A program made the position numbers and the translations under genes. From the NCBI GenBank assembly GCA_038043445.1, contig JBBTBY010000099.1:1-33576 (forward strand): DNA of 33,576 nucleotides. Reading direction: 5' to 3'. Under the pieces are notes generated by a model, which saw only the letters and a program-made list of their open reading frames with translations, was not told where the DNA came from and ran no database searches. Origin of the DNA: Spirochaetota bacterium (GTDB lineage: Bacteria > Spirochaetota > Brachyspiria > Brachyspirales > JACRPF01). Each line of letters opens with the position of its first letter. Positions within the stretch are counted from its first letter, which is position 1. This document shows, piece after piece, positions 1 to 33,576 of this stretch.

Positions 1-107
1 TCCTTGACTTTTTCTTCAGCATGGACCTCTATAAGCGTAATGTTGAATGGCGTGTCCTCACCATAGTCGGGAACCTGACAGGGTATATTACGAAACAACC
101 GGATACT

Positions 108-136
108 TTGAAATAACCTGTCAGCCGGTATATACT
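108..136 (+). promoter_or_regulatory. Predicted sigma70 promoter of the AraC gene, leaderless
   Basis: TTGAAA at 108-113 and TATACT at 131-136 are separated by exactly 17 nt. Only six bases lie between the -10 box and the ATG at 143, so transcription would begin at or beside the start codon and give a leaderless mRNA. The hexamers are seen; the start site is inferred. Confidence 0.55.
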
Positions 137-142
137 CTCCGC

Positions 143-901
143 ATGCCAAAGACCGCAGCACAGGATACCTCAGACGATCTCGAATCGCTGTACACCATCG
201 CCTATTCCTTTGCATCGCTGCACGACAACGGTTTCACCGTCCATGAGTATGCTGAGTTGGCATATATCGTCTCCGGGAGCGGAACGTTCACGCTCGATGA
301 TGAGGTCCATGCCGTCAACGCAGGGACGGTCGTTCTCATCCCGCCGAAATGCCGCCACCGGGAACAGGCGGGGGAGCGCGGGATATCGATACTGTACAGC
401 GGATTCATTGCCGAAGCGGTCGACTTCGCCCCCGCAGTGATATCGGCGGGCGGCTTCTCGCTTACGTATCTCTTCCATTTCATGCTCGATGAGCTCAGAC
501 AGAAAAAGAGCGATATCATCCCGCACCTTGTCCGCTGTGCATGGCTGCTCCTGTCACGCAGTACAGCATCCGCTCGATCGCGATTCGTCGAGGAATCCAT
601 CGACTTCATGAAGAAGAACGCTGCAAAGGACATCGACCTGTCCATCCTTTCGCGGCGATATGATCTCAACAAAAACTACTTCACGACAGCGTTCAAGAAA
701 AAGACCGGCCGTTCGCCGCTGAAATATATCCATGAGCTTCGCGTCGATATCGCACGGCGCATGCTCGCCGGCGGCATGTCGGTGCAGAAAGCGGCAAGCG
801 CCGTAGGCTATGAAGACCCCTATTATTTCTCACGGGTGTTCAGGAAGATCACCGGGGTATCGCCCGTGCAGTTCAAAAGAAACGCGGGGAGATCGACCTG
901 A
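143..901 (+). CDS. AraC-family transcriptional regulator with cupin sensor domain
   Basis: The protein is about 252 aa and probably controls the operon that follows. The N-terminal half carries a cupin-type sugar-sensing domain, with a HEYAELAYIVSGSGTF stretch followed by an IPP.CRHRE segment. The C-terminal ~100 residues are a double helix-turn-helix of the AraC type: a first helix pair around SRRYDLNKNYFTTAFKK, then AASAVGYEDPYYFSRVF, and a GVSPVQFKR ending. The frame is open back to an ATG at 47. I prefer the ATG at 143 because a good promoter (108-136) lies inside the longer reading, and the extra 32 residues (MACPHHSREPDR...) do not resemble the family. Neither start has a convincing Shine-Dalgarno sequence. 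The effector is probably a sugar or sugar derivative (inference from the downstream genes). Confidence 0.88.
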   Translation: MPKTAAQDTSDDLESLYTIAYSFASLHDNGFTVHEYAELAYIVSGSGTFTLDDEVHAVNAGTVVLIPPKCRHREQAGERGISILYSGFIAEAVDFAPAVISAGGFSLTYLFHFMLDELRQKKSDIIPHLVRCAWLLLSRSTASARSRFVEESIDFMKKNAAKDIDLSILSRRYDLNKNYFTTAFKKKTGRSPLKYIHELRVDIARRMLAGGMSVQKAASAVGYEDPYYFSRVFRKITGVSPVQFKRNAGRST

Positions 902-930
902 AAATCGTCCATCCCCGGTCACTTTGTCCA

Positions 931-959
931 TTCCCCGAGAGCCCCCGCCTCAGTATATT
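931..959 (+). promoter_or_regulatory. Weak promoter candidate for the seven-gene operon
   Basis: A TATATT -10 box at 954-959 has only a very poor -35 (TTCCCC, 931-936) at 17-nt spacing. A strong -10 with a degenerate -35 is what an activator-dependent AraC-type promoter often looks like. It is followed by a GGGAGG ribosome-binding site at 970-975 and the ATG at 980. I could not see a convincing AraC operator repeat. Confidence 0.3.
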
Positions 960-979
960 ATGACCGTCCGGGAGGCGCT

Positions 980-1987
980 ATGAAGGCAGCATACATACGA
1001 ACGATGGCCGATATCGAGATGCGCGAAACATCGCTCTGGCCGCTCGCACAGGATGAGATACGCATCGCGGTGAAAGCCTCCGGCATTTGCGGCACCGATA
1101 TAGCCAATGCAAAGAACGGACTTTCGAAGCACAGCCCATTCGGCCATGAAGTTGCCGGGACGGTAGTGGAAACGGGAAGTGCCGTTACACGCGTAAAAAA
1201 AGGCGATACCGTCGCTTTGGAAAGCGCCTCCGCCTGCGGTGCATGCGACAATTGCAAAGACACGGAACAGGAGCTTTGTACCGATATAAAGAGTTTCTTC
1301 CATAAAACATCGTTCGGCATGGCTGAGGAGATGATATCGCCGGCACTCTGCACCCTCCCCACGCATCTTTCGCCCGATATCGCCTGTCTTTCCGAACCGC
1401 TCGGTGTGGCCATCGATATGATACGTCTTGCCGATATCACGCCGGATTCGAATGTACTTATCATCGGGCCTGGCACGATCGGTCTCATGGCGCTCTCCCT
1501 CGTCAAGCGCATGGGTGCTCGATCGGTTTTCATGAGCGGGAATTCGACGAATAAAGCGCGTATTGCCGCGGCTGAACGTTTCGGCGCAAGCATCATCAAT
1601 CCGGACAGAACGCCGCTTGCTTCATACAAGTTCCCCCGCGCAATAGACCGCATCATCGTTACCGCGCCGCCGACCGTGCTTCCCGACGCGTTCACCGTCG
1701 CCGCAAAGGGAGCGATAATATCGTTCATCGGCATCGGTCATGGCGAACATGCGTTCTGCCGCTTCGATGTGAACGCTTTTCACTTCAAGAAACTGCAATT
1801 ACGCGCATCATTCGCATCCCCGGCGCTCTATACGCCGCTCGCGCTCAGGTATCTTTCCGACGGCGTTCTCGACGGGAACGCGATCATATCGCATCGCTTC
1901 CCGCTCAGCGAAATACAGGAAGCGATGAACGTCGCTGCCGACAGTTCGCGCTCGATAAAAGTCATCGTCATGCCGGAGCAGCCATGA
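980..1987 (+). CDS. Zinc-dependent medium-chain alcohol/polyol dehydrogenase
   Basis: This 335-residue protein is a zinc MDR dehydrogenase of the sorbitol/threonine dehydrogenase type, expected to oxidise a secondary alcohol of a sugar or polyol with NAD(P). Catalytic zinc ligands are visible as Cys37 (GICGTD), His56-Glu57 (GHE) and Glu139 (SEP). The four-cysteine structural zinc loop is present (Cys86, 89, 92, 100). The Rossmann glycine motif is GPGTIG at 163-168. Length is normal for the family and no key residue is missing. A GGGAGG ribosome-binding site sits 4 nt before the ATG. It is the first gene of the operon, and its stop overlaps the next start as ATGA (1984-1987), so translation is probably coupled. 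Substrate cannot be read from sequence. Confidence 0.92.
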   Translation: MKAAYIRTMADIEMRETSLWPLAQDEIRIAVKASGICGTDIANAKNGLSKHSPFGHEVAGTVVETGSAVTRVKKGDTVALESASACGACDNCKDTEQELCTDIKSFFHKTSFGMAEEMISPALCTLPTHLSPDIACLSEPLGVAIDMIRLADITPDSNVLIIGPGTIGLMALSLVKRMGARSVFMSGNSTNKARIAAAERFGASIINPDRTPLASYKFPRAIDRIIVTAPPTVLPDAFTVAAKGAIISFIGIGHGEHAFCRFDVNAFHFKKLQLRASFASPALYTPLALRYLSDGVLDGNAIISHRFPLSEIQEAMNVAADSSRSIKVIVMPEQP

Positions 1988-2943
1988 CCGGAAAAGAACG
2001 AATGCTCAAAACGCTCCGCTTCGAGGAGCCCGATCGCCCCCCTCACTTCGAGGTGATGTTCGAGCTTGAGAAAGAAGCGTTCGGCATGCATTTCCCCGAC
2101 AGGAATATCTGGGCAACGGTCAGCGGCAAAGAACGCGAACGGCTCATCGACGACTGTATGGCTATATACGCAAAGGTCGCAGAACGATATCAATGGGATG
2201 CGCTTGCCGTATTCTGGCCGTGGAGCGATCCGACCGGCGTACGCGCGGCAAAAAAACTTTTTGGCGAATCGATACTGATCGGGAGCATTGTGGGCAATAC
2301 GATCCATTCGATCGACAGCACGAGCGACTGGACGCAATTCTCCATCGACATAATGGATCATCCGGAGCGGATCCATGAAGAAGCAAAGCGAAAGCGCGAC
2401 CGTGCCATCGTCGATTTCGACAAACTTGCCGATGCTGGTGCGGACTTCATCCACGTTGTGAACGACGTCGCCTTCAATCAAGGCACGTTCATATCACCAG
2501 CACAGATGCGCGAATTCATATTCCCCTATCTCGCGGAAGAGGTCGCACATATCAAAAAGCGCAGCGTGCTCCCGTTCGTCCACACCGACGGGAATATCAT
2601 GGACGTACTCGATGATTATATCGCTCTCGGAGCGGCTTGCTTTCAATCCGTCGATCCGATGGCGGGCATGGATATTGCGCAGGTGAAGGCGCGCACGCAC
2701 GGAAAAATGGCACTCATGGGAAATGTGCAGTGCAGTCTGCTCCAGGACGGGCCGAAGGATGCGATACGGACATCGGCACTGTATTGCCTCGAGCATGCAT
2801 CGAAGGGCGGCGGATATATTTTCGGGACATCGAACACGATATTCCCCGGCATGCCGCTTGAGAATTACGAATATATGCTGGAAGTGTACTGGGAATTCTG
2901 TGAGCAAAAGAGCAAGGGGCTGCAGCCCCTTGTTCGGGAGTGA
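1984..2943 (+). CDS. URO-D superfamily protein, paralogue 1 (H-x-D variant)
   Basis: This 319-residue protein has the (beta/alpha)8 fold signature of the uroporphyrinogen decarboxylase / MtaA-CmuA methyltransferase superfamily. It opens with TGKERMLKTLRFEEPDRPP, contains FVHTDGNIMDVLDDYI, and ends with GKMALMGNV and a GGGYIFGTSNTIFPGMP segment. True heme-pathway function is unlikely because it sits in a sugar-type operon with two paralogues. Corrinoid/thiol methyltransferases of this superfamily bind zinc through H-x-C and a later Cys. Here the matching positions are His200, Asp202 and Ser283/Asn284, so a thiol-activating zinc site is not expected. The last codons (SKGLQPLV) are written by a 20-bp palindrome that recurs at 9189. 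Reaction unknown. Confidence 0.82.
   Translation: MTGKERMLKTLRFEEPDRPPHFEVMFELEKEAFGMHFPDRNIWATVSGKERERLIDDCMAIYAKVAERYQWDALAVFWPWSDPTGVRAAKKLFGESILIGSIVGNTIHSIDSTSDWTQFSIDIMDHPERIHEEAKRKRDRAIVDFDKLADAGADFIHVVNDVAFNQGTFISPAQMREFIFPYLAEEVAHIKKRSVLPFVHTDGNIMDVLDDYIALGAACFQSVDPMAGMDIAQVKARTHGKMALMGNVQCSLLQDGPKDAIRTSALYCLEHASKGGGYIFGTSNTIFPGMPLENYEYMLEVYWEFCEQKSKGLQPLVRE
2913..2932. repeat. 20-bp perfect palindrome inside the 3' end of a gene, copy 1
   Basis: The arm CAAGGGGCTG is followed directly by its reverse complement CAGCCCCTTG, then TTC. The same CAAGGGG...CCCCTTGTT unit recurs at 9189-9210 in a non-coding gap, so this is a small dispersed repeat rather than chance coding sequence. It supplies the C-terminal codons of the first URO-D paralogue. 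Confidence 0.65.
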
Positions 2944-2946
2944 TGC

Positions 2947-3987
2947 ATGTCAGTCAAATTTGGGATCATCGGCGCGGGGAATATATCCCGCTTCCATTTC
3001 AACGGACTTGAGAAGGCCGGCGCGCCTATAACGCATATCGCCGACTTGAACGAAACGGCGGCGAAGCCGTGGGCGGATAAATTCGGCGCGAAATACTCGA
3101 AGGATTACCGTACGCTCATCGATGACAAGAACGTGGATGCCGTCGCCATCCTTGTGCACAGCCGGTTTCATAAAGAGATAGCGCTTGCCGCGCTCAACGC
3201 CGGAAAAGACATCATCTGCGAGAAAACGATGATGGACAATGCCGATGAAGCCGCCGAGGTCTCGATGAAGGTCAAAAGATCGAAGATACTGTTCTTCACC
3301 GCGTTCATGAAGCGGTTCTTCCCGGCAGCGCAGAAAGCAAAGGAGATCTTGCCGTCGCTCGGGCGCATATTCAGCGCGAACGTGCGGTCATATCAGCCGT
3401 GGGGTGATCTTTTTAACCTCGAAACCGGCGCGAACCATGAATGGATCATGAAGAATTACGGCGGCGCGATCGTCAAATGCGCGGGGAGCCATATGCTCGA
3501 TATGATGCTCTGGCTTCTCGGACGGCCGAAAAACGTATACGCGAACATCGATACCATCCCCGGGTCAAAGATAGATCGAAAAGCAGCGGCGATATTCGAA
3601 TACGACAACGGTGCGACCGCAGCGTTCGAAACGGCCGCACATCCCCTCAACAAGGTGGGGCTTGAGCGGCTCGGCTGGGATGAATACATCGAGGTGAACG
3701 GCACAAATGGCCGGCTCACGTTCACGTCCGTTGTCTGGGATAAGCCGGAACGGCATGCCCCGATACTTACGCACTATGACAATAAGACCGGAACAACAGC
3801 AGAGTATCGATTCGATATCGTCAATCCGTTCGACAATGAGATGAAATATTTCCATGACTGCATCGAAAAGCGCGTTCAAGGCATGTCCGATGTTATCGAC
3901 GGGTTCAATGTGGATGCGGTGATCGGCGCGATGTTCGACTCGGCAAAAGGCAAAGCGCCCGTAACCGTCGACTGGAGGGGGTTATGA
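2947..3987 (+). CDS. Gfo/Idh/MocA-family oxidoreductase
   Basis: This 346-residue protein is an NAD(P)-dependent oxidoreductase of the glucose-fructose oxidoreductase / inositol dehydrogenase family. The N-terminal Rossmann motif is GIIGAGNIS (Gly9, Gly11). The family's E-K-P motif appears as Glu92-Lys93 followed by Thr, so the catalytic Lys is kept and the Pro is not. The second-domain signature GGAIVKCAGSHMLDMMLWLLG contains His182 and Asp185, the usual catalytic pair. The preceding stop is only 3 nt upstream, with GGGAG before the ATG, and its own stop overlaps the next start as ATGA. It likely acts with the zinc dehydrogenase on the same sugar-derived substrate (inference). Substrate is not predictable. 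Confidence 0.92.
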   Translation: MSVKFGIIGAGNISRFHFNGLEKAGAPITHIADLNETAAKPWADKFGAKYSKDYRTLIDDKNVDAVAILVHSRFHKEIALAALNAGKDIICEKTMMDNADEAAEVSMKVKRSKILFFTAFMKRFFPAAQKAKEILPSLGRIFSANVRSYQPWGDLFNLETGANHEWIMKNYGGAIVKCAGSHMLDMMLWLLGRPKNVYANIDTIPGSKIDRKAAAIFEYDNGATAAFETAAHPLNKVGLERLGWDEYIEVNGTNGRLTFTSVVWDKPERHAPILTHYDNKTGTTAEYRFDIVNPFDNEMKYFHDCIEKRVQGMSDVIDGFNVDAVIGAMFDSAKGKAPVTVDWRGL

Positions 3988-5120
3988 AAAAAAGATTTCT
4001 CGCATTCGCATGCATCCTTACAGCGCTGCCGGTGTTCGGGGCTGACATCAAAGGACGTTTTGTACGTCTTGCGCTCACGGGTAATTATATTCATATTGCA
4101 GAACTTGAGGTCATGAGCGGGAATGTGAATGTCGCGCTGAAAAAGCCCGCAACGCAATCGAGTGTCTACGGCGGTGCAGGCCCGGAACGTGTCGTCGACG
4201 GCAACACCAACGGCAATTGGCAGGGCGCATCCGTCAATTCAACGAAGAACGGTGATGAATGGCTCGAAGTCGACCTCGGCGCAGCAAGCGTCATCGATGC
4301 CATCGTGATATACAACCGTACCGATCATGCAGACATCGGTATGCCGCGCATCATCGGGGCATCGGTGACCGTCCTCGATGAGAACCGTGCGCTGGTGTGG
4401 CAGGGAACGATAAAAGAACCGAAGGCGCTCTATCGATTCGAACCGGGAGCAACCCCGATGGAAAAACCGCTTGTGATCGACGATCTCACGCTTGCCGTAC
4501 CCACGGCCATTGAACGCATCGCGTTCCACGGCGACAGCATCACCTTCGGCGGCAATGCATCGTCGCGCGAACGTTCATGGCCGATGCTGTTTAAAATAAT
4601 GCTCGAAAAAAAATACACCGTGAGCGCGATGACGAACCTCGCAAAACCCGGCACCGGCGCCATTGCCCAGCGCGGCAGCGGTGAAACGATCGCCGCGTTC
4701 ACGCCCGACCTCGTCTGCATCATGCTCGGTCTCAACGATATGCGCAAGGCCACGCCCCTCGATGAATACCGCTCGGCGCTTGAAAGCATCGTCGCGGCGG
4801 TACGCCGAAGCTCGCCGAAAGCGCTCGTCATGCTCGGCGGCCCGACATGGATAGAGCACTATACCGTGTGGACGGCAGACGGAAAACCATACGCCAACGG
4901 CGTGTACGATAAAGGGAGCCGGGAACTGCATCTTGCCTACCGCGAAGCGGTCAAGGCTGCGGCAGAAAAATATAAATGCGCCTTCGTCGACGTTTATGCT
5001 GTGATGGAGGGAAAGCCGGAGCTTCTCCCGGACCGGACACACCCCAATGACCAAGGCCATGAGGTCATTGCGAACTGCTATATCGCCGCGTTCAGATCAC
5101 TCGTGGATGGATCGCGGTAA
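3984..5120 (+). CDS. Exported SGNH/GDSL hydrolase with N-terminal discoidin-like domain
   Basis: This 378-residue protein is predicted to be exported; the signal peptide is roughly residues 1-20, with cleavage after VFGA. Residues ~25-145 look like an F5/8 type C (discoidin, CBM32-like) domain: NVALKKPATQSS, ERVVDGNTNGNWQ and EWLEVDLGAASVIDAIVIYNR. An SGNH esterase domain follows: Ser185 in FHGDSITFGG, an oxyanion Gly in the TGAIAQ region, Asn251 in LGLNDM, and Asp350/His353 in DRTHPND. All four catalytic blocks are intact. It probably removes acyl groups from a glycan bound by the N-terminal domain. It overlaps the previous gene by 4 nt and lies 9 nt before the next. Confidence 0.88.
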   Translation: MKKRFLAFACILTALPVFGADIKGRFVRLALTGNYIHIAELEVMSGNVNVALKKPATQSSVYGGAGPERVVDGNTNGNWQGASVNSTKNGDEWLEVDLGAASVIDAIVIYNRTDHADIGMPRIIGASVTVLDENRALVWQGTIKEPKALYRFEPGATPMEKPLVIDDLTLAVPTAIERIAFHGDSITFGGNASSRERSWPMLFKIMLEKKYTVSAMTNLAKPGTGAIAQRGSGETIAAFTPDLVCIMLGLNDMRKATPLDEYRSALESIVAAVRRSSPKALVMLGGPTWIEHYTVWTADGKPYANGVYDKGSRELHLAYREAVKAAAEKYKCAFVDVYAVMEGKPELLPDRTHPNDQGHEVIANCYIAAFRSLVDGSR

Positions 5121-5129
5121 GGGCGCAGC

Positions 5130-6152
5130 ATGAGCATCAACGTCAGTCTCAACTTCATGCCGGCATTCTACACGAAGCACACCGGCACAACCTATGGCGA
5201 AGCGTTCTATTTCGATATCGCTCACCGCGAGAAGGTAGAGCGCACTGAAAGTGAATTCCTTCACGACACGTTCGGTGCTCACGGGGTCGGCGCAGTCCAT
5301 TCGAAGCCTTCGGCGAACATTTTTATTCAGCCGGTAGACCTCATCATGCGAACGCAGGGGGCGGAGTGGATATTCCCCGAGGACGGCACGGTTGAAAGCC
5401 TCGGCGCACCCTGGCGCGGGAAAAGCATCGAAGAGATCGCGCGCATCGACGCGAAAGCCGCTGCGTCACACCCCGTCATCGATACCGTGCTCGAACAGTA
5501 TGAAGCGATGCGAATGCGCTACGGCAACGCCGATACTTTCGGCGTAAAAAGCGGGGTTATGACCATTCATACGCCGTACACCACAGCACAGCGGCTTACC
5601 TCCGACGACATCTTCGTACACATCGCAACAGATCCGCCAGGGACCCGTATCGTATTGGACAAAGTATGGGAGATATATCAAGCGATATACGGGCGCATCG
5701 CTGATGTGTTGTCAGTGAAACTCACGCGGGTGAACATGGGTGACTGTGCCGCGTCAATGCTCTCTGCCGAACATTATCGCGCATCGGTACTTCCGGTGAA
5801 CAGCATGATCGCCTCATCCTTCGATTCGGCAACGTATCATTCCTGCGGTGCATCGACGCATCTCATCAACGCATTCGCCGCGCTCCCGCACGTCAACGCG
5901 ATACAGCTCGGACCGGGTACTGATATAGCCGCAGCGGTTCACGCAATGCCGAAGATACATATGCAGCCGCTCATCGATCCGCTCCTCATGCTGAACCGAA
6001 CACCCGATGCCGTGCACACCGCGATCGAACAGATCATCAATGACAGCGCAAAGGCGCCGGAGATCACGCTTTGCGCCTGGTCGTTCGACCGCGATACGCC
6101 GTTCGATGCGGTGAACGCGCTGTACGATGCCGTCGAAGATCTGAAAAAGTAA
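5130..6152 (+). CDS. URO-D superfamily protein, paralogue 2 (complete H-x-C...C metal site)
   Basis: This 340-residue URO-D superfamily member has NMGDCAASMLSAEHYRASVLP mid-protein, then YHSCGASTHLI, and IQLGPGTDIAAA. Unlike its two operon paralogues it keeps the full zinc triad known from MtaA/MtbA-type corrinoid:thiol methyltransferases: His237-x-Cys239 and a distal Cys315 (LCAW), 76 residues later. A zinc-dependent methyl transfer to or from a thiol is therefore chemically possible. No corrinoid protein or MtaB-like partner is encoded in the window, so the methyl donor is unknown. The N-terminus is atypical (SINVSLNFMPAFYTKHTG). It starts 9 nt after the SGNH gene, and I see no strong ribosome-binding site. 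Confidence 0.8.
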   Translation: MSINVSLNFMPAFYTKHTGTTYGEAFYFDIAHREKVERTESEFLHDTFGAHGVGAVHSKPSANIFIQPVDLIMRTQGAEWIFPEDGTVESLGAPWRGKSIEEIARIDAKAAASHPVIDTVLEQYEAMRMRYGNADTFGVKSGVMTIHTPYTTAQRLTSDDIFVHIATDPPGTRIVLDKVWEIYQAIYGRIADVLSVKLTRVNMGDCAASMLSAEHYRASVLPVNSMIASSFDSATYHSCGASTHLINAFAALPHVNAIQLGPGTDIAAAVHAMPKIHMQPLIDPLLMLNRTPDAVHTAIEQIINDSAKAPEITLCAWSFDRDTPFDAVNALYDAVEDLKK

Positions 6153-6170
6153 TTGCATAAGGAGATGTCC

Positions 6171-8018
6171 ATGCATAGAATGATCATACCGGGCGCGCTC
6201 GCTGTGTTTGCAGCATTATCCGCGTACGCCGGGAGCGCCGATGTCACGGATGGCGCATGCGCGATCTATGCACTGCGCAAACTCAGCGCTGCATACGGCG
6301 GGCCCGCCATCACCGTCCGCCGCGAGGGGGACAACAAGACCGCCGATATCGGATTTACCGACGATGGAACGCTCAACCTTCCCGATCTGCGCACATTTGC
6401 AGCAGAGGGAAATGTATGTGTTCCTATCTGGCATGATCAGTCGGGAAATGGTAAACATGCCGTGCAGAACGATCCGGCAAAGCAGCCGATCATCGTGAAT
6501 GCGGGAAAGCTCGTGCGCACGCCGAACAGGAACCCGTCGCTCGAATTCGACGGCAAACGGTATCTCGAGATCGCCGAGAACGCCTACGTGTCGGTCTCCG
6601 TTGTCGCGCGGAGCACGGAGACCTCGTTCACGGAATACCGCGGCATACTCGGCGGTGACGGCAAACCGCTGCATATCGTCAACGGCATCGCCAACAGCAC
6701 GAAGATCGCTGCCGCGACGAAAGCATTCATGCTTGCGCTGCGTAACGGAATATCAGTACCGTTCGCGAACGGGCATGATGTTTCGCCGCTCGATGAATAC
6801 AACGCCTACGGCTTTATCCTCCCCTCGGCATTGACGCAGAAGGCGGTGATCGGTGCAACCGACCCCGTCGCATCGCGGGGATGGAAAGGGAACATCGCAG
6901 AGATCATCGTCTTCCCCAAAGCGATCTCGAAGGAAGCGCTCATCGCGGTATCGGCGAACCAAGCCGCTTTTTTCGGTATCGGTACCGGCGATATCGAAAA
7001 AAAAAAGCTGACTGAAGCGACAACCGCTATGCCTCCGAAGGTGAATATCGCCCCGACAGATCCGCTCATCGACTATTCCGACTTCGCCCACATCACAAAA
7101 ACGCCGCAGTACGCCCGCTTTGATAGGATCATAAAAGCCGGCGGCGCTTTGGAGAATGATAACCCGGGAGCTCGCATCCGCTTCAGGACAAGCGCTGCGA
7201 ACATTCGAGCGCTCTTCAGCATCACCGCGCTCCATCAGCGGCAGGATTCCGTGAACGTCAATGGCATCATCCTTGTCGACGGCAGACAGGCGGGAGACTA
7301 TGCCGCAAAACCCCTCGGAGATATCTTCGTTACGATCCCCGTGCAGCCGGGAGGCATATCGCATGATTATGAGATCCTCCTTCCCTACGGCCAATCGCTC
7401 GATTTTCTCGGTCTTGACCTCGGCGGGAACGGCACTCTTGAAAAGACGGTCCCACGTCCGCAGAAACGATACGTCGCCTACGGTGATTCGATCACGCACG
7501 GGTTCCAGGCAAGCCGCATCGATCGCAATTACCCCTATCAGGTGGGGGTTGCGCTCGGTTATCAGGTGGTGAACATGGGCTTCGGCGGACGCCATGCGGA
7601 AGAGACCGACGGCGATGCTATTGCGGCATGCAAGCCGGATCTCGTGACGATACTCATCGGCTTCAATGACCGCTATCACTCGCGGCCGCTCGCTGAATAC
7701 AAGCGACACCTCGGCGGCCTCATCACTCGCATACGAAAAGCGTCGTTGTCCGTGCCGATATTCGTCATCACGCCGATCTGGTCATCGGAGCCGGCATGGG
7801 CATCGGGCACGCTCGGGCTCTCCCTTGAGGACTATCGCGCATCGGTTCGCGAGATCGTCTCCGGCGCTCAGGATACGATGCTCTTCCTTGTCGACGGTCT
7901 TGCACTCATGGATAATACAACGGGGTTGACAACGGATGGCATACATCCGAATGACAAGGGTTTCGACCAGATCGCCGCACGCCTGACCGGCATACTGAAA
8001 ATCTCGCTCGCACAGTAG
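6171..8018 (+). CDS. Exported two-domain SGNH hydrolase with arabinofuranosidase-B-like N-terminal sandwich
   Basis: I chose the ATG at 6171 (615 aa): GGAG at 6161-6164 is 6 nt upstream, and the protein then begins with a clean signal peptide (MHRMIIPGALAVFAALSAYA). Residues ~25-265 resemble the concanavalin-like catalytic sandwich of GH54 arabinofuranosidase B: an A-IYALRKL-AAY start, an ITVRREGDNKTADIGF stretch, IWHDQSGNGKHA, and a WKGNIAEIIVF ending. Residues ~300-430 form a jelly-roll spacer as in CE2-type esterases. Residues ~430-612 are an SGNH hydrolase with Ser440 (YGDSITHG), Asn499 (GFND), and Asp589/His592 (DGIHPND). It is likely a secreted esterase targeted to a glycan. Whether the N-terminal sandwich hydrolyses or only binds sugar is open. 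Confidence 0.85.
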   Translation: MHRMIIPGALAVFAALSAYAGSADVTDGACAIYALRKLSAAYGGPAITVRREGDNKTADIGFTDDGTLNLPDLRTFAAEGNVCVPIWHDQSGNGKHAVQNDPAKQPIIVNAGKLVRTPNRNPSLEFDGKRYLEIAENAYVSVSVVARSTETSFTEYRGILGGDGKPLHIVNGIANSTKIAAATKAFMLALRNGISVPFANGHDVSPLDEYNAYGFILPSALTQKAVIGATDPVASRGWKGNIAEIIVFPKAISKEALIAVSANQAAFFGIGTGDIEKKKLTEATTAMPPKVNIAPTDPLIDYSDFAHITKTPQYARFDRIIKAGGALENDNPGARIRFRTSAANIRALFSITALHQRQDSVNVNGIILVDGRQAGDYAAKPLGDIFVTIPVQPGGISHDYEILLPYGQSLDFLGLDLGGNGTLEKTVPRPQKRYVAYGDSITHGFQASRIDRNYPYQVGVALGYQVVNMGFGGRHAEETDGDAIAACKPDLVTILIGFNDRYHSRPLAEYKRHLGGLITRIRKASLSVPIFVITPIWSSEPAWASGTLGLSLEDYRASVREIVSGAQDTMLFLVDGLALMDNTTGLTTDGIHPNDKGFDQIAARLTGILKISLAQ

Positions 8019-8038
8019 CAGACGATGGGAAACAGCAT

Positions 8039-9160
8039 ATGATCACGCCGAAACAGCGAATGCTCAATGCCTATCGCGGGCTGCCGAACGACAGGCCTGC
8101 GATAGCCCCTGAGTTCTGGTATTATTATCCGGCAAAAGTACTCGGTGTCGACATGATACGCTTTGAGAAGGATATCCCGCTCTGGCAGGCGCTTTTGACG
8201 ACGTTCAAAAAATATGGCACCGAGGGATGGGGTGCTGCGTTCGCCGCGCAGAACAATCCGCACACGAAAGGATCATCGAGAGAGGAACGGCTTGCTGACG
8301 GGAGACTCCGACACACGAACACGATCTCATATAAAGACAAGTCATTCACATCAGTACGCATGTACGACAAGGAAGAGCCGTCATGGACGGAAAAATACCT
8401 TCTCGATGACGCCGCCGACATCGGCACCTGCGTCGAAATGGCGACGAACACGGACATTACGTTCGATCTCACAAAAGCCGTTGACGCGCACCGCACGGTC
8501 GGGAATGATTATCTTCTCGAGTTCTGGCTCGGCACACCGTTCTTCGATTTTATTGCAGGATTCATGGGATTCGAGAAAGCGGTCATGTATTTCATCGAAG
8601 CGGATGAAAAGCAATTGCATCAATTCCGTGAGAGGTATCTCTCGCATCAGATGCGTCTTATCCGCGAAGCATGCCGTACTACGCCCTATGAATCGTTCGT
8701 CTTCGGCTGCTCCTACTCCTGCAATTCACTCATCGGCCCCGTCATGTGGCGGCAATGGGATAAACCGTTCATCAAGGCCATCGCCGATGAGCTTCATGCG
8801 CATGGAAAACTGCTGCACATCCATTTCCACGGCAAGTCGATGGAATGCGCATCCGATTTTTCCGAGACAGGCATCGACTGTGTGTGCCCCTTTGAGCGCT
8901 CACCCGGCGGCGATGTAGACGGCGTACAGGGGCTTCGCGATGTGCGCAAAGCGCTTGCCGACAAAGTTACTATGAACGGGAATGTGCATACCGTTGAAAC
9001 GCTTATACGCGGCACGCCTGATGATGTACGCCGCGAGGTGCGAGAGATAAAGGAAGCATTCGCGGGATCAAATCGCTTCATCATCGGCACAGGGGATCAG
9101 GTGGGACGTGAAACGCCGGAAGAGAATATACTCGCAATGATAGATGAGGGAAAGTCCTGA
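8039..9160 (+). CDS. URO-D superfamily protein, paralogue 3 (H-x-H variant)
   Basis: This 373-residue protein is the last gene of the operon. It opens with ITPKQRMLNAYRGLPNDRPAIAPEFWYYYP, typical of environmental URO-D family proteins, and has KLLHIHFHGKSMECASDF, VTMNGNVHTVETLIRGTPDDV and RFIIGTGDQVGRETPEENI. At the metal-ligand positions it shows His262-Phe-His264 instead of H-x-C, and the distal cysteine is absent (GTGDQ, with Asp353 nearby). It may bind a different metal or none. A GGGA ribosome-binding site precedes the ATG by 8 nt, and the upstream gene ends 20 nt earlier. The reaction is unknown. Co-occurrence with two paralogues in one operon suggests division of labour rather than redundancy (inference). 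Confidence 0.82.
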   Translation: MITPKQRMLNAYRGLPNDRPAIAPEFWYYYPAKVLGVDMIRFEKDIPLWQALLTTFKKYGTEGWGAAFAAQNNPHTKGSSREERLADGRLRHTNTISYKDKSFTSVRMYDKEEPSWTEKYLLDDAADIGTCVEMATNTDITFDLTKAVDAHRTVGNDYLLEFWLGTPFFDFIAGFMGFEKAVMYFIEADEKQLHQFRERYLSHQMRLIREACRTTPYESFVFGCSYSCNSLIGPVMWRQWDKPFIKAIADELHAHGKLLHIHFHGKSMECASDFSETGIDCVCPFERSPGGDVDGVQGLRDVRKALADKVTMNGNVHTVETLIRGTPDDVRREVREIKEAFAGSNRFIIGTGDQVGRETPEENILAMIDEGKS

Positions 9161-9289
9161 ATCGAATCACCGTCGCGAAAAGAGAGGGCAAGGGGCTTAA
9201 TCCCCTTGTTCTCTACGATAACGACGAATTGTCGCTGTTTATCAGGTGCTTTGATCAGTGGATGATATTTTCGCAATAGTCTCGGATCA
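9161..9289. other. Convergent intergenic spacer without a gene
   Basis: The spacer separates the operon end from the convergent cyclase/kinase gene. It contains the CAAGGGG stem-loop (9189-9208) and a weak small inverted repeat near 9223. There is no U-tract good enough to call a standard terminator. Confidence 0.6.
9189..9208. repeat. CAAGGGG palindromic repeat, copy 2; possible weak terminator
   Basis: Arms CAAGGGG (9189-9195) and CCCCTTG (9202-9208) enclose a 6-nt loop and are followed by TTC, matching copy 1 at 2913-2932 in arms and 3' flank. The position between two convergent genes fits a terminator, but the T-run is poor on both strands. Confidence 0.55.
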
Positions 9290-12200
9290 CTATTTCCCTG
9301 AAAGAATTCGTATTCGCCACGCGACGAATTTATCCATCGCCGGATCGAATTCCCGCTCCGGCTGGGTGTACGCCGCGTATTCACGGTAGAACGGCAATGC
9401 ATCCTTCGGCTTTCTTACATATTCCAAACGCATACCTTTCAGGAGTGCTATTCTCGTCGGGATGTAATGCGCGCGCATGAGGTCTTCCATAGCAGCTTCA
9501 TTCGTTTTCCCCGCAAGGTATGCAGCAGAGATGGCAAGCTCTCCGCCCCATGCGTTCGAGTGGTCGGTGAATATCCGCTTATATTCTTTGGCGAGAACGG
9601 TATCGCGGTCGCTCATAAAGCGCAGATATCCCGGCAGGAGAAAATGAGAGAATTGATGATGCATCATCCAGCGGTTATAGTCTATAGCTTCTTTTGAAAG
9701 CGAACTGAATTCTTCGAATGCAGACAATCTGTCGCCATCGATATACCGAGCGAGCGCACGAAGTGATCGTGCAAAATAAACCGCATCATTCTCATAGGGG
9801 TAATTCGACACCGCACCGCTATAGTCACCCAATGCCGTAAGTGCAAGCGAGCATTTCTCACGCTGTTCGGTATAGTTCGAGAGTACATACGCGTATTCAC
9901 CAAGATGCAGATAGGTACGCGCACATTTCTCACGCTGATCACTGTAGTTGGATAGTATGTTCGTAAATTGTTTCGTATACAGCAAGGCGATGGCATGACA
10001 ATCGTACTGCCCCATGCAATTCGAGAGCGTGCTCTGATAGTCTCCTAGGGCAAGGATCGCATACTGACAAATCCTTTTTTGATCGTGATATTTTGTCAGC
10101 AGCTCATCAAATCTGCCAAGCGCGATCATCGCATTGGCACAGTACCAACGCTGATCGGGGTATTTGTCGACTATATCCTTGAATTTCCCCTGCATTTTCA
10201 AGGCAGCGGCACATTGTTCCCGCTGGTCAGAGTAGTCGCGAAACACCTCATCATATCGGCCAAGCCGATTCAACGCCCGAGCACAGGGATACCGCTGATC
10301 TGAATAGTTACGAAGCACTTCATCATTCCGGCCGAGCTCTGTGAGCGCTAACGCACAATGAAATCGCTGATCGGGATATTCCCTCAGCACCCTCTCGGGC
10401 TGCCCCATTTGCCTATACGCGCTTGCACACTCAATTCGCTGATCGGGATACTTATCAACAATCTCTTTCCTTCGCCCCAACGTATGAAAAGTAAAAGAGC
10501 AGACCGCTCGTTGTTCCGGATAGTATTTCAGTATATCATCATATCTCCCCAGTCGATACAAAGTCCAGGCCACTTGGTGGCGCTGATCCGGATATTTTTT
10601 AATCACATCATCATACATACCTGCCGCCTGCAGAAACTCAGCAGCCCTTCTTAAGAATGAATTATTACGGCCCGATACATGAAGTATGGATTCCCAGCGG
10701 CGTATCGCAACCCGTGCATTCTCGAACTGTGAGAAAAGCTTCTCATCACGGGCCCCTGATCTATAGCCGTTAAAGACGTTCATGTACTGTTTCGTTATCT
10801 GATACATGACGAGCTTACATGCCGGGTGATGCTGATACTTGGCGATCTGTTCGAAGATAGCATTCGCTTCATTCGTATCTCCAAGGTCAAGATGTATCTT
10901 GCCTCGTTCATACAGGGCATATGCGGCATAAAAGCTCTTCGGGTGCTTTCTTGTGTATTGCTCGAACGATCTTTCTGCTGCGTTCGCATCGCCCCCACGC
11001 AGGCGGGACATGGCGATCTGAAATTCTGCGCGTTCTGACATCTCGCCCGAATATTGTGAGGCGATACTCCCATATTCTACCGCCGCGTTGCTGTAATACC
11101 CGAGTCGATACAGCGTATCAGCAGCGATTATCGTTCCCGTTTTTTCCGGAAGCCCCATGGAATATACCCTTACCGCATGTATATCGATCACCTCGCCTTC
11201 CTTGCCCGCTATACTGACACGGTAATCACCGGCGCCGGGTATGGTATCCTGGTCATAGAATTCGATAATGCGCTTGCCATCGATATACATACGGACCGTA
11301 TTCCCGTCTTTTTCCATTACAAGCGAATACCGCCGATCCAGTTTGAGATATGATCCAAGCACGGCGGTATCAAGCATTACACCGTTCTTAGTGAAATACA
11401 CATCACTGGGAGTAGATGAGATATTGTACACCGCATACCGTTCTTGCGTGTTCGTATCTGCATTCTCGATAAGAAGCTGAAAAACACCGCATCGCTTGAA
11501 TTGCACATCGAATACCGCCCGAAACGATCCGTGTACGGTAGCGATCGACTGCAGCTGTTCCATCCCAAGCACCCCTGAGAAACGGAACACACCATTTGAC
11601 TGCATGCCGATATGTTCAATGGCATTTCGCTTGAGCGGATCGAAAGCCCTTTCTCTATTGAACACCTCATACCAGCGGTTCGTATAGTCGAGCGGACCGC
11701 CGTTGAACGTCTCCGTGAATTCATACTTCCACGTGAACGCCTCTTTCAGCCGCTCACCGTAGAAGATAAAAAGAGCAACGACACCTATCAACACCGCGGC
11801 AACGGAAGGAATGATGATGGCCTTATGCTTCTGCATCTTCTTCGACACGATATACATCACCGACGGCGGCCGGGCATGTATCGGTTCATCCGCGCGGAAA
11901 CGCGCAATATCCGCACGCATCTCCTTTACGCTTTGATACCGCCTCACGGGGTCCTTCTCCAGCGCTTTGAGCACTATCGTTTCAAGGTCTTTCGGCACCT
12001 TCCCGTTGATGCTCCGGGGAGACACGACGCTTTTATCACGAAGCGATCCGATATCCGAAAGTATATTGCCGCTCGACGTGAACCACTTCTCTCCCGTAAG
12101 CACATAATAGAGTATAGCCCCGAGGGAGAATATATCTGAGCGTTCGTCCGCCTTCTTCGCAAGCTCGGCCTGTTCGGGCGCCATATAATCGATGGTGCCG

Positions 12201-14119
12201 ACCACCTGCTGCGTCATCGTAAGGTCGCCCTCACCGCGCTCGAAACGCGCAAGCCCGAAATCCATCACCACCGGGTCGCCGTTCCTTTTTATCATAACGT
12301 TCGCGGGCTTAAGATCGCGATGAATGATGCCTTTCTCATGCGCGAACTCAACGCCCGCGCAGATGCCATCGAAAATAGCGAGCGCATGCGTGACCGGGAG
12401 GGCGCATACACTCACCCCGTCACGCGAGTCGCCGTCCGTGGCTCGCGCGAGCTGCGCCGTCCGTGGCGCATGCCCTTCCCACGGCTCGCTCTTTTTGCTC
12501 CCTACCCCCTTCCCCTCTCTCACGTCCCTGGGAGAGAGGGGAAGGGGGCTAGGGGGTTGGGGTGAGTGTCTCCCCGCCTCCACCCTGCTCACCATAGTAT
12601 CGATCGTGTCCCCGTCCTTATGCGCTATCGATGAACCTGCAAGATCACCGAGCGTGACACCCGGCAATAATTCCATCGCGATATAGCTTATTCCTTCGTA
12701 CTGTCCCACATCGACAACGCGGCAGACATTGCGATGATCGAGGAGCTTCATCACTTCCGCCTCGCGCATGAAACGGTGAAGCTGCTCGGATGTCGCACCT
12801 TCACCGGCGAGGAGCATCTTCACCGCGACATCATTGCCGAACATGTCGCGTGCCTTCCACACCTCGGCCATGCCGCCCTTTCCGATGCGTTCTATTAACC
12901 GATATTTACCGAACACCTTTTCCGTGCTCGCCGCTTTCTCGTCGGAAAGGAATTCCTTCACGGTGAACTTCATCGCGGATTCATCAGCCACCGACACCGC
13001 TTCTATCACCGGCAATGGATCATCGACGCCTTTCACTTTTACTGCGTAGAGATAACGGAACTGATAGAGCGGACTGTCCTTCGGGCCGATGCTCACGACA
13101 ACGCCGCGTAGCTCTTCGGGGAGATCGAAAACACCTTCAGTCTTTTCGCCAAGTGATTGCACGCGCTCCCCTTCCCCTCTCTCACTTCCCTGTGAGAGAG
13201 GGGAAGGGGCCGGGGGATGGGGTGAGTGTACATTCCACCCTTCCGGCAGGTTATCCATTATCTCTTTCAGTGTCGCCTGCGTACAGATGACCTGCAGCCC
13301 CTGTGCGGCACCGCATAAACGCGCAGCGAGATTCACCGAACTTCCGAGCACGGTGTAATTCATCCTCGCTTCGCTGCCGATATTCCCCACGACCATCTCG
13401 CCGGTATTGATCCCGATGCCGCAGGCGGGCATCACTTTGCCGTGCTTGAGGTATTCTTCCTGCAGCGCCCTGAGATTTCTCACTTGATCGAGCGCCGTCT
13501 TCACGGCGCGCAGCGCATGGTCCTTGTAATGACGCGGCGCGCCGAAGAGCGCCATCACTTCATCACCGACGATCTTATCGATGGTGCCGTTATTATCCTC
13601 GACGGCCTTCATCACCGCTTCGAGATATGCGTTTATCGTTTCGCGCACTTCCTCGGGGCGCATCTTCTCGCTCATGGCGGTGAACCCGCGGAGGTCGGTG
13701 AACGATACCGACATGAATCGCCTTTCGGGAATAGCGAATGTCGACTTCTCATCGTCGGTAAGATCGGAGAGGCCTTTCTGTACATATCTCCCGACATAGG
13801 CACGCAGCTGTTCTATCTCGGTCTTTTCAGTTATCGTAATGTCCGCGCCGCCGCCGACGCCTATCGCCTTCATTTCGAATACACGGCCGTCAGCGCTCGT
13901 TCCGTTGTACTGCTTTTTCTCTTTCGCGCCGGGGAGCGCGACGCCCTTGAATATTTCACAACCGGGCAGGCGGGTTATCGCATCGAATGCGGCACCGATC
14001 ACCTGTTCTTTGGGGAGTCCGATATATTGTACGAACGCAGCGTTGGCATAGTCGATGGTGCCGGCGGCGCTCACGTGGAGCATCATGGTCTTGACGACGA
14101 ACGACAGTTCTTCCGGCAC
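9290..14119 (-). CDS. PAS / class III adenylate cyclase / Ser-Thr kinase / TM / TPR and 24-residue-repeat receptor fusion
   Basis: This 1609-residue protein starts at GTG 14119 behind a GGGGTGA ribosome-binding site. A PAS-like domain (~1-110) is followed by a class III nucleotide cyclase: metal Asp142 (FTDLRGFT) and Asp186 (GDE), substrate residues Lys182 and Thr256 (class IIIb pair), Asn263 and Arg267. Next is a Ser/Thr kinase with IGKGGMAEVW, Lys434, HRDLKPAN (Asp602), D620FG and an APEQ motif. A single transmembrane helix (~768-790) leads to a LamG-like sandwich (~800-990), TPRs (~995-1170), eleven 24-residue repeats (1176-1439) and a TPR-like C-terminus. It is probably a membrane receptor: cytoplasmic cyclase and kinase, exterior sensor (topology inferred). 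Palindromic repeats insert at ~298-318 and, inside the kinase domain, ~500-575. Both enzymes keep their key residues. Confidence 0.9.
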   Translation of the reverse strand: MPEELSFVVKTMMLHVSAAGTIDYANAAFVQYIGLPKEQVIGAAFDAITRLPGCEIFKGVALPGAKEKKQYNGTSADGRVFEMKAIGVGGGADITITEKTEIEQLRAYVGRYVQKGLSDLTDDEKSTFAIPERRFMSVSFTDLRGFTAMSEKMRPEEVRETINAYLEAVMKAVEDNNGTIDKIVGDEVMALFGAPRHYKDHALRAVKTALDQVRNLRALQEEYLKHGKVMPACGIGINTGEMVVGNIGSEARMNYTVLGSSVNLAARLCGAAQGLQVICTQATLKEIMDNLPEGWNVHSPHPPAPSPLSQGSERGEGERVQSLGEKTEGVFDLPEELRGVVVSIGPKDSPLYQFRYLYAVKVKGVDDPLPVIEAVSVADESAMKFTVKEFLSDEKAASTEKVFGKYRLIERIGKGGMAEVWKARDMFGNDVAVKMLLAGEGATSEQLHRFMREAEVMKLLDHRNVCRVVDVGQYEGISYIAMELLPGVTLGDLAGSSIAHKDGDTIDTMVSRVEAGRHSPQPPSPLPLSPRDVREGKGVGSKKSEPWEGHAPRTAQLARATDGDSRDGVSVCALPVTHALAIFDGICAGVEFAHEKGIIHRDLKPANVMIKRNGDPVVMDFGLARFERGEGDLTMTQQVVGTIDYMAPEQAELAKKADERSDIFSLGAILYYVLTGEKWFTSSGNILSDIGSLRDKSVVSPRSINGKVPKDLETIVLKALEKDPVRRYQSVKEMRADIARFRADEPIHARPPSVMYIVSKKMQKHKAIIIPSVAAVLIGVVALFIFYGERLKEAFTWKYEFTETFNGGPLDYTNRWYEVFNRERAFDPLKRNAIEHIGMQSNGVFRFSGVLGMEQLQSIATVHGSFRAVFDVQFKRCGVFQLLIENADTNTQERYAVYNISSTPSDVYFTKNGVMLDTAVLGSYLKLDRRYSLVMEKDGNTVRMYIDGKRIIEFYDQDTIPGAGDYRVSIAGKEGEVIDIHAVRVYSMGLPEKTGTIIAADTLYRLGYYSNAAVEYGSIASQYSGEMSERAEFQIAMSRLRGGDANAAERSFEQYTRKHPKSFYAAYALYERGKIHLDLGDTNEANAIFEQIAKYQHHPACKLVMYQITKQYMNVFNGYRSGARDEKLFSQFENARVAIRRWESILHVSGRNNSFLRRAAEFLQAAGMYDDVIKKYPDQRHQVAWTLYRLGRYDDILKYYPEQRAVCSFTFHTLGRRKEIVDKYPDQRIECASAYRQMGQPERVLREYPDQRFHCALALTELGRNDEVLRNYSDQRYPCARALNRLGRYDEVFRDYSDQREQCAAALKMQGKFKDIVDKYPDQRWYCANAMIALGRFDELLTKYHDQKRICQYAILALGDYQSTLSNCMGQYDCHAIALLYTKQFTNILSNYSDQREKCARTYLHLGEYAYVLSNYTEQREKCSLALTALGDYSGAVSNYPYENDAVYFARSLRALARYIDGDRLSAFEEFSSLSKEAIDYNRWMMHHQFSHFLLPGYLRFMSDRDTVLAKEYKRIFTDHSNAWGGELAISAAYLAGKTNEAAMEDLMRAHYIPTRIALLKGMRLEYVRKPKDALPFYREYAAYTQPEREFDPAMDKFVAWRIRILSGK
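9803..10594 (-). repeat. Eleven tandem 72-bp units encoding a 24-residue cysteine-ladder repeat
   Basis: Residues 1176-1439 are eleven uninterrupted units of exactly 24 residues. Typical positions are Tyr1, Pro/Ser2, Asp/Glu3, Gln4-Arg5, Cys8-Ala9, Ala/Leu11-12, Leu15-Gly16, Arg17, Asp/Glu19-20 and Leu/Val22. Nine of the eleven have Cys at position 8. Unit 1 has Val, and unit 9 shifts its cysteines to positions 1 and 7. The pattern suggests two short helices per unit, like a compressed TPR. The DNA copies have diverged, so this is an old protein repeat rather than a recent DNA duplication. Confidence 0.9.
12431..12467. repeat. Direct repeat / palindrome composite inside the kinase insert
   Basis: GCCGTCCGTGGC occurs at 12431-12442 and again at 12456-12467. 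The 12-bp palindrome GCTCGCGCGAGC lies between them at 12441-12452. It encodes part of an Ala/Arg/Thr-rich linker (HAPRTAQLARATDG) that has no kinase-family counterpart, so it looks like a second repeat element beside the CT-rich palindrome. Confidence 0.55.
12505..12548. repeat. CT-rich perfect palindrome, copy A, inside the kinase domain
   Basis: A 17-bp perfect stem (12505-12521 with 12532-12548) has a 10-nt loop. It shares stem sequence and the GGGGTGAGTGT flank (12560-12569) with copy B. It is translated on the minus strand as a Pro/Ser then Arg/Gly-rich stretch (HSPQPPSPLPL...). Confidence 0.85.
13168..13209. repeat. CT-rich perfect palindrome, copy B, between cyclase and kinase
   Basis: An 18-bp perfect stem (13168-13185 with 13192-13209) has a 6-nt loop and is followed by the same GGGGTGAGTGT flank (13220-13230). 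Copies A and B are 660 bp apart, a multiple of three, and both are read as HSP.PP.PSPL, so they are in the same reading frame. Confidence 0.87.
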
Positions 14120-14185
14120 AGCTCACCCCTGCTTGTATGTCCTCAAATCCTGTCGCGGACGGCGCTGCAGCCCCGCTATGTGAGA

Positions 14186-14213
14186 AGTATATACGCTTCG
14201 GCGCCAACGTCAA
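14186..14213 (-). promoter_or_regulatory. Predicted promoter of the cyclase/kinase gene
   Basis: On the minus strand TTGACG (14208-14213) and TATACT (14186-14191) are 16 nt apart, placing the start about 60 nt before the GTG at 14119. The gene can therefore be transcribed separately from the U32-like gene upstream. The 14120-14231 gap holds nothing else I recognise. Confidence 0.6.
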
Positions 14214-14231
14214 GCAAGCAAACTCGTTTGT

Positions 14232-15257
14232 TTACCCGGCCTTTATCAACACAGCCTCCAGTACATTCCCGCAATAATCGCATCGATGACATTCCTTATC
14301 GCACGATGTAGTCCTCGCGAACCATTCCTTCGGGAATTTGTCATTGTCAATAACATACGGCGCAAACGCCGGCGAGAACCCCGGCTCGCAGAGATCGAGA
14401 AGATTCCCGTGATACTTCCTGTCCGCATACGCCTGTATCACGAGCCGCGGATGCTGATGCATTCGGGTAGCAAGTTTCACCACATCAAAATATCGCTCGT
14501 AATGATCGATATCCTCGGGACGCACCCACGAATTCTGAAGCACCGAAACGCGGTTCGCTTCATCGGCGGCAAGATAGTTCCAGCACGCATGCATGCGGAA
14601 ATCCTTCATGTTCACCGTATCGGCTATCTCCGACTCATGCGCCACGCAATTGTCATGGAATGTCTGTCCCGAACAGAAATTCATGCAGCCGCTGTTGGCG
14701 AGCATGATGAGCTTCTTGCCGTTCGCATCCGCCCACGCCTTGAGCTCCTCTATACGAGCGAGGTCACGATTATACTCGCGCTGTACATGGAACGAATCGA
14801 AAAGCTTTGCCATATACTGCATACCCTTCACCGTGCCGATGCGCATATTCACCGATGCACGCACCTCGACAGCGGAAAAATGCTTTTTCAGTATATGCGC
14901 CACCGCGGGCGATGCCGTCGTCACTATCTCGATGCCGCCCGTAAGCTCGTTCAGATATTCAAGCGTTGAACGCACTTGATTCTCAAGATGCACGGACATC
15001 GACTGCCGCCCGAAGCAATTTCCATTGATGAGCAGATCAAGCTTGATGCCGAGCCCTTTCAGCGCGACAATATCTTCTTCAATATCTTTCTGCGCATGCC
15101 AGTCCACCTCGCCGTTGCGTTCCGCGATCGATGCGCGTCCTGTGGCAAAATTGAGCCACGGGAAGAACACCTCGGCGATATGCTCGCGGTAATCGCGGAC
15201 AATGTCGACGAACGAACCATCATCATTGGGAAGTTGATAGCCAACTGCGAAACGCAT
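14232..15257 (-). CDS. Peptidase U32 / UbiUV-like cysteine-cluster protein
   Basis: I place the start at ATG 15257 (341 aa), because GAGGAGG lies 5 nt upstream; the longer ATG at 15275 has no ribosome-binding site. The protein looks like a TIM-barrel of the U32 / UbiU-UbiV group: LDLLINGNCFG at ~74-84, ANSGCMNFCSGQTFHDNC at ~187-204 and MHACW at ~222. Cys191, 195, 204 and 225 could hold an iron-sulfur cluster as in UbiU/UbiV. A second cysteine group near the C-terminus (Cys319, 323, 326, 329; CDKECHRCDYC) resembles a zinc or iron-sulfur knuckle. Relationship to U32 is from motif recognition only, and no peptidase activity is implied. It lies 42 nt downstream of the BNR gene and may be co-transcribed with it. 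Confidence 0.6.
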   Translation of the reverse strand: MRFAVGYQLPNDDGSFVDIVRDYREHIAEVFFPWLNFATGRASIAERNGEVDWHAQKDIEEDIVALKGLGIKLDLLINGNCFGRQSMSVHLENQVRSTLEYLNELTGGIEIVTTASPAVAHILKKHFSAVEVRASVNMRIGTVKGMQYMAKLFDSFHVQREYNRDLARIEELKAWADANGKKLIMLANSGCMNFCSGQTFHDNCVAHESEIADTVNMKDFRMHACWNYLAADEANRVSVLQNSWVRPEDIDHYERYFDVVKLATRMHQHPRLVIQAYADRKYHGNLLDLCEPGFSPAFAPYVIDNDKFPKEWFARTTSCDKECHRCDYCGNVLEAVLIKAG

Positions 15258-15299
15258 GAGGTCCTCCTCGGTCATGAACAGTGTGGATTGTATCCTGGC

Positions 15300-17762
15300 C
15301 TATTTATATTTCCAATACATGAGCCCCGCCGTTGTCCCAAGATATATTCTTCCATTTTTCATATCCGCCGACCAGATGAAGTTTTGCGGCAGGTCATGCA
15401 GTATCCATTGGAACGTTTCCCCGCCGTCACGGGACAGCAATGGCCCCTGGGGATAAAACCGGTCAGAAACAAGCCATTCCATACTCGAATATGCCAGCAC
15501 ATCGTTGCCGTCACAGACGATCGGCCACACGCTGATCTGATTTGCAGATACTTCCTCCGGCGTGTCGCCTACGGTGAGTTTTATCATGGAATGATCATAG
15601 TTCTTCCTGTACGGAATGCGAATAAGCCGCCCCGGCTGTTCGCCCGACCTCATCGTCCCAACGATCAAAGCGCCATCAGTTGTCACACCGACACTCCTGA
15701 CTGCGTTCTGCCCGATGTCGTATATCTCCCACGTCTTCCCCATATCTGCGCTTCGAAAAAATGCTGCCGGAGATTTATTGCGCCCCAATATAGTTTTTTG
15801 ATTCAAGCGATCCGGAACACAGCTTAGGTATAGTACATTTCGTGCATGATCATACGCCATGTCTGAAAAATATATCTTATTCGTCCCCTGTACGGGAACA
15901 AAATGCGGTGAAGATAATTGAATAAAACTTTTCCCGCCGTCTCCCGTAAAGAACAACGCATCGGAAAATAACAGCCATTGCCGATACGATACTGTCGGAT
16001 CGTAAATTAATTTCACTATCCGCGAACCTTCAGGATACACGTCACCCTTTCCTAATCGGCTTGTAACATCCTGCCAACTTGCCCCCGTATCCTCCGTGAG
16101 TAATAATTTCTTCTCTGCATAAAAACCATGTTTAAATGTCTTCTTGACCCTGGCATTGCATGTTACATAGATATATTTTTCATCTTCGGATGCAAATATA
16201 TTCTCGAGGTAACTTGTCCACGTATATTGACCGCCCCATTCGGCGGTTTGCGTAGGGAATTTGTGCCAATTCAGCCGCCCTGTCAAATGCTGCCAGTTGC
16301 TACATTCGACACCGCCAGACATCCATGCCCCGTGATCCTGGGCGGAGAAGAAAACATTCTCCCTTGCGGCAGAGATCCTATTGATATTTGCCGGCATGCC
16401 GACACCGCGGTTCCCATAATAGCCATTACTATAGGTCATCGTTAAGTTTTTCAGTGATCTGAAATTGTCATCACTTTCCCACGTCCCCACTCTCGACACG
16501 ACCACGGCATGACGCGATATTCCGAAAAACACCAAGTATATTCCAGCATAAAAATCAGACAAGTTATCATCGCAGTAAAACTCCTGAGGGAAAGAAAATG
16601 CTCTAAACGATTTGAGATTATCTTCAGAGATCAACAGCTGGCTTTCATTGCCATTACTCCCGGCAACAACCTTCCCCCCGACAACAATCTGACCCGGTTT
16701 GCCGGGATTATATCGAGCGCAGGTAAACAATGTTCCGTCTGCGGCGGGGCTGCCCTGATCGTCATTTATGGGCACATCAGTCATCTCAATTTTTTCTGCA
16801 TGGATATCGCTGCAGCGGAGTATGCGCGCACGTGTTGCAGCATCTTTTTTTATCGGGTTCACAACAAGTAGCATCGTCGCGGGGTTTTCAGGATCGATGC
16901 ACATATCCCTTACCCAATAGTTTTCCCGAAGGGGTACTTTTCTGAATACAGGAACAGGTTCCTTCGCGTTTTTCGTGATGAATAATTCTCCGTCGGCAAA
17001 CGAAAGGAAAAGACAATCCGGCTCATACGGGTGAGGATAGATCTCCTTAATCGCCGCATAGGGAGAATCGACTGCGATACGACGGAACGACTTGCTGTTA
17101 TCATCACTGACAAAGATCGCTTTCCCATTTGCGTTTTTCTCCGCTTTTGTTCCGATGAATATCCGGCTGCCGTCGCTGGTGAACTTGACCTTTGCATACG
17201 TTGCCGACCGCGTCATGAACTCAGTCGAAGGTAATCCATCATGTATCTGCACCCACGATCGCCCCCCATTTTCCGTTCGCAGGACCTGGCGTCCGACAAG
17301 CATAATCACCGCTTCGTTTCTTGGATGTATATCAAAATCCTCATACTCGGTTGCCGCAGTCATGCCTCCTTCATTACAGAACGTCAGATATCTCCATGAC
17401 TGCCCACCATTTGTCGATTGGATTATTCCACCGATGTCGATAAGCATACTTATCGTCTCTCCTCTCACTATGGCATGGAGTACAACATTCATGAATCCTG
17501 GCGCTACACTTTTCCATATGCATCGATCCTTTTCTTTGCCTTCAAGGATCGGACGATCACGTCCCGGAATTTTTACTCGTGGCTCGTCGAATTTAGCCGG
17601 CACATACGGTGCAGTGATATTGCGAAGTCGAAGCGACTGTTTACTCTCGATTGAATCGGTCTCCGCATTGATCGCGTTAATCGCAACAAACATGCCGATA
17701 GTCGTACAGAGGCAGCCAATTCGCAGCAGCAGCCGTCCTAATACTTTAGCTCCCAAAAGCAT
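15300..17762 (-). CDS. Exported BNR/Asp-box beta-propeller protein (sialidase/VPS10-like fold)
   Basis: This 820-residue protein has an N-terminal hydrophobic signal (about residues 1-33, ending NAINA). Asp-box motifs (S-x-D-x-G-x-T-W type) recur along it: STNGGQSW at 116-123, TENGGRSW at 163-170, SDDNSKSF at 219-226, and later TEDTGASW, TGDGGKSF, SADMGKTW and SRDGGETF. This indicates a multi-bladed, possibly double, propeller as in GH74, sialidase or sortilin-like proteins. I do not see the sialidase arginine triad clearly, so an enzyme activity is not claimed. AAGGA sits 8 nt before the ATG. The gene reads visibly AT-richer than its neighbours, with looser codon choice, which may indicate more recent acquisition. 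Confidence 0.8.
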   Translation of the reverse strand: MLLGAKVLGRLLLRIGCLCTTIGMFVAINAINAETDSIESKQSLRLRNITAPYVPAKFDEPRVKIPGRDRPILEGKEKDRCIWKSVAPGFMNVVLHAIVRGETISMLIDIGGIIQSTNGGQSWRYLTFCNEGGMTAATEYEDFDIHPRNEAVIMLVGRQVLRTENGGRSWVQIHDGLPSTEFMTRSATYAKVKFTSDGSRIFIGTKAEKNANGKAIFVSDDNSKSFRRIAVDSPYAAIKEIYPHPYEPDCLFLSFADGELFITKNAKEPVPVFRKVPLRENYWVRDMCIDPENPATMLLVVNPIKKDAATRARILRCSDIHAEKIEMTDVPINDDQGSPAADGTLFTCARYNPGKPGQIVVGGKVVAGSNGNESQLLISEDNLKSFRAFSFPQEFYCDDNLSDFYAGIYLVFFGISRHAVVVSRVGTWESDDNFRSLKNLTMTYSNGYYGNRGVGMPANINRISAARENVFFSAQDHGAWMSGGVECSNWQHLTGRLNWHKFPTQTAEWGGQYTWTSYLENIFASEDEKYIYVTCNARVKKTFKHGFYAEKKLLLTEDTGASWQDVTSRLGKGDVYPEGSRIVKLIYDPTVSYRQWLLFSDALFFTGDGGKSFIQLSSPHFVPVQGTNKIYFSDMAYDHARNVLYLSCVPDRLNQKTILGRNKSPAAFFRSADMGKTWEIYDIGQNAVRSVGVTTDGALIVGTMRSGEQPGRLIRIPYRKNYDHSMIKLTVGDTPEEVSANQISVWPIVCDGNDVLAYSSMEWLVSDRFYPQGPLLSRDGGETFQWILHDLPQNFIWSADMKNGRIYLGTTAGLMYWKYK

Positions 17763-17862
17763 AACATTATCCTTTTTTTACTCTTGAGCTTGTCCGAAAT
17801 ATTTTTATTCAGTCAAACAGATATGTGCTTTCTCCTCAATTAAATATTTTTGTATTACACAG
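17763..17862. other. AT-rich intergenic spacer upstream of the BNR gene
   Basis: This spacer is strongly AT-rich and must hold the BNR gene's promoter, but no pair of hexamers is convincing. TTAACT...TTAATT on the minus strand at 17-nt spacing is the best, and it is weak. No terminator hairpin for the upstream iron-sulfur gene is visible. Confidence 0.4.
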
Positions 17863-18870
17863 TTAATCAGTCTCTTTCTTCTCACCTGCTCCGGCGGTCT
17901 GTCCGGTCAGCGCTTCGTAATCCGACCAATCCACCGACCACGGCTGCGTACGCTTGAACTTCTTATGGAATTTGTGCGTAAGCACGCCGCGTTTTTCCAT
18001 GCTGTCAATGCAGGCGCGGGTACAGCCGCGTGAACCGCATATCGCCTGCCCGGTGTTATAGAGATTCCGCGGCTTCTTGAAGAACGGCGAATGCCAGCCG
18101 GGTTTCGTGTCTTCCTGGCCGTCATAATAGAAGCCTTTCCTGCCCGGCTCGCTTTTCGCGCCGCCGCGGAATGAATAATCGCAGCCTTTCATATCGAGGT
18201 CGCTCCACTCCAGTTCATGACCGGCGACCGTGACCTTGACCGTCTTTGTCGTGCTGAAACAACTGCCCGGACACTGCTTCACGCAGGCCATGCACTTGTT
18301 GCAGAGCTTCGGTCCATTGTATATCGGATCGGGCTCAAGTTCCAGTTCGGTGAAGATGAGACCGACACGGAGCGCCGGCCCGAATTCCGGCGTCAGAAGC
18401 ATTTTGCTGAAGCCGATCTCGCCGAGCCCGGCAGCGAATGCCGCAAGGCGCAAATGCACCATGATATCAGGCGCGGGTTTGCCCGGAGCGACCGGTCTGC
18501 TGAATTTCTTCTTAAGCTCACCTTCGTTATCAATAGCGCGCCAGTCACTTTGATGCCCCATCGGCAGCGCTTCATATCCCATATCCTCAATGACCTTGCA
18601 GACATTGATGACCGTCATCGGCATATAGAGATAGGTGATGCCGCCGTAGCCCATCGCCGAATAATTGCTGAAGAACGTGCCCTCCTCGATACCGCGAAGC
18701 GATCCGCGAAAAACACGAAAGCCCATGGCAATGCACGACTTCGCCTCCGGCATGATATAGCGCGGATCCATCTGCGGCGGCGCCCCCTCGAAACGGTCCA
18801 TCGATGCGATGCCGACGATATCCGCCCCGTACGACTTTGCTGTCTCCTTGATCTTTTTCGTGATGTTCAT
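17863..18870 (-). CDS. QueG/reductive-dehalogenase-like iron-sulfur protein
   Basis: This 335-residue protein is predicted to be cytoplasmic. Its middle part (AAFAAGLGEIGFSKMLLTPEFGPALRVGLIFTELELEPD, ~143-181) matches the conserved core shared by epoxyqueuosine reductase (QueG) and reductive dehalogenases. It is followed by ferredoxin-like cysteines Cys190, 193, 196 and 200 (C-x2-C-x2-C-x3-CP) and a second set Cys278, 283 and 287. There is no Tat signal, so it is not a classical respiratory dehalogenase. Genuine QueG is also doubtful because a dedicated IclR regulator controls it. AAGGAG lies 8 nt upstream of the ATG, which overlaps the IclR stop by 4 nt. Expected role: redox step on a small catabolic substrate (inference). 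Confidence 0.8.
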   Translation of the reverse strand: MNITKKIKETAKSYGADIVGIASMDRFEGAPPQMDPRYIMPEAKSCIAMGFRVFRGSLRGIEEGTFFSNYSAMGYGGITYLYMPMTVINVCKVIEDMGYEALPMGHQSDWRAIDNEGELKKKFSRPVAPGKPAPDIMVHLRLAAFAAGLGEIGFSKMLLTPEFGPALRVGLIFTELELEPDPIYNGPKLCNKCMACVKQCPGSCFSTTKTVKVTVAGHELEWSDLDMKGCDYSFRGGAKSEPGRKGFYYDGQEDTKPGWHSPFFKKPRNLYNTGQAICGSRGCTRACIDSMEKRGVLTHKFHKKFKRTQPWSVDWSDYEALTGQTAGAGEKKETD

Positions 18871-19619
18871 TGTGCTGCTCCTTGTTGATTTTTCAATAGA
18901 TCCGACATCCGTTGCGCTGTTCTTTTCATAGCGTTGATGATCTTATCCTTATTCTCGCCGGTGCATCGATGTAACGGCAGGAATACCCCGAGCGCCCCCC
19001 AGAGCGGACCATTGGGAGAGGGAATGGGAACGGCGATACCGCATATCTCCGAATCCGCGCTCATACGTATCGAAACACCCGCGTTCTTTATTTCCGCTGC
19101 AGCCGCCGTCAATACCGCCGCTGACCGAATGCCGTTCCAAATCTCCCCGGGCATGCCGTACTTTTCGACAACGACAGCGCGCGTCGCATCGTCCGCATAC
19201 GCAAAGAGAAGCCGCCCGTCCGCGATGGCATACGGCGATACATGCGCATGGAACTTATCATTGATGGCTATCTCGCGGTCCGGCGATATCTTCACCAGAT
19301 TGAACTTCTCACCGCCGTACAGTGTCGATATGACGACGCCTTCATTTATCTCTTTCGATAATATGCGTGCATTTTCATCGGCAATGTGGGCAAGCATGTT
19401 CTTCCGCATGTCACCTGCCGCAAGCGAGAGGAGTCCCTGCCCGATGCTGTAATGCCCGTCCTCTTTCACTACCCATCCTATATCGATAAGTGTGCGCACG
19501 ATATTGCATACCGTCGTGAATTTCAGCTTCGCGGCCTTGGCTATCTCCTGCATGCTTGCGCCGCGGTGTTCGCTGAGGAAATTCGCTATCTGTGCGGTTC
19601 GTGAGATCACTTGTATCAT
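18867..19619 (-). CDS. IclR-family transcriptional regulator
   Basis: This 250-residue protein has an N-terminal winged helix-turn-helix (~1-65; SMQEIAKAAKLKFTTVCNIVRTLIDIGWV) followed by the IclR effector-binding domain (~75-240), including SAAVLTAAAAEIKNAGVSIR and SEICGIAVPIPSPNGPLWGALGVFLP. Length is normal. It overlaps the downstream iron-sulfur gene by 4 nt (ATGA), so it regulates its own operon and probably binds the substrate of that enzyme. A 12-bp palindrome lies 18-29 nt upstream of the ATG and is a natural candidate for its operator. No clear Shine-Dalgarno precedes the ATG. Confidence 0.92.
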   Translation of the reverse strand: MIQVISRTAQIANFLSEHRGASMQEIAKAAKLKFTTVCNIVRTLIDIGWVVKEDGHYSIGQGLLSLAAGDMRKNMLAHIADENARILSKEINEGVVISTLYGGEKFNLVKISPDREIAINDKFHAHVSPYAIADGRLLFAYADDATRAVVVEKYGMPGEIWNGIRSAAVLTAAAAEIKNAGVSIRMSADSEICGIAVPIPSPNGPLWGALGVFLPLHRCTGENKDKIINAMKRTAQRMSDLLKNQQGAAQ

Positions 19620-19636
19620 TTGTCACTCATTATTGT

Positions 19637-19648
19637 TGAGTATACTCA
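19637..19648. promoter_or_regulatory. Palindromic operator candidate for the IclR operon
   Basis: TGAGTATACTCA is a perfect 12-bp palindrome immediately downstream of the -10 region predicted for the IclR gene. The size and position suit an autoregulatory IclR site. No second copy was seen near the divergent TPR promoter. Confidence 0.45.
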
Positions 19649-19675
19649 TCTATAATATAATTGATTTATTGACAA
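19649..19675 (-). promoter_or_regulatory. Weak promoter candidate for the IclR gene
   Basis: On the minus strand TTGTCA (19670-19675) is followed by TATAGA (19649-19654) at 15-nt spacing, in an AT-rich stretch. The spacing is short of the optimum, so the call is tentative. Confidence 0.35.
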
Positions 19676-19707
19676 AGTCAAATCAGATGTCGATCCGGCA
19701 TCAACGC

Positions 19708-19735
19708 TTGACAAAGGCATCCATTCGTGTACAAT
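19708..19735 (+). promoter_or_regulatory. Predicted promoter of the TPR / GreA-extension operon
   Basis: Consensus TTGACA at 19708-19713 is followed 16 nt later by TACAAT at 19730-19735, so transcription should start near 19742. An in-frame ATG at 19727 falls inside this promoter and cannot be the true start. Confidence 0.65.
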
Positions 19736-19746
19736 GTGGTTATTCT

Positions 19747-19800
19747 AACGGCAGGCGTGTCATCCTATCGAATTGGACGACGGCAGGCAGGTCTGCCGTT
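19747..19800 (+). promoter_or_regulatory. Leader with two mutually exclusive hairpins
   Basis: In the predicted 5' leader the segment CTGCCGTT (19793-19800) can pair with the adjacent ACGGCAG (19780-19786; extendable to about 10 bp with wobble pairs). It can equally pair with the earlier AACGGCAG (19747-19754; 8 bp). The arms are seen; any switching function is speculation. Confidence 0.35.
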
Positions 19801-19870
19801 GTTAAGTCATATTAAAGAACGATCCCAAGAGTATACAGGCCCCGAAAAAGCGAGATGTAAGAGTATCGAG

Positions 19871-20848
19871 ATGCCGGAGCCGGAACTGGAATTTGAAAAA
19901 AAGGATACTATCGCGGAACTATTTATTTCCGTCGATTCTGTATTGCGGGAAGGCCGATTTTCAGAGGCGTCCCAACTGCTTGAAACGGTGATGGAGCATG
20001 ACTTCGATCACCCATTGCTCTTTGAGAATATGCGCGCGATCGGTTTCTGGAAGAACCGCGAGGGGAAGATATCCTCGCTTTCCGGTGTGCCGCTCGGACG
20101 GCAGCTCATCGATTATTTCGACGAGTTCACGCTGTTCTGTGAGCGCAAGGGCGGTACGGATATCTCCGTATACCCCCCGGTAAAACACTTTGTGTTCACG
20201 AAAGCACGGACGGTCCTTGAAGAAGCGCTTCTTGCCGGCGAAAGCAGCGTGCTCAGCGATATCGGCAGGGCGCTCATGGAGCAGAGCGAGCATGCAAAAG
20301 CCGTGGAGATCTTTGAGCGTATCCTGAAAACGGACCGCTACAATGCATGGGCGCTCGGGTACCTTTCAGAGGCGTATCGCATCCTTCACGAGGAGGAGCG
20401 CTCTTCACTGTACCTGCGTGAGGCGCTCTTTTACGACCCCCTCATGATACCGTACGGCCGTATAGCACATCCGCTCATCGCTTCGCTTGCGGTCATGGCA
20501 CGGTCCGAAGGATTTGCCGAGGAGGAGGAAGTACGGCTCTGGCTCGGGATGTACGGCGAGATAAGCGGCATCCTTTCCGTACGGCGGAAATTGGCCCCGG
20601 AGGAAACGGTAAACCTGCGAAAGACGATAGCGAAGCTCGAAGCGGACCTCCGCGCGGGCGTACGCAAGAGCCGCACCGAACCGAGGCTCCTGCTCGCTTA
20701 TGCATGGCTTATCGGAGAGCGGATGATCGATGAATCCACGGCAGGGGACGCGCGCATAACCGGTGAGATAGAACTTATTATGAAGAAAATGCGGTCGGTG
20801 AACGACACGATCGCGGGCCGTTTCGCAGAGCGCATGCGGCGGCAGTAA
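19871..20848 (+). CDS. TPR-type helical repeat protein
   Basis: I take the ATG at 19871 (325 aa, MPEPELEFEKKD). The longer frame from 19727 begins within the promoter, and its extra 48 residues look non-coding. The protein is all-helical and soluble, with TPR-like units: DSVLREGRFSEASQLLETVMEHDFDHP (~19-45), ALMEQSEHAKAVEIFERILKTDRYNAWALGYLSEAYRILHEEERSSLYLREALFYDP in the middle, and a basic C-terminus (RFAERMRRQ). No enzyme motif is visible. It is 17 nt upstream of the GreA-extension-like gene and surely co-transcribed with it, so the two helical proteins may form a complex, perhaps at RNA polymerase (inference). The leader of about 129 nt contains alternative hairpins. Confidence 0.75.
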   Translation: MPEPELEFEKKDTIAELFISVDSVLREGRFSEASQLLETVMEHDFDHPLLFENMRAIGFWKNREGKISSLSGVPLGRQLIDYFDEFTLFCERKGGTDISVYPPVKHFVFTKARTVLEEALLAGESSVLSDIGRALMEQSEHAKAVEIFERILKTDRYNAWALGYLSEAYRILHEEERSSLYLREALFYDPLMIPYGRIAHPLIASLAVMARSEGFAEEEEVRLWLGMYGEISGILSVRRKLAPEETVNLRKTIAKLEADLRAGVRKSRTEPRLLLAYAWLIGERMIDESTAGDARITGEIELIMKKMRSVNDTIAGRFAERMRRQ

Positions 20849-20865
20849 CGCCTAAGGAGAACGGC

Positions 20866-23088
20866 ATGAATGATGATGTAAAAAAACTGGATGACGTGTT
20901 CGTCGAAGAGACGTTCACCCGTAAACCGCTTATCAATTATACGGTGAAGAACCTCACTGAAATAGACCCGGTATTCATGCGGGTACGCGACGCGAACGCC
21001 ATTGAAGAGGCGTACGAAGCGGCGCAGGCGCATCTGACGCGCAATTCGCAGCACATCTCGGCGCTTTACGTCTCCGGGCTCTGCAATTTTGAGCGCGGCG
21101 ATTATGATGATACGCATCTGGAACGGCTCTTATCCATTTTCAAGAACATCAAGAAATGGGCCATCGTCGAATTCCTCGCGCAGAAGGTGCTCGAGTACAA
21201 GGAGACGGATTATGCGCTCCGCTATCTCGCTTCCTATTATCAGGTAGCCAACCGCGACGACCTTGCGGTGGACATATGGGAACGCCTCATCAAATTCGAT
21301 GTGGACAACTATGAGCTCCCCGAACGCATCGCGCATATCAAGGAAAAAGAGGAGAATTTCGAGAAGGCCGTCGAGTACTATCAGATAGCGCTCGAGCGCA
21401 ACATCGCCAAGCGCCGCGATAAAGTGGTCGAAACGAACGCGAAAAAGATCATGGAGCTTAAGCCCGACAGCATCGTCTTCTTCTCGAAGATAGAAGCGAG
21501 CCTCGCCGAACTCCTCATCCCGGACGCGATGATCGACCTCTGGAAACCGATGTTCTTCCATTTCTTCGAGCAGGTAAAGGACATACCCCTCTCGCTTTCC
21601 GTATTGAAACGCATACTCGCCTATGAGCAGAAAATAGCGAAACTCAACCCGAAGAAAGCGAAGTTCTTCCGCCACCGGCTTGAAGACGTGTATAAGACCA
21701 TATATCCGAACCACTCCATGTTCGACGAATTCGCAAAGATGTCACAGCTGCTCAATACCGCGAAAGAACCCAAAGAATGCATCGATGCGTTCGAGAAGCG
21801 CATACAGTACGACGTGGGCAAATACGTGTTCCACCGGAATTTCGGCGTCGGCCGCGTAAAAGCCCTCGCCCCCGAGGAGATAATCGTCGACTTCGTATCG
21901 AGCCCTGCTCACCGCATGAGCTTTGAGATGGTGCTCAAATCCGTGTCCGTCCTCGACGACGGTGATATACGCGTCTACAAAGCCTACCGCCTTGCCGAGC
22001 TCAAGGAAATGGCGAAGAACACGCCTGATAAGCTCATCGAACTAGTGCTCCGTTACACCATCGGCGAGCGTGTCGCATCCAAGGACTTGAAGCACGCACT
22101 GGTGCCGGATGTCATCCCGGACAATCAGTACAACAAATGGCTTGACGACGCGAAAAAAGCGATACGCGCGAACAATGAGCTTAAATTCGTCAAGAACACC
22201 TTCATTTTCAAGAAGGGCGGCATGACGTACGATGAGGAGACCCTCGACACGTTCGACCGCACGTCGGATTTCGACGCCAAATTCGATGTGTACCTCAATT
22301 ACGTCAACTACGCCAAGGACATCAACTGCGATGAATCAAAGGAAATGGCGAACTATTTCATCGTCGCAGCGAAGGCGGAACCCGTAAGCTATCGCACCGT
22401 GAAGAGCATATTCCTCATCCACTATGTCATCGAAGAGTATAAGCTCGCACTTTCCTTCGACCGCTCGATCGATGATGTGATCAAGGGCATAAAGGAATTC
22501 ACCGATGTGTACGAGCATCTTCCGACGGCGCTCTTCCGGGAACGCCTGGTCGGCGCCATCGTGAAGAATTATCCGCGCCGCTGGACGGATATCCTGACAT
22601 CGTTCCTCTATACGCCGCAGGTAAAGAACCATCACATCATCATACGGCGCTTCATCCAGATGGGGAAGGTCGATATCCTCACCGAGGCCATAAACACGGT
22701 GATACTCAAGTGCAATGAGTACGTCGAACCGTTCCTTTACTTCGCGGAGAAAATACTCATCGGTGAACTCGCCGATGAACTCGCCGCAGCGCTCGATGCA
22801 CCGTTCAAGTACAACCGCGAGCTTCTTCTTATCGGGCTCCTCAATCTCATACCGCAGCTCAATCGCATGCTCGAGAAGAAAGAGAACGCGGCGCAGGCGC
22901 GCAAGATGTTGAAGACCGTGTACGAACTCGTGTTCGACCGCGGCAATCTCATCTCGTTCATCGAGAGCGAGCAGAAAGAGAGCGTCGGCAAGGTGTTCAA
23001 GGAATTCCAGAAGCTCATCAATATCGAGAACCAGTACAAGACGCTCATCATCACCGCGGTGACGAAACGCTTCCCCGACCTCAGCTGA
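20866..23088 (+). CDS. Spirochaete GreA N-terminal-extension-like protein lacking the GreA module
   Basis: The ATG has an AAGGAG site 6 nt upstream. The 740-residue protein has TPR-like helices in residues ~30-250. A small Tudor/CarD-like beta domain follows at ~320-360 (YVFHRNFGVGRVKAL, then EEIIVDF and HRMSFEM), and then a long helical region (ASKDLKHALVPDVIP near 405-420). This order and these motifs match what I remember of the ~550-700-residue extension preceding GreA in Borrelia and Treponema GreA proteins (about 900 aa). Here the protein stops at ...ITAVTKRFPDLS, about where the GreA coiled-coil would begin, and an intrinsic terminator follows within 20 nt. No GreA coiled-coil or FKBP-like domain is present. 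Likely an RNA-polymerase-associated factor (inference). Confidence 0.7.
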   Translation: MNDDVKKLDDVFVEETFTRKPLINYTVKNLTEIDPVFMRVRDANAIEEAYEAAQAHLTRNSQHISALYVSGLCNFERGDYDDTHLERLLSIFKNIKKWAIVEFLAQKVLEYKETDYALRYLASYYQVANRDDLAVDIWERLIKFDVDNYELPERIAHIKEKEENFEKAVEYYQIALERNIAKRRDKVVETNAKKIMELKPDSIVFFSKIEASLAELLIPDAMIDLWKPMFFHFFEQVKDIPLSLSVLKRILAYEQKIAKLNPKKAKFFRHRLEDVYKTIYPNHSMFDEFAKMSQLLNTAKEPKECIDAFEKRIQYDVGKYVFHRNFGVGRVKALAPEEIIVDFVSSPAHRMSFEMVLKSVSVLDDGDIRVYKAYRLAELKEMAKNTPDKLIELVLRYTIGERVASKDLKHALVPDVIPDNQYNKWLDDAKKAIRANNELKFVKNTFIFKKGGMTYDEETLDTFDRTSDFDAKFDVYLNYVNYAKDINCDESKEMANYFIVAAKAEPVSYRTVKSIFLIHYVIEEYKLALSFDRSIDDVIKGIKEFTDVYEHLPTALFRERLVGAIVKNYPRRWTDILTSFLYTPQVKNHHIIIRRFIQMGKVDILTEAINTVILKCNEYVEPFLYFAEKILIGELADELAAALDAPFKYNRELLLIGLLNLIPQLNRMLEKKENAAQARKMLKTVYELVFDRGNLISFIESEQKESVGKVFKEFQKLINIENQYKTLIITAVTKRFPDLS

Positions 23089-23107
23089 GCCAACGATCTG
23101 TCGATAA

Positions 23108-23136
23108 AAAAAGGCCGGCATAACGCCGGCCTTTTT
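23108..23136. terminator. Bidirectional intrinsic terminator
   Basis: A 12-bp perfect stem (23108-23119 with 23125-23136) has a GC-rich core (GGCCGGC) and a 5-nt loop. It is flanked by A-runs and T-runs on both strands. It lies between the convergent GreA-extension and FecR genes and should serve both. Confidence 0.93.
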
Positions 23137-23153
23137 GTTGTACTCTCGAATCT

Positions 23154-24917
23154 CTACCAGTCGTCGGCGGCCTTCTTCTTGTTCGTCGAAGTCGTCGTAG
23201 TAGTTGTCGTCGCAGCTTTATTCGTCGACGTAGTCGTTGTAGTTGTAGTTGTTTTCGCTTTATCAGCGGCGGCCTTGGCATCAGCAGCGGCCTTATCGGC
23301 AGCAGCTTTATCCTTCTCCGCTTTTTCCTTCGCAGCTTTCGCGTCGGCAGCAGCCTTATCCGAAGCAGCCTTGGCGCTATTCGCGTCGGCAGCGGCTTTT
23401 TCCGCCTTCGCCTTGGCATCGTTCGCCGCCTTCGCATCAGCCTGCGCCTTCACTTTATCGGCTTCAGCCGTCTTCGCCCGTGCCTCAGCCTGTGCTTTCG
23501 CAGATTCAGCCTGCTTTCGCGCCGCCTCTGCTTCTTCTTTCGCGACACGCATGGTAACACGGTCAACTTTATCGGTGAGCGCTTCCTTGCTCTCGTATTT
23601 TTCAACGCCCTTGATATCGACGATACCGCGGACGTCCTCTATCGTGGATTTCTGCATGACAGCGACGCTCGCCATCGAATTCGATGAAGAGATATCGGCT
23701 TCCTGCAGTTCCGTAACGTTCGTATACCCGCCGGCATTCGTGATATCGATGACGCCGCGGAGCACCGCGACCTTCGATGTCGTTCCGTCGCTCGCTACCG
23801 AGAACGCCGTACCGGTGACCTTAAGGTTCGCACTGCCGGTGTCGATGGCATACGTGCTCTTTTTCCCGAGCTTGGGCACCGCGAACATGGCCTTGCCTTT
23901 CGTCACAACAATACCGGCGGTACCGCTTGCGGGACTCAGCTTCTTGAACTGCACCGATGAGAGCGGCGCGATCTTCACCACACCGATGGTCTTAAGATCG
24001 ACCGTCACCTCACCGTCAGCATCGGTTATCACTTCGTATCCGGCAGCGATCTTCGCGCCGATATTCGTCTTGACATCCGCGCCGTTCGCCTTCACCGCAT
24101 ACGTACCCTTTGCTTCGGTTATCGAACCGCTCGCCGCGACATATCCGCCGCCGCCGCCGTAGTAATTGAACGGTACGCCGCGGAGGAGATAATTGACCGC
24201 ATCCTTCGCACGGACATACTGGTTCATCGGGATCCAATAGACATAGATATCAGGGTAACCGCCGCGCTCGAGGCCGAGGAGGAGTTCCTTGTATTCCTCG
24301 GACTGTCCGAGCTGCCGTTTCGTAAGCGCCTTATAAAGGACGGCATCATTGGCGAAACGGGTGCGGGGATACTCTTCGGTAACGCGGTCAAGCCAGCCCA
24401 TGCCCTTCTTGAGGCTCTCCGCATCGCTGTAATAGCTGTAATACGTCATGCCGAGCCAGAGCATCGATAAGACCTTGAATTTCTGCTTGCCGGTGGTCTG
24501 ATTCGCCTTTTCGAAGCATTCTACCGCCGTCGTCTTGAGCGAGCGGTCTTTTTTTGCGAGCAGAAAGTACGCGACCCCCTTCAAGTGGCAGAGCTCACCT
24601 TTATCCCCGTCGGCCGCATCGACATTGAGGGCTTCGAAGTAGCTTTTCATCTCAACGGGCTTCCCGCGCCACAATACGCGCAGCGCCTCTCTCGCCTGAG
24701 CGGACATGGGGGAATCCCACACCGTCGCGGTCACGGATTCAGCCTTATCGGCCTGCACCGCTTTGCCGTGAGCGTTGGTGTCCTTGCTCTTGTCGGTCAT
24801 GATGTTGAAGTCTTTGATGAAATCGTCTTCCTCGGCATGCCGCGGTTTGCAGGATACGGCAACAAAGACGCATACTGCAGCAAGCATAAGGATCGTAAGC
24901 AGGCGTTGAGGTTTCAT
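23154..24917 (-). CDS. FecR-domain lipoprotein with TPR region and Ala/Lys plus poly-Thr tail
   Basis: This 587-residue protein is a predicted lipoprotein. The signal is residues 1-22 with Cys23 in AVSC, a relaxed spirochaete-type lipobox. Residues ~70-230 are TPR-like helices (ECFEKANQTTGKQKFKVLSMLWLGMTYY). Residues ~245-400 form a FecR domain: ADVKTNIGAKIAAGYEVITDADG, VVKIAPLSSVQF and GTAFSVASDGTTSKVAVLRGVIDI. Residues 460-550 are an Ala/Lys/Glu coiled-coil resembling TolA. The extreme C-terminus has two poly-Thr blocks, each followed by STNK, and ends KKKAADDW. GGAGGA precedes the ATG. Probably an envelope protein spanning periplasm or peptidoglycan; no FecI sigma or TonB partner is nearby. 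Confidence 0.88.
   Translation of the reverse strand: MKPQRLLTILMLAAVCVFVAVSCKPRHAEEDDFIKDFNIMTDKSKDTNAHGKAVQADKAESVTATVWDSPMSAQAREALRVLWRGKPVEMKSYFEALNVDAADGDKGELCHLKGVAYFLLAKKDRSLKTTAVECFEKANQTTGKQKFKVLSMLWLGMTYYSYYSDAESLKKGMGWLDRVTEEYPRTRFANDAVLYKALTKRQLGQSEEYKELLLGLERGGYPDIYVYWIPMNQYVRAKDAVNYLLRGVPFNYYGGGGGYVAASGSITEAKGTYAVKANGADVKTNIGAKIAAGYEVITDADGEVTVDLKTIGVVKIAPLSSVQFKKLSPASGTAGIVVTKGKAMFAVPKLGKKSTYAIDTGSANLKVTGTAFSVASDGTTSKVAVLRGVIDITNAGGYTNVTELQEADISSSNSMASVAVMQKSTIEDVRGIVDIKGVEKYESKEALTDKVDRVTMRVAKEEAEAARKQAESAKAQAEARAKTAEADKVKAQADAKAANDAKAKAEKAAADANSAKAASDKAAADAKAAKEKAEKDKAAADKAAADAKAAADKAKTTTTTTTTSTNKAATTTTTTTSTNKKKAADDW
23157..23540 (-). repeat. Low-complexity coding tail (Ala/Lys coiled-coil and poly-Thr duplication)
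   Basis: The last 128 codons of the FecR lipoprotein are nearly all Ala, Lys, Asp, Glu and Thr. Two runs of 8 and 7 Thr are each followed by STNK, a recent-looking duplication of about 13 codons. The opposite strand stays open for 327 codons only because of this bias. Confidence 0.85.
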
Positions 24918-24952
24918 AAAACCATCCTCCGAAAGGTACGTAGTACAACATC

Positions 24953-24981
24953 ATTATCGGACGCTCACCTCAAAAAGTCAA
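24953..24981 (-). promoter_or_regulatory. Predicted promoter of the FecR lipoprotein gene
   Basis: On the minus strand TTGACT (24976-24981) and GATAAT (24953-24958) are 17 nt apart, predicting a start near 24946 and a leader of about 29 nt that contains the GGAGGA site. Confidence 0.7.
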
Positions 24982-25017
24982 GCAAAAATTTCGTCAGCTG
25001 CGGAGGGCTCCTGACAC

Positions 25018-25045
25018 TTGAACTTCCCATCAAAGGGTATACAAT
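25018..25045 (+). promoter_or_regulatory. Predicted promoter of the methyltransferase gene, near-leaderless
   Basis: TTGAAC (25018-25023) and TACAAT (25040-25045) are 16 nt apart. Only 9 nt separate the -10 box from the ATG at 25055, so the leader would be about 3 nt, and no Shine-Dalgarno sequence is present. Confidence 0.55.
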
Positions 25046-25054
25046 ATTGGCGAA

Positions 25055-25816
25055 ATGGATAGAAATCCCAAGGAATTCTTCTCCGGCCGGGTCGAACAAT
25101 TCCGAAAATACCGTATCGGATACCCTGCGGAGGTCATCGATCTCCTTCAAAAAAGCTATGGTTTGACGAAGGGAGCGGTGGTAGCCGATATCGGCGCCGG
25201 CGTCGGCCGATTCACCGCCATGCTCGCCCCGCTTGCCCGGACGGTGTACGCGATAGAGCCGTTCGACGCCATGCGTTCGGTCATTGAGAAGGAAGTATCC
25301 TCCGATCCATCGGTCATCGTTACGAATGCGAGCGCTGAGGCCACCGGACTCGCCGCATCATCCGTTGACCTGATCACCGCGGCACAGTCCTTCCAGTGGT
25401 TCGATGCATCGGCGGCTCGGCACGAATTCATGCGCATACTCAAGCCTGATCACTATATGGTAATGCTCTGGAACGACAGGGAGATCGACCGGGACGATTT
25501 CCATCGGGAATATGAGTTCTATGTCCGCGGGCTGCCGCTCTACCGCGAGGAAACGCATAAAACGGTGACGGCGTCGGATATCGAGGCGTTCTACGGGAAT
25601 GAGAATTACCGGATGCATACGTTCCATAATGAGCAAAAGCTCGATCGTGACGGCCTCATCGGTCGATTCATGTCCGCTACCTACGCCCCGAAGGCGGGGG
25701 AAGAGGGGCACGACGAAGCGATCCGATTCTTCACCGATCTCTTTGACCGCTATGCAAAAAAGGACGCCGTAACGATACATCACACGGTGGAGCTTTTCGC
25801 CGGCAAATTCTCCTGA
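25055..25816 (+). CDS. Class I SAM-dependent methyltransferase
   Basis: This 253-residue soluble protein is of the Methyltransf_11/25 type. It opens with FFSGRVEQFRKYRIGYPAEVIDLL, typical of small-molecule methyltransferases. SAM-binding motif I is VADIGAGVGRFT (~43-54) with acidic Glu70 of motif II in VYAIEPFDAM, then motif ASSVDLITAAQSFQWFD (~99-115) and the post-motif HEFMRILKPDHYMVMLWND. The acceptor substrate is not predictable. It is a single-gene unit convergent with hrpB, whose stop lies 20 nt away. The predicted transcript is leaderless. Confidence 0.88.
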   Translation: MDRNPKEFFSGRVEQFRKYRIGYPAEVIDLLQKSYGLTKGAVVADIGAGVGRFTAMLAPLARTVYAIEPFDAMRSVIEKEVSSDPSVIVTNASAEATGLAASSVDLITAAQSFQWFDASAARHEFMRILKPDHYMVMLWNDREIDRDDFHREYEFYVRGLPLYREETHKTVTASDIEAFYGNENYRMHTFHNEQKLDRDGLIGRFMSATYAPKAGEEGHDEAIRFFTDLFDRYAKKDAVTIHHTVELFAGKFS

Positions 25817-25836
25817 ACAGGCGGTAACACCCCGCA

Positions 25837-28263
25837 TCACCGCCATTCATGTTTCGGGTAACGCCCGGCGAGTTCCTTGCGTATCTGTTTATACGAATTC
25901 TCCCAGAACCCGGCAAGGTCGTCGGTTATCTGCACCGGCCGCTGATTCGGCGCCAGTATCTCAAGGAGTATGCGCACTTTCCCGCCGGCTGCTGTCGGTG
26001 TACGCGGAACATCATAGAGATGCTGGAGCTTCATGCGCGCACGCGGCGGTTTCCCTTCCTGGTAGGATATCTTCATCATACGCCCGTTGGCGAGCGTTAT
26101 CGACTCCGGCGCCATCTTCTCTACGAATGACCGCTCCTCATGGGAAAGCGCATTTCGTATCGGCGAAATGATATCGCGCCCGGCAATATCCTTGACGCTC
26201 GTACATCCATCGAACGTTTCGGCGAGAATGACCGCGAGCTCGTCTCGGGTGAAGGTAATGAGCGTTCGTTCAGGGAACCACGCCGCGGTACAGCGCACGC
26301 GTGTGAGAAACCGGTCGACGCTTTCATCCCATGACGGCACCGAAAACTTCCCGTCAAGCAGCGCCTCGGCAAGCATCACTGCGGCAGCGGAAGCATCCGG
26401 TGATATTCCCTTTCGCTCGATAACGATGGAACGATACCGCGTCTCGCAGATCGCAGTAACCCGGCCGTCCTTTTCATTGAACGAAACAGTACGGTTCTCG
26501 GCGAGCTCATGCGCGGGAAGCAGTTCGCTCGTGATGGGAACGACAGGATATGCGGTATGTTTCGTTGACACATCCCGAACGGCGGTTATCCCCAATGCGA
26601 TAACGAGATCGGCATCGCGCACGATGCTTTTCGGCGATATATTCGCACGCACGGACCCGAAATCGAATGCGACCGCACTCCCCGGGACACGGGCACCGAT
26701 GCGGTCCGGAAAGCCGGTAATAAGCGCTTGTTCGGGCGATATCCTCTTCGTTCCCGGTGATACCGTGCGGCAGAGCTGGCGGAACGTACGCCAGACACGT
26801 TCAGCCCCCGTACGCGAAATGCCGCGCGGGAGCGAACGAAAATCGTCATGCGCGGCGGCGGAAAGTATATCGGCGATGAGCGAGAGATCATCCGTCCCCG
26901 CATGCTCAAGAGGATCAAAATCATTCCCCGTGACCGGATCGTCCGAAGCGATGGCGGCCCAAAGCATTATCGTCTCCATGGCTGAGCATCCGTCCGCTGC
27001 AACAGCGATGCGCGCGATGCGCGGCGGAAGGGGAAGGTCAGCCATCCGCTCTCCGATAGCGGTCAATGACACCGCTTCGTTCTTCCGCTCAAGAGCGCCG
27101 AGCATGACAAGTACATCCATCGCCTCCTTGACACGCGCTTCATCAGGCGGCGTGATCCAGGGGAAATCACCGTATCCGAGCGATGCGAGCGTAAGCATGG
27201 CATCGGAAAGATCGACACGCATGATGTCCGGCAGATCGTCGCGCGCACGCACCGTGTTCTCACGCTCATGCCAGAGGCGTATGCAGATACCGGGGGCAAC
27301 ACGCCCTGCCCTGCCCCGGCGCTGTTCGGCCGAACTCATGCTTGCCGATGCCGTCTCAAGCACATTCATGCTGCGGTCATGATCATAGCGCATGCGGCGC
27401 ACCGTCCCGCTGTCGATGACGATGCGTACGGTCGGGATGGTAAGCGCGGTCTCGGCGACATTGGTCGCGCAGATGATCTTTCGCACGGGGGTCGGCGCGA
27501 ACACACGGTCGGAACTCTTCGTATCCATATCGCCGTGGAGCGGGAGCGGCATCACCGAGGGCACCGCACGTCGGAATGCATCGATGGTACGCGCTATCTC
27601 GTATCGGCCAGGGAGAAAAATGAGTACATCGCCCGGCTCATCCGCAACGGACTTGAACGCACGCACCGCTTCAGCCCATACCGGCGCCGTGGACACTGTC
27701 GGAGCATAGCGAAGCTCCACCGGAAACATACGCCCGCCGCCCTCGATGACCGGCGCACGGAGATAGGAAGCCACCGCATTACTGTCAAGCGTCGCCGACA
27801 TGACGATGAGCGCCGGACCGCGTCCGCTGTCAATGAGATCTTTGCAGTGACCGAGCGCGATATCGGAGAGTATGCCGCGTTCGTGGAATTCGTCAATAAT
27901 GACGATGCCGACATCGGCAAGCGTCGGATCGCTCCCGAGCATGCGTAAGAATATTCCTTCTGTCATAAAAACGATGCGCGCCGTATCCGAGAATGCGCGT
28001 TCGTAACGCGTATGATGTCCGCATATCTCACCCGGGCGTGCATTGAGCATCCAGGATACCCGCGATGCAAGATGGCGTGCCGCGATGACGCGCGGTTCTA
28101 TGACGATGATGCGCTTCTGCGTTACGTTCGCCGTAAGGAGCATGACGGGAACGCCGGTGGATTTCCCGCTCCCGGTAGGTGCGCTTATGATAAGCGAACG
28201 GCCGGCGGAAAGCGCATCGATTATCCGTTTTTCTTCGGCGAATATGGGCAGGTCAGGGGCCAT
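25837..28263 (-). CDS. hrpB: ATP-dependent helicase HrpB (DEAH/RHA family)
   Basis: This 808-residue protein is a superfamily 2 DEAH-box helicase. Walker A is APTGSGKST (Lys34), motif Ia is IEPRVIAARHLASRV, motif II is D124EFH, motif III is MSATLD, motif V is TNVAETALTIP, and motif VI is QRRGRAGRVAPG. The C-terminus carries the HrpB-specific region ending RPVQITDDLAGFWENSYKQIRKELAGRYPKHEWR, which separates it from HrpA. Motif II reads DEFH rather than DEAH, which also occurs in HrpB proteins. Length is typical. The ATG follows an extended -10 promoter by six bases and lacks a Shine-Dalgarno, so the mRNA is probably leaderless. Cellular role is poorly defined in the family (RNA metabolism). 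Confidence 0.95.
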   Translation of the reverse strand: MAPDLPIFAEEKRIIDALSAGRSLIISAPTGSGKSTGVPVMLLTANVTQKRIIVIEPRVIAARHLASRVSWMLNARPGEICGHHTRYERAFSDTARIVFMTEGIFLRMLGSDPTLADVGIVIIDEFHERGILSDIALGHCKDLIDSGRGPALIVMSATLDSNAVASYLRAPVIEGGGRMFPVELRYAPTVSTAPVWAEAVRAFKSVADEPGDVLIFLPGRYEIARTIDAFRRAVPSVMPLPLHGDMDTKSSDRVFAPTPVRKIICATNVAETALTIPTVRIVIDSGTVRRMRYDHDRSMNVLETASASMSSAEQRRGRAGRVAPGICIRLWHERENTVRARDDLPDIMRVDLSDAMLTLASLGYGDFPWITPPDEARVKEAMDVLVMLGALERKNEAVSLTAIGERMADLPLPPRIARIAVAADGCSAMETIMLWAAIASDDPVTGNDFDPLEHAGTDDLSLIADILSAAAHDDFRSLPRGISRTGAERVWRTFRQLCRTVSPGTKRISPEQALITGFPDRIGARVPGSAVAFDFGSVRANISPKSIVRDADLVIALGITAVRDVSTKHTAYPVVPITSELLPAHELAENRTVSFNEKDGRVTAICETRYRSIVIERKGISPDASAAAVMLAEALLDGKFSVPSWDESVDRFLTRVRCTAAWFPERTLITFTRDELAVILAETFDGCTSVKDIAGRDIISPIRNALSHEERSFVEKMAPESITLANGRMMKISYQEGKPPRARMKLQHLYDVPRTPTAAGGKVRILLEILAPNQRPVQITDDLAGFWENSYKQIRKELAGRYPKHEWR

Positions 28264-28269
28264 GCGGTA

Positions 28270-28278
28270 AGTATATCA
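28270..28278 (-). promoter_or_regulatory. Extended -10 promoter of hrpB, leaderless
   Basis: On the minus strand TGATATACT (TG-n-TATACT) ends six bases before the hrpB ATG. The -35 region is poor (ATGGAT). The arrangement TATACT-NNCCGC-ATG is the same as at the AraC gene (131-145). Confidence 0.5.
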
Positions 28279-28323
28279 GAATTCACCGTATTATCCATGT
28301 GTTTCCAAAGAATATAAGCTCAT

Positions 28324-28518
28324 ACCCGAATCATCACGTAAGAAAATAAAACCACGGAGGGCACAGAGAATGTATGAGAATGCAATGAAGCGTATGGAGG
28401 ACAATGCGCAGCAGGTATCATCTTTCGGGTGAAAATGTTCAGCTGCCCTTCCGTTCTTTCTCGGCCTTTTCTCCGTGATCTCCGTGGTTTCTCTTTATCC
28501 TTATGTGAGGATTTGGGT
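28324..28518. mobile_element. MITE-like palindromic element, complete copy
   Basis: The left end (28324-28373) and the reverse complement of the right end (28468-28518) match imperfectly over about 50 bp. The shared core is ACCACGGAG followed by a cAC(a/g)GAGAA block, and both begin ACCC.AATC.TCAC. The 195-bp element has no ORF. The left 87 nt recur at 33487-33573 with 8 mismatches. No target-site duplication is obvious. Confidence 0.7.
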
Positions 28519-28530
28519 CATATAATTTCC

Positions 28531-28559
28531 TTGACAAAGCGGGCGTGGGCTACTATACT
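28531..28559 (+). promoter_or_regulatory. Strong predicted promoter of the GH2-type gene
   Basis: Consensus TTGACA (28531-28536) and TATACT (28554-28559) are exactly 17 nt apart, predicting a start near 28566. It lies just outside the MITE-like element and drives the short ORF at 28571 and the GH2-type gene. Confidence 0.75.
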
Positions 28560-28570
28560 CAAGCGTTAGA

Positions 28571-28699
28571 ATGTTAGCTTTTAAATACGCATCCATCATG
28601 CTGTGCCTTTCTGCAGCGCTTTCTGCACTTGGTGATGCCCGTACGGCAGAGCCGTTCCAGGACGGCGACCGCACGTTCATTCACGATACGCCCCATTGA
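28571..28699 (+). pseudogene. Short ORF: probable remnant of an exported SGNH hydrolase, or leader peptide
   Basis: The 42-codon ORF starts 11 nt after a strong -10 box. It encodes a signal-peptide-like start (MLAFKYASIMLCLSAALSAL) and then AEPFQDGDRTFIHDTPH. The pattern F.DGDR..FI.D resembles the beginning of SGNH hydrolases (DGDRVVFIGDSIT), with the catalytic block degraded and everything after it missing. The stop TGA overlaps a TTG at 28696 that is in frame with the next gene. I read it as the surviving 5' end of a deleted esterase gene whose promoter now serves the GH2-type gene. A functional leader peptide is the alternative. Confidence 0.5.
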
Positions 28700-28728
28700 A
28701 CAATAGTCCGACAGGAGATATCACCGTC

Positions 28729-31700
28729 ATGAAAAAAAACATCACTATCCGCACTTGGAACATCATGCACTGTGCAGCAGCCGTACTATGCGCTGCCGCT
28801 CTGACCGCAGCAGAACCGATACCGATACTGAACGGTGATTTTGAGACCGATGCCGGCTGGACACTGACGGACAATGCGAAGATCGTGACGGACGGCGGGA
28901 CGCGTGTATTGCATCTGAAAACGACAGCACCGGGCAATGCGAGCGCCACACAACAGCTCAATCTCGACCCTGCATGGGGAACGTTGCGCTTCAAATACCG
29001 CGTACGCGTGAACGCCATCACCCCCGGCAAGGAGAGCTGGAACAATGCGCGTATCGCTCTTACCATCTTCGGTCCGGAGAACAAGGTAACGCATACTATC
29101 GCCGGGGAATGGCCGCAGCCGACCGACGGCTGGGTCAGCGTTTCGCAGAACGTGACCATCCCCGCCGGCGCGACCTATGTGAAGATATCACCGGCGCTCT
29201 TCGCCTCCGTCGGCGACTGGATGCTCGATGACCTCACAGTTGAACTACTCGCGAACCGCGGCGAGGGCATCGATGCCGATATCCCCGCAGGCATGACGCT
29301 CACGTGGGGAAAAGAGCCTGTCGAAGATGTGAATGCGAAGCGCTCCGTGATATGCCTCAATGGGCTCTGGCAGTTCCAGCCCGCGAGAGGTCCGGCAGCC
29401 GCTGCGCCGCAGAGCTCCGGCCGCGGATGGATACGCGTACCGGGAAGCTGGCGCGGCTACCCTATGCCGTGCCTTACCATAGGCAACGGCCCCGCATGGG
29501 ACGGATTCAATGCCGACGCCCCCGCAGCATGGTACGGCCGTGACATCACTATCCCGGCAGCATGGGCAGGACGAAAGATCGTCATCGATATGACACGCGT
29601 ATCGACCGATGCCGCAGTATATCTTCTCGGCCGCGAGATCGGCCGAGTATCATGGCCTGGCGGCGAAGTGGACATCACCTCCGCCGTGGAGGCAGGGCGT
29701 TCCTACAAGCTGCGCATCAAAGTTGTCGCGACATCCGACGCGGCTGAGGTCACACGTTTCATGGGTATGGGCGAGGGGCAGCAGCTGAAAGAAAAAGCGG
29801 TGCTTTCCACACGCGGCCTTATCAGCGACGTATTCCTTGCGAGCCGCCCGGCAGGCGCCGTTCTTACAAGCTGTGCAGTACGTACATCGGTCCGGGAAAA
29901 ACGAATCTCCATTGAAGCGGACATCTCCGGTGCAACGGGCACGGCAGCCCTGAACGCTCTCATTCGCGATGCGAAAGGCAATACGGTGAAACGGTTCACC
30001 GCCTCGTCGGAAATTTCCGAGAACGGCACCGTCCGTGCATCCTGGGACTGGAGCGATCCGCAATTATGGGACATCGATACGCCCGTGCTTTACACACTTG
30101 AACTTTCGGCATCGGGCGCTGGTCTCGATGATACTATCACCGAACGTTTCGGGTTCCGCGAATTCCGTATCGACGGCAAGCGATTCCTCCTCAATGAAAA
30201 GGAGATACGGCTTCGTCCGGCGCCGGTACATTCGGAAAGTCCCATTTCGGGCACGCGTGAGCTCATCGCCGCCGCGCTCGAGGGCCTCAAATGGGCGGGC
30301 TTCAATGCCTATGAAATGTGGCCGTGGGACCGCTTGGAACGCGGCTCGACGGAATTCGATGCGATGTGGTGCCAGGAGGCCGACCGCCTCGGCATGCTCC
30401 TTATCACACCCGCGCTCAGTCAGGGGCAATTCGTCAGCGATTGGACAAAGCCGGGCGTGAAGGAAGGCTGGGCATCGCGCATGACGCCGCTCCTCAAACG
30501 CCTCATGAATCATCCGTCGATAATCAGCTGGGTGACAGGAGCGAACCGGTTCGGCCATGGACAGGACCAGAACCCGGAAGCCATCGGATCGAAAAGCCGC
30601 GGGTCGCTCCCCGAGCCGGGATGGAAACGCGCCTCCGAATACGGTGAGGACGCATCCGCGATGATAAAGCGCGTCGACCCCACACGGCCGGTATTCATGC
30701 ATGCCGGCAGTGCTGTCGGCGATATATACTCGCTCAACAATTATCTCTGTATCATACCGCTGCAGGAACGCGAGGAATGGCTTTCGCGCTACGCAGCGGA
30801 AGGCGATATGCCGGTCATGATGGTCGAATTCGGGACACCGCTGTACACGACATTCCACCGCGGACGCCGCGGTTATGGTCAGGCATCGACAAGCGAGCCC
30901 TTATACTCGGAATTCCTCGCAATGTATCAGGGCATCGATGCATACCGCGCGGAAACACCGGCGTATCGCGCCCTCGTATCATCAACGTTCGAAAAAGAAT
31001 TTTTATGGAAGACATGGCATGGCATCGAAGCAGCTCGTATTCATGAAGGATTCAATCAGCTTCAAACGCTTTTCAGCCGCAACACCTATCGCACATGGCG
31101 CACCTGGGGAATATCCGGCGGCATATTGCCGTGGGGCAACGGTCACGGCTGGCTCAAGGAAGCTGGCGGCGGATCGAACATGGACCCGTTCTCGCCAAAG
31201 ACGATCAAGCTCGCGGCATTCGTACCGGGTACACGCGGCTACTGGCGAGCGGAAGCGACGTACGGTCTTTTCAACTACTTCAGACCGGAGGGCATGCCGA
31301 TAACCTCAGCGGGATATGCCATCATTTCGAACAACAGCGAGACACTTGCATGGATAGGCGGATCGCCGAAGTTCACGGACAAGACGCATAATTTCCGCCC
31401 CGGCGAAAAGGTCACGAAACAGATCGTCATCATCAGTGATGCTCGGTCGCCGAAGAAATATTCCGGGACGTGGAGCGTCGAGCTTAACGGCGTCATCGCC
31501 TCCGGCAGGCTCGACGGCACAGCGGAACCATCCACAACGAAATTCATCCCGCTGCAGTTCACGGCACCGGCAAAGACAGCATCGCGCGCCGACGGCATAA
31601 TTCGGCTTACCTGCACGATAGGGAATTTCATGCACACCGATTCATTCGCATTCCGCGTGTATACGCCGGACACATCGACGCTGCCGTCCGTCTTTGTCCT

Positions 31701-33474
31701 CGACCCTGACGGCGATACATCCTCGCTGCTGAAAACACTCGGCGCATCGGCATCATCATGGAACGGTGCAAAAGGAAAACTGCTTGTGATAGGACGCAAT
31801 GCATGCGCATCCGGGAATACCGATATGACCTCTGTCGAAGAGTTCGTTCGCTCAGGCGGACGCGCACTCCTTATGGCGCAGGATCCCGAATGGATGCGTA
31901 AGCGTCTTGGACTTCGTGTAAGCAGGCAGATGACACGGCGTGCATTCCCCATCGTGAGCGGTCACCGTGCACTGCTCGGCATCGATGCCGAAGCGCTCCG
32001 CGACTGGGCCGGCGAAAGCACGCTCATCCCGCCGACCGATACGGCTCTTTCATCAACGATGCTCAACCGCACGCCCGATTACGGCTGGCGCTGGGGCAGC
32101 ACGCATGCGGTAAGCAGCGCCGCGATAGAAGTGCCGCATCGCGCCGGATGGCGGCCGCTCATCGCCTGTGAATTCGACTCGGCGTATACGCCGCTCGCGG
32201 AGATACCGCTCGGCAAAGGCATCCTCACAATCTGCATGCTTGATCTTGAGGACCATGTCAAGGACCCTGCGGCCGAGATCATCGCACGGAACATTCTCGT
32301 TTCCGCTTCGTCGGCGAAGATCGAGGAACGTGCCGATGCATTCTATCTCGGCAAAGATGCCGCAGCCGTTCTCACCGCATCCGGCATCGCTGCATCTCCC
32401 GTCGGATCTATTCCGGAACGGGGGCTTCTCTTCATCGGAGCGGAGGCCTCCGTCGATGATGCTGCGCTCGAATCATTCCTTCGCCGCGGGAACAATGCGG
32501 TCATACTCCCCCGGCGCACCGACACGGCTCCGCTTGGCGTGCGTATCGCAAAAAAAGACAAACACAGCGGCTCGCTCATTATACCGTCATGGCAGAGCAC
32601 ACGCGGATTGCTTCCGGGCGAGCTCAGACGGCGCACTGACGGAGAGGCATGGATAGTGACTTCCGGTGCCGATGCCATCGGTGCCGACGGCCTTCTCGCG
32701 GAAGTTCGCCGCGGAGGGACCGCGGTGTTCTTCCAGCCCGCTGCAGCCGCGCTCGATGCCGACCGCCTCACCTACAACCGTATCACCCGCTGGCGCTTCA
32801 CGCGCGCGCTCACACAGATAGCGGCGAATCTCGGCGCCGTATGCGAAGGGGATGCGCGTATGCTCAGACCGATACAGCCGCCGGACAGGATATCGCTTGC
32901 CGACGGATGGAAGGCATCGCTCGTTACGCCCTATCCGCCGGCCGGAGCGAATGATGCAAAGCCCAAGGACCCCGGCATAAGCGACCGCGCACGTGCGCTC
33001 ACCGCAAAGGAAGCTGACGAAAGCGGCATGCAGGACGCAGCTGTTTCCAAGGAGTGGGAGAATTACGGCGGGGCATGGTCGACCACGGACGGAGAAGGAG
33101 TGTTCAGGAAAGCAATAGAGATCCCCGAAACGTGGGCGGGACGCGACCTTGTCGTATCCCTTGGTGCAGTCGACGATTTCGATACCGCATTCTTCGACGG
33201 TGAAGCCATCGGATCGACGGATATCAATGTGAAGAATTTCTGGTCGGCCCCGCGTCTCTACACGGTCCCGGCGCGTCTTGCGACAGCAGGCAAGCATGTC
33301 ATTGCCGTACGCGTATTCGATCATTTCGGGGGCGGCGGCCTTGTCGGTAAGCCCGAAGAGCTTGCGCTCACACCGAAAGAGCCGATCAATCCCCCGCCGG
33401 CATCGATGTATCATCCGGACTGGAAGAACGATTTCCCGCAAGGAGATGATCCGTACCGTTATTATCGCTGGTAG
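28729..33474 (+). CDS. Large exported GH2-type glycoside hydrolase with altered active site
   Basis: I use the ATG at 28729 (1581 aa), preceded by AGGAG at 28713-28717 and followed by a signal peptide (MKKNITIRTWNIMHCAAAVLCAAALTAA). Predicted order: CBM4/9-like sandwich (~30-175), GH2 sugar-binding jelly roll (~205-375), immunoglobulin-like domain (~380-480), TIM barrel (~485-800), two glutamine-amidotransferase-like domains (~985-1370) and a terminal GH2-type jelly roll (~1443-1560, GEGVFRKAIEIPETWAGRDLVVSLGAVDDFD). The nucleophile is present as Glu700 in MVEFG. The acid/base position, normally Asn-Glu after HPSI..W, reads HPSIISWVTGANR with Arg607 in place of Glu. It may be a beta-galactosidase/glucuronidase relative with changed mechanism, or a binding protein. 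Confidence 0.82.
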   Translation: MKKNITIRTWNIMHCAAAVLCAAALTAAEPIPILNGDFETDAGWTLTDNAKIVTDGGTRVLHLKTTAPGNASATQQLNLDPAWGTLRFKYRVRVNAITPGKESWNNARIALTIFGPENKVTHTIAGEWPQPTDGWVSVSQNVTIPAGATYVKISPALFASVGDWMLDDLTVELLANRGEGIDADIPAGMTLTWGKEPVEDVNAKRSVICLNGLWQFQPARGPAAAAPQSSGRGWIRVPGSWRGYPMPCLTIGNGPAWDGFNADAPAAWYGRDITIPAAWAGRKIVIDMTRVSTDAAVYLLGREIGRVSWPGGEVDITSAVEAGRSYKLRIKVVATSDAAEVTRFMGMGEGQQLKEKAVLSTRGLISDVFLASRPAGAVLTSCAVRTSVREKRISIEADISGATGTAALNALIRDAKGNTVKRFTASSEISENGTVRASWDWSDPQLWDIDTPVLYTLELSASGAGLDDTITERFGFREFRIDGKRFLLNEKEIRLRPAPVHSESPISGTRELIAAALEGLKWAGFNAYEMWPWDRLERGSTEFDAMWCQEADRLGMLLITPALSQGQFVSDWTKPGVKEGWASRMTPLLKRLMNHPSIISWVTGANRFGHGQDQNPEAIGSKSRGSLPEPGWKRASEYGEDASAMIKRVDPTRPVFMHAGSAVGDIYSLNNYLCIIPLQEREEWLSRYAAEGDMPVMMVEFGTPLYTTFHRGRRGYGQASTSEPLYSEFLAMYQGIDAYRAETPAYRALVSSTFEKEFLWKTWHGIEAARIHEGFNQLQTLFSRNTYRTWRTWGISGGILPWGNGHGWLKEAGGGSNMDPFSPKTIKLAAFVPGTRGYWRAEATYGLFNYFRPEGMPITSAGYAIISNNSETLAWIGGSPKFTDKTHNFRPGEKVTKQIVIISDARSPKKYSGTWSVELNGVIASGRLDGTAEPSTTKFIPLQFTAPAKTASRADGIIRLTCTIGNFMHTDSFAFRVYTPDTSTLPSVFVLDPDGDTSSLLKTLGASASSWNGAKGKLLVIGRNACASGNTDMTSVEEFVRSGGRALLMAQDPEWMRKRLGLRVSRQMTRRAFPIVSGHRALLGIDAEALRDWAGESTLIPPTDTALSSTMLNRTPDYGWRWGSTHAVSSAAIEVPHRAGWRPLIACEFDSAYTPLAEIPLGKGILTICMLDLEDHVKDPAAEIIARNILVSASSAKIEERADAFYLGKDAAAVLTASGIAASPVGSIPERGLLFIGAEASVDDAALESFLRRGNNAVILPRRTDTAPLGVRIAKKDKHSGSLIIPSWQSTRGLLPGELRRRTDGEAWIVTSGADAIGADGLLAEVRRGGTAVFFQPAAAALDADRLTYNRITRWRFTRALTQIAANLGAVCEGDARMLRPIQPPDRISLADGWKASLVTPYPPAGANDAKPKDPGISDRARALTAKEADESGMQDAAVSKEWENYGGAWSTTDGEGVFRKAIEIPETWAGRDLVVSLGAVDDFDTAFFDGEAIGSTDINVKNFWSAPRLYTVPARLATAGKHVIAVRVFDHFGGGGLVGKPEELALTPKEPINPPPASMYHPDWKNDFPQGDDPYRYYRW

Positions 33475-33486
33475 GCAATGCATTGC

Positions 33487-33573
33487 CCCGAACCATCACG
33501 TAAGAAAATAAAACCACGGAGGGCACAGAGAATGTAAGAGAGTGCAATAAAAAGCATGGAGGATAATGCGCAG
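33487..33573. mobile_element. MITE-like element, second copy, cut by the window edge
   Basis: These 87 nt match 28325-28411 at 79 of 87 positions, in the same orientation and without gaps. The element continues past the window. It begins 12 nt after the GH2-type gene's stop, so the gene is bracketed by two direct copies. Confidence 0.75.
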
Positions 33574-33576
33574 AGG

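Follow-up and report, generated by a model that had tools for sequence, protein, structure and literature searches.

Towards its C terminus, a receptor-type protein of a Spirochaetota bacterium carries eleven repeats of exactly 24 residues, most of which have a cysteine at the same position, raising the questions of which type of repeat this is and whether the regularly spaced thiols have a function of their own. The gene lies in a stretch of 33,576 nucleotides (assembly GCA_038043445.1, contig JBBTBY010000099.1, positions 1 to 33,576 of the forward strand), referred to here as the window. A first-pass annotation, made from the sequence alone, had regarded the units as unlike TPRs and as belonging to no named family, and had proposed that the cysteines form a straight ladder outside the membrane, able to bind metals, form stacked disulfides or sense redox state.

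Architecture of the receptor-type protein

The protein is arranged, from its N to its C terminus, as a questionable PAS-like domain, a class III cyclase, a Ser-Thr kinase, a transmembrane (TM) helix, a LamG-like domain, TPRs, the short repeats and a C-terminal helical part (Table 1). The PAS match in Pfam, near residues 16-47 of the 1609, is very weak. The metal motifs of the cyclase, FTDLRGFT and GDEVMALFG, can be seen in the sequence, and the HRDLKPAN, DFG and APE motifs of the kinase are all present. Nowhere in the protein is hydropathy higher than in the TM helix (2.90 over 19 residues, at 768). The LamG-like domain, for which Pfam gave no direct match in the window copy, was recognised via relatives that match PF06439 or PF19763 weakly; Pfam TPR matches begin at residue 1031.

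Table 1. Features of the receptor-type gene and its product, in window coordinates
Feature	Position	Strand	Residues	Basis
Receptor-type protein, 1609 aa	9290..14119	-		ORF and translation, Pfam; GTG start
Class III adenylate/guanylate cyclase domain	13265..13714	-	136-285	Pfam PF00211 E=6.1e-18
Ser/Thr protein kinase domain	11933..12898	-	408-729	Pfam PF00069 E=5.4e-40
Single transmembrane helix	11759..11824	-	about 766-787	Hydropathy
LamG-like (3-keto-disaccharide hydrolase/DUF6250-type) domain	11135..11722	-	about 800-995	Alignment with relatives, tree
Ordinary TPRs	10685..11122	-	about 1000-1145	Pfam TPR_6 E=1.3e-8, AF2 helices
Cryptic unit 0, in register, no Cys	10595..10666	-	1152-1175	Register and model helices
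Eleven 24-residue shortened-TPR units	9803..10594	-	1176-1439	AF2 helices
C-terminal helical part	9293..9802	-	1440-1609	Common to paralogs (alignment), AF2 helices

With its kinase motifs intact, a single TM helix and a C-terminal ectodomain, the protein has the make-up of a membrane receptor Ser/Thr kinase. Judging sidedness from the one TM helix that follows it, the kinase is very probably cytoplasmic and the LamG-like, TPR and repeat part outside the membrane, where the repeats had originally been placed. PknB/PknD-type membrane-anchored Ser/Thr kinases and TOMM-type kinase/cyclase fusions likewise combine a kinase, a single TM and an extracytoplasmic sensor, but in the window protein the cyclase is N-terminal to the kinase, and the sensor consists of LamG-like, TPR and short repeat sections rather than the PASTA or propeller domains of those proteins; scores against the NCBIfam models NF033483, NF009651 and TIGR03903 are all far below the curated cut-offs. 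The neighbouring genes in the window encode an AraC regulator, GDSL esterases, a GH2-type enzyme and URO-D-like proteins, a context that weakly suggests carbohydrate sensing.

An old array of uniform units

The regularity of the array proved to be as first described: positions 9803-10594 encode exactly 11 x 24 residues with zero indels. When the array is compared with itself, identity reaches 34%, 29% and 32% at lags of 24, 48 and 72, whereas the average over lags 5-79 is 6%. Position 8 is cysteine in nine of the eleven units, again as reported (residues 1207, 1231, 1255, 1279, 1303, 1327, 1351, 1399 and 1423); the two exceptions are unit 1, which has Val instead, and the degenerate unit 9 (CMGQYDCHAIAL...), whose cysteines occupy positions 1 and 7. 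In 20,000 shuffles of the array, one phase never held more than five of the 11 cysteines, and the ectodomain has only four further cysteines outside position 8 (877, 1101, 1368 and 1374). A twelfth unit, lacking Cys, lies upstream of the array and in register with it (unit 0, Table 1).

Mean pairwise identity between units is 36% at the protein level and 47% at the DNA level, and Tandem Repeats Finder reported no tandem repeat in the DNA of the array. The array is thus an old protein repeat, kept by selection on the protein; recent expansion of the DNA was rejected as an origin since no DNA-level tandem repeat is present.

A TPR-like unit shortened by ten residues

The structure of residues 1147-1350 (units 0-7) was predicted with AF2 from an alignment with seven relatives, giving a model with a pLDDT of 92.7 and a pTM of 0.81. 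Two helices strictly alternate within each unit, as in TPRs: helix A spans positions 5-14 (10 residues) and helix B positions 18-24 (7 residues), according to a DSSP string printing H for helix only, and the pLDDT of the helices is mostly 94-98. A longer model agrees, although its final units are predicted with a confidence of only about 50-60. As this longer model returned TPR matches of low TM-score, it was replaced by the shorter one for Foldseek searches, in which the nearest structures were TPR and PPR superhelices, all with E > 0.08 and with a best TM-score of about 0.5 in the PDB. Neither Foldseek nor a profile search of the PDB found a solved structure significantly matching the repeat, the profile matches, all weak, including the TPR proteins TTC0263, MamA and OGT.

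Similarly, Pfam TPR models approach the units without reaching their gathering scores anywhere within the array. The units attain an E value of 0.005 at best, and the highest TPR score in a Planctomycetota relative is 19.9 bits for TPR_2, against a gathering score of 27. In one relative, positions 8-24 of the TPR_2 model fall on ARALEHQGRWAESLAAY in one unit, and positions 7-24 of TPR_1 on the neighbouring unit, below threshold; these matches set the register, a unit position being the TPR position plus one. Cys8 then corresponds to L7, Ala9 to G8, Leu12 to Y11, Gly16 to G15 and Val21 to A20, and the Tyr1 and Pro2 of the next unit to Y24 and P32. Missing from the unit are TPR positions 25-31, comprising most of helix B, and 1-3, which together make ten residues (7 + 3). 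At the signature positions of the TPR, W4, L7, G8, Y11, A20, Y24, A27 and P32 (PMC5074805), the array has R, C, A, L, V, Y, a deletion and P, respectively.

The unit is, in this register, a TPR shortened by ten residues, TPR-like yet no standard TPR. It shares with TPRs the helix-turn-helix form, the core motif LGRYDEVL..YP, variable groove positions and part of the signature, at positions 8 (small), 11, 24 (Tyr) and 32 (Pro). By contrast, TPRs have 34 residues where these gapless units have a uniform 24, with helices of 10 and 7 residues, no counterpart of W4 or A27 and scores below the gathering thresholds of the TPR models. The earlier view that the repeat is unlike TPRs does not hold, given the register, the profile matches and the AF2 helices, although with no significant structural match the kinship would rest on the motif register. 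That the repeat has no name was borne out: the units are not covered by any model in Pfam or NCBIfam, and nothing relevant was found in the literature on 24-residue TPR-like or leucine-rich repeat variant (LRV) repeats.

The LRV of Azotobacter, a known 24-residue helical repeat in which an alpha helix is paired with a 3-10 helix and which is associated with an FeS domain, has the same unit length as the array. There is next to no chance that the array belongs to this class: Pfam searches found no LRV match for the units up to E=10 nor, to a limit of E=1, for the full-length protein; two alpha helices are predicted in each unit rather than an alpha and a 3-10 helix; and the listed Foldseek and profile matches include no LRV structure. 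The 1609 aa protein also differs in having no FeS domain. Likewise, the Sel1 (36-44 residues) and PPR (35 residues) families differ from the array in period, and their Pfam models do not match it.

Distribution and relatives of the repeat

The repeat occurs at three further loci in the same genome, on contigs C124, C32 and C54, with copy number differing between paralogs, at 11 or 7. Two of these loci are cut at contig borders inside the array (L003 at the end of C32 and L004 at the start of C54), and C32 and C54 may carry the halves of one gene broken in assembly. No instance was found in the 392 other genomes sampled from the same phylum (392/392 lacking it), including the one genome of the same family, and a search of genome contigs with the full protein returned no confirmed relative. 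A scan of about 85,000 genomes with a DNA pattern representing the inter-unit turn gave two matches, L023 and L024. Only L023, from Planctomycetota bacterium MGR_bin350, proved to be related; L024 was rejected as a protein in which the match is single and isolated. Searches of plasmids and viral contigs found nothing.

The genome containing L023 (G393) harbours many more loci with the repeat, which is present in 9 of the 392 genomes sampled from its phylum, several of them with many paralogs. The two phylum samples have no listed genome in common and are taken to represent different phyla. The family consists of the paralogs in the window's own genome and of expanded sets in some Planctomycetota. 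At L023, a frameshift, possibly a sequencing error, separates the kinase/TM/LamG/TPR section from the repeats. The contig bearing this kinase relative (L023:2617-5995) has a coverage of only 1.2. In an unrooted tree of the LamG-TPR section, the three copies from the window's genome group together (100/100), with five G393 proteins as their neighbours (100/99) and the remaining 25 sequences separate, a topology that would fit one transfer between the phyla.

Cysteine at position 8

In the register described above, Cys8 takes the place of L7, a signature residue at a TPR interface position that faces the neighbouring repeat (PMC5074805). On a helical wheel of helix A computed without it, position 8 deviates by 10 degrees from the middle of the hydrophobic face, towards Leu12 and Leu15. 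Among the units of Planctomycetota relatives, 33 of 106 have Cys at this position, 22 Val and 21 Ala, while cysteine makes up just 28 of the 4730 residues elsewhere in their arrays. The four scored units of the C54 locus have Val, Tyr, Met and Cys (1/4), and neither there nor in Planctomycetota is the residue invariant. Cysteine is thus truly preferred at position 8, but as a member of the small hydrophobic set. Its rate is similar in kinase-type relatives (27/88 units) and in AraC-type relatives in which no TM was found (6/18), which makes a role dependent on oxidising surroundings outside the cell less likely. Considering both register and hydropathy, Cys8 most likely packs in the core of the solenoid.

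It is improbable that the nine cysteines instead form a functional ladder along the receptor's outer face, whether as a redox switch, as stacked disulfides or as metal sites. Such a role would account for the strong concentration of Cys at position 8, and for its being most complete in the window's own genome: 20 of 26 units there have it, including 9/11 in this protein and 7/7 in the C124 paralog, a retention that would seem far above the apparent needs of mere packing and so counts against that reading. However, position 8 is on the hydrophobic face, Val or Ala substitute for Cys in relatives and Val, Tyr or Met at C54, and Cys8 is equally frequent in relatives that lack a TM and are presumably cytoplasmic. 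In TPR-like solenoids, moreover, positions one repeat apart are expected to be too distant for a disulfide. The ladder of thiols, the most striking claim made for this locus, is on these grounds disfavoured, and is probably ordinary packing. The first-pass annotation had named burial of the cysteines as simple core packing as grounds for refutation, and as far as register, hydropathy and substitution pattern can show, the ladder fails that check. Fainter still is the prospect that the repeat represents a separate minimal alpha-alpha solenoid class, with one of the shortest two-helix units, serving as a portable sensor on kinases and transcription factors, and that its cysteine-rich core, in the window's own genome, has additionally come to act as a zipper responding to redox state or metals.

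A swapped module and its putative role in sensing

The module formed by the LamG-like domain, the TPRs and the short repeats is attached to a kinase and TM in most relatives, and to an AraC-type HTH without a TM in five. These five AraC-type proteins with short repeats (L035, L036, L043, L048 and L050) are from Planctomycetota, the HTH being identified by Pfam in L050 and by motif in the other four. In the window's own phylum, L060 (genome G070) is also of AraC type; its LamG-like domain is combined with ordinary TPR-like helices, the 24-residue repeats being absent, an arrangement that is possibly ancestral. All six AraC-type regulators share the LamG-like/TPR module with the window protein, and differ from it in having a DNA-binding output and no detectable TM segment. 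The swapping of outputs between kinases and AraC regulators marks the module as a sensor.

Unit positions 6, 10, 13 and 14 correspond to positions 5, 9, 12 and 13 of TPRs, which line the ligand groove. When the units of the window's genome and those of Planctomycetota were scored as separate groups, this set ranked 2nd and 3rd in entropy, respectively, of the 330 four-position sets in helix A. Such near-maximal variability is as expected if paralogs bind different partners.

The explanation that best accommodates these results, to which we assign a probability of about 0.72 as a whole, is that the array forms an alpha-solenoid whose 24-residue helix-turn-helix units either derive from the TPR or converge on it, and in which Cys8 would replace Leu7 of the TPR as a small hydrophobic residue that packs between one unit and the next. 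In an exchangeable sensor module made up of the LamG-like jelly roll, the ordinary TPRs, the solenoid and a C-terminal helical cap, the solenoid would lie distally; the module itself is likely periplasmic, preceded in the protein by one TM helix and by a cytoplasmic kinase fused to a cyclase. A groove lined by the variable helix A positions most likely binds a peptide, protein or glycan partner, and binding would alter how the receptor dimerises or folds and, through the TM, the output of the kinase and cyclase.

The array might, alternatively, be a purely structural spacer, with the number of copies (11 or 7) tuning the reach of the C-terminal cap from the membrane. The variation in copy number between paralogs and the conservation of core and turn residues are both consistent with a spacer, but the surface of helix A that matches the groove is among the most variable, as befits a binding surface, though also a neutral one, and a spacer from the membrane would be needless on AraC regulators that have no TM. 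A spacer role is accordingly judged unlikely, if somewhat less so than a cysteine ladder.

As a TPR-like solenoid, the repeat extends the TPR-like helical repeats by a 24-residue type that has no name, near the shortest two-helix unit able to stack, and it belongs to a sensor module exchanged between membrane kinases and regulators of the AraC type. A family model of the repeat would allow a large number of Planctomycetota receptors to be annotated, and such regular units could serve as a scaffold in the design of repeat proteins.

Other elements in the window

A palindromic element of roughly 60 bp (CCCCTTCCCCTCTCTC...GAGAGAGGGGAAGGGG) is present in two copies within the receptor gene, at window positions 13168-13228 and 12498-12568. 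Both are in frame, one in the linker between cyclase and kinase and the other inside the kinase domain, and encode PSPLSQGSERGEGE-like peptides. The element, which is reminiscent of the Rickettsia palindromic elements, has at least 30 copies genome-wide, including some in the paralogous genes on C124 and C54. Elsewhere in the window, positions 23154-24917 encode a FecR-like protein with a long low-complexity stretch rich in Ala, Lys and Glu, and a poly-Thr tail (TTTTTTTTSTNK).
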